Part shown: positions 1 to 64,000 of the stretch, in pieces | Numbering within the stretch: the stretch's first letter is position 1 | Layout: every line of letters starts with the position of its first letter | Origin: Niabella sp. | GTDB lineage: Bacteria; Bacteroidota; Bacteroidia; Chitinophagales; Chitinophagaceae | Direction of reading: 5' to 3' | Assembly: GCA_017744795.1 (NCBI GenBank) | Contig: JAGIAQ010000005.1 | Location: forward strand, 3,969 to 67,968 | DNA length: 64,000 nucleotides | Notes under the pieces: generated by a model | What the model was told of the DNA's origin: nothing | The model's input: only the letters and a program-made list of their open reading frames with translations | The model's database searches: none | Translations under genes and position numbers: made by a program

Positions 1-2
1 CT

Positions 3-941
3 GCTATGGCAGAAGCTTACTGGCTTATAGGTAAACGCATTGTAGAAGAGGAACAAAACGGAAAAGAACGGGCGGAATACGGTGAGGCCCTGCTCAAAAA
101 TCTTTCTATTGCGCTTACGGAAGAACTTGGAAAGGGATTTTCTTACGCTAACTTGCGTAATTTCAGGCAGTTCTACCTTACTTATCCTGACCCCAAGATT
201 TGCTACGCACTGCGTAGCAAATTGAGCTGGACACATCATCGCCTGATAATGCGAGTAGAAAATACTGACGCAAGGGAGTACTATTTGAAAGAAGCTATTG
301 AACAAAATTGGAGTTCACGCCAGCTTGAGCGTAACATTAATACCTTTTATTATCAACGGTTGCTTTCATCGCAAAACAGGCCGGATGCTCAGCAACAAGA
401 ATCCACATCAGAAAAAAGTACAACAAACGACTTTATCAAAGACCCATATGTATTTGAATTCCTGAATATTCCGCAGCCTGTAAATGCAGCCGAAACAGAA
501 ATTGAAACCGCTTTGATTCAAAATCTTCAGCATTTTCTGTTGGAATTGGGTAAAGGCTTTTCATTTGTTGGCAGACAGTTTCGCATTAGTACCGAAAGCA
601 CTCACTTTTATATTGACCTGGTTTTTTACAACTATATACTGAAATGCTTCGTGTTGTTCGATCTCAAAACAACCAGGCTTACACATCAGGATACCGGACA
701 AATGGATATGTACATCCGGATGTTTGATGACCTGAAAAAACAGCCTGAAGATAATCCTACTATCGGCATTATTCTTTGCGCTGAGAGAGATGAGACAGTG
801 GTAAAATATTCTATTCTTAACGAACACAAGCAACTTTTTGCTACAAAGTATATGCCTTACCTGCCAACTACAGAAGAGTTTGCCGCCGAAATAGAACGGG
901 AGAAAATAATATTGAAACAATCTTTAGCTAAAGGCGAATAA
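3..941 (+). CDS. PDDEXK nuclease domain-containing protein (DUF1016/YhcG family), 5' truncated by window edge
   Basis: Protein motifs typical of YhcG-type nucleases (AYWLIGKRIVEEEQ..., FYIDLVFYNYILKCFVLFDLK); the frame is open to base 3 upstream of the listed ATG, so the true start lies outside the window. Confidence 0.85.
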   Translation, partial: AMAEAYWLIGKRIVEEEQNGKERAEYGEALLKNLSIALTEELGKGFSYANLRNFRQFYLTYPDPKICYALRSKLSWTHHRLIMRVENTDAREYYLKEAIEQNWSSRQLERNINTFYYQRLLSSQNRPDAQQQESTSEKSTTNDFIKDPYVFEFLNIPQPVNAAETEIETALIQNLQHFLLELGKGFSFVGRQFRISTESTHFYIDLVFYNYILKCFVLFDLKTTRLTHQDTGQMDMYIRMFDDLKKQPEDNPTIGIILCAERDETVVKYSILNEHKQLFATKYMPYLPTTEEFAAEIEREKIILKQSLAKGE

Positions 942-949
942 AATAAATA

Positions 950-1429
950 ATGATGTCCGGTCTTACACACTTAAATAAAGACAATCAGCCAACAATCGTG
1001 GACATTAGCGGGAAGAAGATTTCCTACAGAAAAGCGATGGCGCAGGCAATTATTGCTTTGCCGGAGCCGGTTTTTCTGATGCTTCAAAAAGAGGATTTTA
1101 CCACCAAAAAAGGTGCTGTATTTCAAACAGCAATTATTGCCGGCATTATGGCGGCCAAGAAAACGGGGGATCTAATCCCGCTGTGCCATCCGCTGGGGCT
1201 GGATCATTGCGATGTTCATATTCAGGTGAACAACCAGCAGGAAATTGTTATTCATTGCACCGCAACCATTGAAGCAAAAACGGGGGTGGAAATGGAAGCG
1301 CTGACCGGCGCAACAGTGGCGGCGCTCACCGTTTATGATATGTGTAAAGCACTGAGTCATGATATTGTGATAAAAGAAATTAAACTGATGGAAAAAACCG
1401 GAGGGAAAAGTGATTTTAAACGAGCATAA
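950..1429 (+). CDS. moaC: cyclic pyranopterin monophosphate synthase MoaC
   Basis: Characteristic MoaC sequence (LIPLCHPLGLDHCDV, TGVEMEALTGATVAALTVYDMCKA). Confidence 0.95.
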   Translation: MMSGLTHLNKDNQPTIVDISGKKISYRKAMAQAIIALPEPVFLMLQKEDFTTKKGAVFQTAIIAGIMAAKKTGDLIPLCHPLGLDHCDVHIQVNNQQEIVIHCTATIEAKTGVEMEALTGATVAALTVYDMCKALSHDIVIKEIKLMEKTGGKSDFKRA

Positions 1430-2027
1430 TATACCGGCAATAAACGGGTTGGTCTTAGCCGGCGGAAAAAGCCGGAGAATGGGCACAGATAAGGACCTCA
1501 TAAAATGGCATAACAAAGAGCAGCGCTATTATACGGCAGATCTGCTGGGCAATTGCTGTGAAGATGTTTTTATATCCTGCCGTCAAGACCAGGAAAACGA
1601 GATCGATCCCGCGTACAAAGCGCTGCCAGATACTTTTTTAAATATGGGCCCGCTGGGCGGGATCTTATCCGCGTTTCGTTTGCACCGGGATGAAGCCTGG
1701 TTAGTGGTAGCCTGTGACCTGCCGCTGGTGAACGAAACAACGATCCGGTACCTGATGGGGAACAGGAACGCCAATAAAATAGCAACTGCATATAAAAGTC
1801 CCGTGGATGGGTTACCCGAACCGCTGATCACCATTTGGGAGCCGGCCGGTTATCCGGTATTGTTGAATTTTTTGTCGAAAGGCATTACCTGTCCAAGAAA
1901 GGTTTTAATACAGAGCAGCATTCAACTGTTGGAACCCTTGCAGCCCGAAGCACTCATGAATGTAAACACTCCTGAAGAGGCTGTTAAGGCAAAAGCACTG
2001 ATAAACAAAGGGAATAACCAGCCATGA
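1410..2027 (+). CDS. mobA: molybdenum cofactor guanylyltransferase MobA-like
   Basis: NTP-transferase motif LAGGKSRRMGTDK and VVACDLPLV; overlaps the moaC end. Confidence 0.85.
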   Translation: MILNEHNIPAINGLVLAGGKSRRMGTDKDLIKWHNKEQRYYTADLLGNCCEDVFISCRQDQENEIDPAYKALPDTFLNMGPLGGILSAFRLHRDEAWLVVACDLPLVNETTIRYLMGNRNANKIATAYKSPVDGLPEPLITIWEPAGYPVLLNFLSKGITCPRKVLIQSSIQLLEPLQPEALMNVNTPEEAVKAKALINKGNNQP

Positions 2028-3076
2028 CGGACGATAATTTTGAAAGATATCATTGCCAGATGGCGCTGCCCGGTTTCGGTAAAAGGGCACAACAGCTCCT
2101 GCAAAATGCCCGTGTATTGATTGTAGGCGCCGGTGGCCTGGGATGCCCGGCAGCACAATATCTTACTGCAGCAGGAATTGGAACAATTGGTATCGTTGAC
2201 GACGACGTAGTAACTGCAGGTAATTTGCATCGTCAGATCCTGTACACACCGGAGGACGTTGGTTTTTCTAAAGTAGCAGTCGCTTCAAAAAGGTTACAGC
2301 AACAAAACCCTTCTGTAACCATAACTCCGTATAATGTCCGGGTTACTTCACTCAATGTAATGGAGTTAATTGCCGGTTATGATCTGATCATCGAAGGCAC
2401 TGATAATTTTGAAACAAAATATTTGTTGAACGATGCCTGCGTGCTTTCAGGAAAGTCATTGGTGTACGGCGCTATTTATCAATACGAAGGGCAGGTGAGT
2501 GTTTGGAATGTGTTACAGGATGACGGAAGTCGCTCACCCAATTACCGTGATGTTTTTCCCGATGCGGAATTTGCGGAATTGCCTAATTGCGTGGAAGGCG
2601 GCGTTATACCTACCCTGGCGGGTATGGTAGGCTGTATGCAGGCTAATGAAGCCATTAAATTCTTTACAGCAAAAGAAAAACTATTAGCCGGAAAATTATG
2701 GATAATGAATGTGCAGGATGGCAGCTCTTACACGGTGACCCTCAAAAAACACACTGCTGTACAAATCACCGGACTGCCGCAAACTATAGCAACTATTGAC
2801 TTCGATAGCCTGCAAAAAATGAGCAGCTATCAATTGATAGATGTGCGCACTGAAGCAGAGCACCGCTGGTTTAACATCGGGGGAAAAAATATTCCATTGG
2901 ACGCCCTGACGAATAATCCCGATGCACTTACTTTAACAACACCTGTTGTTTTTTATTGCGCCTCCGGAAAGCGAAGCGCCGCCGCCGCAAGGCTTATTGC
3001 AAACCGGTTTCCCCAGGCAACCATATTTTCCTTAACAGGCGGTTTGCAATCTTTTAAAGATCTGTCATCCGTGTAG
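2024..3076 (+). CDS. moeB: MoeB/ThiF-type adenylyltransferase with C-terminal rhodanese domain
   Basis: GAGGLGCPAAQYLTAAGIG nucleotide-binding motif; C-terminal rhodanese-like segment (YQLIDVRTEAEH..., VVFYCASGKRSAAAA). Confidence 0.85.
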   Translation: MTDDNFERYHCQMALPGFGKRAQQLLQNARVLIVGAGGLGCPAAQYLTAAGIGTIGIVDDDVVTAGNLHRQILYTPEDVGFSKVAVASKRLQQQNPSVTITPYNVRVTSLNVMELIAGYDLIIEGTDNFETKYLLNDACVLSGKSLVYGAIYQYEGQVSVWNVLQDDGSRSPNYRDVFPDAEFAELPNCVEGGVIPTLAGMVGCMQANEAIKFFTAKEKLLAGKLWIMNVQDGSSYTVTLKKHTAVQITGLPQTIATIDFDSLQKMSSYQLIDVRTEAEHRWFNIGGKNIPLDALTNNPDALTLTTPVVFYCASGKRSAAAARLIANRFPQATIFSLTGGLQSFKDLSSV

Positions 3077-3095
3077 ATACGCTCCGTTTCCGGAA

Positions 3096-4013
3096 TTAAT
3101 CTATAAAGACATCCTGTTTTTTAGGAGTCATATCTATGTGCTTTCCAATCAACTCCAATAATGTGGTCTCTATCATTTCACACATACTGCTAAGCGCAAG
3201 GTCGTTAGTATCCGTTCCAAAAGGTTCTTCTATTTCATCGGCTATAGCCTCAAAGGCAACAAATGTATAGGCTATAAAAACCACTATAAAAGGGGTTAGC
3301 CAGCTAAGACTATCTACCAGGCCAAAAGGCAGCAAAAAACAATAAATGTAAACCGTGCGATGCAATAATACCCGGTAACTGTAAGGTATAGGCGTGGATG
3401 CAATTCTTTCACAACCGCCAATCACATCTGTTATTTTATCAATATTCTCGTCAAAGCGCGCCTGCTGAATAGCATCTATATTGCCTTCCAGCTTGGCTTT
3501 TTGTACCCATTCTCCCAAAAATTTTGTGATCACAATCGGTTTATATTGTTCCTGTTCCACTATTTTGAATTGTGATTCGCTTAGCCGTTTCCTGAGGTCG
3601 TCCTTCGGATCTGTGTCTCTTAATTGGTGTTTTAAGGCATATGTACAGGCAGTAAGCATCTGCACAAATGTTGTAACGGAAGTATCTGTAATCTTTATAT
3701 TAACCAGTGTTAATGCCTGACGAACCAATGAACGGGTTATATTTAATTGAGCGCCCCATAGCTTACGGCCTTCCCAAAAGCGTTCATAACTGGCATTATT
3801 ACGAAATCCCAGGAATAAGGCCAGCACAAATCCAAACAAAGTGAGCGGGGCGGGGTTTAGTGGTACCTTATAAGAAAGAATGTGGCCATGCAGGTATACA
3901 ATTATAATGGAAAGTAAAAACAGCGCCAGCAAGCGCGGCAATAATTTGGGAAGCACGGAGCCCTGCCACACAAAAAGCATCCGGAACCAATGTTCCTTTT
4001 TTCTAATGATCAT
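3096..4013 (-). CDS. bestrophin family membrane protein
   Basis: Bestrophin/UPF0187-like motifs (LGFRNNASYERFWEGRKLWG, EEPFGTDTNDLAL). Confidence 0.85.
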   Translation of the reverse strand: MIIRKKEHWFRMLFVWQGSVLPKLLPRLLALFLLSIIIVYLHGHILSYKVPLNPAPLTLFGFVLALFLGFRNNASYERFWEGRKLWGAQLNITRSLVRQALTLVNIKITDTSVTTFVQMLTACTYALKHQLRDTDPKDDLRKRLSESQFKIVEQEQYKPIVITKFLGEWVQKAKLEGNIDAIQQARFDENIDKITDVIGGCERIASTPIPYSYRVLLHRTVYIYCFLLPFGLVDSLSWLTPFIVVFIAYTFVAFEAIADEIEEPFGTDTNDLALSSMCEMIETTLLELIGKHIDMTPKKQDVFID

Positions 4014-4226
4014 AAAATTATTACTCTTGTTAAATTGAAATTACGATGCTGCTTAGCTGGTTGTTTATGGTGCCAGCTGTAGTACTGCTATGGGCCAGGT
4101 TGCGTCGCACTCTTCAGCTGCAGTGCGGCTATCAGCATGCCACGACAGGTTTGATCCTGTTTTTCTTGATTATCCGGGGTACAGCATACAACACAGATGA
4201 ATATAAGCGGTACCGTCATATCTTCA

Positions 4227-6656
4227 TTACCGTTGTAACTGCCCGCGATAAAGCATTTCGTCTACCTTTTCATACACTTCGGGGTTATGTTTCCTGATCT
4301 TTATTTTTACATATTTCGATGCTGGCATATTGCTTTCTTTTACTACATTGTTAACCGATACTAATACATTTGTTTCGGGAAAGTAAGTAACGGTATTTTT
4401 TTCAGGAATGGGGTAAGCAACGATAATGAATAAAGGCGCAACGCGCTCAATGCCGTCATCGTAATTAAACAGGTCTACTTTATCGCCTGTTTTAAAGCCG
4501 GCTTTATCGATGTCCTTTTGGTTCATAAATACTACGCGCCGTTCGTTATGTACTCCCCGGTAACGATCATCCAAACCATAAATGGTTGTATTAAACTGAT
4601 CATGGGTGCGGGTGGTTGCCATCATGTATTCATCAGCAGCCAGGCGATTATCGGGGAGTTCTGTAAGGGTGAACGGCGCACGATAATCGTACTGTTTTGC
4701 AAACCGTTGTTCATCACGGGCGGCATTGGGCAAATAAAATCCGCCTTTTTCCCGTATGCGCTTGTTGTAATCTTCAAAACCGGGAATGCATTGTTCAATA
4801 GCATCTCTTACAGCATCGTAACTATCATGATAGCGCTGCCAGTTCACTACCGCCCGGCTGCCTAAAGTAGCCGTTGCCATGCGGCAAACGATCTGGGTTT
4901 CGTTGATAAGATTGTTCGACACGGGATCCAGCATTCCTGTTGAATGCTGTACCACGCCCATGGAGTTTTCAGTAGAGATCATTTGCACTTCCCCGTTGAC
5001 GACGTCCTTATCGCTGCGCCCATAAGTAGGTAAAATAAGGGCTTCTTTTCCATGTATCAAATGCCCCCGGTTGAGTTTTGTAGAAACACAGGCCAGCAAA
5101 TTCAATTTTCGCAGCGCATTGGCCGTATAGGTCGTATCTGGTGTTGCAGACAAAAAATTTCCACCCATACAAAAGAGGACTTTTACCTTTTCCTCATGTA
5201 TGGCTTTAATGGCCCGAACCACATCGTACCCATGTTTACGGGGCATTTTAAAACCATAGAATTTTTCAAGACGATCCAGCTGCTCATCTGTTGGTTTCTC
5301 ATCAATCAGCATGGTTCTGTTTCCCTGCACATTACTGTGCCCCCTTACCGGGCACACCCCGCCGCCGGGGATGCCTATGCTGCCCTTTAACAACAAAATA
5401 TTCAGAATTTCCCGGATCATATCCACCCCATTGGGCTGCTGGGTAAGCCCCATGCCCCAGCAAATAATAATGCGTTTTTTAAAGGCGATCATTTGCGCCG
5501 CCTCATAGATTGCGGCAGGTGTAAGTCCGGCCTCGGCTGCAAGATCTTCCAGTTTATAGTTGGCAAACTGCTGAGCAAATGAATCGTAGTTTACCGTTTT
5601 TTCTTTTATAAAATGCTGATCCAATACTTCCCCCGGAGACGTTTTTTCAAAATCAAGTAAGAGCAGTTCAACGGCTTTTAAAAAGGCCATGTCTCCATTT
5701 ATTTTTACCGGCAGATAGAGATCGGCAAGTTTTCCTCCATGACCTAAGACGCCTGACAGTTCCTGCGGATTACGAAAGCCCATCAATCCGGCTTCAGGTA
5801 AAGGATTGACCGCTATGATTTTGGCACCGTTTTTCTTTCCTTTTTCAAGGGCGCTCATCATTCTTGGCGCATTGGTTCCGGGGTTTTGGCCTATAATTAT
5901 AATAATATCTGTATCATAAAAATCTTCCAGTTTCACCGTTCCTTTACCGATACCGATTGTGGGGCGTAATGCGGACCCGGATGTTTCATGACACATGTTC
6001 GAGCAGTCCGGCATATTGTTGGTGCCAAACTCTTTTGCAAAAAGCTGGTAAACAAAGGAAGCCTCATTGCTGGTTCTGCCGGAGGTGTAAAAAGCCGCTT
6101 CATCGGGCGTATTTAATGCATTAAGGTGTTCTGCAATTTTTTTGAACGCCTCCTCCCAGCTTATCGGTTGATAATGGGCCGCCCCCTTTGGCAGGTATAG
6201 GGGCTCTGTGAGTCGTCCCAGTTTGCCGATCCGGTAGTCATCCAGTTTTGCCAGATCAAAAACAGAATTGTTTTTAAAGAATGCTGCCGTAAGCTTTTTA
6301 GTGGTGGCTTCCTCCGCCAGGGCCTTTGCACCGTTCTCACAGTATTCGCCAACCGGGGATCGCTCATCATCCGGATCAGGCCATGCGCAACTGGGACAGT
6401 CAAAACCTTTAAACTGATTCATTTTCAGCAACGCCCTGTTTCCTCTGAAAAAGGTTTTTTCTTCTATGAGGTCTTTCATTGCTGCCATAACTGCAGGTAC
6501 ACCAGCCGCCCAAACTTTTGGCGGTGTTACCGTTAAATTTAAAAGCTGAAACGGATTTTCAGCATCCGGCTCTTTTTTTATCTCCTTTATAGTTGTTTTT
6601 CTTTCTTCTATGTCGCTATGAGGATATTCTTCCATAATCAAATTTTTTATTGACAA
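4227..6656 (-). CDS. FdhF/YdeP-family molybdopterin oxidoreductase
   Basis: Molybdopterin oxidoreductase features (FDCPSCAWPDPDD, GQNPGTNAPRM, GGGVCPVRGHSNVQGNRTM); adjacent fdhD and moa genes. Confidence 0.9.
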   Translation of the reverse strand: MSIKNLIMEEYPHSDIEERKTTIKEIKKEPDAENPFQLLNLTVTPPKVWAAGVPAVMAAMKDLIEEKTFFRGNRALLKMNQFKGFDCPSCAWPDPDDERSPVGEYCENGAKALAEEATTKKLTAAFFKNNSVFDLAKLDDYRIGKLGRLTEPLYLPKGAAHYQPISWEEAFKKIAEHLNALNTPDEAAFYTSGRTSNEASFVYQLFAKEFGTNNMPDCSNMCHETSGSALRPTIGIGKGTVKLEDFYDTDIIIIIGQNPGTNAPRMMSALEKGKKNGAKIIAVNPLPEAGLMGFRNPQELSGVLGHGGKLADLYLPVKINGDMAFLKAVELLLLDFEKTSPGEVLDQHFIKEKTVNYDSFAQQFANYKLEDLAAEAGLTPAAIYEAAQMIAFKKRIIICWGMGLTQQPNGVDMIREILNILLLKGSIGIPGGGVCPVRGHSNVQGNRTMLIDEKPTDEQLDRLEKFYGFKMPRKHGYDVVRAIKAIHEEKVKVLFCMGGNFLSATPDTTYTANALRKLNLLACVSTKLNRGHLIHGKEALILPTYGRSDKDVVNGEVQMISTENSMGVVQHSTGMLDPVSNNLINETQIVCRMATATLGSRAVVNWQRYHDSYDAVRDAIEQCIPGFEDYNKRIREKGGFYLPNAARDEQRFAKQYDYRAPFTLTELPDNRLAADEYMMATTRTHDQFNTTIYGLDDRYRGVHNERRVVFMNQKDIDKAGFKTGDKVDLFNYDDGIERVAPLFIIVAYPIPEKNTVTYFPETNVLVSVNNVVKESNMPASKYVKIKIRKHNPEVYEKVDEMLYRGQLQR

Positions 6657-7000
6657 TTTAAAGATGGATTGGGGTAGTTGTCACTTTGATCTTCTGTTGT
6701 GTTATCGATGCAAACAAAATCCTTTTCTACCAGCAGGTCTACGACTCCTGCCCGTCCTTCAAAACCTATTTTTTCTGTATTCACCAATTCTTCAATCATT
6801 GGTTTAGGTAATTTCAGTACAATCTGATTTTCAACAAGCGCAGCCGACATCTCATTATCATCGGTGCTTTCTATCGTATAAATAAACAGGCCGTTTGTAA
6901 ACTGTGTAAAGCTTTTCACAAAACCATGCTGTCCCAGATCAGCAACCTCTGATTTGGTAAGCCGGAACCTTACGGAATTATCTTTAATTCTGATCTTCAT
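6647..7000 (-). CDS. small conserved protein (DUF7009-like) between fdhF-like and fdhD genes
   Basis: Intact 117 aa ORF overlapping both neighbours in a compact operon. Confidence 0.7.
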   Translation of the reverse strand: MKIRIKDNSVRFRLTKSEVADLGQHGFVKSFTQFTNGLFIYTIESTDDNEMSAALVENQIVLKLPKPMIEELVNTEKIGFEGRAGVVDLLVEKDFVCIDNTTEDQSDNYPNPSLNCQ

Positions 7001-7850
7001 TTAAATTAGGTATTTGTATAAAACGACTTTGATGATAAATATTGAACCGGTCTTTTTTCAGGAACCCCAAAAGTGTAATGTCTGATTCCCGGGCCAGTGT
7101 TACGGCCAAAGTTGAAGGCGCTCCAATGGCCGCCACAACTGCGATGCCAGCCATTACTGCTTTTTGGATCAGTTCAAAACTTGCCCTGCCGCTTAAAAGC
7201 AAAATATAATTTTTCAAAGGAAGGTTGCCATTCGCAAACGCATGGCCTACCAATTTGTCCAGGGCATTGTGACGCCCTACATCTTCTCTTAAAAATAACA
7301 GTTCGCCCTTGACAGAAAAAAGCCCTGAGGCGTGAATGCCTCCCGTAGCTGAAAATTCATCCTGCGTTACCCTTAGTTTTTCGGGCAACGAATAGAAAAT
7401 TTCAGGAGCAATGGTCAACCGATCCTGATCCAATTTTCCAAAAGGGCTAATCGTCCTGATCGACTCAATGGAGGTTTTGCCACAAACACCGCAACTGGAA
7501 GTGGTGTAAAAATTACGGTCTGATCGCAATAACTGTGGTGCAACTTCTTCTTTCAATTCAACTAATACTACATTTTCACCCAGGTAACAAACATTGTCAA
7601 CCTGTTCAAATGATGTAATAATACCCTCCGTAAAAAGGAAGCCGAGGGCAAGGTCGAAATCTTTTCCAGGCGTTCGCATCGTTACAGAAATGGTAGATTG
7701 TTCTTTTTTTTTCTGAATGCTGTAACTGATTTTTATCTCAAGGGGTTCCTCAACAGACAGCGTATCGGTATAAGAACGAACGAAGCTCCCGCTCACTTTT
7801 TTGACGGGCATTTTTTCAACAGAAGCCAGCTCTACCCCGTTCATTTCCAT
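6984..7850 (-). CDS. fdhD: formate dehydrogenase accessory sulfurtransferase FdhD
   Basis: SSCGVCGKTSIESI, LREDVGRHNALDKLVG, LSGRASFELIQKA motifs. Confidence 0.95.
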   Translation of the reverse strand: MEMNGVELASVEKMPVKKVSGSFVRSYTDTLSVEEPLEIKISYSIQKKKEQSTISVTMRTPGKDFDLALGFLFTEGIITSFEQVDNVCYLGENVVLVELKEEVAPQLLRSDRNFYTTSSCGVCGKTSIESIRTISPFGKLDQDRLTIAPEIFYSLPEKLRVTQDEFSATGGIHASGLFSVKGELLFLREDVGRHNALDKLVGHAFANGNLPLKNYILLLSGRASFELIQKAVMAGIAVVAAIGAPSTLAVTLARESDITLLGFLKKDRFNIYHQSRFIQIPNLNEDQN

Positions 7851-7903
7851 ACTTACATTTTTTAGGTTGAATCAACTACCATAAAATTAAAAAAAATATC
7901 AAT

Positions 7904-8320
7904 TCACGCATGCGCAGCAACCCACTCTTCCCCATCTTCGAAAACCTCTTTTTTCCATATCGGCACCGTTTGTTTTAATGTGTCAATAACATAGCGGCAG
8001 GCATCAAATGCCGCTTCCCTGTGTGGTGCATTTATTGCAATAATAACGGCTATATCGCCCACCTGCAGGGTTCCCGTTCGGTGGTGGATGCATACGTTTT
8101 TTACCGCAAATAGCTGTATTGCAGTTTCTGCGATTTTCTCCATCTCTTTTATGGCCATGGGCTCATAACATTCATATTCAAGGCGTATAACAGCTTTGTC
8201 TTTTGTTTTATTTCTTACAATTCCCGTAAACGTCACTAATCCGCCGCAGGCGTTATCAGCGGTTGCATGGATGCATGCTGTAACATTTAATGTCGTATCT
8301 GAAATTTTTACTTCAATCAT
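7904..8320 (-). CDS. moaE: molybdopterin synthase catalytic subunit MoaE
   Basis: MoaE-like FTGIVRN, HRTGTLQVGDIAVIIAI, PIWKKEVFEDG. Confidence 0.92.
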   Translation of the reverse strand: MIEVKISDTTLNVTACIHATADNACGGLVTFTGIVRNKTKDKAVIRLEYECYEPMAIKEMEKIAETAIQLFAVKNVCIHHRTGTLQVGDIAVIIAINAPHREAAFDACRYVIDTLKQTVPIWKKEVFEDGEEWVAAHA

Positions 8321-8332
8321 AAACTGCTCCTT

Positions 8333-8575
8333 TTAGCCGCCGCTTACAGGAGGAATAATTGCTATTACGTCTCCCTGATTCAGCCGCTCTTTGTCGTCAG
8401 CATATTCCTCGTTTTTCGCGATCATATAGGATTGTAATTTTTTTAGTTCAGGATATTTTGATTCCAATTGCTGTTTGAAATCAGCCACCGTCATCGGATC
8501 ATCTAATTCAATGTTCAAAAAAGGAGCTTTGAAAAACTCTTTTACAATTCCAAAAGCCAGTATGCTTATTTTCAT
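8333..8575 (-). CDS. moaD: molybdopterin synthase sulfur carrier subunit MoaD
   Basis: 80 aa ubiquitin-like protein ending in AIIPPVSGG; adjacent to moaE. Confidence 0.9.
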   Translation of the reverse strand: MKISILAFGIVKEFFKAPFLNIELDDPMTVADFKQQLESKYPELKKLQSYMIAKNEEYADDKERLNQGDVIAIIPPVSGG

Positions 8576-8596
8576 TTTTAAAAGTACAAAGAATGT

Positions 8597-9418
8597 CTAT
8601 AAATGCTTTACCAATACTTCTACTCCTGCAAAAAATACTAATAGGGCCGTTAACCGTTTTACAATTAAGGGGTTGAAGGTTACCGACATTCTTGATCCTG
8701 CCTGTCCGCCGATAAAGACTGCAAGGCATAGTAAAAGAATTCTTACATAATTTATATTGTCGGGAAGGTGGGTCAGCTGACCCATAATTCCGGAAACCGA
8801 ATTTACCAGTATAAATACACTTGCAGTGGCCGCTATTTTCTTGGGAAGATCCCATTTCATTAAATTTAAAACCGGTGATAGAAAGATTCCGCCGCCTATT
8901 CCCACCAAACCAGACAGGAAGCCTATTGCTCCGCCCAATGCACTGTTTTTCAGAAAAGAATTGTTCCCGGAATGTTCAATGTCAGCAACAGAAAGGGGCG
9001 TGGTCTTTATCCAAAGCAAAAGGGCTGCAATAATCAGGCTGCAACCCAGGATAATAAAATAGATATTTTGACTGATGCGTAAAATGGCCCCGAAATAGGC
9101 CATTGGTATGCTTAACACAACCAGGGGAACAATTTTTTTCCAGTTTACCTGGTGGTTTTTCACATAAATATAAACCCCGCCGCAAACGACAATAATATTG
9201 CAAATAAGGGCAATAAGCCGCAGCTCCTTAAAAGGTAGTGCATACATTGCCAGTACCGCCAGATAGCTTGAGCCGCCGCCAAATCCTACCGATGAATAAA
9301 TAAACGCGATGAACGCGAAAAAGATCACTAACTCCCAATGGGGCATAATTGACAAAATATAAACTAAAGTAGCTATAAAAATAATACTCCCATTTAAAAT
9401 CCTCAATGATTCGTTCAC
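8597..9418 (-). CDS. sulfite exporter TauE/SafE family permease
   Basis: Multi-TM protein with GFLSGLVGIGGGIFLSPVLNL motif. Confidence 0.88.
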   Translation of the reverse strand: MNESLRILNGSIIFIATLVYILSIMPHWELVIFFAFIAFIYSSVGFGGGSSYLAVLAMYALPFKELRLIALICNIIVVCGGVYIYVKNHQVNWKKIVPLVVLSIPMAYFGAILRISQNIYFIILGCSLIIAALLLWIKTTPLSVADIEHSGNNSFLKNSALGGAIGFLSGLVGIGGGIFLSPVLNLMKWDLPKKIAATASVFILVNSVSGIMGQLTHLPDNINYVRILLLCLAVFIGGQAGSRMSVTFNPLIVKRLTALLVFFAGVEVLVKHL

Positions 9419-9681
9419 TGTTTGCTTAGATCTTTTAACCTGGATATATTAATTGTTACAGGATGCGGTCATAAAGAAGAAAATTGAATCCATCTCATTC
9501 AGTCTTCGATGGCAAAGGGGACCCTGTGGAAGCCGTTCGGTCAGGTTTGGCTACAAAGATTTATATTAACAGTCAGAAACGGGAGAAGGTACCGGCACCA
9601 ATGGTATAAAGGATGTTTCCAATACCGGTGATTTTAAGATCGGAATGCAGGGAGGAACCAGCTTTGTTTCAATAGTAATAA

Positions 9682-10863
9682 ATGATAAAAATGGCGGCAA
9701 CAGAAAAAAGAACACGAACGTTTAAGCGTTTATTGATTTGGGAAGCACTGGTGGGAGTGCTATTGATCCTAAGCGGATGTAGTGCGCGGTTGCAATCGGC
9801 AAGAGAACAGGCAACAATCGTTTTTGCCCCGGATGCCGTATATAGATCTACCCGGATACCGGCACTGGTATACACAAAGCGCGGCTCATTGCTTGCCTTT
9901 TGTGAAGGCCGCATCGGCACCGCCAGCGACTGGGCCGATATGAACCTGATCATGCGCCGCAGCACTGACGGCGGACGCAGCTGGACACCGATCGTGATCA
10001 TCGATTCCATGAAAGGCGGTCCTGTGGGGAATCCTACGCCGATTGTAGATGCAAACGGAACCATTCACCTGCTTTATCAACGGGATTATGCAGAAGGTTT
10101 TTATACCTTTTCGGAAGATGATGGTAGAACCTGGGCAAGGCCGGTGAATATTACCGCAACCTATAATGCATTCAGGCCGGAGTATAACTGGAAGGTGCTG
10201 GCGCCGGGCCCCGGCCATGGTATTCAGCTGAAAAGCGGGCGTTTACTGAGCGCTGTATGGCTGGCCAATTCATCAAAAATAAAACCGCGCAGAAGTCATT
10301 CCCCATCCTGTGTAGCTACTATTTACAGCGATGATCATGGCAAAACATGGAAACGGGGCGCTATTATCGCAGACAGCTCGGCGGCCGTTGCTAACCCCAA
10401 TGAAAGTATGCCCGTGCAGCTGGCGGATGGAAGCGTGCTGATGAGCATCCGGAGCCCTTCGAAACAATTGAGAAGGGCATTTAGCACAAGCCCTGCCGGC
10501 ATTGGCGATTGGACGCGCCTGCGGTTTGCGGATGCTTTATTTGACCCTACGTGTATGGCTTCCATTATTGTGCTGTCTAAACGGAAGTTCAGCAGCGGGG
10601 GAGCCTTGCTGTTTGTGAATCCGGACAGCCGGAATATTGAAAAACATCCGCGCAGCAATCTTTCCGCAAAGCTGTCGTTTGATAACGGGGAGACCTGGAG
10701 CTTTAATAAAGTGATTGATGCAGGCCCTTCGGGCTACAGCGACCTTGCCGTGGATGAAAAGGGGACTGTGTATTGCCTGTATGAGTCGGCAGCAAAAGAC
10801 CGTGATTTTAATTACCGGCTGGTATTAAAAAAAATGCCGGCAGGATGGTTTCAACAAAAATAA
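9682..10863 (+). CDS. exo-alpha-sialidase (BNR/Asp-box)
   Basis: RIPALVYTKRGSLLAFCEGR plus Asp-box motifs (STDGGRSWTP, SEDDGRTWA, SDDHGKTWK, SFDNGETWS); lipoprotein-like N-terminus (ILSGCSA). Confidence 0.93.
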   Translation: MIKMAATEKRTRTFKRLLIWEALVGVLLILSGCSARLQSAREQATIVFAPDAVYRSTRIPALVYTKRGSLLAFCEGRIGTASDWADMNLIMRRSTDGGRSWTPIVIIDSMKGGPVGNPTPIVDANGTIHLLYQRDYAEGFYTFSEDDGRTWARPVNITATYNAFRPEYNWKVLAPGPGHGIQLKSGRLLSAVWLANSSKIKPRRSHSPSCVATIYSDDHGKTWKRGAIIADSSAAVANPNESMPVQLADGSVLMSIRSPSKQLRRAFSTSPAGIGDWTRLRFADALFDPTCMASIIVLSKRKFSSGGALLFVNPDSRNIEKHPRSNLSAKLSFDNGETWSFNKVIDAGPSGYSDLAVDEKGTVYCLYESAAKDRDFNYRLVLKKMPAGWFQQK

Positions 10864-11912
10864 GCCGGATGAAAATAAAAGGATTCGTAGTATTAATAGT
10901 GATACAGCTACTGCTGAAAACAACCGCTGCGCAGCAATTTGCGATCGAGCAATGGAATGTATTGCCTGATAGTACTGGTTTTGCGGGTTCCTTTGCAGGA
11001 CTGATCAATGACCAGCTGGTGGTGGCCGGCGGCAGCAATTTTCCGGGAGGCGGGGCACCCTGGCTGGGGTCGAAAAAAGTATGGTACGATCAGGTGTTTT
11101 TGTTTGACAATAAAACGGCAACATGGAAAAAGATCGGTAACCTGCCGCTGCCTCTTGGTTATGGCGTTTCCGTTTCATTGCCGGAAGGATTGCTTTGCAT
11201 AGGAGGCAGCAATGCGGCAGGGCATAGCGCTGCCGTATTGCTGCTGCAGCTAAAAGCCGGAAAGCTGCAAACAGATACATTACCACCCTTGCCGCTGCCG
11301 CTGGCGAACACTTGCGGTGCGTTGGTAGGAGATAAGATTTATGTGGCGGGGGGCATCACAGCGCCAGACGCAAAGAGTACTTCTGCAGCTTTTTTTGAGC
11401 TGGATCTTTCGAAGGGGTTAAAGAACGCAAAATGGAAAGCGTTACCTGCCTGGCCGGGTCCCTCGCGCATGTTGGGCGTAGCGGCAGCCGTTGACAATTG
11501 TTTTTATTTGTTCAGTGGCGCTCAGCTGGCTAACGGGCAAAGGGTGTATCTCCGTGACGCCTATCGTTTTTCGAAAAGATCCGGATGGATGAAAATAGCT
11601 GACCTGCCGCATCCGGTGCTGGCCGCGCCCACACCATTGCTGCATGATAAGCAGCATATTTTTCTTTTAGGGGGTGATGATGGCAGTAACGCCGGGAAAG
11701 ACCTGCGGGAAGCGCATCCCGGCTTTAGCAAACAGCTGCTGGCTTATGATTACAGGAAAAATAAATGGTCGGTGTTACCCGCTAAGATGGACGTGCCGTT
11801 TGTCCCGGTAACAACCACCGCCGTTTTGTGGAAAGGGCAATGGGTGGTTCCCGGGGGTGAAATAAAGCCAGGCATTCGTACGCCTATGGTGTTGCGGATT
11901 TTTAAAAAATAA
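10845..11912 (+). CDS. Kelch-repeat cyclically permuted mutarotase / NanM-like protein
   Basis: Kelch repeats (VVAGGSNFPGG, IYVAGG, IFLLGGDDG, VVPGGE), overlaps the sialidase end. Confidence 0.8.
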   Translation: MVSTKISRMKIKGFVVLIVIQLLLKTTAAQQFAIEQWNVLPDSTGFAGSFAGLINDQLVVAGGSNFPGGGAPWLGSKKVWYDQVFLFDNKTATWKKIGNLPLPLGYGVSVSLPEGLLCIGGSNAAGHSAAVLLLQLKAGKLQTDTLPPLPLPLANTCGALVGDKIYVAGGITAPDAKSTSAAFFELDLSKGLKNAKWKALPAWPGPSRMLGVAAAVDNCFYLFSGAQLANGQRVYLRDAYRFSKRSGWMKIADLPHPVLAAPTPLLHDKQHIFLLGGDDGSNAGKDLREAHPGFSKQLLAYDYRKNKWSVLPAKMDVPFVPVTTTAVLWKGQWVVPGGEIKPGIRTPMVLRIFKK

Positions 11913-12065
11913 TCGTCATAACAGGCAGCGCTAAATCCCATAACAGCCGATTATAAAGATGAAGCCGGAGGCTAAAAGTACTCCCTCAGTGTTTCTGTGT
12001 TTCAGTGGCTTTTTCGGCCCTGCGGGCCATAGCTTCTTTTCTGCAGGGAACATATTTGTGTTATT

Positions 12066-12806
12066 TTAAATTCTCCCGATCCTTAAAAGTAACGGAAAGC
12101 GCACCTCCTTTTTTGCTCCATCATTCCAAAGTTGTTTAAGTTCCGCGTGTAATTTCTCAACCGGATTATACCCGTTTTGCCGGATAAAATGCTTAACAGC
12201 TGACCAGGTATTTAAATAACCGATCAAATGCTCCAGCATCCAGTGCTGGCGGTTTTCAAATTGCGGCGTTTGCAGCTCCTCAAAAGGGAATGGAATAGTT
12301 GTGTAGCTCTCGTCAATATATTTTCGTTCTTTGTCCCAATAGGTTCCGACAACATTCGTGTAGAAGTCGGCAATTATAGGATCTATTTCTTCAGAGATCT
12401 TAATGTTGCCATAGCCCGTTACACAAAGCAACGCATCTTTAGTTGCGGTCCGTCTTACTTCTGCATAGAATTGCTCAAAGTCGAACCAATGAATCGCCTG
12501 CGCCACAATAATTAAATCGAACAGTTGGTTGCTGAAATCAGTTTTTTCTGCCGGTTGCACCGAATAGGAAATAGTATCAGCCAGTAGTGCATGGTCTATC
12601 TGCGACTGGCTGATATCTGTTGCAAAAACATGCTCAAAGGTTTTTGCTAATTCATACGCGATCTGCCCGTTCCCGGTTCCGCAATCCCAGGCATTTTTTT
12701 TAGCTGGAACAATGGAATTTATATAATCAAAAAAGGCTGCTGGATAACCAGGCCGGTACTTTGCGTATTGATCAGATTGTGTTGAGAAGTTGTCTTTTGT
12801 TGCCAT
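12066..12806 (-). CDS. class I SAM-dependent methyltransferase
   Basis: AWDCGTGNGQIAYELA motif, FDLIIVAQAIHWFD. Confidence 0.88.
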   Translation of the reverse strand: MATKDNFSTQSDQYAKYRPGYPAAFFDYINSIVPAKKNAWDCGTGNGQIAYELAKTFEHVFATDISQSQIDHALLADTISYSVQPAEKTDFSNQLFDLIIVAQAIHWFDFEQFYAEVRRTATKDALLCVTGYGNIKISEEIDPIIADFYTNVVGTYWDKERKYIDESYTTIPFPFEELQTPQFENRQHWMLEHLIGYLNTWSAVKHFIRQNGYNPVEKLHAELKQLWNDGAKKEVRFPLLLRIGRI

Positions 12807-12857
12807 AGCGTATCCGGCTAATTAGTTCTTTTCTTAGATCGCATCATTAATTTTCTA

Positions 12858-13361
12858 TCAGGCAATCCGCTTGCCTACTATATTTAATCCCCGTTCCTGA
12901 CCGTCTAAAACAGCAATATTGGGCAGCATCGCCCAATCTTCAAATCCAAAGTGTTTGAATAGTTTCAGGCTTGGCTCGTTATGTGCAAAAATAAATCCAA
13001 GCAAGGTTTTTATTCCAAATGCCGGAGCCTGTTCAATACAATATTGTAGAATGCTTTTTCCCAGGCCCTTCCCTCTTTGTGCTGCATCCAGGTAAATACT
13101 TATCTCTACCGTGGCATCATAGGCAGGTCGCCCATAAAAGGATTGAAAACTAACCCAGCCAACTATTTCCCCGGCATTGTTTTCTATAACCCAAAGCGGT
13201 CGTTTATCCGGGCTGTGCTCGTCAAACCATCTTTGTTTGCTTTCAACCGAAACCGGCTCTGTGTCGGCCGTAACCATTCTTGATGGAATGGTGGAATTGT
13301 ATATCGCTACAATGCGCTCCAGGTCCGCTTTCTTCGCATCTCTATATATCAGGCTGGCCAT
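12858..13361 (-). CDS. GNAT N-acetyltransferase (phosphinothricin acetyltransferase-like)
   Basis: IYLDAAQRGKGLGKSIL acetyl-CoA loop, ATVEISIYLD. Confidence 0.88.
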   Translation of the reverse strand: MASLIYRDAKKADLERIVAIYNSTIPSRMVTADTEPVSVESKQRWFDEHSPDKRPLWVIENNAGEIVGWVSFQSFYGRPAYDATVEISIYLDAAQRGKGLGKSILQYCIEQAPAFGIKTLLGFIFAHNEPSLKLFKHFGFEDWAMLPNIAVLDGQERGLNIVGKRIA

Positions 13362-13477
13362 AAATTTGATAAATTAAGCTGTTTTGCAGATGCAATATAA
13401 ATAAGATAAACGCCCGGATACAAATTTGATAGAACAAATACTATCCTTTATTTTTACGACGAGGAAAACCTACGATC

Positions 13478-15646
13478 TTGCGAATATTTATTTTGCCCTG
13501 CTTATTGCTTTTTGCAATAAGTTCATATGCTCAAAAAAAGAACAGTAATTACACGCTGCACATGCACCGTTCTTCTTCTGCCATAACGATTGACGGTGTT
13601 ATGGATGAGGAAGGGTGGAAGCAGGCCGACGTTGCCGGCGATTTTTTTATGGTATTGCCCATGGACACCAGCCATGCAAAAGTGCATACTGAAGTTCGAA
13701 TGACCTATGACAATGAGAACCTCTACCTGATGGCAACCTGTTATCATGATGGGCATAAATACATGGTAGAATCGCTGCGGCGCGATTTCAGTTTTCTAAA
13801 GAACGATAATTTTCTATTGTTTATGGATCCTTTTGACGATCAGACCAACGGCTTTTCCTTTGGTGCCAATGCTGCGGGCGCGCAATGGGATGGTACAATG
13901 TATGAAGGCGGAAAAGTCGACCTGAGCTGGGATAACAAATGGACCTCCGTTGTAAAAAATTATCCGGATAAATGGATATTCGAAGCGGCCATTCCTTTTA
14001 AATCCATCCGCTATAAAAAAGGCATTACCGAATGGGGAATTAATTTTAGTCGCCTGGATATTACTGCCGCTGAAAAATCGAGCTGGGCGCCGGTGCCCCG
14101 GCAGTTTCCCACGGCATCGCTTGCCTACACCGGGACGTTGATATGGGACGAACCGCCGCCAACTGCAGGCTCCAATGTCTCCATTATTCCCTATGCACTC
14201 GGCGGTATTTCCAAAAATTATGAAAAGAAGCAACCAACGGAATATAAAAAGAATATCGGCGGCGATGTGAAAATTGCGGTGACCTCTTCTTTAAATCTGG
14301 ACCTGACCGTAAACCCGGATTTTTCCCAGACAGATGTGGATCAGCAGATCGTTAATCTGGACCGGTATGAATTATTCTTTCCCGAAAAACGACAATTCTT
14401 TTTAGAGAACGCGGACCTTTTTGCCAACTTTGGGTATGCCAATATACGGCCTTTCTTTTCGCGACGTATTGGTTTGAATGCGCCGATTCGTTTCGGGGCA
14501 AGACTAAGCGGTAAACTCAATAAAGACTGGCGCATCGGTTTTATGGACATGCAAACGGGCAGTGTAGCGGAGACAGGGTTGCCGGCACAAAATTTTGGCG
14601 TTATAGCGTTGCAGCGGCGCGTGTTTGCCCGGTCCAACATCGGGTTCATCTTTGTTAATAAGCAATCCCTCAACTACACACCTGGCGCGGATTCCAGCAA
14701 ACCGGTTTATTCATTATACAATCGTAACGCAGGCCTGGAATATAACCTGGCATCTGCCAATAACCAATGGACCGGCAAGTTGTTGTTTTTAAAATCGTTT
14801 AACGACGGACCCAATAAAAAAGATTGGGTGCACGCTGCCAATCTTCAGTACTTAACCCGTAAGTGGCTGTTGCTTTGGCAACAGGAATATGTGGGCAATA
14901 ATTACAATGCGGAAGTAGGCTATGTACCCCGCAGGAGCTATTTCCGCATGTATCCGCAGGCAGGCTATTTATTCTTTCCAAAAGCAGGCAAGTTCATAAG
15001 TCACGGGCCAAAGGTGATTGCATCTGCTTATTTCAATGAATCGATGCATCGTACCGATGACGAATACACCTTTCAATACAACTTCAACTTTCGCGATCAG
15101 AGCACCGCCGATATTTTGGTCGCCCGTGATTTTGTACAATTATTAACTCCTTTTGATCCTACCAATTCGGGCAAAGATTCACTGGCAAAAGGCTCACAGC
15201 ACAACTGGGTTGTTTACGGGGCCGATTATTTTTCACGACCGCAACAATTATTTACGTATTCATTATCTGCCCGGTTTGGCGGTTATTACGCAAACGGCAA
15301 ACGAACGACTATTTCAGGAGAATTGGGCTATCGATTCCAGCCATACGTCGGTATTAATATTAAGGCCAGCTATAATAAACTGGATATGCCGGCACCCTGG
15401 AATCAAACATACTTCTGGCTCATCGGACCAAGGATAGATGTAACCATGACGAATAAAATTTTCTTTACAGCGTTCATGCAGTACAACCAGCAAACGAAGA
15501 ATATCAATCTTAATACCCGTTTTCAATGGCGGTATAGCCCGGCTTCAGATTTCTTCCTGGTGTATAGCGATAACTATTTGCCCGAGCCCTTCTCCGTTCG
15601 CAATCGCGCTGTGGTATTGAAATTTAATTATTGGTGGAATCTTTAA
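13478..15646 (+). CDS. DUF5916 / CBM9-like domain protein, exported beta-barrel-like
   Basis: Signal peptide; ITIDGVMDEEGW N-terminal domain; C-terminal FPEKRQFFLENADLF and many beta-strand repeats. Confidence 0.85.
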   Translation: MRIFILPCLLLFAISSYAQKKNSNYTLHMHRSSSAITIDGVMDEEGWKQADVAGDFFMVLPMDTSHAKVHTEVRMTYDNENLYLMATCYHDGHKYMVESLRRDFSFLKNDNFLLFMDPFDDQTNGFSFGANAAGAQWDGTMYEGGKVDLSWDNKWTSVVKNYPDKWIFEAAIPFKSIRYKKGITEWGINFSRLDITAAEKSSWAPVPRQFPTASLAYTGTLIWDEPPPTAGSNVSIIPYALGGISKNYEKKQPTEYKKNIGGDVKIAVTSSLNLDLTVNPDFSQTDVDQQIVNLDRYELFFPEKRQFFLENADLFANFGYANIRPFFSRRIGLNAPIRFGARLSGKLNKDWRIGFMDMQTGSVAETGLPAQNFGVIALQRRVFARSNIGFIFVNKQSLNYTPGADSSKPVYSLYNRNAGLEYNLASANNQWTGKLLFLKSFNDGPNKKDWVHAANLQYLTRKWLLLWQQEYVGNNYNAEVGYVPRRSYFRMYPQAGYLFFPKAGKFISHGPKVIASAYFNESMHRTDDEYTFQYNFNFRDQSTADILVARDFVQLLTPFDPTNSGKDSLAKGSQHNWVVYGADYFSRPQQLFTYSLSARFGGYYANGKRTTISGELGYRFQPYVGINIKASYNKLDMPAPWNQTYFWLIGPRIDVTMTNKIFFTAFMQYNQQTKNINLNTRFQWRYSPASDFFLVYSDNYLPEPFSVRNRAVVLKFNYWWNL

Positions 15647-15653
15647 GAGTTTG

Positions 15654-16181
15654 TCAGGTGTTGAGTATTTTTTCATATGCCTTTCGCGCAGCGCCACGAA
15701 AAAAGACTTCCCCGCAATAGGTATATCCCAATTTTTCCAGTATTCTCAGCATGGCAGTATTGTCAAAATTGGTATCTACTTTAATACTGGGCACACCTTG
15801 TTGTAAACAGATGTCTTCTACTGCTATCATGATTTTGGTAGCCAGCCCTTTTATATTGCGTTCCTGTGAAACCGCCAGCCGGTGAATAACAGCATAAGAT
15901 CCATCCGTAAGCCATTTGCCCTCCAACGCTTCATATGCCGGTTCTATGTCAAAGATCAGTGCAACATAGGCAGTAATGTCACCTTGTTCATCTTCGCACA
16001 CATACCCGTATCCTTTTTCGATATCACGATTAACAACGGTTGGGTTAGGGTATCCGTCCTGCCATTGCGCGCTTCCTTCAACCTTTCTTTTTTCAATAGC
16101 CTGTTGTAAGATGGACCAGATTGAGTCTGCATCAGCTGTTGAAGCCTTGCGTAATTGTATGCTGTTATCTTTTATTGTCAT
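15654..16181 (-). CDS. GNAT family N-acetyltransferase
   Basis: MTIKDNSIQLRKASTADADSIW start fits better than the longer ORF (to 16391), whose N-terminal extension is not GNAT-like. Confidence 0.8.
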   Translation of the reverse strand: MTIKDNSIQLRKASTADADSIWSILQQAIEKRKVEGSAQWQDGYPNPTVVNRDIEKGYGYVCEDEQGDITAYVALIFDIEPAYEALEGKWLTDGSYAVIHRLAVSQERNIKGLATKIMIAVEDICLQQGVPSIKVDTNFDNTAMLRILEKLGYTYCGEVFFRGAARKAYEKILNT

Positions 16182-16337
16182 GAAGCGATTATGGGTTGTT
16201 GCAATACTCGGTAAAAAAATTGAAAACTTCTTTAACCACATTTTTAAAATCCAATATTGATCCCATTTTTCTGCGCGTACATCCCATTTATAAATAGTAG
16301 AAAGACGTAGTTTATAAATTTGAGTAAAATTTACTTT

Positions 16338-16616
16338 ATGAAATATGTACTGTCGCTGATTATAGCCGTTCTGTTGGTTTCCTGCATGCATAATAATGAT
16401 ACAAAGATTTCCGTATCAAGGCACGATAATCAGCTAATTGTTAAAGCAGAGCGATGGGAGAATGGGTTTAAAAAAGTGGATTATGAACAAAGCTTTCCCG
16501 CGGAACGACTCACAAAAGAGCAGCAGAATGTATTAGTGAATCATATTTTAGATTCGCTTCACCTGCGCCCGGGCCTGAAGGTGGAAGGGGAAACGCGTGT
16601 GCATATAAAGGATTAG
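16338..16616 (+). CDS. hypothetical small lipoprotein
   Basis: Lipobox-like signal (LIIAVLLVSCMHN); short ORF. Confidence 0.55.
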   Translation: MKYVLSLIIAVLLVSCMHNNDTKISVSRHDNQLIVKAERWENGFKKVDYEQSFPAERLTKEQQNVLVNHILDSLHLRPGLKVEGETRVHIKD

Positions 16617-16691
16617 ATGATTATCAGTTTTAGGATGCCACGAATGCACGAATAGCGCCATGACCTAATCGCGCGTTCGCCGCAAAATATT

Positions 16692-17648
16692 TTATGGCAT
16701 TTTCTTATATCTGGTCAGTTTTTTATCACCCCATTTTTGAAGCAGGCCTTGCTCCACTGCCGCCTTCAGGTCCCTGCTTGCAGAAGCGGACGACAACTCT
16801 TTAAAATGCTGCATATAATCCTTGCGGGAAAAAGTTCCTGTTAGCTGTTCGAGGAAAAGCTGCATTCGTTGCCCACCGGTTAGTCGCTTTGAAGCAGTTT
16901 TAAGCAGATCGTCCAGGGCTTTGTCAATGATCTGTAACAGGTATTCGATAAAACGGGTCGATTTTCCTTCTTTATCGGAAACAGCAAGCGACCGGTAATA
17001 TGCTTCCTGGTTTTTTGCAATAAGGGTTTCAAAAGGAAGAAACTGGAATACAGGGAAGCTATTCATTAAGATGAGTGTTTGCCATAAACGCCCCATTCTG
17101 CCATTGCCATCAGCAAACGGATGAATGAATTCCATTTCATAATGAAATACACAACTTTTGATAAAAACCAATTCTGACGGGTCTTTCAGGTATTTAAACA
17201 GTTCTTTCATTAATCCCGGAACCCGCTCTCCCGGCGGCGCTACATGCGTTACCTGCGATCCTTTTACAATGCCTACGCCCTTTGTACGATAGTTTCCCGA
17301 GTTTGGGATCAATCCTTTCATTAATAATCGATGTGCTTTAAGAAAATCTTTTTCTGAAGAATAGGAAAGGGTATGCAGTTGCTCATAAACAGACAATGCA
17401 TTCATTACTTCTGTAACGTCTTTTTGCGGGCCGATCACCCGTTTGTTTTCCAGCAAGGCTGTTACCTGGTCTTCGGATAAGCTATTACCTTCAATATGCA
17501 GCGAGGCGTGAATGGTTTTGATCTGGTTTTGTTTTCTTAAAGTAGGATTCGCGGGTACCAGGTACTGCGCGTTTACGGCCCCAACTTTTTCGGATATGGA
17601 TGCAATAAGCACTAGTATGCGGGGCGTAATTTCGTATGGAGGTTTCAT
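16692..17648 (-). CDS. Fic family protein (class II type, C-terminal winged helix)
   Basis: Active site HPFADGNGRMGR; N-terminal inhibitory-type motif SLHIEGN; HTH-like C-terminus. Confidence 0.93.
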   Translation of the reverse strand: MKPPYEITPRILVLIASISEKVGAVNAQYLVPANPTLRKQNQIKTIHASLHIEGNSLSEDQVTALLENKRVIGPQKDVTEVMNALSVYEQLHTLSYSSEKDFLKAHRLLMKGLIPNSGNYRTKGVGIVKGSQVTHVAPPGERVPGLMKELFKYLKDPSELVFIKSCVFHYEMEFIHPFADGNGRMGRLWQTLILMNSFPVFQFLPFETLIAKNQEAYYRSLAVSDKEGKSTRFIEYLLQIIDKALDDLLKTASKRLTGGQRMQLFLEQLTGTFSRKDYMQHFKELSSASASRDLKAAVEQGLLQKWGDKKLTRYKKMP

Positions 17649-17650
17649 TT

Positions 17651-17676
17651 TTTGATACTATCATTTGATACTATCA
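17651..17676. repeat. perfect tandem 13-bp repeat TTTGATACTATCA x2 directly upstream of fic
   Basis: Two exact copies at 17651-17663 and 17664-17676. Confidence 0.95.
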
Positions 17677-17865
17677 AAAATAGCATATTTCCTCAAAATG
17701 CACTAACCGTTCGGCTCATTGGGAAATGTTAATAGGTCAGGAAGTTGTTTTGCTCCGTCAGGAGCAATGTGTTTATAGTAGGTTGAATGCAGAAGATCAG
17801 GGCTCCATGGGAGCCTCGTGTTTATCAGCACCTAGCTAAGTCCAATAGCTTCCATCTATAATAAC

Positions 17866-17889
17866 ATAAATTATATCGATATAATTTAT
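17866..17889. promoter_or_regulatory. 24-bp perfect palindrome upstream of katG (candidate peroxide-regulator operator)
   Basis: ATAAATTATATC|GATATAATTTAT, 77 bp before the katG start. Confidence 0.75.
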
Positions 17890-17939
17890 CGGGTAAATGT
17901 TCTAAGTTTGGTTTATTGTTTGCAGCAATAGTATTTTAA

Positions 17940-20246
<2,307 letters not shown>

Positions 20247-20259
20247 TCTTTTCATAGAT

Positions 20260-20305
20260 AAACCTATGGGGTTTGCCCAGCCGGCAGCCTCATGGGTTTT
20301 TTTAT
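20260..20305 (+). terminator. rho-independent terminator downstream of katG
   Basis: AAACCTATGGGG ... CCTCATGGGTTTTTTT stem and T tract. Confidence 0.65.
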
Positions 20306-20515
20306 TTCAGTGATTCGATTATTAGGTAGCCGGCTTTTGCACTTCTATCAGCTTTACTTGCGTCGCACACTTCGGCGTCAATGCTGCTATCATCTTTGCT
20401 TGGAGCCTGTCCCGCCGAAGGCCTATCGTGTGGACACATCTTTTGAGAATAATTAAAATAATTTGATTCAGAATTTAGGTCGTGACGAATCGACCATACC
20501 CTATCCATCCTAAGA

Positions 20516-20612
20516 GTGCCCGAAGGGCATAATGTACATAGCCCCTGGCGCAGCCAGGGGTAACAGATACGTAGAGGGAGCGGCCCTGAAAGGGCCGAAC
20601 GTGTTTGTTGAA
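20516..20612. repeat. Bacteroidota-type multi-hairpin intergenic repeat
   Basis: TGCCCGAAGGGCA, CCCCTGGCGCAGCCAGGGG and GGCCCTGAAAGGGCC hairpins in series. Confidence 0.75.
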
Positions 20613-20732
20613 CGTAGCCGAAAGGGTGGTCGGACACTTCGGCGTCAGTGCTGTTATCAATTTACCGGCATAGAAGAGTTAGGGGATAGTTCTTGGTTAT
20701 CTATACAACTGTTCCTTTCCTCTTTTCTTTTT

Positions 20733-20760
20733 CCACTTTTTTCAGTCGATAAAAAAGTGG
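20733..20760. repeat. stem-loop CCACTTTTTT-(8)-AAAAAAGTGG
   Basis: 10-bp perfect arms. Confidence 0.85.
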
Positions 20761-21238
20761 AGCAAAAAATCTCGTCCGCAAAAAGGCAAATCCTGCCTGA
20801 AGCCTTGGAGGGAGGGATGCTTTATCCCGAACGGCAGGAACGGAAAAATCTACGCTTCAGGCTTTGTTCCGCTTTGTGCGGAACACCATTCCGCTTGATT
20901 TTCCCTTTTGCTGTTTTGCGGACCGCTTTCTAACAAAATTTTCCGGTGCGGCGTATTTTCGTTTCATCGGGAAACGCTTTAATCTAGCCATTTCTGAACG
21001 GAATAGTAACTACTGCCATCAGCAATTTTCGGTGTGCCTCTTTTTTACGCAGCGAATTATTGTTCGTAAACAAATCGGACCCGTAAAAAATCAGCACCGT
21101 AATGTTTGTGCAACAATCAGGAAGCGGAGTGTGCGACCTGACCTATCATTGAGGCTTTGCTATAACTTTTCATAATGAATGTACATGTGCGTGGGTGGTC
21201 AAACGGGCGGAGCCATTCGTTTGACCGAGCCTTTTTGG

Positions 21239-21268
21239 CAACCTTTTGTGGCGACAGACAAAAGGTTG
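21239..21268. repeat. stem-loop CAACCTTTTGT-(8)-ACAAAAGGTTG
   Basis: 11-bp perfect arms. Confidence 0.85.
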
Positions 21269-21369
21269 GGCAATAAATAAATTGATAATTGTTTACTGTC
21301 GTCTTATTGATTTTTGCTTCATAAATCAAAAACTCAGAATAGTGTTTTTTATTCCTTATTTTTCTTTCT

Positions 21370-21945
21370 TCACTTCCCCGTATCCACTACCACCCGTATC
21401 TCAACCGGTTGAAGGGCGGCAGCGGCTTCCTTCTTTGGTTCCGGTTTTAAGATCGGTTGCAGTTTTGCATCCAGGTAATGAGTCATATCAGGATCATCGG
21501 TGAAAAAGGCTTCCGCCTGTTGCCGGTAGGCTGCATCAATAGGAGCGGGCAGCAGGTGGGTGCTGTTGTTGCGGTCGTACAGCAACATACCGTTTTTATG
21601 TACCCAGCTAAAAAACAAGTTGCCTTCGTTTAGCTGGCGCAATACAAAACCCAATGGATGAATGACCATATTTGCCGTTCCAAAATGCGCGATCATTTCC
21701 TGTATTTCCGCCCGCTTTTCTTCATCCACCACTATGGCGCTTGGGGTGATGATGAGCAGGTTGCAGGTGAAGCGCCGCTCTTCCGCCGGCTGCTTTTTTA
21801 CAAAGGCGCTTCGCGTGGCACTTACACTGGTTTTGCAACCATAGCAGTAAATGATGAGCGCGTTCAATTGTGCCGCGATTAATTTTTTAATACAATGCAG
21901 GGCGTTTTGTTCTTTGCCATTGAGCTGACTGATATAATTTTTCAT
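21370..21945 (-). CDS. uncharacterised protein, possibly degenerate nucleotidyltransferase-like
   Basis: 191 aa intact ORF; NLLIITPSAIVVD...EGNLFFSWVHKNGMLLYDR resembles MNT-domain C-terminal strands, but no GS...DxD motif is visible. Confidence 0.6.
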   Translation of the reverse strand: MKNYISQLNGKEQNALHCIKKLIAAQLNALIIYCYGCKTSVSATRSAFVKKQPAEERRFTCNLLIITPSAIVVDEEKRAEIQEMIAHFGTANMVIHPLGFVLRQLNEGNLFFSWVHKNGMLLYDRNNSTHLLPAPIDAAYRQQAEAFFTDDPDMTHYLDAKLQPILKPEPKKEAAAALQPVEIRVVVDTGK

Positions 21946-22172
21946 GGTTTTATTTTTAAAAGGTGAATAATATATTTTTTGGACTGAAGCAATGCTATTG
22001 CACTGTGTTTTTATTTGTGTTGAAAAGTTGATGCTTTCGAATTAAAGAAACGTCAATTGCAATAATGCCGCTTCGGTCTAATCATAGAAGTACTGAAGCC
22101 GAGCGTCCCGCCATCCCGGTTGCTAAAAGAGGCGGGACATACCACTATATTCTGAAGCTGATAGTAGTGCCC

Positions 22173-22201
22173 GCCGGAATCAGGCGGTAATTGATTCCGG
22201 C
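22173..22201. repeat. stem-loop GCCGGAATCA-(9)-TGATTCCGGC
   Basis: 10-bp perfect arms. Confidence 0.85.
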
Positions 22202-22213
22202 TGCCCTTTTTGC

Positions 22214-22241
22214 GATCCTTTTTAGGCAAACAAAAAGGATC
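22214..22241. repeat. stem-loop GATCCTTTTT-(8)-AAAAAGGATC
   Basis: 10-bp perfect arms. Confidence 0.85.
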
Positions 22242-22335
22242 AGAAAATTAATAACCGGGCTTTTTATACAAAGTCGAACTGTTTCATCTAATGCGCTACT
22301 TCTCCGAAAAGCTTAAACAAGTTTTAAATTGAATA

Positions 22336-22947
22336 CTAAAACTCCGTTAACGCCGGTTTCAGCTCCCCATCCACATGCGTTACCTCCCGCACATCAATGA
22401 GGTGGGCAGCTTCCATCAGCTTGGTAAGGTGAAAATAGATCCGGAGCAGATCCAGGTCACAACCATCCGTATGGCTGGCCAGGGCATACTCCACAATGGT
22501 GTCCATATCCTGCCGCCATTGTTCCGGTTTTTGATAATTAAAAAAGCGATGGAAAACAAGGTAAGGGTTCCGGTATTCTGCTGGCGTTAGCGTTTTGGGC
22601 AGGTATTCCCATTCCGGGCAAAGCGAGCGGGGGCGGGCATATAGGCGTTTATCCGTAAACTGATCCCAGTCTATTTTTAAAGCACTGGTTTCCTTTTGCT
22701 GTGTCAGGCGGCGGGCGGCCAGCAGCACGGAGCCAATGACTTTGAATTTGTTTAGCACTGAAGCCGGATCCTGTTTGTTATAAACTTTCAGGCTTGCGGC
22801 GGCAAACAGCACCTGGAGGATGGTGGTGCGGTAGGAGTAGATGTCTGCATAATTAAAGCATTCTGCAAAAACCTGGCGGGGGTCTGTAACCGTAGTATAG
22901 CACCAGCCAAGGGTTTGGAACGGATCTTTGTTTTTGTGTTTTTTCAT
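22336..22947 (-). CDS. uncharacterised conserved-looking protein (203 aa)
   Basis: Intact ORF in a gene-sparse region, same strand as the 191 aa ORF. Confidence 0.6.
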   Translation of the reverse strand: MKKHKNKDPFQTLGWCYTTVTDPRQVFAECFNYADIYSYRTTILQVLFAAASLKVYNKQDPASVLNKFKVIGSVLLAARRLTQQKETSALKIDWDQFTDKRLYARPRSLCPEWEYLPKTLTPAEYRNPYLVFHRFFNYQKPEQWRQDMDTIVEYALASHTDGCDLDLLRIYFHLTKLMEAAHLIDVREVTHVDGELKPALTEF

Positions 22948-22984
22948 TTTGTGTTTATTTTAGGTGAGTGTATTAAAACGTGCA

Positions 22985-23205
22985 CGTCATACGGCCGGCG
23001 AGGCTTAGCCCAGGCAATTCTGCAATAAGAGCACGTCATCCCGAACGAGCCGGACCCTGCCCAACCAATTCTACAATAAGGACGCGTCATCTCGACGAGG
23101 AGGGCCGCGCCCGACGAGGAGAGATCTCCTGCTAAAAAAAACGTACTGCAACTTAGTTTCACTGCTACGAGAACGAGATTCCTCGCTTCGCTCGGAATGA
23201 CGGTT
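22985..23205. repeat. mosaic repeat copy 1 (CGTCATCTCGACGAGGAGGGCC... family, with ~50-bp tandem subunits)
   Basis: CGTCAT subunit starts at 22985, 23034 and 23085; matches the reverse complement of 30570-30755. Confidence 0.85.
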
Positions 23206-23229
23206 TCATAAGACTACCACCCACAAAAG

Positions 23230-23299
23230 AAGCGTGGGTTGGTCCTTACCGTGTTAAAGGGCTACGACACCCCGAATCCGAATAAGAACGCCCACGCTT
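23230..23299. other. putative structured element with 9-bp closing stem AAGCGTGGG/CCCACGCTT
   Basis: Perfect arms at 23230-23238 and 23291-23299; core shared in inverse orientation with 23351-23396. Confidence 0.6.
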
Positions 23300-23607
23300 G
23301 TATCTTTAAATATATACCATATAAATTAAAGAAAGCATGAGCGATTTACCTTAATCTCGGATTCTTAAAAGGTCGTAGTTTTTAACACGAGAATAAAAGC
23401 AAATGCGCTTGTTGCGATATAAGCATTGCTGAAATATTTTTGATTATGTGCTATTATAAAACATAAAATAATAGGTTAGAGTTAACTTATGTATAGAAAA
23501 ACAGTACTAAAGTATGGATAAACTTTTAATCAACCAAATAAAAGTATATTTTTTTTATCTTTCTCTGCGTTTCTTCCGAATAGATGTATAGAAAAACCTA
23601 ATAATCA

Positions 23608-23829
23608 ATGACTAAACTAGGAGAATATTTAGCCCTAAAATCTGTCAACAAATCAGAAGTAGCTCGCAAAACTGGACTTACAAAGGCAAGAATGAATGAA
23701 CTCACTTTAAATGAACGTAGTCATTTAAGAGCCGAAGAGCTATACTTAATTGCATTGGCAATTGATGTGAAGCCAATTGAATTGTTGGAGTATGTATGTG
23801 AGGGGGTGAAGCTGGTGGGGCAGAGGTAG
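23608..23829 (+). CDS. small XRE-type helix-turn-helix protein
   Basis: NKSEVARKTGLTKARMNELTLNERSHLRAEELYLIALAIDV. Confidence 0.75.
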   Translation: MTKLGEYLALKSVNKSEVARKTGLTKARMNELTLNERSHLRAEELYLIALAIDVKPIELLEYVCEGVKLVGQR

Positions 23830-23869
23830 ACACAAAATGACTGTAATTCGGCATATACAATTGAACTGA

Positions 23870-24526
23870 CTACAAGTTGTCTATTTTTTTTGGTTCCAAT
23901 TTTTTATATTCACCAATCATGAAATCATAAAACGATGAAATTATATAAACCACGATCAATAAGAAATTTAAAAGAAAATATAGCGTTATTATTTTATATA
24001 GATTTGTAACAATCCCTCTAATTGTTAAAGGAATATCAATCAAATTTAAATTGAATTCAAATCTTATTTCAGCGATATCGAAAGAGCAATAATTAGTCAA
24101 TAAATTTAACGCTAAAAGTAAAATACAAAGTAGAGCAATCAAAGTTTCATACAGGGTGAGAACTGTTATTTTTTTAAAAAAGTTTATCAACCGTCTATTT
24201 ATGTTAGCTCTTTCTCTAGATTGTCTTGCTCCCTGAAGTACGGCCTCGGTATTTTTAAATTTATCGTAAAGTGCTATTAGAAACGTGAATAGCAATCCGA
24301 TAAACAATGATAAGGCACTTATAATGTAACCACAAAAATTTTCGGAAAAGCTTTTTTGGAAAATAATCGTCATTGATATAGCAATAAAGAGGATCACCCA
24401 TTGCTTTTTTGTAAAATAGAACTTTGGTTTGTTTTTTTCATTTTCTTCCTTCTTGGCACCAATCTCCTTGTACTGATACTCATGAGCTTGATTTATTAAT
24501 TCACGTATATTGCCATTAAAGTTCAT
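23870..24526 (-). CDS. uncharacterised membrane protein, about 4 TM segments
   Basis: Hydrophobic stretches QWVILFIAISMTIIF, FCGYIISALSLFIGLLFTFLIAL, YETLIALLCILLLALNLL, IITLYFLLNFLLIVVYIISSF; overlaps the upstream ORF by 11 nt. Confidence 0.75.
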   Translation of the reverse strand: MNFNGNIRELINQAHEYQYKEIGAKKEENEKNKPKFYFTKKQWVILFIAISMTIIFQKSFSENFCGYIISALSLFIGLLFTFLIALYDKFKNTEAVLQGARQSRERANINRRLINFFKKITVLTLYETLIALLCILLLALNLLTNYCSFDIAEIRFEFNLNLIDIPLTIRGIVTNLYKIITLYFLLNFLLIVVYIISSFYDFMIGEYKKLEPKKIDNL

Positions 24527-25525
24527 CTAATTGGTTTTTTTCCTCAATTTCGGCTAAAATCTCTTTTAGCACTCTTGCGCAAACGTTTTTTACCTGATCA
24601 AAATTTGGAACGCCTGACTTTTCATTTAATTCTACGCCTTCATTTTTTAAGAATATGGTTGGCCGAATACTTGATATTTGCTCATTAATGTCAAAGTGGG
24701 CTTGACCTTCGTTATTTTTAATAAATACTTTTGCCTTTTCGCCAAGGGGTTTATCCTCAAATTTCTTTTTACCAAGTATTTTTGAAAGGGCGCTTATATT
24801 TTTGCCTTCTGGCTTAACTTTTCCACTTGAAGAGATAGGCTCAATGCTCAAAGTAACCTTAAATCCTTCAATTGAAGAATCAATCTCACTTCTAAGATTG
24901 TTGCCAATTCCTACGATCTGTTTATATTTAAACATAACGAGGTTGGACGTTTCTGTAAACTCCTTAACAACACGATCAGGTACGTAATTGTTAAACACGA
25001 GATCAAAGTAATAATCAGGGCAACTAAACATTTTCTTTATTAGTTCTTTAAAAGGTTGTTGAACTGTTTCCTCCGTATAAGACTGAATTAATAGAACTCC
25101 CCTGAAGCTATCTAATGGTGCATACAAGTAAAAATAATATTTATCCAATACTGCCTTTGTTGAGCTTATCGATTCTCTTTCTTTGTTGTTTTCAATATCT
25201 GCTAGTTGTTTTGTGATACCATATTTCCCTCCATCGATTGTACCTTCTATTATAAAAGAATCAATGTGCGATTTAATTGATGTATTAGGTACGCCATCGC
25301 GCATTTGTTGAATCCCTAGAACTTTTTGAGATTTTTTGTCGTTAACTAATGCAGCGCCGCCTAATGTTTTTAGAAAATCTTGGAAAAGTTGATTGAAAAG
25401 ATGATTGTCATCGGCTGTTCCTTCTGCCAAGAATTTTTTTCGCAAAAATGTCTAAAAGAGGGGTCTTCATCAGTCGCGGGGCGTAATTCTATCAAATAAG
25501 CATTTAATATTGGGTTTAATGGCAT
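24516..25525 (-). CDS. uncharacterised soluble protein of a two-gene module; in-frame N-terminus separated by an A7 frameshift
   Basis: 309 aa ORF (24516-25445) begins at TTG; an ATG-started frame from 25525 (MPLNPILNAYLIELRPATDEDPSFRHFCEKN) joins it by -1 shift at A-AAA-AAT. Confidence 0.6.
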
Positions 25526-25835
25526 ACTAATTAATAATTTAAGTTAATAATGTTTTTTTTAATAATCGCGCCAGCAGCATATAGTACTACAAAGCACAAC
25601 AATGTCGAAGTAATACTTAATTGGGATGCAAACAGTTGGTTTTAATAATGCAGATTAGTTTGATATCTTTCAGTATAAGTAATTGCTCTTCATGATAAAT
25701 ATATAAAAAATACATATTGCTTCAAAACTTTATGTATGAAACGTTTTCTAAGCTTTCATAATCTGTTGTCAATAGCGATAAAAAGAATAGCATCAATATA
25801 GTAATGGAATGAGTAGTCATTTATATGCAAATCGA

Positions 25836-26396
25836 TCACTTCAAAATCTTTAGTTCATCAATTTTATTCTTTGCCGCTGTAAATGCTTCATCTATTGCAT
25901 CTGCATTGTCAATGAACAAAGTGTTATCTGAGCCATATTTTTCTAAGGTAATGTACCATTTGGCCTTTCCCTTCTCTACATAATAACCTACCTGAAAACC
26001 ATCATCCGTTACAAATTTGTTTTCCATATAATCAGGGTTGGCTGCAATGTCATTACCAACTTCTGCCTTTAGTGCCTTTACAGCTTTTAAAACTTCAATC
26101 AGATCGCTATATTCAATTGAGGCCGTAGTATTGCTGTATTGCCCTTTCTTTACAATCTGATAAAAATACCCATTTATAGTACCGCTGGAAATTTTGCGTA
26201 CCCTTGTTTCTGCTCCAATATAAGAAGTTTTCATGTTGGGTAATTTGGTGTCTACAAATCGCATGAGGCTACCCGTTTTTGAGGCGAAAGCATCCATTTT
26301 GGTTTTAAATGTTTCTCCTTCTTTTTTTACTTCTTGTCCATAGGAAGTTATAGCAGTGAGAATAATTGCAGTAATAGTTAATAGTTGTTTAGGCAT
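25836..26396 (-). CDS. hypothetical exported protein
   Basis: N-terminal signal-like peptide MPKQLLTITAIILTAITSYGQ; intact 186 aa ORF. Confidence 0.65.
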   Translation of the reverse strand: MPKQLLTITAIILTAITSYGQEVKKEGETFKTKMDAFASKTGSLMRFVDTKLPNMKTSYIGAETRVRKISSGTINGYFYQIVKKGQYSNTTASIEYSDLIEVLKAVKALKAEVGNDIAANPDYMENKFVTDDGFQVGYYVEKGKAKWYITLEKYGSDNTLFIDNADAIDEAFTAAKNKIDELKILK

Positions 26397-26789
26397 GGTA
26401 TCAATAATTTATTTGGGACGAAGTTTTGTCTTTTGTCTCTTAATTTTTTACGGGAAGCCGTAAGGTTGTAAAATACTGGAACAAGATTCCGGAGAGATCC
26501 CTCCGCTTACCCGCTGGGGCGGGCTCGGTCGGGATGACAATAACATGAACGCTCGTCGATGACGGGGCGGGGCGTTGCTCCTTCATATTCCACAGCACAA
26601 GAGTGCGACGCAAGACTGATGCCCTATGCACCCCAGCCTGGCCAAAAAATATTTAGGAATCAATGTATGTTTTTCCTATTTTTAATGCAACGAAAAAGCC
26701 CTTAAATAAACCTTTTAAAACCACTTAGCCCCAACACCATAAATAAGGAAAACCCAATTCTTTTTTTATAACCTAAAAAACAAAGCAAA

Positions 26790-27296
26790 ATGACAAATGC
26801 TACCTTTAACCGTGTGGATGCCACACTGACCCCCGAAGCCGTACAAACCGTAAAAGACCACATTGCCGCCATTCAGCAATCGCTGCCGTTTTTGGTGGGC
26901 CTTACGGGCACAGAGCGCATGGCGCTGCCAAAAATTAATGTGGGCAACAAAGTGTTTACGGAGGATGCCATACAGGCGGCTGTAAACAATACGGCGCTGC
27001 TGCCTTCGTTTGTAAGCGTGGATGAAATGAAGAAAGACCTGTCGCTTTATCACAGTCTGGATGAGCTGGTGCTGCTGGTGCAGCAACTGGCGGAAAAACT
27101 GTCGGACACGCAATTGCTGGCGGGCAGCGAGGCCTATACCAGCGCGCTGGCTATTTACAAAATTTTTGGGGCAGCTGCTGACGCCGGAGTGCAGGGCACT
27201 AAAACCCTGCATGAGCAGTTGAAGCAACGCTTCGGCGGCCAGGGTAAAACGGGGGTACCCCTGCCTGAAGGTAACGGCCGGGTACCTAATTCCTAA
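26790..27296 (+). CDS. uncharacterised protein (168 aa)
   Basis: Intact ORF followed by a clear terminator. Confidence 0.6.
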   Translation: MTNATFNRVDATLTPEAVQTVKDHIAAIQQSLPFLVGLTGTERMALPKINVGNKVFTEDAIQAAVNNTALLPSFVSVDEMKKDLSLYHSLDELVLLVQQLAEKLSDTQLLAGSEAYTSALAIYKIFGAAADAGVQGTKTLHEQLKQRFGGQGKTGVPLPEGNGRVPNS

Positions 27297-27372
27297 ACCG
27301 TTGATGCAATTTTCTAAACTGATTAAGGAAAAACCTAAACTGGTTTAGCAAAAAACTTAACCAACCCACCTG

Positions 27373-27397
27373 AAAGCTTCGCCCGCGAAGCTTTTTT
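27373..27397 (+). terminator. rho-independent terminator
   Basis: AAAGCTTCGC-CC-GCGAAGCTTT followed by T tract. Confidence 0.8.
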
Positions 27398-27643
27398 CTA
27401 TACCGGGGATATAAGAAACCTTTGATGTTCAAGCTTCTGGGTGGGGGGCACCACCTGCGCAGGCTGGCCGGTTTTGAAAAAAGCTTAAACAGTTTGGGGT
27501 TTTGCTTCGCGCGTTTAGGTAAAAGCTAAGCGGGTAAAGGTAAAGGGTACGGGGGGCTAGCTAAAGGGTGGGTGTGCCTGCCTAAGAGGTGCCCTGCCGG
27601 GAGCGTTTGGTGGGTTAGTGTGGGTGGGGGTAGTCTCGTGCAA

Positions 27644-27700
27644 GTCCTGCTGGTCCCACAAGTCCCACTAGCATGTGTGACAAGGGCGACCTGTAGGACG
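27644..27700 (+). repeat. dispersed repeat copy A (GTCCCACAAGTCCCACTA...GACAAGGGCGACCTGT)
   Basis: Closely matches 29668-29729. Confidence 0.85.
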
Positions 27701-27845
27701 ATGAATTGGTGTTTAAAGGATAAGATTCCTCTTTCGCCTTGCGGCGGAAATCGGAATGACGATTGAAATGGGATTGGTTTTTATAAGGTGGACGCCTCCT
27801 GTATTCGTTAAACTTTATTTTTAACTTTACCTAAAATGTATAACC

Positions 27846-28700
27846 ATGAAAAAAGACAAAACACAACAAGCATTATCAGTGTTTGAACAAATTAAGCACA
27901 CGGATGAAAACGGCAATGAATTTTGGATGGCGAGGCAGCTTGCCAAAACACTTGATTATACTGATTTTAGAAATTTTTCCGGCGTAATTGAAAAGGCCTG
28001 GGAGGCCTGTAAAAACAGCGGGCATAACCCTTTAGAACACATCGTTGAAACCAACGAGGTGTTAATTGCCGGGCAGGGAGCAAAACAAACTTACTCAAGC
28101 TATAAACTATCCCGTTATGCCTGTTATTTAATTGTACAAAATGCAGATCCGTCCAAAGAAGTAGTGGCACTTGGCCAAAGTTATTTTGCCGTACAAACAA
28201 GATTGCAGGAAATAACGCAGATGGAAGCCTATAACCGCCTTAGCACCGAAGATGAAAAAAGGCTTTTTCTGCGTAATGAAATGACTAAGCACAATATCCA
28301 TTTAGCTGCTGCCGCCAAAAATGCCGGAGTAATAACTTCTCTTGACTATGCCATTTTCCAAAATCATGGTTATATGGGTTTGTACGGGGGGCTTGATGCT
28401 AAAGGCATACATAAGAGAAAAGGGCTTGCGAAAAGCCAGCAAATACTTGACCATATGGGAAGTACCGAACTGGCTGCCAATTTGTTTCGTGCCACGCAAA
28501 CAGAAGAAAAGTTGCGAAAGGAAAACATTCAAGGTAAGCCAAAGGCCAACCAAACTCATTTAGAGGTAGGCAAAAAAGTACGCCAAACTATTAAAGAACT
28601 TGGAGGAACCATGCCTGAAAACCTGCCTACGGCCAGCAGCATTAAAAAACTGGAAACAGCGGCTAAACCAAAACAATTAAAACCCAAGCGGAAAAACTAG
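27846..28700 (+). CDS. dinD: DNA damage-inducible protein D (DinD)-like
   Basis: FWMARQLAKTLDYTDFRNF, KLSRYACYLIVQNADPSKEVVALGQSYFAVQTR. Confidence 0.88.
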   Translation: MKKDKTQQALSVFEQIKHTDENGNEFWMARQLAKTLDYTDFRNFSGVIEKAWEACKNSGHNPLEHIVETNEVLIAGQGAKQTYSSYKLSRYACYLIVQNADPSKEVVALGQSYFAVQTRLQEITQMEAYNRLSTEDEKRLFLRNEMTKHNIHLAAAAKNAGVITSLDYAIFQNHGYMGLYGGLDAKGIHKRKGLAKSQQILDHMGSTELAANLFRATQTEEKLRKENIQGKPKANQTHLEVGKKVRQTIKELGGTMPENLPTASSIKKLETAAKPKQLKPKRKN

Positions 28701-28775
28701 TTTGAATTGCACCCACTGCTCTTCACAGCCGCCGGCCATCAATAATTATTTTAACTTTACCTAAAATGTATAACC

Positions 28776-29618
28776 ATGAAAAAAGAATTGATCACCGAAT
28801 TATTACAAAAATTTGAAGCTGCCTGTTATGAAATAAAGGGCGTGGAATGCTGGAGCGCCCGGGAGCTGCAACCCATTTTGGGCTATAGCCGCTGGGAAAA
28901 CTTTTCTAATGCGCTGGATAAAGCACGTAAATCCTGCGAAGCCGCCGGGGAAACGGTGACGGACCATTTTCGTGATGTCACGAAAATGGTCATATTGGGA
29001 AGTGGATCTCAACGCGAAGTTCAGGATATTGCCCTTACACGTTACGCCTGCTACCTGGTAGCGCAGAACGGCGATCCGGCCAAACCGGCCATTGCTTTTG
29101 CACAAACTTATTTTGCGGTGCAAACCCGCAAGCAGGAAATTATTGAACAGCGCCTGCTGGAAGTAGCAAGGGTATCGGCCCGGGAAAAACTGACAAAATC
29201 GGAGAAAAAGCTGTCGGGCATTATTTACGAACGCGGGGTGGATGAGCAAAGTTTTGCGCTGATTCGCTCCAAGGGAGACCGGGCATTGTTTGGCGGCTTT
29301 AGCACGGCGGATATGAAAAAGAAACTGAGCGTGCCTGCTAATAGAGCCCTGGCAGATTTTTTGCCTACGCTTACCATAAAGGCCAAGGATTTTGCTACGG
29401 AGCTAACCAGTCATAACGTAGTGGAAAAAGACCTGAAAGGCAGCCAGCAAATATCAAAAGAACATGTAGACAATAATAAAGCGGTAAGGGATATGCTTAA
29501 TGAGCGGGGCGTACAACCGGAAACATTGCCCCCGGCGGAAGACATAGCCAAACTGAAACGAAAGCTGGATGGCGATGCAAAAAAGATATTGAAGGATACC
29601 CGGAAAAAAAACATTTAG
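28776..29618 (+). CDS. dinD: second DinD-like protein
   Basis: WSARELQPILGYSRWENF, ALTRYACYLVAQNGDPAKPAIAFAQTYFAVQTRKQE. Confidence 0.92.
   Translation: MKKELITELLQKFEAACYEIKGVECWSARELQPILGYSRWENFSNALDKARKSCEAAGETVTDHFRDVTKMVILGSGSQREVQDIALTRYACYLVAQNGDPAKPAIAFAQTYFAVQTRKQEIIEQRLLEVARVSAREKLTKSEKKLSGIIYERGVDEQSFALIRSKGDRALFGGFSTADMKKKLSVPANRALADFLPTLTIKAKDFATELTSHNVVEKDLKGSQQISKEHVDNNKAVRDMLNERGVQPETLPPAEDIAKLKRKLDGDAKKILKDTRKKNI
28962..28991. repeat. perfect inverted repeat inside second dinD
   Basis: GACCATTTTCGTGA-TG-TCACGAAAATGGTC, 14-bp arms. Confidence 0.95.
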
Positions 29619-29667
29619 GAATCAATTTATATTTTTCTTGTGTTGGAGTAGCGGTGGCTTTTTGCCC

Positions 29668-29729
29668 GTCCCGCTAGTCCCACAAGTCCCACTAATTATA
29701 TGCGACAAGGGCGACCTGTGCGACAGGCA
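29668..29729 (+). repeat. dispersed repeat copy B
   Basis: GTCCCGCTAGTCCCACAAGTCCCACTA...GACAAGGGCGACCTGT. Confidence 0.85.
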
Positions 29730-30139
29730 GCTTATTTTGGGCTATGGATGCCGAAAAGCTGTTGTTTAATTATTAACACTTCTGAGCCGGTTCTTGCAAT
29801 TGGTTTACACAGGATAACGCACATACATCCTGCGAAGCCATAGGGAACGCGACCGCAGACCATTCTGTTGATCTCAACGAGATGGTTACACGGGAGAAAT
29901 TGTGAAGGACGGGGCTGACCAAAAAGCAGGGAGTTAACAATTAGCCGGAAATCCGAAAAGACGGGAAGGTGCTGTTTTTCAATATCTTAAGACTTGCCGC
30001 TTCACCGCCTTACCGGCCCACAAAATACTTTTTAGTCACCCCCGTCATATCCGGAAGCCGTTCGCGTCTTGTAGTTCAGACCTTCATAAACAATGCAACC
30101 CTGCTGCTTTCCTTACCCTAAAAGTTTAATTTTGCTGCC

Positions 30140-30490
30140 ATGAACAAACAACGGGAATGGCACTTGATTGCCCTGCACCCCAATGAATTGAACTTTAACG
30201 AAGAAGGCCTGGCTGAAATAAAAGTAGCGGGCAAGCAACTGTGTATTGCACGGGTGAAGGAACGGCTTTTTGCCTGTGCTGCCAAATGCCCCCACGCCGC
30301 CCACCCGCTGGTAAACGGCTATGTAAACGTGCAGGGGGATATTGTTTGCGCACTGCACCGCTATAAATTCAATTTAGAAACGGGCAGAAACACAACGGGC
30401 GAAGGCTATCCACTGAAAACCTACCCTGTGGAAGAACGGGAAGATGGGTGGTATGTGGGTATTGAAAAAGGATCCTGGTTTGGGTTTTAG
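30140..30490 (+). CDS. Rieske (2Fe-2S) domain protein
   Basis: CPHAAHPL and CALHRYKFNLETG Rieske boxes. Confidence 0.88.
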   Translation: MNKQREWHLIALHPNELNFNEEGLAEIKVAGKQLCIARVKERLFACAAKCPHAAHPLVNGYVNVQGDIVCALHRYKFNLETGRNTTGEGYPLKTYPVEEREDGWYVGIEKGSWFGF

Positions 30491-30569
30491 GATTCAGGGA
30501 GGCCCGCAAATGGCGCACATGAACTTGATGATCAAAGGGCTGGCGGAAGCAATCTTATTTCCATAATAC

Positions 30570-30755
30570 CGTCGTCCCGAACGAAGCGAAGCGGAGAGAG
30601 GGATCTCGTTCTCATAGCAGTTAAGTAAGTTACAGGATGTTTTTAAGCTCGAGATCTCTCCTCGTCGGGCGGGGCCCTCCTCGTCGAGATGACGCGTTCT
30701 TATTGGAGAATTGCCTGGGCAAAACCCTCCTTATCGGGATGACGCCTTAAAAATA
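30570..30755. repeat. mosaic repeat copy 2, inverted relative to copy 1
   Basis: GAGATCTCTCCTCGTCGGGCGGGGCCCTCCTCGTCGAGATGACGCG and flanks. Confidence 0.85.
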
Positions 30756-30814
30756 TAGTAACCGGGAAACAAGCTACCTCCGCCTGATCCGTTTACAAAA
30801 CAAGCCGACAAGAA

Positions 30815-31291
30815 CTATACTCTTTTATGAACATAGTAATGGTGTATACCCCGGCAGGTAAAAAATATTCCGGTCAACCCTAATAAGGATCTTACAGGGT
30901 TTACAACCTGCCATTGTAGGAGGGCACTCCTCATTTCCGCTGCAGTTGCCTTGCTTGTTAATGAAAAAATAAGTACATCCCGCGGAATGAAATAATATAA
31001 AGTCAGCAAAAAGATACAGGCGTAAAGAACGAAGGAAAGTGAAAAATAAAGACGCAGCCGCCGGTCTTTCCAGAATAGTATAATTAATGAAAGTACCAGC
31101 AACTGGTTTATGGGCGCAACCAAACTGAAAAAAGTTCTCGGGTCAAGATGACTATAATAAATCCTTGCCGTTTCAACGGACCGGGGAATATCGGCACTCC
31201 AGATGCGGGCATCTATCAGTGTATAGTAGACCGTAACCATCATCAGGCCGGAGGCGGTGATAACGGATAAATAAAGAATTATTTTTTTCAT
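30815..31291 (-). CDS. hypothetical 4-TM membrane protein (DUF1772-like)
   Basis: Hydrophobic profile, intact 158 aa ORF. Confidence 0.55.
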   Translation of the reverse strand: MKKIILYLSVITASGLMMVTVYYTLIDARIWSADIPRSVETARIYYSHLDPRTFFSLVAPINQLLVLSLIILFWKDRRLRLYFSLSFVLYACIFLLTLYYFIPRDVLIFSLTSKATAAEMRSALLQWQVVNPVRSLLGLTGIFFTCRGIHHYYVHKRV

Positions 31292-31484
31292 GGCGGATCA
31301 GCTTTAAGTAAAAAAAGAAGTATTGCTCTTAGAAAGACGTTTATACCGCCGGAATACTTTAAGCTGGTCTGAATTTTAGGGCTTAATTTGGCCCGCAGGC
31401 TGCCTGGAAATACGCAGATGGCAATGTTTTAGTATTTTACTGTCTGTTTGGGTATTAAAAACAGGGTCAGCCAAAAAACTGATT

Positions 31485-32723
31485 ATGGATAAATATGCAG
31501 ATCGATATTATATGCGTATCAAAATGGTATTGCTTTGCTGGCTTCTTGGCACTCAGTACAGCAGCTTTGCACAACAGGATCTGCCGTTTCAATACGTGCG
31601 GATGGATTCGTCGAATAAATGGATCGCTGCCGCGTTTGATCAGCGTATTGTTGACAGTGTCCATATCGTTGGCTTAGGCGAGGCTACGCACGGAGCGCAG
31701 CAAACTTCTGCAATAAATGTAGCAGTTGTTAAATATTTGATCGGTAAAAGAGGATTCCGGCAGCTTTTATTCGAATATCCGAATGCCTCGCTCGCTGTTT
31801 TAAATTATTATCTGACGGAAGAAAAATTTAAGAACATTGATACACTTAATTTGCTGACAGCGGAAGCCAGAGCGGGTTCTGTAACTGACCGCTCTTTTTT
31901 TGAGCTGATGCAATGGTTAAAGCAATTTAATCTGACGCACCCGAAGGATATGGTTCAGTTAAAAGGTTTTGACATTTCCGGAGCAGGCAGATCATTTGTA
32001 AACTATTTTAGATCAAACTTTAACACCCTGCTTGACAGTATAACAAAATTAAATGTTGCCAGGTCGATGAGGGAAATGAGTAGCATAGACCACGCAGAGC
32101 AATTGATTATTGAATGGTTCTATAAAAATCAGGATACAGTGCAACGGCGGCTAAAAAAGTATTATCCGGATTTGCTATATAACGTGCGCAATGCAGCCTG
32201 GGCGCTGCAACACACCGAGCGGCAAAAGGTTAATTTTTATGGAGCCTCGGCATTCAGAGATAGCATTATGGCGGTTAATATTAATGAACTGGCTTCTTCA
32301 ACTAAAACGATTGTCTGGACACATAACTTACATGTTACTACAGCGGACAATGTTGTGTCCATGGGAAATTATTTAAAAAAATTACGTTCTGACTCTTATA
32401 CAATAATTACCGATTTTACTAGATCGGGAAAGGTTTATGTTGCTACAAAAAGCAATGAGCTTGCGGTTAAAAGCGTAGTTCCCTCAAAAGAAACAGCCTC
32501 TTATAAATTGGCTGATAAATACAAATTGCCGGCAGGAGTAGTGTTTTACAATGATCTTATACCTGTGAAAAAAATTGGGGTTTTGTTTAATTCCATTGAC
32601 AAGTTTGGAAATAATATAATACTTGGGAAAGGACATGGGTTTGATGCAATGATCCTATTGGATTTATTAACCGCTGCAGAGCCGTTTTTACTAGACATTC
32701 AAGGACCGGTTACGGAAAAATAA
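31485..32723 (+). CDS. erythromycin esterase family protein
   Basis: VGLGEATHGAQQTSAIN, LKGFDISG, IVWTHNLHV. Confidence 0.9.
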   Translation: MDKYADRYYMRIKMVLLCWLLGTQYSSFAQQDLPFQYVRMDSSNKWIAAAFDQRIVDSVHIVGLGEATHGAQQTSAINVAVVKYLIGKRGFRQLLFEYPNASLAVLNYYLTEEKFKNIDTLNLLTAEARAGSVTDRSFFELMQWLKQFNLTHPKDMVQLKGFDISGAGRSFVNYFRSNFNTLLDSITKLNVARSMREMSSIDHAEQLIIEWFYKNQDTVQRRLKKYYPDLLYNVRNAAWALQHTERQKVNFYGASAFRDSIMAVNINELASSTKTIVWTHNLHVTTADNVVSMGNYLKKLRSDSYTIITDFTRSGKVYVATKSNELAVKSVVPSKETASYKLADKYKLPAGVVFYNDLIPVKKIGVLFNSIDKFGNNIILGKGHGFDAMILLDLLTAAEPFLLDIQGPVTEK

Positions 32724-32765
32724 AAAGGGAATAGAGGTTTCAATACGCTCTACTCCCTCTTTTAA
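32722..32765. terminator. bidirectional terminator between convergent genes
   Basis: AAAAAGGGAATAGAG...CTCTACTCCCTCTTTT. Confidence 0.7.
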
Positions 32766-32777
32766 AAAGTTCTTACC

Positions 32778-33500
32778 TTACTCCCCCGTAACCGCCGCTG
32801 CATCCAGCATCCAGATCGTTTGCCCTTTTGCTGGATTTACGCCCTGCACCGGAAACAGGTGTTTGGCATTTTTGACAAATATCTTTTTAAGTACGGGGTA
32901 TTTATTGGCATCGCCTACAAGCAGCATCACTTGTTTGCTTTTATTGATAAGCGGGTAGGTAAAGCTGATCCGCCAGGTCTGTTTGCTTTCGACCCAAACC
33001 TCTTTTACCAGCCGTTTTTGTTCGTTCAAAAGGGTAGTGCCGGGGAATAAGGATGCGGTATGGCCATCATCGCCCATGCCCAAAAGCGTCAGATCAAATG
33101 ATGCATTCCTGCCCAGCACGGTTTTTACACTGGCTTCGTATGCCGCTGCGCAGGCAGCAGGCTCCCCTTTGGTAGGGGTAATAAAAATATTTTTCTTCGG
33201 AATTTTTACATGATCCAGCAGTGCTATCTTGCTCGTTTTATAATTACTTTCATCACTGGTATGCGGCACAAAACGTTCGTCGCTCCAGAAAATAAACACT
33301 TTTTTCCAATCGATATTGCTGCTGAACTCCGGCTGCGCCAACAGTTCAAACAGGCGCTTGGGCGTGCTGCCGCCGGAGAAGGCAACGGTAAAGCGATCGT
33401 TAGCCGCAATGCTTTTTGCACAGGCATCTACAAAATAATAAGCCGCTGCCAGGCTCAATGCTTCTTTATCTTTCCAAATTAATTTTACGGGATTACTCAT
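32778..33500 (-). CDS. pgl: 6-phosphogluconolactonase
   Basis: [50 protein letters not shown]; start MSNPV overlaps the zwf stop (ATGA). Confidence 0.93.
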
Positions 33501-35035
33501 GATTTTATATTTTTTCTGCGTTCTGTACAAGGAGTGCGGTCCTGCTGGCCGGGTGTCGGCAGTTCCACCCAGTTAAAACCATCTTTTTTTATCAGTTGCG
33601 CTGCTTTTTTGGGGCCGCAGCTTCCGGCGGTATATTTCTCCAAACCTTTTTTCCCATCTTTCGCCCATTGGTTCAAAATAGGCATTACAAGGGTCCAGGC
33701 GGTTTCTACCTGGTCGGCGCGCATAAACTGTGCAGCATCGCCTTCCAACGCGTCTAACAAAAGCGTTTCGTATGCTTCCGGTGGCTGTTCGGCAAAGGAT
33801 TCTTTATAAGTAAAATCCATTTCCACCGGCTTTAGTTTCATATAGGGACCGGGTACTTTTCCTTCAAACAATAATAAAATTTCCTGCTCCGGCTGAATAC
33901 TGATGAGCAGCTGGTTGGAGGTTACATCATCTTTAAAAATTTTATGCGGCGAATCTTTAAAGCTGACTACAATAAGCGAGGATTGTTTGTTCAGGCATTT
34001 ACCGGTTTGTAAATAAAAGGGAACACCCTTCCAGCGCGGATTATCGATAAAGAACCGCGCTGCCACATAGGTTTCAGTGGTCGAGTTTCTGGCGATATTA
34101 TCTTCCTCCAGGTACCCCCGCTGCGGCTGGCCATTTATTTCCCCGGCGGTATACTGCCCGCGCACCACGTCTTCGGCAATGGTTTTGGGTGTAAACGGGC
34201 GCACACTTTTTAAAACTTTCACCTTTTCATTGCGAATGTCTTCTGCACCCAACCCGATCGGGCTTTCCATAGCTACTACAGAAAGCAGCTGCAGCAAATG
34301 GTTCTGGATCATATCGCGCAGCGCGCCGGCTTTATCGTAATAGCCACCGCGGGCGCCCACGCTTACCTCTTCGGCTACGGTTATCTGTATATTTTCGATA
34401 AAGTGGTAATTCCACAGCGGTTCAAAAATATAATTGGCAAAACGAAAGGCCAGCAGGTTTTGTACCACTTCCTTACCCAGGTAATGATCAATGCGGCAGA
34501 TCTGTTTTTCTTTAAAATTACTTTCCAGCAATCTGTTCAAAGCCTTTGCTGAAGCGAGGTCTGAGCCAAAAGGTTTTTCTACAATGATGCGGTCTTTGTT
34601 GGCCTGGGGCGCCAGTTTGTATTTGGAAAGGGAAGTGGAAATAGTCTCGATAAACCGTGGCGCCACAGAATAATAAAACAGCCGGGTAGCCCGTGTGCCC
34701 CAATCTTTGTCGTTTTGACCTAAAATGGTTTTTAGCCGGGAATAGATATCGGCCTGGGTAAAATCACCCTGCACAAAATGCAGTTTTTTTATAAACTGCT
34801 TCCATTGTTTCGGATCGGCTTTTCCGCTTCTTGAAAAATTATTAATGCCCTCCAGCATATGTTTATAAAAAGCGGTCTCGGGAAGGTCCTGGTAATCTAC
34901 CGCATAAATAACAAATTGCTGCGGCATATACCCGTAAATAAAAAGATTGTAAAAGGCCGGGATCAACTTGCGCCAGGCCAGATCCCCCGAACCGCCAAAA
35001 ATGATAATATTGGCGGGCGTTTTTTTGAAATCCAT
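33497..35035 (-). CDS. zwf: glucose-6-phosphate dehydrogenase
   Basis: [37 protein letters not shown]. Confidence 0.97.
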
Positions 35036-35081
35036 GCGGGTTGAAATTTATTAATGGTGAACTTCTTTAAACTTATTTTCA

Positions 35082-35215
35082 AACCACATAGATTCATAGA
35101 ATTCATAGTATTCATAGTATTCAAGGCTGCATAGTCTCCCCGCCATGGCGGGGAACATAGCTACTGTGTTTTTATATTTCTTGCGATCTATCATATCCTA
35201 TGTGCCTATGTGGTT
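35082..35215. repeat. nested palindromic intergenic element between zwf and gnd
   Basis: Outer arms AACCACATAG/CTATGTGGTT, inner 16-bp palindrome CCCCGCCATGGCGGGG (35138-35153), short direct ATTCATAG repeats. Confidence 0.8.
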
Positions 35216-35237
35216 AAATGTTCAAACAACCTCGATA

Positions 35238-36656
35238 TTATTCCACATCAGAAGGTTTATAATCCCAATCGGTATGAAAGATCCCTTCCTTATCGATGCG
35301 ATGGTAGGTATGCGCTCCAAACAGATCGCGCTGCGCCTGTATCAGGTTCGCAGGCAACTGTGCCAGGGTATAGGCATCAAAATAATTTAAGGTGGAGGCA
35401 AAGGCTGCGGCCGGCATACCCGCATCCATGGCGGTTTTCAGGAACTGCACCACGGCGCCGCGCTTGCTTTTTAATTCGTCTACAAATTGTGATGAACCGA
35501 TGATGTTGGAAAGATCGGGTTGCTTTTCGTAAGCGGTGAACAGATCATTTAATAACGCAGAGCGGATGATACAGCCCCCTCGCCAGATCTTTACTACTGT
35601 TTTAATATCGGTTTCGTATTTGTAGGTTTCTGAGGCCTTTTTTAACAGCTCCAGCCCCTGGCCGTAAGCGATCATAAAGGCGAAAACAAGCGCGTCCCGG
35701 CAGGCGGTTTTTAATGCTTCAATGTCTACGCCGGTCTTTTTGTTCTGATGGTCATATTGTTTTGAATAGGCCACCCGTGCGTCTTTCATTGAAGAAAGAT
35801 ACCGCATGGAAACAGAAACATCGATGGTGGACAGTGGAACATTCAGTTCCAGCGCGCTTTGCGAGGTCCACAGGCCGGTACCCAGCTGCTCGGCTTTATC
35901 AAGGATCATATCAACCAGATCATTACCGGTTTCGGGGTCTTTCTTTTTAAAGATCACTGAAGTGATTTCGATAAGGAAGGACTGCAGCGGGCCTTTATCC
36001 CAGTCTGCAAACAGGTTGGCAAATTCTTCGTTGGTGACGCCTTCGTTCTTCAGCAAGCCATACACTTCACTGATCAGCTGCATAATGGCGTACTCAATAC
36101 CATTATGTACCATCTTTACGTAGTGCCCGGCTGCCGTGTGGCCCATAAAGGCCACGCAGGGCGCGCCCTCGGCCTTTGCGGCAACGGCTTCCAGGATATC
36201 TTTTACCAGGTTATAGCTTTCTATATTGCCGCCGGGCATCATGCTGGGGCCAAAGCGTGCGCCATCCTCACCGCCGGAAACGCCCATGCCAATAAAATGA
36301 ATACCGGAATCCTGCAGAGCGAGGTATCTTCTTTCGGTATCAATAAAATGGGAATTGCCGCCATCGATCAGAATATCACCTTTTTGCAATTGCGGTACCA
36401 GCTCATTGATCACTGCATCTACAATTTTACCTGCCGGCACCAGTAGCATGATGATCCTGGGTGTTTGCAGTTTTGCAATTAATTCCGCAGAAGAAGCGGC
36501 GGTGGTAACGGGTTTGCCTTTACCGGCGTCTTCCATGATTTGCCGTTGTTTTTCATCGCGATCGTAACCACATACTTCAAAACCATGATCAGCAACGTTT
36601 AATACCAGGTTTCTGCCCATAGTTCCAAGGCCGATCATTCCAAATCTTGCTGCCAT
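35238..36656 (-). CDS. gnd: 6-phosphogluconate dehydrogenase (decarboxylating)
   Basis: FGMIGLGTMGRNL, FIGMGVSGGEDGARFGPSMMPGG; start reset to MAARFGMIG. Confidence 0.96.
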   Translation of the reverse strand: MAARFGMIGLGTMGRNLVLNVADHGFEVCGYDRDEKQRQIMEDAGKGKPVTTAASSAELIAKLQTPRIIMLLVPAGKIVDAVINELVPQLQKGDILIDGGNSHFIDTERRYLALQDSGIHFIGMGVSGGEDGARFGPSMMPGGNIESYNLVKDILEAVAAKAEGAPCVAFMGHTAAGHYVKMVHNGIEYAIMQLISEVYGLLKNEGVTNEEFANLFADWDKGPLQSFLIEITSVIFKKKDPETGNDLVDMILDKAEQLGTGLWTSQSALELNVPLSTIDVSVSMRYLSSMKDARVAYSKQYDHQNKKTGVDIEALKTACRDALVFAFMIAYGQGLELLKKASETYKYETDIKTVVKIWRGGCIIRSALLNDLFTAYEKQPDLSNIIGSSQFVDELKSKRGAVVQFLKTAMDAGMPAAAFASTLNYFDAYTLAQLPANLIQAQRDLFGAHTYHRIDKEGIFHTDWDYKPSDVE

Positions 36657-36819
36657 AAAAGATTTTTTATTTAAAGGTAATAAGGCATTAACGAAATCAT
36701 AAAAGAAATTTCGCAGCCATACAATTTTAACGGGGATGCGGCGTTTTACGATGAATTTCGTTACTTTCACAAAAGGAAACGGCATTAGTTACTCGATTAA
36801 TTGAACGAAAAGATTAGAA

Positions 36820-37905
36820 ATGTTTAGCAGCAAAGCATTATTCAGAATGGCCTTGTTGATGGTTGTGTTGTATTCCTGCGGCACTTCCCAACCGGCACGG
36901 CGAAACGTGTTATCCCCCGGAAACCCCGCCACGGGCGCAACACAGCCCGCCGATAACCGATCGGGAAAGCATCCCAATCAAACTGTTTTTAAAAAACCCG
37001 AGCAGGTAACCCGGCGGCAGCAAAAAGAAGAAGAGCGTCAGAAGATCAATACAACGGTGGAACGCCGGGATGAACCCGCTACAGATACCAGGGACACGGC
37101 AGCAGCTAATTCGGCGTACAAATCGCCCTCCTATTATAAATACATTACAGACAGTATTCAGCGAACTTCCGCCAAAGCTTCTTATTATAAATCCACAGAG
37201 AGTCTTTTTAAGCAAATGGCGGTAGTGCCCAATCCGCAAAATCCCGCAGTTAATTCACAATGGTATACTACCGTAAATTTTGATGCGCGCAAACCCAATT
37301 TTATCATTTTGCATCATACCGGGCAAACCAGCGCGGAACAAACGCTGTTCACCTTTTCTATTACGCGTACGGGAGTAAGTTCCCATTTTGTGGTGGGTCG
37401 CGATGGAGTGGTGTACCAGATGCTGAATGAATATATGCGTGCCTGGCACGCTGGTAAAAGCCGCTGGGGCGCTATTACCGATATGAATTCCTGCAGCCTG
37501 GGTATTGAAATAGATAATGATGGGGATGAACCCTTTGCCGAACCTCAGGTTCAGGCTTTGATAAAACTGCTGAGCTACCTGAAAAATAAATTTGGTATCC
37601 CACAGGCGAATTTTATCGGCCATGCGGATATTGCGCCCGGCCGTAAGGATGATCCCTGTAAATATTTTCCCTGGAAACGCCTGGCAGAAGCGGGCTTTGG
37701 GTATTGGTATGATTCTACCAACCTGCAGCAACCCCCGGCAGACTTTAACGCCCTGCTGGCCCTGCGGGTGATTGGCTATGATGTCAGCAACCAGGCAGCG
37801 GCTATTAAATCATTCAAACTGCATTTTGTTCAGACAGATACCACACCGGTACTCTCGGATTACGACAAAAAGATCCTTTATAACGTGTACCTGAATTATA
37901 TGTAA
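36820..37905 (+). CDS. N-acetylmuramoyl-L-alanine amidase
   Basis: FIILHHTGQTS, SSHFVVGRDGVVYQM, FIGHADIAPGRKDDP; lipoprotein-like N-terminus. Confidence 0.9.
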   Translation: MFSSKALFRMALLMVVLYSCGTSQPARRNVLSPGNPATGATQPADNRSGKHPNQTVFKKPEQVTRRQQKEEERQKINTTVERRDEPATDTRDTAAANSAYKSPSYYKYITDSIQRTSAKASYYKSTESLFKQMAVVPNPQNPAVNSQWYTTVNFDARKPNFIILHHTGQTSAEQTLFTFSITRTGVSSHFVVGRDGVVYQMLNEYMRAWHAGKSRWGAITDMNSCSLGIEIDNDGDEPFAEPQVQALIKLLSYLKNKFGIPQANFIGHADIAPGRKDDPCKYFPWKRLAEAGFGYWYDSTNLQQPPADFNALLALRVIGYDVSNQAAAIKSFKLHFVQTDTTPVLSDYDKKILYNVYLNYM

Positions 37906-38043
37906 GAGAAAGGGGTTTAAATCTGTGAGAACAAAAACATCATAAATTCAATAAGTATCCGCCAAATCATTTAATTTTAAAAAGATAATTTTGTACCTCT
38001 CCGTTTTTAACAGGGAGGTTTTTTATTTAACGAAACGATATTA

Positions 38044-40660
<2,617 letters not shown>

Positions 40661-40662
<2 letters not shown>

Positions 40663-40696
40663 GACCTGTGAGGTTTCCAAAAACCTCACAGGTCTT
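40661..40696. terminator. 16-bp perfect stem-loop overlapping the glucosidase stop codon
   Basis: AAGACCTGTGAGGTTT-CCAA-AAACCTCACAGGTCTT. Confidence 0.85.
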
Positions 40697-41362
40697 ACAT
40701 AAAAAAAGCATCGCGTTTTTGTTTCCATCCCGGTTTCCCGGTTTGTCACTTACTAACCCGATGCTTTTTAATAGCTTCTGCTTTGTCGCCGCTTCAATTT
40801 TGCCGCAGGGCATTGCTCTCAACAAGAACAACACTTTTAGCGCTGCAAAATACACAGCAACTGGCAAGGCTTCCGCTGTTTTTTTGCTTACCATTCCGGG
40901 CGACCGGCAACACCTGGGGCTAAGCGCTTCGATGCATTGCTGCATTTTTGCAATTTATCCTTCGCTGCGCTGTCTTTCCTTTCCTGAATAAGCAGGAGAC
41001 AACTGCTTCTGACGGTATCCCAATCCTGCTATCCGGCTTTGCGTTTTTACGGCTCTGCCTCGTACCAGTGGCGATTGAAATCCTTTTTGCCAAAGAGCGT
41101 GTCATTGCTTCTTGTGAAAAATGCTACTACAATCTTTTCAGAACATAATTGCTTTCATCAATTGCACTTTGAAGATACTAATCAGAAATGCCCTTTTCCA
41201 AATTTTCCGGGCGGTTGTTATGCAGTTCTTGTGAACAGGATAATGCACCATTTTGGCCCTTTATCCACCCTAATGAACATTTGTAAACAGGTTGTTGACA
41301 TAAAAATACACAATGCCATATGATCGAACTAATACAGTATACGCAGCACAGGCTCTCTCCTG

Positions 41363-41395
41363 TTTTTCAATTGACAAGTACAGTCAATTGAAAAA
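41363..41395. promoter_or_regulatory. 13-bp perfect inverted repeat upstream of M13 peptidase 1
   Basis: TTTTTCAATTGAC-AAGTACA-GTCAATTGAAAAA; 31 nt before the likely ATG at 41427. Confidence 0.8.
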
Positions 41396-41426
41396 TGTAT
41401 ATTTTTATAGAAACCTGACACGCAAA

Positions 41427-43460
41427 ATGAACCGCTTTATCAAAATGGGAATAGGAATGGCAGGGGCGGGTCTTTTATTTGCAGCTATAGCTATTCTAGC
41501 CTCAAAAAAGCGACAAGCTGTTACTCAGTCAATTAAAGATGCTTCACTGAAGCCAGGCAACGATTTTTATAACTATGCCCTCGGTATAGAGGTTCAAAAT
41601 AGCCCTTGGGGTAAAGATGTGCTTGGGAATAATTTTGCCCTCCTACAGGGTTTCAATGCGAAGGCCTTAAAAGCAATACTGGAAAAAGCCCGGGCCAACA
41701 AAAATGCGCTGACTGGTTCAGTGGAAAAGCGCGTTGGTGATTTTTATGCGGCAGGAATGGATACAGCAAGTATTGAGAAACTTGGCTACACACCCATTAA
41801 ATTTGAACTTGCCGCTATTGACACCATAAAGACCTTGCCAGGACTGGTAAAAAAAATAAATTACCTCCGCACCAGCGGCATCGCTTACCCGCTTTACGGG
41901 TTTTCTGTGGCAACGGATCCAAAAAATGCCGGAGTCATGATCCCTTTTCTGGAGCAGGGTGGTACCACATTAGCAAACAGGGATAATTATTTAAAAAATG
42001 ATAAATACTCGGTTGAACTTCGCAACAGGTATTTAAAACTAATCTCCACGCTTTTTGGTTTAACCGGCACTTCTCCTCACAAAGCGTCAACCAATGCTGT
42101 AATTGTCTTTAATATAGAAAAACAATTAGCCGCGGCCCAGCTGAGCCCGGTAGAATTGCGCGATGTAAATAAAACATATAATAAATTTTACCTGGACAAT
42201 TTTTCCAAAATCACGCCGGGGTTAGACTGGAGAACAATCCTGGCCGAACTGGAAGTAAAAGAACAGGATAGTGTTTTAGTAAGTATACCAGCTTTTTTTA
42301 CAGCGGCGGCCGACCTGCTGAAAAGAGTTCCGCTTGAGGATTGGAAGCTGTATTTGAAATGGAACATTCTGAAAGAAGCCGCCCCCTACCTGAGCGCTCC
42401 ATTTGTAAAAGCAAATTTAGCCTTTACCCCGATACCTGATAAAGGGATAGGTATACCCCGTGAAGAATGGCTTTCGTCTTTAACGGACGGCAGCATCGGA
42501 GAACTTCTTGGACAGTTATACGTAAAGGAATATTTTAAACCGGCAACAAAAGCCAAGGTGGAAGGGTTGGTAGCAAATCTGAGAAAAGCATTTGAAATAC
42601 GAATAAAAGGGCTCAACTGGATGGGGGCCGCTACCAAACAAAAAGCGCTGAACAAGCTGGCGGCCATCCGCCTTAAGATTGGTTACCCTGATAAATGGGA
42701 AAATTACGAGGGACTGGAGATAAACCGACGCACATTTTTTAAAAATGTACAAAACGTTCGCAGCTGGCAATATCGTTTAATGATCGGCTGGCTGGGAAAG
42801 CCGGCAGACCGGGGGCGCTGGGAAACCACAGCGGCAACAGTAAATGCTTATTACAACCCGATGCAAAATGAGATTGTTTTTCCCGCAGGGATCCTTCAGC
42901 CACCCTTCTTTGACCTCAATGCAGATGATGCGGCGAACTACGGGGCAATTGGCACGTTGATCGGGCATGAAATGGCGCACGCATTTGATGATAATGGCAG
43001 TAAATTCGATGCAGATGGCACACTCAGCGACTGGTGGACAAATGAGGACCGGGAAAAATTCGAGGCCAAAGCAGCGGAGCTGGCAAAACAATTCGACAGC
43101 TATGTGGTGCTGGATAGCATTCATGTAAATGGAAAACTAACGCTGGGGGAAAATATTGCTGACATCGGCGGTTTGAATGCGGCCTATGCGGCCTTTAGGA
43201 TGACCTCCGAAGGAAAGTCAACCCAAAAAATTGCCGGTTTTACTCCCCTTCAGCGTTTTTTTCTTTCTTGGGCGCAGCTCTGGAGAGAATATATGAGTTC
43301 GGAGTACTTGGCACAAATGGTTCTTGCGGACCCGCATCCACCGGGCCGGTACAGAACCATTGGCCCATTGGTAAATATGGATGTCTGGTACACGGCTTTT
43401 GATGTAAAGCCGGGAGAGAACTTGTATAAAAAGCCAAAGAACCGGATCTGCATCTGGTAG
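41427..43460 (+). CDS. M13 family metallopeptidase, N-terminally anchored
   Basis: GHEMAHAFDDNGSKFDADG (HExxH), ENIADIGGLNAAY, VNAYYNP; start reset to MNRFIKM. Confidence 0.92.
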   Translation: MNRFIKMGIGMAGAGLLFAAIAILASKKRQAVTQSIKDASLKPGNDFYNYALGIEVQNSPWGKDVLGNNFALLQGFNAKALKAILEKARANKNALTGSVEKRVGDFYAAGMDTASIEKLGYTPIKFELAAIDTIKTLPGLVKKINYLRTSGIAYPLYGFSVATDPKNAGVMIPFLEQGGTTLANRDNYLKNDKYSVELRNRYLKLISTLFGLTGTSPHKASTNAVIVFNIEKQLAAAQLSPVELRDVNKTYNKFYLDNFSKITPGLDWRTILAELEVKEQDSVLVSIPAFFTAAADLLKRVPLEDWKLYLKWNILKEAAPYLSAPFVKANLAFTPIPDKGIGIPREEWLSSLTDGSIGELLGQLYVKEYFKPATKAKVEGLVANLRKAFEIRIKGLNWMGAATKQKALNKLAAIRLKIGYPDKWENYEGLEINRRTFFKNVQNVRSWQYRLMIGWLGKPADRGRWETTAATVNAYYNPMQNEIVFPAGILQPPFFDLNADDAANYGAIGTLIGHEMAHAFDDNGSKFDADGTLSDWWTNEDREKFEAKAAELAKQFDSYVVLDSIHVNGKLTLGENIADIGGLNAAYAAFRMTSEGKSTQKIAGFTPLQRFFLSWAQLWREYMSSEYLAQMVLADPHPPGRYRTIGPLVNMDVWYTAFDVKPGENLYKKPKNRICIW

Positions 43461-43580
43461 TTGCGCCAGTCTGGGAGAACAAACCCTTGTTCATCAACAG
43501 GTGCCCGGTTTGAAAATTTAAAAAGGGGAAGCACTGCTATTTAAAAATTATTTATTTTCACGACCAAATTAAGTAGTTAT

Positions 43581-45614
43581 ATGACCAAAATTTCAAAAAC
43601 CGGCAGTTTGGGCCTCTGCCTTATGATCGCTTGCACAACCACTTTTGCACAGCAACAAAAAAAATTCATCGATCCGGCCAATATGGATCGTTCCGTAAAA
43701 CCCGGCAATGATTTTTATGAATACGCCAGCGGTACCTGGGTTAAAAACAACCCCGTACCGGCAAAAGAAACCCGCTGGGGCAGCTTTAACGTACTGCGCG
43801 ATTTTAATATCAACGCCGTAAAATCAATCCTGGAAAAAGCCAGCGCCAACAAAAATGCACCTGCGGGATCCGTTGAAAAACGCGTGGGCGATTTTTATGC
43901 GGCCGCCATGGACAGCGCAGCTATTGAAAAACGCGGCTACACTCCCATAAAAGCTGATCTGGCCGCTATTGACGGCATTCAGTCGGTTGCGGATGTTTTA
44001 AAAACCATCAATTATTTACGCCGGAGCGGAACGGCTTCTCCGCTTTACGGATTTTATGTGGGCCAGGACAGAAAAAATGTGGAAGTGATGATCCCCCAGC
44101 TGAGCCAGGGCGGAACGTCATTGCCCGACCGCGATAATTACCTGAAAGACGACAAACGTTCTGTAGACATAAGAGCGGCGTATGCAAAATATATTACCAC
44201 GCTTTTTAATTTAACGGGTACTGATGAAACCGCTGCTACTGCAAATGCCGCCACTATTTTCGCAATTGAAAAACAATTGGCGCAGGCACAATTAAGCCGC
44301 GTGGAAATGCGCGATGCTTACAAAACCTACAATAAATTTGCTGTTGATGATCTTTCCAAAACCACACCAGGACTGGATTGGAAGGCCACCCTGGCGGACC
44401 TGAATGTAAAAGGTCAGGATACAGTGTTGGTGAATAACCCTGCGTTTTTGGTTACGGCCGCGCAATTGCTGCGTTCTGTGCCATTGGCCGATTGGAAGGT
44501 GTATTTAAAATGGAGCATATTAAAGAATGCCGCTGGCGGGCTGAGCTCCCCCTTTGTAAAAGCAAATTTTGCGTTCACCCAGGCGTTGACCGGCCAAAAA
44601 ATACAAACGCCGCGCTGGCAGCGGATGTCGTCCTTAACAGATAACAGCATCGGAGAACTGTTGGGGCAGCTTTATGTAAAAGAATATTTCAAACCCGCGG
44701 CAAAAGTTCGCATGGAAGAGCTGGTGGCAAACCTGAGAAAAGCATTTGCGCTCAGGATAAAAAGCCTGGATTGGATGTCGGAAGAAACCAAGCAAAAAGC
44801 ATTGGCAAAACTGGCGGCCTTCCATCCAAAAATTGCTTATCCTGATAAGTGGGAAAACTACGACGGCCTGGTGATCAACCGGAATACTTTTTTCGAGAAC
44901 AACCGGAATGTGGATGCATGGGGTTATAATTTTATGATCAATAAGCTGGGAAAACCTGTTGACCGCACCCGCTGGGGGATGACGCCGCCAACGGTAAACG
45001 CTTATTACAACGCTACCCTCAATGAGATCGTTTTTCCTGCAGGCATTTTACAGTTCCCGTTCTTCGATCCCAACGCGGATGATGCAGTGAACTACGGCGG
45101 CATTGGCGCCGTTATCGGGCACGAAATGTCGCACGGTTTTGATGATAACGGCAGCAAATACGATGCGGATGGAACGCTTAGAAACTGGTGGACCGATGAA
45201 GACCGCAAAAAATTTGATGCAAAGGCCGGAGCGCTGGCCAAGCAGTTTGACGGATACACTGTACTGGATACCCTGCACGTAAATGGAAAACTGACGCTGG
45301 GTGAAAATATCGGAGACCTGGGTGGTTTGAACGTAGCTTATCAGGCGTTTAAAATGACCAAAGAAGGACAATCGAATCAAAAGATCGACGGCTTTACACC
45401 CGATCAGCGTTTCTTCCTGGCCTGGGCGCAGGTTTGGCGTGGTAATATCCTGCCGGAATCTGCAGCGCAATTGATTTTGACAGATCCCCATTCCCCTGGT
45501 GAATACAGAACAATTGGCGCTATCGTAAATATGGATCCCTGGTACAAAGCCTTTGACGTGCAGCCGGGCGAAAAATTGTACAAAAAACCCGAAGACCGGA
45601 TCAGGATCTGGTAG
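43581..45614 (+). CDS. M13 family metallopeptidase (tandem paralog), secreted
   Basis: GHEMSHGFDDNGSKYDADG, ENIGDLGGLN; signal peptide. Confidence 0.95.
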   Translation: MTKISKTGSLGLCLMIACTTTFAQQQKKFIDPANMDRSVKPGNDFYEYASGTWVKNNPVPAKETRWGSFNVLRDFNINAVKSILEKASANKNAPAGSVEKRVGDFYAAAMDSAAIEKRGYTPIKADLAAIDGIQSVADVLKTINYLRRSGTASPLYGFYVGQDRKNVEVMIPQLSQGGTSLPDRDNYLKDDKRSVDIRAAYAKYITTLFNLTGTDETAATANAATIFAIEKQLAQAQLSRVEMRDAYKTYNKFAVDDLSKTTPGLDWKATLADLNVKGQDTVLVNNPAFLVTAAQLLRSVPLADWKVYLKWSILKNAAGGLSSPFVKANFAFTQALTGQKIQTPRWQRMSSLTDNSIGELLGQLYVKEYFKPAAKVRMEELVANLRKAFALRIKSLDWMSEETKQKALAKLAAFHPKIAYPDKWENYDGLVINRNTFFENNRNVDAWGYNFMINKLGKPVDRTRWGMTPPTVNAYYNATLNEIVFPAGILQFPFFDPNADDAVNYGGIGAVIGHEMSHGFDDNGSKYDADGTLRNWWTDEDRKKFDAKAGALAKQFDGYTVLDTLHVNGKLTLGENIGDLGGLNVAYQAFKMTKEGQSNQKIDGFTPDQRFFLAWAQVWRGNILPESAAQLILTDPHSPGEYRTIGAIVNMDPWYKAFDVQPGEKLYKKPEDRIRIW

Positions 45615-45641
45615 GAGATTTTAGATTGTATTTAATCGAGA

Positions 45642-45680
45642 GGCGGTGAGATGCTGGTCGAAGACCATCGTCTTACCGCC
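45642..45680. repeat. hairpin repeat after M13 peptidase 2
   Basis: GGCGGTGAGATGCTGGTC-GAA-GACCATCGTCTTACCGCC. Confidence 0.75.
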
Positions 45681-45739
45681 TTTTCGCGTGGGTGTATGAC
45701 AAATTCACCTTCCGTTGAATTCAGGTGGAGTGTGTTATG

Positions 45740-45766
45740 GCTCCCAGAGGAGCCCTGTGTTTATAG
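45740..45766 (+). repeat. GCTCC-N-GGAGC...TGTTTATAG dispersed repeat
   Basis: Same motif at 17752-17779 and 17802-17827. Confidence 0.8.
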
Positions 45767-45892
45767 CGTCATCGTGATGAGACGCATCGGCGCCGTAGGA
45801 CGCCGCGTAAACATGGGGCATTCCCTCCGGCGGAGTAGCTCAATTCCATTCTCATTTGATCACATTGCCCGATTTTGTCTACATTTATCGGC

Positions 45893-46699
45893 GCTATGGT
45901 AAAATTGATTGTTACAGATCTGGATGGTTCCTTACTAAATGATAAAAAAGAGCTGCCTGCTGATTTTTGGGAAATAGAAAAAACGCTGCGGGAACGGGGC
46001 ATTGTATTTTGCATTGCAAGCGGGCGGCCGCACCACAACCTCGTCAATTTATTTAAACCCATAAGTAGCCATACCTATTTCTTGTCGGATAACGGCAGTT
46101 ATGTTACTTATGGGAAAGAAACACTTTTAGTTAAAACGCTTGATCATCAAATAGTTGAAACGCTCGTTGCCGCCTCTCGCGGGCTCAATGAGGTGTACCC
46201 GGTGCTTTGCGGAAAGGATAAAGCCTATATGGAAGATCACAACGAAGCCTTACTGGGTCAGGCCTTACAATACTATCAATCCTACCAGATCGTGGATGAT
46301 CTTACAAAAGTTACGGAACCCATCCTGAAAGTGTCATTGTGCGATTTACAAAACGCTGAAACCAACAGTTACCCGCATTTCAAAAAATATGAAAAGGACT
46401 ATAAAGTAGCCGTAGCCGGTGAGCGTTGGCTCGATTTTACAGCTTTTGATGCCAATAAGGGCGCAGCAGTAGAACTATTGCAACAACGACTCGGCGTTGG
46501 TTACGACGAAACAATGGTGTTGGGCGATTATTTAAACGACCTGGAAATGATGGGCGTCGCCCGGTATAGTTTTGCCATGAAAAATGCGCATCGGGGGATC
46601 ATTGCTGCCGCCTCTTTTATCACCGGCTCAGATAATAATCACAATGGAGTATTGAGGGCCGTCAGCGAATTGCTTCAGCTAAACCATAATTTTTCGTAA
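45893..46699 (+). CDS. Cof-type HAD-IIB family hydrolase
   Basis: VTDLDGSLLNDKKELP, CIASGRPHHNLVNL, VLGDYLNDLEMM; start set to MVKLIVTDLDG. Confidence 0.9.
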   Translation, partial: AMVKLIVTDLDGSLLNDKKELPADFWEIEKTLRERGIVFCIASGRPHHNLVNLFKPISSHTYFLSDNGSYVTYGKETLLVKTLDHQIVETLVAASRGLNEVYPVLCGKDKAYMEDHNEALLGQALQYYQSYQIVDDLTKVTEPILKVSLCDLQNAETNSYPHFKKYEKDYKVAVAGERWLDFTAFDANKGAAVELLQQRLGVGYDETMVLGDYLNDLEMMGVARYSFAMKNAHRGIIAAASFITGSDNNHNGVLRAVSELLQLNHNFS

Positions 46700-46800
46700 A
46701 ACTTAAAAAAAGAACGGCCTTATACACAATAAAAGGGCAGCTAAAAGCGATATTAAGTGTTGTATATGATTTGCTTGCGGCTAAACTTTTTTTTGAGGTA

Positions 46801-47970
46801 ATGAAATCGGCTGTCTTTATTTTTTTTATGATTTGCTCCCTGTTCGCCAACGCGCAGGCGCCGCGGTTGCAGCAGCAATTCAGCTGGTCACAGAATAACC
46901 GGATCATTCAAACTGTTGCGATCAGCGCCAAAGGCGATAAACTTGTTTTTGTAAAACGGGTCAATCCTAATGATTCAATAGCACTGAAAAACCGGTTGGA
47001 TGAGGATCGTACAACGGAGAATTTGCTGCCCGGCAAAAATGATTCGCTTCATTCGGGAGATCCGGTCGTAAGCCTGGTCAACACAGCAAACAAGCATTTA
47101 ACCCTGATCGATTATGGGTGGTCGCCGCATTTTTCGCCGGAGGGGGGCAGGGTGGTCTATGCGCATCAATCACTTCCTGTTGCCGGTAAAAAGATCACTG
47201 CCGCTGCATTAAAAGGAAATGATATCAAAATATTTTCGATAAAAGAAGGGAAAGCTCAAACGGTAGCCGCGCCGCAGGCCAGAGGCTTTTTGCTGGACCC
47301 GGTATTTACTGATTCTTCCACCCTGTTTTATAAAACCGGGGACGCAGTGAACGGTCCGTACGCCGGGGCTATTGCGTTGAACAGGCTCAACCTGCTGACA
47401 AAAAAAACGGAATTGCTGCGGAGTGCAAAGATCCGGCACCGGCTCTACGACCTGGTGGGGAATATCTATGGAACGGGTAATAATTATTCTTATATAGTAT
47501 ACAGCCCGCAGGACTCCACCTCGGGGCTGGCAAGCGAGTATGAGCACCTGTTGCTGCATGATAAGGATACCGTGCAGGATTTTGGAATCAGGCGTTTTAC
47601 CAACCTGGAATTTAAATTTGCCCTGCTGCCGAAGAAAACATTGGTGTACCTGGATGATAATCATTTGATGACAGATGACACCAGTTATATCGTGTATTTT
47701 GAAAAGGGGAAAACGGTATCTAAAAAACCGATCAATTTTGAATTTTCAAAGGCATGGTTAAGCCCCGATGGAACGTATATGGCTTACCTGGATAGTAGTG
47801 CCGCCTGTTATGTGCTGCGCTTAAGCGATTTTTCCCGAACCCCCGTACCTCTCCCCAAAAAAGAAATATATTCCCTTACCTGGTCCGACAACGGACAGCG
47901 ACTGGCAATTGTTCAGGAACACCCCAAAATCCCCAAAACGGATATGTTGTATTTGTTTACGGTAGAATGA
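46801..47970 (+). CDS. exported TolB/WD40-like beta-propeller protein
   Basis: Signal peptide MKSAVFIFFMICSLFANAQ; repeated WSPHFSPEGGRVVYA, WSDNGQRLAIVQ motifs. Confidence 0.65.
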   Translation: MKSAVFIFFMICSLFANAQAPRLQQQFSWSQNNRIIQTVAISAKGDKLVFVKRVNPNDSIALKNRLDEDRTTENLLPGKNDSLHSGDPVVSLVNTANKHLTLIDYGWSPHFSPEGGRVVYAHQSLPVAGKKITAAALKGNDIKIFSIKEGKAQTVAAPQARGFLLDPVFTDSSTLFYKTGDAVNGPYAGAIALNRLNLLTKKTELLRSAKIRHRLYDLVGNIYGTGNNYSYIVYSPQDSTSGLASEYEHLLLHDKDTVQDFGIRRFTNLEFKFALLPKKTLVYLDDNHLMTDDTSYIVYFEKGKTVSKKPINFEFSKAWLSPDGTYMAYLDSSAACYVLRLSDFSRTPVPLPKKEIYSLTWSDNGQRLAIVQEHPKIPKTDMLYLFTVE

Positions 47971-48021
47971 TTCCAACGGAGGAATTATAAAGCGATGATA
48001 ATGAGCCCTCACGGGTAGGTT

Positions 48022-48641
48022 TTATCTTTTATCTGGTATCCTTGCGGTTATATCGGGTAAAAAAACGATAAACCAATCTGGTAAATTTTGCCTTGGCAAG
48101 AAATAAACGATTATACCCTTTTCAATTTTCGCTAATTCCAGATGTTCGATCTCTGAGGTATCCATGATCAGCACCGTGTCAAAAACTTTAAATCGCATAT
48201 TCAGCTGTAGGAGATTGCCGTAAAAGTTGTCGCGCAATGTTAACTCATCCACATGATGCCCTCCTTCTGTAGCACGTATAAGTACCCGGTTGGAAGACAA
48301 TTCGGGGCTACGCAAACCCAAAAAAACAAGATGAATGTTGTAGCCGGCTCTTTTAAATCGATCTACAATTTCCCAACTTTCGTCTTTTGAAAAATGCCCT
48401 TCATAAGCAAAATCTTTTTTACTATTTAGCGCCTCTTCAGCCAAAGAAAGAAAAACGTGGTCAACGTACACAGAAGCTTGCCAGTTTAGCTCTTTTTGAA
48501 CTTTTAGTCCTGGTTTCCACAACCGGCTTTTAATAGTTTATCACCATCGAAAACACTCGTTATTTTCCGTGGAAAATAAGAATTGCCTACAGATGATTTT
48601 CCGGCACCATTTGACCCTGTAATAATGTACAATCCGGGCAT
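48022..48641 (-). pseudogene. zeta-toxin-like P-loop kinase interrupted by a frameshift
   Basis: N-terminal Walker A frame MPGLYIITGSNGAGKSSVG...DGDKLLKAG ends at a TAA (48504-48506); the rest (VYVDHVFLSLAEEAL...FAYEGHFS...IHLVFLGLRSPELS) continues in the -1 frame. Confidence 0.75.
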
Positions 48642-48646
48642 AGGAA

Positions 48647-48904
48647 TTATCCCAGATTATATCTGATACGCAATAATTGCGCTTCGTCAGGACTTAGGTA
48701 TTTAATTATTGAGAATGCAGTGCGTGATTTATTAGGCTGCACAAGGCTTATTTTACCGTCAGGATATTCCAGGAAACATTTATCATCCTCCAAATCTCTG
48801 CTGTTGATCATAAAAGGCAATCCTTTAGATAACCTTGCTGTTCTTAAATTTCTTACAGCCTGATTGGCTCTCTCCACAACAATTTTAGTGTTTCCCAGTG
48901 CCAT
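48647..48904 (-). CDS. small partner protein upstream of zeta-like toxin (candidate antitoxin)
   Basis: 85 aa from MALGNTKIVVERANQ; gene ends 5 bp before the toxin ATG. Confidence 0.6.
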   Translation of the reverse strand: MALGNTKIVVERANQAVRNLRTARLSKGLPFMINSRDLEDDKCFLEYPDGKISLVQPNKSRTAFSIIKYLSPDEAQLLRIRYNLG

Positions 48905-48981
48905 AATAGTTGATTTAAGTATTTTTAAAATGGAGTGATTTTTGTTCATCCTGTAGCCGGCACATCCCGCATCTCAGGAAA

Positions 48982-49368
48982 TCATTTCTTCCTTAACGAT
49001 GGCTCAATGGAGTTCTTCCATTTTTTAAATTCGTCGTCATTCAATATCTTTTTCAAACGGGCATCCCGATCTGCAAAAAGTGCTTCATTCTGTTTCCGGA
49101 CGCTTTGGTAATCCTGCTGCTGCAGTCCCTGGGCCAGTGGGGAGGAAGGGCCCTGAATATTATTACGGAGTTTTTCCTGGGCAGTATAGAAATCGGTAAA
49201 AACACTTTCCAGGCTGCTTTTTTTCGATTTGTCCGGCTTAATCGCCTCATCAAATTTTTCTAAAGTAGCGGATACTTTATCGCTGACAGATTCCTTTTGC
49301 GCCTGTGCTGGTTTGCAAACACTCAGAAAAAGTCCTATTGCCAGGATCAGTCTCAATCTTGCTCTCAT
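48982..49368 (-). CDS. hypothetical exported protein, ECF operon
   Basis: Signal peptide, same strand and compact spacing. Confidence 0.6.
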   Translation of the reverse strand: MRARLRLILAIGLFLSVCKPAQAQKESVSDKVSATLEKFDEAIKPDKSKKSSLESVFTDFYTAQEKLRNNIQGPSSPLAQGLQQQDYQSVRKQNEALFADRDARLKKILNDDEFKKWKNSIEPSLRKK

Positions 49369-49446
49369 GTTACTAAATTATATTAAAAACCAGGAGTTAT
49401 CTACCCATAGAGGCTTTTTGCCTGTGCATAGGTTGCAAGGCAGCCA

Positions 49447-49932
49447 TTATTTAGGCGGCGGCCCGCCCCCGGGGCGTCCGGGACGTCCCTGCCGGATCAT
49501 TTTTTTCATTAATGAATCATATTTGGGCATTTGCTCTGGTGTGCAGATCTGTCTGGTTTCTTTAAGATGCTTAAAAATATTGATCTCAACTCCCTTTTGA
49601 AGGGTGGCAATGGAGTCTGCCAGGATATTAACGGCGCTGTCCGAAACGGAAGTCTCTTTGGTAAGGTCAAAAATCTCCTGTTTTATTCTGCGGATATGCT
49701 CCATATCCGCCTTGGCGGTGGCCCAGTGCTTTTCTTTCAATACGTTAAACTGTTTTATCTGATCATCAGAAAAACCTACTTCTTTTCGCAGGACGTTGGT
49801 AAATCCGTCTTTTTTATGCTCATCCGGACCTTTCTTTAAAAAAACAAAAGTGTACACCAGTAAAGCGATATTGGTAATTAACAGGATGATAATTACAAAT
49901 AATAAGGACTTGCTTCGCGATGTAGGGTTCAT
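49447..49932 (-). CDS. Spy/CpxP-like periplasmic sensor protein
   Basis: TM anchor, helical region with two heptad-rich segments, Pro/Gly-rich tail. Confidence 0.65.
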   Translation of the reverse strand: MNPTSRSKSLLFVIIILLITNIALLVYTFVFLKKGPDEHKKDGFTNVLRKEVGFSDDQIKQFNVLKEKHWATAKADMEHIRRIKQEIFDLTKETSVSDSAVNILADSIATLQKGVEINIFKHLKETRQICTPEQMPKYDSLMKKMIRQGRPGRPGGGPPPK

Positions 49933-49938
49933 TTCTTT

Positions 49939-50277
49939 TTATCTGTTTAAATCGTAACTGGTATAGGATGCCAAAATAGAGTTTTCGTTCTGCAGGATCT
50001 CGGCTGTAGAATTAGAGCTGATGATCGTTTCCTCCTGTTTGGCGTTCGAATGGATCATGAAAAATAAGTTGGTGCCGATAATTGCAATAAAGCAACAGGC
50101 GATCACTATCGGCCGGGCAATAAAAGAACCCGCTTTGGTCCAGAAATTAGCCTCTTCATTGTTCAGCCGCGCCATGACTCTTGTGTACATAAAAGGGCGA
50201 GCCTCAGCCTTTTGGATACCATCAAAGCTGTTTAATATGTCTTCTATGTTGTTATTGTTATCCATGTGTAAACACAT
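49939..50277 (-). CDS. small anti-sigma-factor-like membrane protein
   Basis: One TM segment (PIVIACCFIAIIGTNLFFMI), directly downstream of the sigma factor gene. Confidence 0.6.
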   Translation of the reverse strand: MCLHMDNNNNIEDILNSFDGIQKAEARPFMYTRVMARLNNEEANFWTKAGSFIARPIVIACCFIAIIGTNLFFMIHSNAKQEETIISSNSTAEILQNENSILASYTSYDLNR

Positions 50278-50323
50278 TTTAGAATAATCTGATCACAATT
50301 TATTTTAAAAATTACAGTACTGT

Positions 50324-50932
50324 TTAGTCATTTGACGTTTTTTTTTCTGTTTTCTTTTCGGGGCTGTAGTGATATCCCTTTTCTAATATTTTCCGGAGAT
50401 TGTTTTTGGCCCGGTGCAGCAGGGATTCGATAGACGAAACCGATGTTTGCAGCACTTCGCTTACCTCCTGGTAACTTAACCCCTCCACCTTATTTAAAAT
50501 AAAAGCAACTCTTTGATTTTCAGGTAGTTGATCGATTGCCTGAAAAAGGATCGACGCATTTTCTTTTTTATCATACACCACGCCGGGATGTTGAAAATCC
50601 GGCGGGTTAATGACAATTTCGCTATCGTCGCCAAAAATGCTGCGGATAAATCCAAACCGTTTCTTCCGCTTTTTCTTGCGCTCAAAATCCAATGACTTGG
50701 TGGTCGCAATGCGGTAGATCCACGTGGAAAGTTTGGATTCTCCTTTAAAAGCTCCGATGGACTGGTACACCTGCACAAATACATCCTGGGCGATGTCTTC
50801 GGCATCTTCTTCACTCTTTACTATGGACAGGCAGGTGTTATACACCATATTCTGGTAGCTGTCAACCACGTGTTTAAACGCAGTTTCGCTACCTGCCTTA
50901 AGTTCCTGTACCAGTTTTTCTTCATTGAGCAA
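50324..50932 (-). CDS. RNA polymerase sigma factor, ECF subfamily
   Basis: EDAEDIAQDVFVQVYQSIGAF, STWIYRIATTKSLDF, LPENQRVAFILNKVEGLSYQEVSEVLQTSVSSIESLLHRAK. Confidence 0.95.
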   Translation of the reverse strand: MLNEEKLVQELKAGSETAFKHVVDSYQNMVYNTCLSIVKSEEDAEDIAQDVFVQVYQSIGAFKGESKLSTWIYRIATTKSLDFERKKKRKKRFGFIRSIFGDDSEIVINPPDFQHPGVVYDKKENASILFQAIDQLPENQRVAFILNKVEGLSYQEVSEVLQTSVSSIESLLHRAKNNLRKILEKGYHYSPEKKTEKKTSND

Positions 50933-51076
50933 TGTAAATAACAGTTATTCCGGCACGATATTACTAAAAAAAAACGGTGTGGGCGCATACATTACTATTC
51001 CCTGCAAAACATTTTAACAGCAATGCCTCCAAAATCAATCGTCGCGCCCTTGCGCCTTTGCGGTTAGGCAAAAAGG

Positions 51077-53953
51077 TTAAAACATTCGTCCGCCACCACC
51101 GCCGAAGCCACCCCCTCCAAAGCCACCACCGCGGGGCATACCGCCACCGGGAGGTCCGTCGCGCCATTCGCGGTGCCGGAATTCGCCATCAGAAGAAGAG
51201 GCCTTGGCTTTACCAATATTTTTCAGCTTATAGGTAAACGTAAGCATGAAATATTGCTGCAACACGCGGGTGTTGGCATCGGTAATAGAGTTATCAGCCG
51301 TTCCGATGGTTCGGGTAATACTCTGATTTTGCTTCAGGATATCGAAGGCCGACAGTCGCAGTTCGGCAGCCTTGTTTTTCAGGAATTTTTTACCAACGGC
51401 AGCATTCCAGAGCCAGAAACGCGTGTTATAGCCTTGTGATAATCCGCTGTAGATCTGTGAAGTAAGGTCGTTCTGGATAAACCAACCGCTTTTGGACAAC
51501 AGGTTCAATTGTACACCCGGTGCCTGGTTGAAATAATTGGTTCTGGAAACAGATCCCTTACTATTCAGGTTGTTGCTGGAATTATTGTAATTGGTATTGT
51601 AGGACAAATTGAAATCAACATACTCGCTTATATTGCTGCTAAGGGTAATGCCGCCGCTGTAATTATTAGTAGTGGTATTGCCAATGTTGTTATTGAAAGA
51701 GCCAGGCGTTGTGGCATAGCTATAACCACCGGTAAGGTTCAGGTTTGTTTTTATAAATTTAAGCGGCATAGAGTAAATAAAGAACGAGTTCAGGCTTTTG
51801 TATCCGTTTAAATTGATCGGTTTTGTGTAGGTAATACCTTCTTTAAGAGTAGTGGCGTTAACAATATAATCATTGGCGGTCCTGAACATGATGTTCGCAA
51901 TAAAGCTCTTGCTGGTTTTGGTATTGGTGTAGGTATAACGCAATGCTCCAAAGTTAGTATAGGATTGTTTCAGATTGGGATTACCTGCAGAAATGTATAA
52001 TTTATTGGTACTGTCCACAATGTCCTGCAACTGGCTGATGGACGGGAAATCAGTGCTGGCGCGGTAAAACACCCGGATATTGCTATACAAACCGATCTTT
52101 TTCATCCAGCGCAGATTAGGCAAAAAGGAGGTAAAAGACTGTCCCACAGAGCCCGGGATCGGATATACCCGATCACTGATCAGCCTTGAGTTCTGAACGT
52201 TCACACCCACAAAAAACTGGTTGTCGCGGCCCCGGCCCAGCCGGTAGTTGATGCCGCCGTTATTGGTAAGGATCTGGTTTTTGAAGGTATTGGATAAGCC
52301 CGGATCGAAAAGAGTATACTCTGTTCCGTCATAATCGTAGGTTTTCTTGTCGGCCTGGTTCTTTTGCACGCCTGTGGTGTATTCCAGCTCCAGCATCCCT
52401 TTTTGTCCAATGGGTTCGGTATAAGAAAGACGGCCACTGATGTTGGTACCCTTGGTTGGGTTATTTATATAGCGATTTGCATCAGTAATAGAATTCTTTT
52501 TGTAGTCGATGGTGTATTGCTGGTTGTAACTATAGCCTTCATTTTCTGAATAAGTTGTTTGAAAAGAAGCCGACAGGGTCCGGCCTCTTTTGCCAAAGGA
52601 GTGGCGGTACATTAAATTGTTACCGATATTATAACCATCTCTGTGATAACTTCCGTTGGCTGATTGATAGTTTATGGAATCGCCCTTATTATCTATAGAT
52701 TGCGTGAGATCGTTGCTGGTTCCGTTATAATTCTGTATCCCGATCGAGGGAATAATAAAAATACTATTGCTGGAATCGATCTGGTATTCCAGTCGCATAT
52801 TGAACCGGTGGTTGTTGTTGTTAGATGATGATGTGCTGTTGTCGTACGTAAACTGGGTAGAGTCAGTTCCAAGGATCGTTTGTTTTACGCTATTGGAAGT
52901 GGTGAGGTTATTGGCATTATTAAATACATAACTGGCGCTTACATTAATCTTCTTTCCCCATTTGTCGCTATAATTAAGGGCAAACATATTTACCTTATTA
53001 ATGCCCTGGGCCTGCCCGGAGTTTCCGCCGCCTCCACGACCGCCGCGGCCGCCACCGCCTCCACCCAGCACACCCAGCAGGTCCTGGTCGCTGAAGTTTT
53101 TGGCATTGATATTATTGAAGTTGCCCACAACGGAGATCCGCCGGTCGCCATTGAAGATATTGATATTACCACCGGCGTTATAGGTATTATTCGTACCCAG
53201 GCCCCCAAATATTTTTCCAAACTGTGCATCGCGCATACCGCCGCCTCTGGTAACAATATTTATTGCTTTAACCGAGTTTCCATCGTCAAAGCCCGTCAGC
53301 TGGGCCTGGTCGCTCATGCGGTCGTACAACTGGATCTTATCAACCACATCCGCCGGCAGGTTCCGGATGGCCATCGTAGCGTCATCGCCAAAAAAATCTT
53401 TCCCGTCTACGGTCACTTTTTTTACCTGTTCGCCATGGCCCGTCACGTTACCGTTCTTATCAACCGTTATCCCTGGCATTTTCTTGATCAGGTCTTCAAC
53501 AGTTGCGTCCGGATTGGTTTTGTACTGGCTGGCAGCGAACTGGGTGGTATCTCCTTTTTGAACCACCGGCGGCGCCGAAGCCACCACCACCACGCCGGCC
53601 AGGGTTGTGGTTTTCTTGGGAATATAAACATCGCCCAGGTCAAGATCAGGCATGCTGTCTTTGAGCGCCACATTTTGTTCCAGGTTTTCAAATCCCACAG
53701 AAGTAGCTTTTAGGATATAACTGCCTTTTGAAAGATTGCTGAATAAAAACTTTCCCTCTTTATCGGAAACCGTGGTTGCCTTTATGCTTGAGTCGGCGGC
53801 GTTCTTTAATTGAACAGTGGCGCCGCTAACGGTGGAGCCTTCCACAGGATCCATCAATGTTCCTCTTATAGATTGAGCGTTCGTAACAAAGCCCGTGATC
53901 ATCAACACAAATAAAATCCAAAAATGCCGCATAATATTAGTTAATAGGTACAT
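51077..53953 (-). CDS. TonB-dependent receptor-like outer membrane protein with carboxypeptidase-like N-terminal domain
   Basis: GTLMDPVEGSTVSGATVQLKNAADSS, VEDLIKKMPGITVDKNGNVTGHGEQVKKVTVDGKDFFGDD plug motif. Confidence 0.92.
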   Translation of the reverse strand: MYLLTNIMRHFWILFVLMITGFVTNAQSIRGTLMDPVEGSTVSGATVQLKNAADSSIKATTVSDKEGKFLFSNLSKGSYILKATSVGFENLEQNVALKDSMPDLDLGDVYIPKKTTTLAGVVVVASAPPVVQKGDTTQFAASQYKTNPDATVEDLIKKMPGITVDKNGNVTGHGEQVKKVTVDGKDFFGDDATMAIRNLPADVVDKIQLYDRMSDQAQLTGFDDGNSVKAINIVTRGGGMRDAQFGKIFGGLGTNNTYNAGGNINIFNGDRRISVVGNFNNINAKNFSDQDLLGVLGGGGGGRGGRGGGGNSGQAQGINKVNMFALNYSDKWGKKINVSASYVFNNANNLTTSNSVKQTILGTDSTQFTYDNSTSSSNNNNHRFNMRLEYQIDSSNSIFIIPSIGIQNYNGTSNDLTQSIDNKGDSINYQSANGSYHRDGYNIGNNLMYRHSFGKRGRTLSASFQTTYSENEGYSYNQQYTIDYKKNSITDANRYINNPTKGTNISGRLSYTEPIGQKGMLELEYTTGVQKNQADKKTYDYDGTEYTLFDPGLSNTFKNQILTNNGGINYRLGRGRDNQFFVGVNVQNSRLISDRVYPIPGSVGQSFTSFLPNLRWMKKIGLYSNIRVFYRASTDFPSISQLQDIVDSTNKLYISAGNPNLKQSYTNFGALRYTYTNTKTSKSFIANIMFRTANDYIVNATTLKEGITYTKPINLNGYKSLNSFFIYSMPLKFIKTNLNLTGGYSYATTPGSFNNNIGNTTTNNYSGGITLSSNISEYVDFNLSYNTNYNNSSNNLNSKGSVSRTNYFNQAPGVQLNLLSKSGWFIQNDLTSQIYSGLSQGYNTRFWLWNAAVGKKFLKNKAAELRLSAFDILKQNQSITRTIGTADNSITDANTRVLQQYFMLTFTYKLKNIGKAKASSSDGEFRHREWRDGPPGGGMPRGGGFGGGGFGGGGGRMF

Positions 53954-54034
53954 AAGGGCATTGGACGCTTAAAAAACAGTAAACTTTCGTATTTTATTTT
54001 TGTTATCATGCAAAATTGAAGCGATGATGCACGT

Positions 54035-54079
54035 TTTTATATGCAAATACGCATGAAACGGGCTGATTTGCATATAAAA
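54035..54079. promoter_or_regulatory. 14-bp perfect inverted repeat in divergent intergenic region
   Basis: TTTTATATGCAAAT-(17)-ATTTGCATATAAAA. Confidence 0.75.
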
Positions 54080-54134
54080 CATGTCTTTTAAGCGCAGTTT
54101 AAAAAAATGTCGTTTATTTTGCAGGACTTAAAAA

Positions 54135-54710
54135 TTGACCATGGAGTATAATAAGTTAGTAGCAGTTAGTGGATTACCCGGCTTGTTTGAGCTGATCAGC
54201 AGTAAGAATGATGGCGCTATTGTGCGTTCGTTGACTGACCAGACCACCAGGTTCGCCTCTTCCCGTATTCATCAGTTCTCGCATCTGGAGAGTATTGAAA
54301 TTTATACGGTGCGGGATAATGTGAACCTTGTGGATGTTTTTGACGCCATGAAAGCCAGCAGCACAGCGCTTCCTGATGTAAAAAGCGACAAAGCGATCAA
54401 AACCTATTTCCAGGAGGTTTATCCTGATATGGATTTTGAAAGGGTGTACACATCTGATATGAAAAAAATGGTGAAATGGTTCGACATTTTACAGAAGGCA
54501 GGAGTGGACATTAAGCTTACAGCGCCTGAAGCTGAAGAAGAAGCGGAGGTAAAAGAAGAAGTGGTTGAAGCAGAACCAAAGAAAAAGGCTGCTGCTAAAA
54601 CAAAAGAAGCAAAAACAGCGACGGCTGAAGAAAAAGCGCCTGCAAAAAAGACGGCCGCCAAAAAAACCGCTGCAAAAAAATCAGCTGAAGACGGAGCCGC
54701 TAAAAAATAA
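54135..54710 (+). CDS. DUF5606 domain protein with Lys/Ala-rich tail
   Basis: LVAVSGLPGLFELISSKNDGAIVRSL; AAKKTAAKK repeats. Confidence 0.85.
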   Translation: MTMEYNKLVAVSGLPGLFELISSKNDGAIVRSLTDQTTRFASSRIHQFSHLESIEIYTVRDNVNLVDVFDAMKASSTALPDVKSDKAIKTYFQEVYPDMDFERVYTSDMKKMVKWFDILQKAGVDIKLTAPEAEEEAEVKEEVVEAEPKKKAAAKTKEAKTATAEEKAPAKKTAAKKTAAKKSAEDGAAKK

Positions 54711-54730
54711 AAATTAATATAAAATAGTTG

Positions 54731-54763
54731 CGCGCTCCGCTTTGCCGGGGCGCGTTGTTTTTA
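54731..54763 (+). terminator. rho-independent terminator
   Basis: CGCGCTCCG...CGGGGCGCG followed by T-rich tract. Confidence 0.7.
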
Positions 54764-54889
54764 TTGCAGAGGGCGGCTAAAAAGCCGGGAATACGGGAAG
54801 ACGAAAAGATCTTGTTATCAATCGCTCAAAGCTTATCGTCTCACCGCTTTACCGGCCGGGAAGTATTTTTATAAGTTACATTTTCTATT

Positions 54890-56611
54890 ATGAATTTAAA
54901 TGCAAATATTCAGCCGCAGGAACGCCGCTTCCTGGTAAAAGACTTTAAAGTAACCGATTGGGCCACACTTGAGCCTTATTTTAAGGAGTTGGCAGACCGT
55001 CGGCTTACGGCTAAAGCCGATTTGGATACCTGGTTGCAGGATATCAGCGAACTGGAAGCGGTGGTAAGTGAAGACGCCTGCTGGCGCCAGATCAATATGA
55101 CGCGGGATACCACCGACGTAGCGCTGGCGGAATCTTTTACATTTTTCATGACGGAGATCCAGCCCAAGATGCAGCCCTATGCCGATCAGCTGAATAGAAA
55201 ACTGATCGACAGTCCGTTTTCAAAGGAACTGACGGCGCCTGAATTTTTTACCTATTTGCGTAATGTAAAAAAGAATATCGACCTGTTTCGCGAAGCAAAT
55301 ATCCCGTTGCAATCTGAATTAGCGGTGGAAGCCCAGCAGTTCGGAATGATTGCGGGAAAAATGACGGTGACCGTAAACGGACAGGAATTTACCTTGCAGC
55401 AAGCGGCAAAGTTTTTGGAGAACCCGGACAGAAAATTAAGGGAAGAAGTGTATAGAAAGATCGGCGACCGCCGGTTAGAAGATAAAACAGCATTGGATGA
55501 ATTATTCAGTTCGCTGCTGAAAAAGCGCCACCAGGTAGCACTAAATGCGGGGTATGATAACTACCGCGATTATCGTTTTGCGGAACTCGGCCGGTTTGAT
55601 TATACAAAGGAAAACTGTTTCCAGTTTCATGAAGCCGTAAAACAGCATGTGTTGCCATTGGTAGATGAGATCTACAAACAAAAAAAAGCAAAGCTGGGGT
55701 TAGACACATTGCGTCCCTGGGATATAGATGCCGAGCCCGCAGGCATTGAGCCCCTGCATCCCTTTACCACCGGAAGCGATCTGATTGAAAAAGCGATCCA
55801 TTGTTTCACGGATCTGAAACCTTTTTTTGGAGATTGTCTGAAAACCATGAATGCAATGGGGCGACTGGATCTGGAAAGCCGCAAAGGAAAGGCTCCGGGC
55901 GGGTATAATTGTCCGCTGGCGGAAACCGGTGCTCCGTTTATTTTCATGAACGCTGCAGGCACTATGGATGATGTAACCACTATGGTGCATGAAGGGGGCC
56001 ACGCCATTCATTCCTTCCTGGCGCATCCGTTGCAACTGGCGGCTTTTAAGGAATACCCTACCGAAATAGCAGAAGTGGCCAGCATGAGTATGGAATTGTT
56101 CAGCATGGATTACTGGACCGAATTCTTTAAAACACCGGAAGAATTAAAACGGGCGCATGAGCAACAGCTGGAGCGGGTATTGACGATCTTCCCCTGGATT
56201 GCAACTATCGATAAATTCCAGCATTGGATCTACGAAAATCCGAATCACAGCATCGAAGAACGACGTGCAATGTGGAGAACAATCCTTGAAGAGTTCACCC
56301 CTGCAACCCTTGATACAACCGGACTGGATGATTACCGTAATTACAATTGGCAGCGTCAGCTGCATTTGTACGAAGTGCCTTTTTATTATATCGAATATGG
56401 GATTGCGCAATTAGGCGCCATCGGTCTTTGGCAACAGTTTAAGAAAAACAAAGATCAGGCTTTAAACAACTACATTAATGCGCTGAGCCTGGGTGGAACC
56501 CGCACACTGCCGCAGCTGTTTGAAGCGGCCGGGCTGCGGTTTGATCTTTCGCCCGACCACATCAAAGGACTGATGGCGTTTGTAAAAGGAGAACTGGATA
56601 AACTGAAGTAG
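54890..56611 (+). CDS. M3 family oligoendopeptidase
   Basis: TTMVHEGGHAIHSFLA (HExxH), EIAEVASMSMELF. Confidence 0.93.
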   Translation: MNLNANIQPQERRFLVKDFKVTDWATLEPYFKELADRRLTAKADLDTWLQDISELEAVVSEDACWRQINMTRDTTDVALAESFTFFMTEIQPKMQPYADQLNRKLIDSPFSKELTAPEFFTYLRNVKKNIDLFREANIPLQSELAVEAQQFGMIAGKMTVTVNGQEFTLQQAAKFLENPDRKLREEVYRKIGDRRLEDKTALDELFSSLLKKRHQVALNAGYDNYRDYRFAELGRFDYTKENCFQFHEAVKQHVLPLVDEIYKQKKAKLGLDTLRPWDIDAEPAGIEPLHPFTTGSDLIEKAIHCFTDLKPFFGDCLKTMNAMGRLDLESRKGKAPGGYNCPLAETGAPFIFMNAAGTMDDVTTMVHEGGHAIHSFLAHPLQLAAFKEYPTEIAEVASMSMELFSMDYWTEFFKTPEELKRAHEQQLERVLTIFPWIATIDKFQHWIYENPNHSIEERRAMWRTILEEFTPATLDTTGLDDYRNYNWQRQLHLYEVPFYYIEYGIAQLGAIGLWQQFKKNKDQALNNYINALSLGGTRTLPQLFEAAGLRFDLSPDHIKGLMAFVKGELDKLK

Positions 56612-56699
56612 TTAAACCATTGAGGCATTAAGACGCATTAAGCAGTTTTCTATTTTCTAAATATCCTTAACTTCTTAATGGTTTAATAGTGACTAATTA

Positions 56700-56882
56700 T
56701 TACCGGTATTCATAATGTCCGCGTACCCAATGGGTGCCGCCATAATACCCGGTTACCCAGTGGCCCGGTACCCAAACCTGCCGGTGGGGGCCATAGGAGT
56801 AGGCTCTTACGGTACAGGAGTTCAGGGTGGTTATAAAGAATACCACAATCAATCCCCAAAAAAATGTTTTAAAAGTTTTCAT
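56700..56882 (-). CDS. small lipoprotein with HWV/GHY repeats
   Basis: LNSCTVRAYSYGPHRQVWVPGHWVTGYYGGTHWVRGHYEYR. Confidence 0.65.
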   Translation of the reverse strand: MKTFKTFFWGLIVVFFITTLNSCTVRAYSYGPHRQVWVPGHWVTGYYGGTHWVRGHYEYR

Positions 56883-57133
56883 AGCATTTATTTTAACGGT
56901 TAATAAAGCGTACTTAATCCTATGGAATCTTTTGGGTTAAAAAAGTTTAAAGCCAGATTTTCCATAACCGTTAAAATCATTTTAAAAAGCAGCCATTTCA
57001 TATTTAGGGTTAGTTTGATTGGTGAAAAATGGCATCAAAAAATTTATCGCAATTGTAATGGCTAATTGTAAAAAAACATTCTTATATTAGATACGTTGGC
57101 AAACAATTTGCGCCATTTTTAAAAACATATTAA

Positions 57134-57649
57134 ATGAAAAAACTATTCTTTTTTCTTGTGGGTATTTCCCTGGTTATCGGCGCTGCCGCTCAAAATGATA
57201 TGAAGAAAAAGCCGGCAAGTCCGCCTGCCACTGTTTCAAAAACCATTAAATCAGGCGTGTCTGTTAAGATCGATTACAGTCAGCCTTCGGTAAAAGGCCG
57301 TACCATTGGTAAAGACGTGGAGCCCATGGACGGAAAGGTTTGGCGTGCGGGGGCCAATAAAACCACCTTATTTGAGATCAGCAAGGATGCTACCATCAAT
57401 GGCAAACAACTTACAGCAGGCAAATACGGCTTGCATGTACTTACCAATAATGGTGACTGGACCTTTATCTTTAATAAAAAATGGGATCAGTGGGGCACAG
57501 AGTACACCGAGGCCGATGATGCCCTGCGGGTAACGGTAAAAAGCACTAAACCCGCAAAATTTGCCGAAAAGCTGACCTATGTAATCGGTAACGACGGAAA
57601 AGTATCGCTTTCATGGGGCGATCATGAAGCAGTGTTTACTGTAAAATAA
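57134..57649 (+). CDS. DUF2911 domain protein
   Basis: VKIDYSQPSVKGRTIGK, VWRAGANKTTLFEISKDATINGK. Confidence 0.9.
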   Translation: MKKLFFFLVGISLVIGAAAQNDMKKKPASPPATVSKTIKSGVSVKIDYSQPSVKGRTIGKDVEPMDGKVWRAGANKTTLFEISKDATINGKQLTAGKYGLHVLTNNGDWTFIFNKKWDQWGTEYTEADDALRVTVKSTKPAKFAEKLTYVIGNDGKVSLSWGDHEAVFTVK

Positions 57650-57673
57650 ATAGTTAAAGAACTTTTTGGAGCG

Positions 57674-57700
57674 GGCCGTCTGTAAGGGACGGCCTTTTTT
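57674..57700 (+). terminator. rho-independent terminator
   Basis: GGCCGTC-TGTAAGG-GACGGCC TTTTTT. Confidence 0.85.
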
Positions 57701-57741
57701 CATGGAAAAAATAAACCGGTTTTCCCGTTAAATTTGCAGCA

Positions 57742-58968
57742 ATGAACCGAGTAGTGATAACCGGACGTGGCATTTACTCCTGCCTGGGCAAGAGCCTGCA
57801 GGAAGTAAAGGACTCGTTGTATAAGGGAAAATCGGGGATCATTTTTGACCCCGTGCGTAAGGCCTTCGGATACCGTTCGGCCCTGACGGGCTTTGTGGAG
57901 CGTCCTTCTTTAAAAGGGCTATTGGACCGCCGTTCGCGCATCATGTTGCCGGAGGAAGGTGAATATGCCTATATGGCAACGGTGGAAGCGTTAAAAGAAG
58001 CGGGTTTAACGGAGGAAGACCTTGTCAAAATGGAGCCCGGCATCCTTTATGGCAACGACAGTTCCGCAAAAGCGGTCATCGAATCCACCGATCTGATCCG
58101 CGAAAAAAAAGATACCCAACTAGTGGGTTCTGCGGCCGTGTTTCAAACCCTGAATTCTACAGTGACCATGAACCTGGCTACTATTTTTAAGCTTAAAGGG
58201 ATCAATCTAACTGTTAGTGCGGCCTGTGCCAGCGGCTCGCACGCCATTGGGCTCGCCTATATTTTAATAAAGATGGGGCTGCAGCAATGTGTCATAGCCG
58301 GTGGCGCGCAGGAGATCAATCACCTGTCTATGGGCACTTTTGACGCGCTGGGGGCTTTTTCTGTCCGGGAGGAGGTGCCGGAAAAAGCCTCCCGCCCCTT
58401 TGATAAGGACCGGGACGGGCTCATCCCCAGCGGCGGGGCGGCCACGGTGATCCTGGAAAGCCTGGAATCTGCCCAAAAACGCGGCGCCAATATAATCGGA
58501 GAGATCATTGGCTATGGGTTTTCCTCAAATGGAGAACATATCTCCAACCCAACCGTAGCAGGTCCGGCTAAATCCTTGCGCATGGCCTTGCAGGATGCAG
58601 GGGTTGACCCAGGGGAAATCGACTATATAAATGCTCATGCCACCAGCACTCCTGCCGGTGATGCCAGTGAGGCAAAAGCGATCAATGAAGTATTTGCAGG
58701 GTGTAATACGCCCGTAAGTTCCACAAAATCAATGACCGGCCACGAGTGTTGGATGGCCGGGGCCAGTGAGATCGTATATTCCAGTATTATGATGGAGCAT
58801 AGTTTTATAGCACCCAATATCAATTTTGAGAACCCCGATGCCGATTCTGCATCGCTGAATATTGTGAAAACGACCGCTAATAAAAATATAGACGTATTTT
58901 TGTCGAATTCTTTCGGGTTTGGAGGCACCAACTCCACCCTTATTGTTAAAAAGTGGAATCTGAGCTAA
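57742..58968 (+). CDS. beta-ketoacyl-ACP synthase
   Basis: VSAACASGSHAIG, NAHATSTPAGD, KSMTGHECWMAGASE: Cys-His-His triad present. Confidence 0.93.
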   Translation: MNRVVITGRGIYSCLGKSLQEVKDSLYKGKSGIIFDPVRKAFGYRSALTGFVERPSLKGLLDRRSRIMLPEEGEYAYMATVEALKEAGLTEEDLVKMEPGILYGNDSSAKAVIESTDLIREKKDTQLVGSAAVFQTLNSTVTMNLATIFKLKGINLTVSAACASGSHAIGLAYILIKMGLQQCVIAGGAQEINHLSMGTFDALGAFSVREEVPEKASRPFDKDRDGLIPSGGAATVILESLESAQKRGANIIGEIIGYGFSSNGEHISNPTVAGPAKSLRMALQDAGVDPGEIDYINAHATSTPAGDASEAKAINEVFAGCNTPVSSTKSMTGHECWMAGASEIVYSSIMMEHSFIAPNINFENPDADSASLNIVKTTANKNIDVFLSNSFGFGGTNSTLIVKKWNLS

Positions 58969-59228
58969 TGCTAAGCATGGAAAAAATAATAGAAACAACA
59001 AACGACTTCCTGGTTGAGGAATTTGAGGCCGATGCAGAACGGATCCAGCCGGAAGCGCATCTTAAAGAAGTATTGGACCTGGACAGTCTGGATTATATTG
59101 ACCTGGTGGTAGCCCTTGAAAGCAACTTTCATTTTAAAGTACAACCCGGCGATTTTGTGCCATTGGTTACTTTTAACGATTTCTATAATTACATTCAGGA
59201 GCAGGTTCAGAAAAAAGAAGCGGCTTAA
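58968..59228 (+). CDS. acyl carrier protein
   Basis: LDLDSLDYIDLVVALE phosphopantetheine site; overlaps the KS stop (TAATG). Confidence 0.9.
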   Translation: MLSMEKIIETTNDFLVEEFEADAERIQPEAHLKEVLDLDSLDYIDLVVALESNFHFKVQPGDFVPLVTFNDFYNYIQEQVQKKEAA

Positions 59229-59442
59229 TTATTGAGCCGGCTGCAATGCAGGTCTCAGCGAACTTGCCACGCTCGCTTGTGCGCCTGTGCAGGGAGGATC
59301 AAAACTGTGCAAATCCGGGCGACATTGCGGGACAGACAGACATATTACTATTTGTCACCTAAGTCGCCCTTGTCCCACAAAAGTTCGCAAATACATTATA
59401 AGAGGCTTCTTATATTTGAACATTTTAATGTAATTTAATTAA

Positions 59443-60336
59443 ATGTCAAGCTGGGACGGACGCTCAAAAGCCAATACAACCGGTTACCGCATCTTTATTG
59501 CTTTACTGAAATGGGGCGGCACGGCGCCTGCTTATTTTTTATTACGTTTTGTGGCGGGGTATTATTTTTTGTTCAGCCGCCAATCGAACCGGGCTTTAAA
59601 TTATTATTTCAGGGAACGACTGCATTTTTCGGGACTGCAGGCCATCCGGCTGCGCTACCGTAATTACTATTGGTTTGGACAGGCACTGATCGATCGCATT
59701 GTGCTGATGAGCAGTATTAAAAATAAACTCAGTTTTAATTTTGAGGGGGAGCATCATCTGCACCAAATAGTCGCTTCCGGTAAAGGCGGTTTATTGCTCA
59801 GCGCCCATATTGGTAATTGGGAAATTGCCGGTCATTTATTAAAACGATTGAACACCCGGATCAACATTGTTATGTATGACGGGGAGCAGCAGCAGATAAA
59901 AGAATACCTTAATAGCGTAACGGGTGAACGCAATGCGAACATCATCGTCATTAAGGACGCTCTTTCACATATCTATGCAATTATGGACGCGCTGAATAAT
60001 AATGAGCTGGTCTGTATGCACGCCGATCGCTTTTTGCCGGGCAATAAAACATTGAGCACCTTGTTTTTGGGCGAAAAAGCATTGTTCCCTGCCGGGCCGT
60101 TTGTGATGGCCGCAAAGCTGAAAGTGCCGGTGTCCTTTGTTTTTGCGATGAAAGAAACCACAAGCCGGTATCATTTTTTTGCAACACCCGGCATTATTTA
60201 CAGTGATCGGAACGAGAAAGGCGCTCCGGAGGATATTCTTGCTGGTTTTGTGGCAGCCGCAACGTCGAAAATAGAGACCTATCCCGATCAATGGTATAAT
60301 TATTACCCCTTTTGGAAAGAAGACAGTAAAAATTAG
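59443..60336 (+). CDS. LpxL/HtrB-like lysophospholipid acyltransferase
   Basis: LLLSAHIGNWEIAGHLLKRL (HxxxxD/E-type motif), FLGEKALFPAGPFVMA. Confidence 0.88.
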   Translation: MSSWDGRSKANTTGYRIFIALLKWGGTAPAYFLLRFVAGYYFLFSRQSNRALNYYFRERLHFSGLQAIRLRYRNYYWFGQALIDRIVLMSSIKNKLSFNFEGEHHLHQIVASGKGGLLLSAHIGNWEIAGHLLKRLNTRINIVMYDGEQQQIKEYLNSVTGERNANIIVIKDALSHIYAIMDALNNNELVCMHADRFLPGNKTLSTLFLGEKALFPAGPFVMAAKLKVPVSFVFAMKETTSRYHFFATPGIIYSDRNEKGAPEDILAGFVAAATSKIETYPDQWYNYYPFWKEDSKN

Positions 60337-60412
60337 CGGCTCCATGATAAAATGGTGCAAGTTTCTGTAATTTTAGCGCGTTGGCCTTTGGAATGCCAAT
60401 CGTTTATTGACA

Positions 60413-60829
60413 ATGAGCATAGCTGTAGATATTTTACCCTATATCCCGCAAAGGGCCCCCTTTGTAATGGTGCAAACGCTGGAGCAGTGTGATGCTGCCG
60501 GAGCGGTTACCCAATTAATGGTATCGGATGATAATGTCCTTGTAGCAGGAGGGGTATTTACAGAGCCGGGCCTTGTGGAAAACATTGCGCAAACCGCTGC
60601 CGCACATATGGGCTATAGTTGCCGGCAGGAAAATAAACCGGTTCCGGTGGGCTTCATCGGCGCCGTACAGCAATTAAAAATAACGCGTTTGCCCAAAACC
60701 GGCGAACGCTTAACAACGGCTATTGTGATCAAAAATCAGATCTTTAATGCAACTATCGTTGCGGGTACCGTTTCTATACGGGACGAGGTGATCGCATCCT
60801 GCGAAATGCGCATTTTTACTGCTGAGTAA
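60413..60829 (+). CDS. 3-hydroxyacyl-ACP dehydratase-like (hotdog) protein
   Basis: DILPYIPQRAPFVMV, FTEPGLVENIAQTAAAHMGY. Confidence 0.85.
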   Translation: MSIAVDILPYIPQRAPFVMVQTLEQCDAAGAVTQLMVSDDNVLVAGGVFTEPGLVENIAQTAAAHMGYSCRQENKPVPVGFIGAVQQLKITRLPKTGERLTTAIVIKNQIFNATIVAGTVSIRDEVIASCEMRIFTAE

Positions 60830-60845
60830 TTAGGGGAAACAGATA

Positions 60846-61271
60846 ATGAAGGAGTTAAAAAATATAGTAGAGGTTTTAATTCGCTTTAACGAGGCGGATC
60901 CGCTGGGCATTGTATGGCATGGCCATTATATCCGCTATTTTGAAGACGGGCGCGAAGCTTTTGGAAAAGAATACGGCCTGGGTTATCTCGATTTTTTCGC
61001 AGAAGGAATTGTGGTGCCCATTGTCCATGCCGAATGTAACTACAAGCAGTCACTTCGGTTTGGCGATACCGTGCTGGTAGAAACGATTTATCAGCCCTGC
61101 GAAGCGGCAAAGATCATTTTTAATTATAAGCTGTATCATGGCACCACAAAAAAACTGGTGGCTACCGGAACCACCACGCAGGTCTTTCTTGAAAAAGACG
61201 GCCAGACGCTCTTATTAAATAATCCGCCTTTTTTTGAAGACTGGAAGAAAAAGCATCTTGCCAGCATATGA
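60846..61271 (+). CDS. acyl-CoA/ACP thioesterase (4HBT-like hotdog)
   Basis: VLIRFNEADPLGIVWHGHYIRYFEDGREAFGKEYG. Confidence 0.9.
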   Translation: MKELKNIVEVLIRFNEADPLGIVWHGHYIRYFEDGREAFGKEYGLGYLDFFAEGIVVPIVHAECNYKQSLRFGDTVLVETIYQPCEAAKIIFNYKLYHGTTKKLVATGTTTQVFLEKDGQTLLLNNPPFFEDWKKKHLASI

Positions 61272-62416
61272 AGAAAGTGTACGTTTTATCACAGAATATT
61301 TTCTCGCCCCTTGGTACCACTGCTAAGGAGAATTTTGATGCCCTTTGTAAAAATGAATCGGGCGTTCAGGTATACCACGATCAGCAAAAAAGCGCTGTTC
61401 CCTTTTGCGCCGCATTATTTAATGCTCCGGTTTTTCAATCGCGCAACGAGGCCTTTACTCTTTTTGAAGAAATACTGACAGCTTCTATTGAGGATGCCGT
61501 AGCACTTGCCGGAATTGACACCAGGGCTGCTGATACTGTGTTGGTGCTTTCCTCCACCAAAGGAAACATCAGTATGTTGGAGCAGCAGCCGGTCACGGAC
61601 GCACTGAAGCAGGAGATAGGTTTAACTGCTTCTGCGCAAAAAATCGCCCGGCATTTCGGTTTTCAGCATCCGCCTGTTATTGTTTCACATGCCTGTATTT
61701 CAGGTACATTGGCAATCATCACCGCCAAACGTCTGCTGGACGCGGGTAAATTTAAGACCGTAGTGGTGGCCGGGGCGGATGTGATCACCCGTTTTATTCT
61801 TTCGGGCTTCCAGTCCTTCCAGGCGGTAAGCGATGAATTATGTCGCCCTTTTGATGCCGGCAGAAAAGGCATCAACCTTGGGGAGGGCGCTGCAACGCTG
61901 GTGCTTTCTACTGATGCGGCCGTAAACATGGAGCCTGTTTTGATCAGCGGCGGTGGGGTAAGCAATGATGCCAATCATATTTCGGGCCCTTCCCGGACGG
62001 GGGAGGAGTTGTTTATGGCAATTGACCGTGCCCTGAAAGAAGCGGGTGTGCCTGCTGCTGCAATTGATTTTATTTCAGCACACGGAACAGCAACGCTTTA
62101 TAATGATGATATGGAGAGCCGCGCAATGAATCTGGCAGGGTTACAGGAAGTGCCGGTAAATAGTCTTAAAGGCTATTACGGTCATACCCTGGGCGCCGCA
62201 GGATTACTGGAAGCGGTGATCAGTATTGAATCGCTGCGTAACAATACGATCATTCCAACCAGGGGATTTGAAGTGCCCGGAACGGTGATGCCTTTGAATG
62301 TTTGCCGGGAGCTGATCAAAAAGCCGCTTCACGCCTGTCTCAAAACAACCTCAGGATTTGGCGGCTGCAATGCAGCGATTATCATTGAAAAAAAGTTTAA
62401 CAGTTTTAAAGTTTAA
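61268..62416 (+). CDS. second beta-ketoacyl synthase
   Basis: SHACISGTLAI, SAHGTATLYNDDMES, KGYYGHTLGAAG: Cys-His-His triad. Confidence 0.92.
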   Translation: MKKVYVLSQNIFSPLGTTAKENFDALCKNESGVQVYHDQQKSAVPFCAALFNAPVFQSRNEAFTLFEEILTASIEDAVALAGIDTRAADTVLVLSSTKGNISMLEQQPVTDALKQEIGLTASAQKIARHFGFQHPPVIVSHACISGTLAIITAKRLLDAGKFKTVVVAGADVITRFILSGFQSFQAVSDELCRPFDAGRKGINLGEGAATLVLSTDAAVNMEPVLISGGGVSNDANHISGPSRTGEELFMAIDRALKEAGVPAAAIDFISAHGTATLYNDDMESRAMNLAGLQEVPVNSLKGYYGHTLGAAGLLEAVISIESLRNNTIIPTRGFEVPGTVMPLNVCRELIKKPLHACLKTTSGFGGCNAAIIIEKKFNSFKV

Positions 62417-62421
62417 ATGTT

Positions 62422-62823
62422 ATGTCAACAGTTCAACAATTTGAAGACCTTGAAATCTGGAAACAGGCCCGGGAGCTGTCAAAAATAGTTTATGACTATA
62501 CTGTTAAAGAGAATTTCGTAAAGGATTTCAAGTTAAAGGACCAGATAAGAGGAGCTTCCGGTTCTGCGATGGATAACATCGCAGAAGGTTTTGAAAGAGG
62601 TTCCCGACTTGAATTTATAAATTTTTTAGCCTATGCAAAGGGCTCCTGCGGTGAAGTAAAATCGCAATTGTATAGAGCTTTTGATCAATCTTATATAAAC
62701 GAAGAAGAACGATTGCGGGCATATAATCAATATAATAAACTGTCAGCCGGGATTTCTAATTTGATTTCTTATTTAAACCAGTCTCCAATAAAAGGAACCA
62801 AATTTAAAGGGAGATTGAGCTGA
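62422..62823 (+). CDS. four helix bundle protein (23S rRNA IVP family)
   Basis: FEDLEIWKQARELSKIVYDYT, LKDQIRGASGSAMDNIAEGFERGS. Confidence 0.93.
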   Translation: MSTVQQFEDLEIWKQARELSKIVYDYTVKENFVKDFKLKDQIRGASGSAMDNIAEGFERGSRLEFINFLAYAKGSCGEVKSQLYRAFDQSYINEEERLRAYNQYNKLSAGISNLISYLNQSPIKGTKFKGRLS

Positions 62824-62891
62824 TAAGTCTCCATTTGGAAAGAACCTCTATTTCGATTGGTAAACTCCAAAACTTTTAAACATTAAACTTA

Positions 62892-63974
62892 ATGATCGAT
62901 TTTTACAAAAAAGAGCACCTTTCGGCCATGCAGGCAAAGCATATGGCACAGGTTATTGCGCATGGGCCAATTATTTTCCAGGTAGCACGCGTGTTGAGGG
63001 ATAAAAATATTTTAGGGGTGATCGATGCTGCGCACAAAGAAGGTATTGTTTTAGAAGACATTTGTAAGCAAACAGGCGTGCCGGAATATGGAGCAAGGGT
63101 ATTGCTGGAAGCCGCACTGGGCATGCAATTGGTAAAATACACAGAAGATGAAAAATTTGTGCTGACCAAAACAGGGTATTTCATTTTGCATGACCCGCTT
63201 ACGAATGTGAACATGAGCTTTGTACATGATATTTGTTATAAGGGTATGTTTCATTTGGAGGAATCGGTTGATGCTGGTAAGCCTGAAGGATTAAAAGAAT
63301 TAGGGAACTGGAATACTGTATATGAAGGATTATCGCAGTTGAATCCGCGTCAGCAGAAAAGCTGGTTTGAATATGACCATTTCTTTTCAGATATCGCATT
63401 CCCCCTGGTGTTGAAACATATTTATAAACCGGAGAATCATATAAAACGTTTGTTGGAAATAGGCGGCAATACCGGCAAATGGGCATTGGCCTCCACCGCA
63501 TTTGATAAAGACGTGCATATTACAATTATGGATTTGCCGGGTCAGGCCGATATGGCGAAAGAAAATATTGAGCAATTGGGATTGAGCGACCGGGTAGATT
63601 TTTATCCTGCGAACGTACTGGATGCTTCCGTCGTTTTCCCAACAGGTTATGACGGCGTATGGATGAGCCAGTTCCTGGATTGTTTCTCAGAAGATGAAAT
63701 TGTCTCGATCATGCAGCGTTGTGGACAGGCATTGAATGCAGACGGATCGGTTTATATCCTGGAAGCATTTTGGGATAACCAGCGTTTTGAAACCTCTGCA
63801 TTCTGCATTCAGCAACTATCCATTTATTTTACGGCGATCGCCAATGGCAATAGCCAGATGTATGATTCACGTGTATTTAAAAAATGTATCACAAGGGCGG
63901 GCTTTGAGATCGTGGAAGAGATCAGTGGCATCGGGTTAAGCCACACGCTCTTAAAATGTAAAAAGAAAAGCTAA
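62892..63974 (+). CDS. SAM-dependent O-methyltransferase-like protein
   Basis: LLEIGGNTGKWALA, IMDLPGQADMAKENI; helical dimerisation domain N-terminal. Confidence 0.88.
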   Translation: MIDFYKKEHLSAMQAKHMAQVIAHGPIIFQVARVLRDKNILGVIDAAHKEGIVLEDICKQTGVPEYGARVLLEAALGMQLVKYTEDEKFVLTKTGYFILHDPLTNVNMSFVHDICYKGMFHLEESVDAGKPEGLKELGNWNTVYEGLSQLNPRQQKSWFEYDHFFSDIAFPLVLKHIYKPENHIKRLLEIGGNTGKWALASTAFDKDVHITIMDLPGQADMAKENIEQLGLSDRVDFYPANVLDASVVFPTGYDGVWMSQFLDCFSEDEIVSIMQRCGQALNADGSVYILEAFWDNQRFETSAFCIQQLSIYFTAIANGNSQMYDSRVFKKCITRAGFEIVEEISGIGLSHTLLKCKKKS

Positions 63975-64000
63975 ATTTGATATTTCGATTGATGAAAGGC

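Follow-up and report, generated by a model that had tools for sequence, protein, structure and literature searches.

The window analyzed in this study is a 64,000-nucleotide stretch of the genome of Niabella sp. from the Chitinophagaceae family of Bacteroidota (GenBank assembly GCA_017744795.1, contig JAGIAQ010000005.1, positions 3,969 to 67,968 of the forward strand). It contains two neighboring genes, further referred to as A and B, which the first-pass annotation, made from the sequence alone, had described as a RexAB-like module consisting of a soluble sensor-like protein and a four-TM effector candidate. The features of the locus are presented in Table 1.

Table 1. Gene pair A-B and neighboring features of the accessory region (positions in the window)
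Feature	Position	Strand	Description
Gene A, main frame	24516..25445	minus	ORF, 309 aa from TTG at 25445; true N-terminus not in this frame; putative soluble RexA-like (CarolAnn gp44-type) sensor (homologues; hhalign P=3.4e-7)
Gene A, original N-terminal segment	25370..25525	minus	other frame; ATG at 25525; homologous part approximately the first 30 codons
Gene B	23870..24526	minus	218 aa, ATG start; four hydrophobic segments; putative RexB-like effector
Small Cro/C1-type HTH gene	23608..23829	plus	PF13443 HTH_26, E=5e-10
Imperfect inverted repeats, left arm	23002..23192		flanks the accessory region
Imperfect inverted repeats, right arm	30590..30726		partner of the 23002..23192 arm

The pair is real, and gene A (25525..24516 when both of its frames are included) shares with gene B an 11-nt overlap, ATGAACTTTAA, exactly as had been claimed. 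The hydrophobic segments of the B protein were also borne out and begin near residues 43, 62, 119 and 172. Gene A had been given a length of 335 aa, which is obtained only by reading across a frame break that the annotation did not flag, so that the gene is not one open frame. Its N-terminus, MPLNPILNAYLIEL...SFRHFCEK, is encoded in a frame different from that of the main ORF, and the shift coincides with an A7 run near positions 25434-25440, approximately 90 nt after the ATG codon. This N-terminus is similar to that of intact relatives, e.g. from genomes G893 (MSFEPKLEIYKLCLLKKEDGKHETFRGLFRKKF) and G963. Structures were predicted with AlphaFold from single sequences. For B the pLDDT was 66, and the model consisted of four long helices and an additional N-terminal one; for A, the candidate for a RexA fold (RdgC-like dimer clamp), the pLDDT was only 34.

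The small HTH regulator mentioned in the first-pass annotation exists; it is convergent with gene B, and its association with the pair is not kept in the relatives, hence it is probably not a part of the A-B module. Likewise, the region is indeed bounded by imperfect inverted repeats, 85–90% alike, that enclose the A-B pair together with the HTH gene and DinD genes. The genome has one more copy of the repeat, on another contig, which makes three, and therefore the flanking repeats do not prove that the region is a mobile element. The DinD (DNA-damage-inducible protein D) genes form a tandem of two at positions 27846-29618 and have identical 38-nt leaders; signs of a further, decayed copy are seen near position 29812. 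No match to the Bacteroidota-type promoter pattern was found near the A-B pair. The pair is located in a bacterial chromosome outside any recognized prophage, and no lysogeny module was recognized beside it: given the convergent HTH gene, the locus has no cI-rexA-rexB immunity region.

Searches with the A and B proteins taken singly produced no convincing match in NCBIfam, PADLOC, PHROGs, PDB and plasmids, and neither did the search of gene A, the only one of the two compared with phages. Sequence searches of PDB with single proteins and with both family profiles yielded nothing significant, and one scan of the genome-contig collection found no relative. Among the PADLOC-DB models, none matched gene A, gene B matched only ZorB (E=0.047, in the TM region), and no match was found for either A or B from genome G263. 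The only match over a curated cut-off was a short Rep3_C stretch in the window A protein (Pfam, E=1e-4, just above the cut-off). This identity was dropped, as the scan of nine further A members showed no such match. Matches to PFU, KdpA, DUF554, DUF2663 and similar domains occurred in single members, were isolated and scored below the cut-offs.

The first clear relative was obtained by a protein search in the phylum sample: the A protein from G263 is 28% identical over most of the length, and the gene after it codes for a four-TM protein of 201 aa, itself a match to B. Starting from this match, relatives were gathered by iterated alignment and profile searches. In total, 16 A loci besides that of the window were found in the phylum, and two homologues on Acinetobacter plasmids; one candidate from G271 (L004) was left out, since it is interrupted by stops and no ORF in it reaches 90 aa. 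The family is diverse, with identities between A proteins mostly within 11–26%, and its distribution is patchy: a single-protein search identified it in one of 199 genomes of the family to which the window belongs, and the counts were 10 of 392 for the class and 7 of 398 for the phylum sample. The genome of one relative carries SusC/SusD-like genes, suggesting that it comes from Bacteroidota. The Acinetobacter plasmids (L036, L037) are small, and a BrnT/BrnA toxin-antitoxin system and antibiotic resistance genes are found on them a few genes away from the pair; both A and B are annotated there only as hypothetical.

The two-gene architecture is conserved. In 18 of the 19 loci the gene immediately downstream of A is a B, intact or decayed, which mostly overlaps A or is separated from it by a few tens of nucleotides; the exception is G529, where A has no B-like gene nearby. 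Since these loci are independent, the arrangement is not due to chance. Conversely, when the B profile was run blind against 184 genomes, all the loci recovered were A-B loci: five were pairs already known, and one, in G299, was new. The gene just upstream of the latter B, missed by the A searches, encodes an A of divergent sequence (hhalign P=8e-10, score 70; shuffled profiles at most 18). In G893 (L022:10565-11605) and G963 (L021:10830-11855), which belong to two different families, B is followed by a third gene that overlaps its end. The G893 product is a nucleoid-associated protein of the NA37 kind (E=4e-32), with which the G963 one shares 41% identity, so a three-gene variant of the RexAB-like module carrying the NA37 protein possibly exists in these two genomes.

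A weak match to DUF4747 (PF15931, E=0.0045) was observed in one A member (G1084 or G597, by elimination), the window A having none. Because of this match and the gene layout we turned to the literature on actinophages, where the cytosolic halves of the two-gene systems of CarolAnn, Sbash, Butters and Toast are called RexA-like (PMC6426606, PMC6426596, PMC7542560, PMC11077077). CarolAnn gp44, Sbash gp30 and Butters gp30 likewise lack a match to the Pfam DUF4747 model; the DUF4747 search in 147 genomes of the class produced no match, but neither did its controls. CarolAnn gp44/gp43 and Sbash gp30/gp31 are exclusion systems composed of a cytosolic and a four-TM protein, both genes being required, and they were proposed to act by membrane depolarization and ATP loss (PMC6426606, PMC6426596).

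The A-family profile was compared by hhalign with a profile of seven actinobacterial and actinophage A proteins (from CarolAnn, Sbash, Butters, Toast, a Sejanus phage, and two Rhodococcus plasmid homologues). The A proteins are homologous to this group (P=3.4e-7, score 57.7, 218 columns): the scores of 20 column-shuffled decoys did not exceed 14.5 (15.8 over all column-shuffled decoys), the reversed profile scored 12.3, and seven unrelated proteins of the window scored 10.9–14.4 against the same A-family profile. For B, the combined family profile matched the actinophage B proteins weakly (P=0.0067, score 23.9; decoys at most 11.0, reversed 14.5), as did the Acinetobacter B proteins alone (P=0.0016), and the kinship of B to gp43/gp31 is suggestive only. 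Like the CarolAnn and Sbash systems, the pairs studied here consist of a soluble protein (approximately 320–370 aa) followed by an overlapping or adjacent gene for a four-TM protein. They differ in that the identity is only about 10% over aligned columns, in that CarolAnn and Sbash genes belong to prophages whereas the present ones are chromosomal or plasmid-borne, some of them within restriction loci, and in that the frame is broken in the window copy. Thus the homology of A and the layout support placing the pairs in the CarolAnn/Sbash/Butters kind.

With Butters gp30/gp31 and Toast gp42/gp41, both of which are part of the matching profile, the family shares the gene order and the four-TM partner; the differences are that those systems are phage-borne and have a larger A (403 aa in Butters). 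In addition, Butters gp30 is able to block phage by itself, gp31 having a modulating role (PMC7542560). By analogy, A might be the anti-phage effector itself, sequestered by B at the membrane until infection frees it. The presence of gp30 in the profile homologous to the A family and the lone A in G529 are in favor of such an arrangement. It is nevertheless improbable, given that both genes are indispensable in CarolAnn and Sbash and that RexBpp is the toxic partner of its pair (PMC12894663); the recurrent loss of the B frame (G988, G387) would also fit B being the costly part, without proving it.

The comparison with lambda RexA and RexB, which the first-pass annotation had proposed along with that with KwaA/KwaB, had a negative outcome. 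No A or B member scanned matches Pfam PF15969 or PF15968, and the hhalign P-values against three RexA and three RexB sequences, 0.24 for A and 0.35 for B, are within the range of decoys. The pairs could still be true orthologues of lambda RexAB, with which they share the layout, similar sizes, the four-TM partner and the proposed way of working, and published structural comparisons link RexA to RexApp (Dali) and to Toast gp42 (AlphaFold) (PMC12894663, PMC11077077). Since profile and Pfam searches revealed no kinship, and the cI-rex immunity-region arrangement is missing, we regard this as highly improbable. Hence membership in lambda RexAB proper fails at the sequence level, and "works like RexAB" stays the best reading. 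Judging by the published description, the layout is also that of RexABpp from Pseudomonas putida (PP_5643-5644), a prophage-borne system, unlike the window pair, with a DNA-binding A and a four-TM growth-suppressing B that damages membranes (PMC12894663).

A search with the PADLOC models identified no match to any Kiwa model among the proteins scanned. Kiwa (KwaA/KwaB) also pairs a four-TM protein with a soluble one.

Several pairs are embedded in restriction loci. In G302 the gene order is HsdM-HsdS-A-B-McrB-like-McrC, and this genome has a single N6_Mtase gene. In G1084 the pair lies beside hsdM-hsdS-hsdR, with an integrase-like gene, recognized by reading of the sequence, nearby. In G988 it is located between an EcoRI-type methylase with a GmrSD_N-HNH nuclease and a Schlafen AlbA_2 protein, and in G263 it is followed by a gene for a SEFIR/TIR protein. 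Most loci have no adjacent recognized defence gene. The gene-neighborhood enrichment suggested in the first-pass annotation was assessed with one marker, N6_Mtase (PF02384), in 16 genomes: 3 of the 16 pairs are within 6 kb of such a gene versus 0.14 expected (Poisson P=4e-4). The 6-kb limit was set after the loci had been seen; at 2 kb and 10 kb the P-values are approximately 0.002 and 0.001, respectively. The pairs are thus found inside or next to restriction loci at a frequency above chance. Data published in 2026 include 17 "DUF4747/CarolAnn" operons behind CapK/CapS regulators, CapKS often being sandwiched between restriction and such immune operons (PMC13373217), and therefore the existence of such systems as stand-alone immune operons is not wholly new.

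The pair could instead be a module for stress response, replication control or competition that is found near restriction systems by chance, e.g. a membrane immunity protein accompanying RHS toxins or a plasmid/replication regulator. In G905 and G951 (L025, L026) the pair is a few genes from RHS-like sequences, which may mark an accessory hot spot or be a coincidence, and the weak Rep3_C match of the window A would point in the direction of replication. Such a role appears unlikely in view of the profile homology of A to experimentally tested defence proteins, the enrichment beside N6-methylases, and the patchy distribution with mosaic neighborhoods.

Five of the 16 pairs in the phylum are disrupted. 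The break affects A in the window, both A and B in G597 and G916, and B in G988 (one in-frame stop) and G387 (two in-frame stops); the in-frame stops are not homopolymer errors. The broken A or B genes of members other than the window copy include those in L008 (G597), L024, L020 and L053. A disrupted relative, with an internal stop, is also known for Butters (PMC7542560). In G597 (L008:1343-2298) the shift in A lies at an A9 run close to the N-terminus, in the part of the gene where the window has its A7 run, and runs of A6-A8 near the A start are present in several intact copies. For the window and G597, the break may come from an assembly error, decay or slippage, all of which fit. With the reading frame of A interrupted so close to its N-terminus, the pair in the window is probably non-functional, barring slippage or a sequencing error. 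The frequent inactivation suggests that carrying the module has a cost.

Slippage at the poly-A run may turn the sensor on and off, in which case the "broken" copies would be silent yet recoverable. In the three-gene branches, the NA37 protein (YejK/NdpA-type) of G893 and G963 may be a second DNA-binding subunit coupled to RexA-like DNA sensing. Taken jointly, these two readings are rather doubtful.

The homology of A, the constant pairing and the restriction-system surroundings back the RexAB-like layout proposed at the outset, and we consider it likely that A-B is a chromosomal two-gene RexAB-like (CarolAnn/Sbash) abortive-infection system with A as the sensor and B as the membrane-permeabilizing effector; for the window pair itself the defence role is putative. 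By analogy with characterized relatives, A would be cytosolic, would probably dimerize and would bind DNA without sequence specificity. As in CarolAnn and Sbash, it would sense the replication of a phage or one of its proteins. Once activated, A would then trigger B, as suggested by RexABpp (PMC12894663), and B, a predicted four-helix membrane protein, would open or damage the inner membrane. The ion gradients and ATP would collapse, growth would stop, and the phage would not be propagated.

RexAB is among the oldest known phage-exclusion systems. Only five RexAB-like systems were counted as described in a 2026 paper (PMC12894663). To suggest, as had been done initially, that the present one may be undescribed was too strong, given that the published CarolAnn/Sbash-type two-gene systems are of the same kind; it would rather represent a distant new branch of an already known kind of system, found in a phylogenetic and genomic setting that is new as well, and both the branch and the settings appear undescribed in the literature searched. 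The family is diverse, occurs in another phylum and on Acinetobacter plasmids, is apparently independent of prophages, and sometimes resides inside restriction loci. Such a spread speaks for RexAB-like pairs being immune modules of a general kind rather than lysogeny accessories only. The many homologues may now be used for finding conserved residues, building structures and testing how A triggers B.
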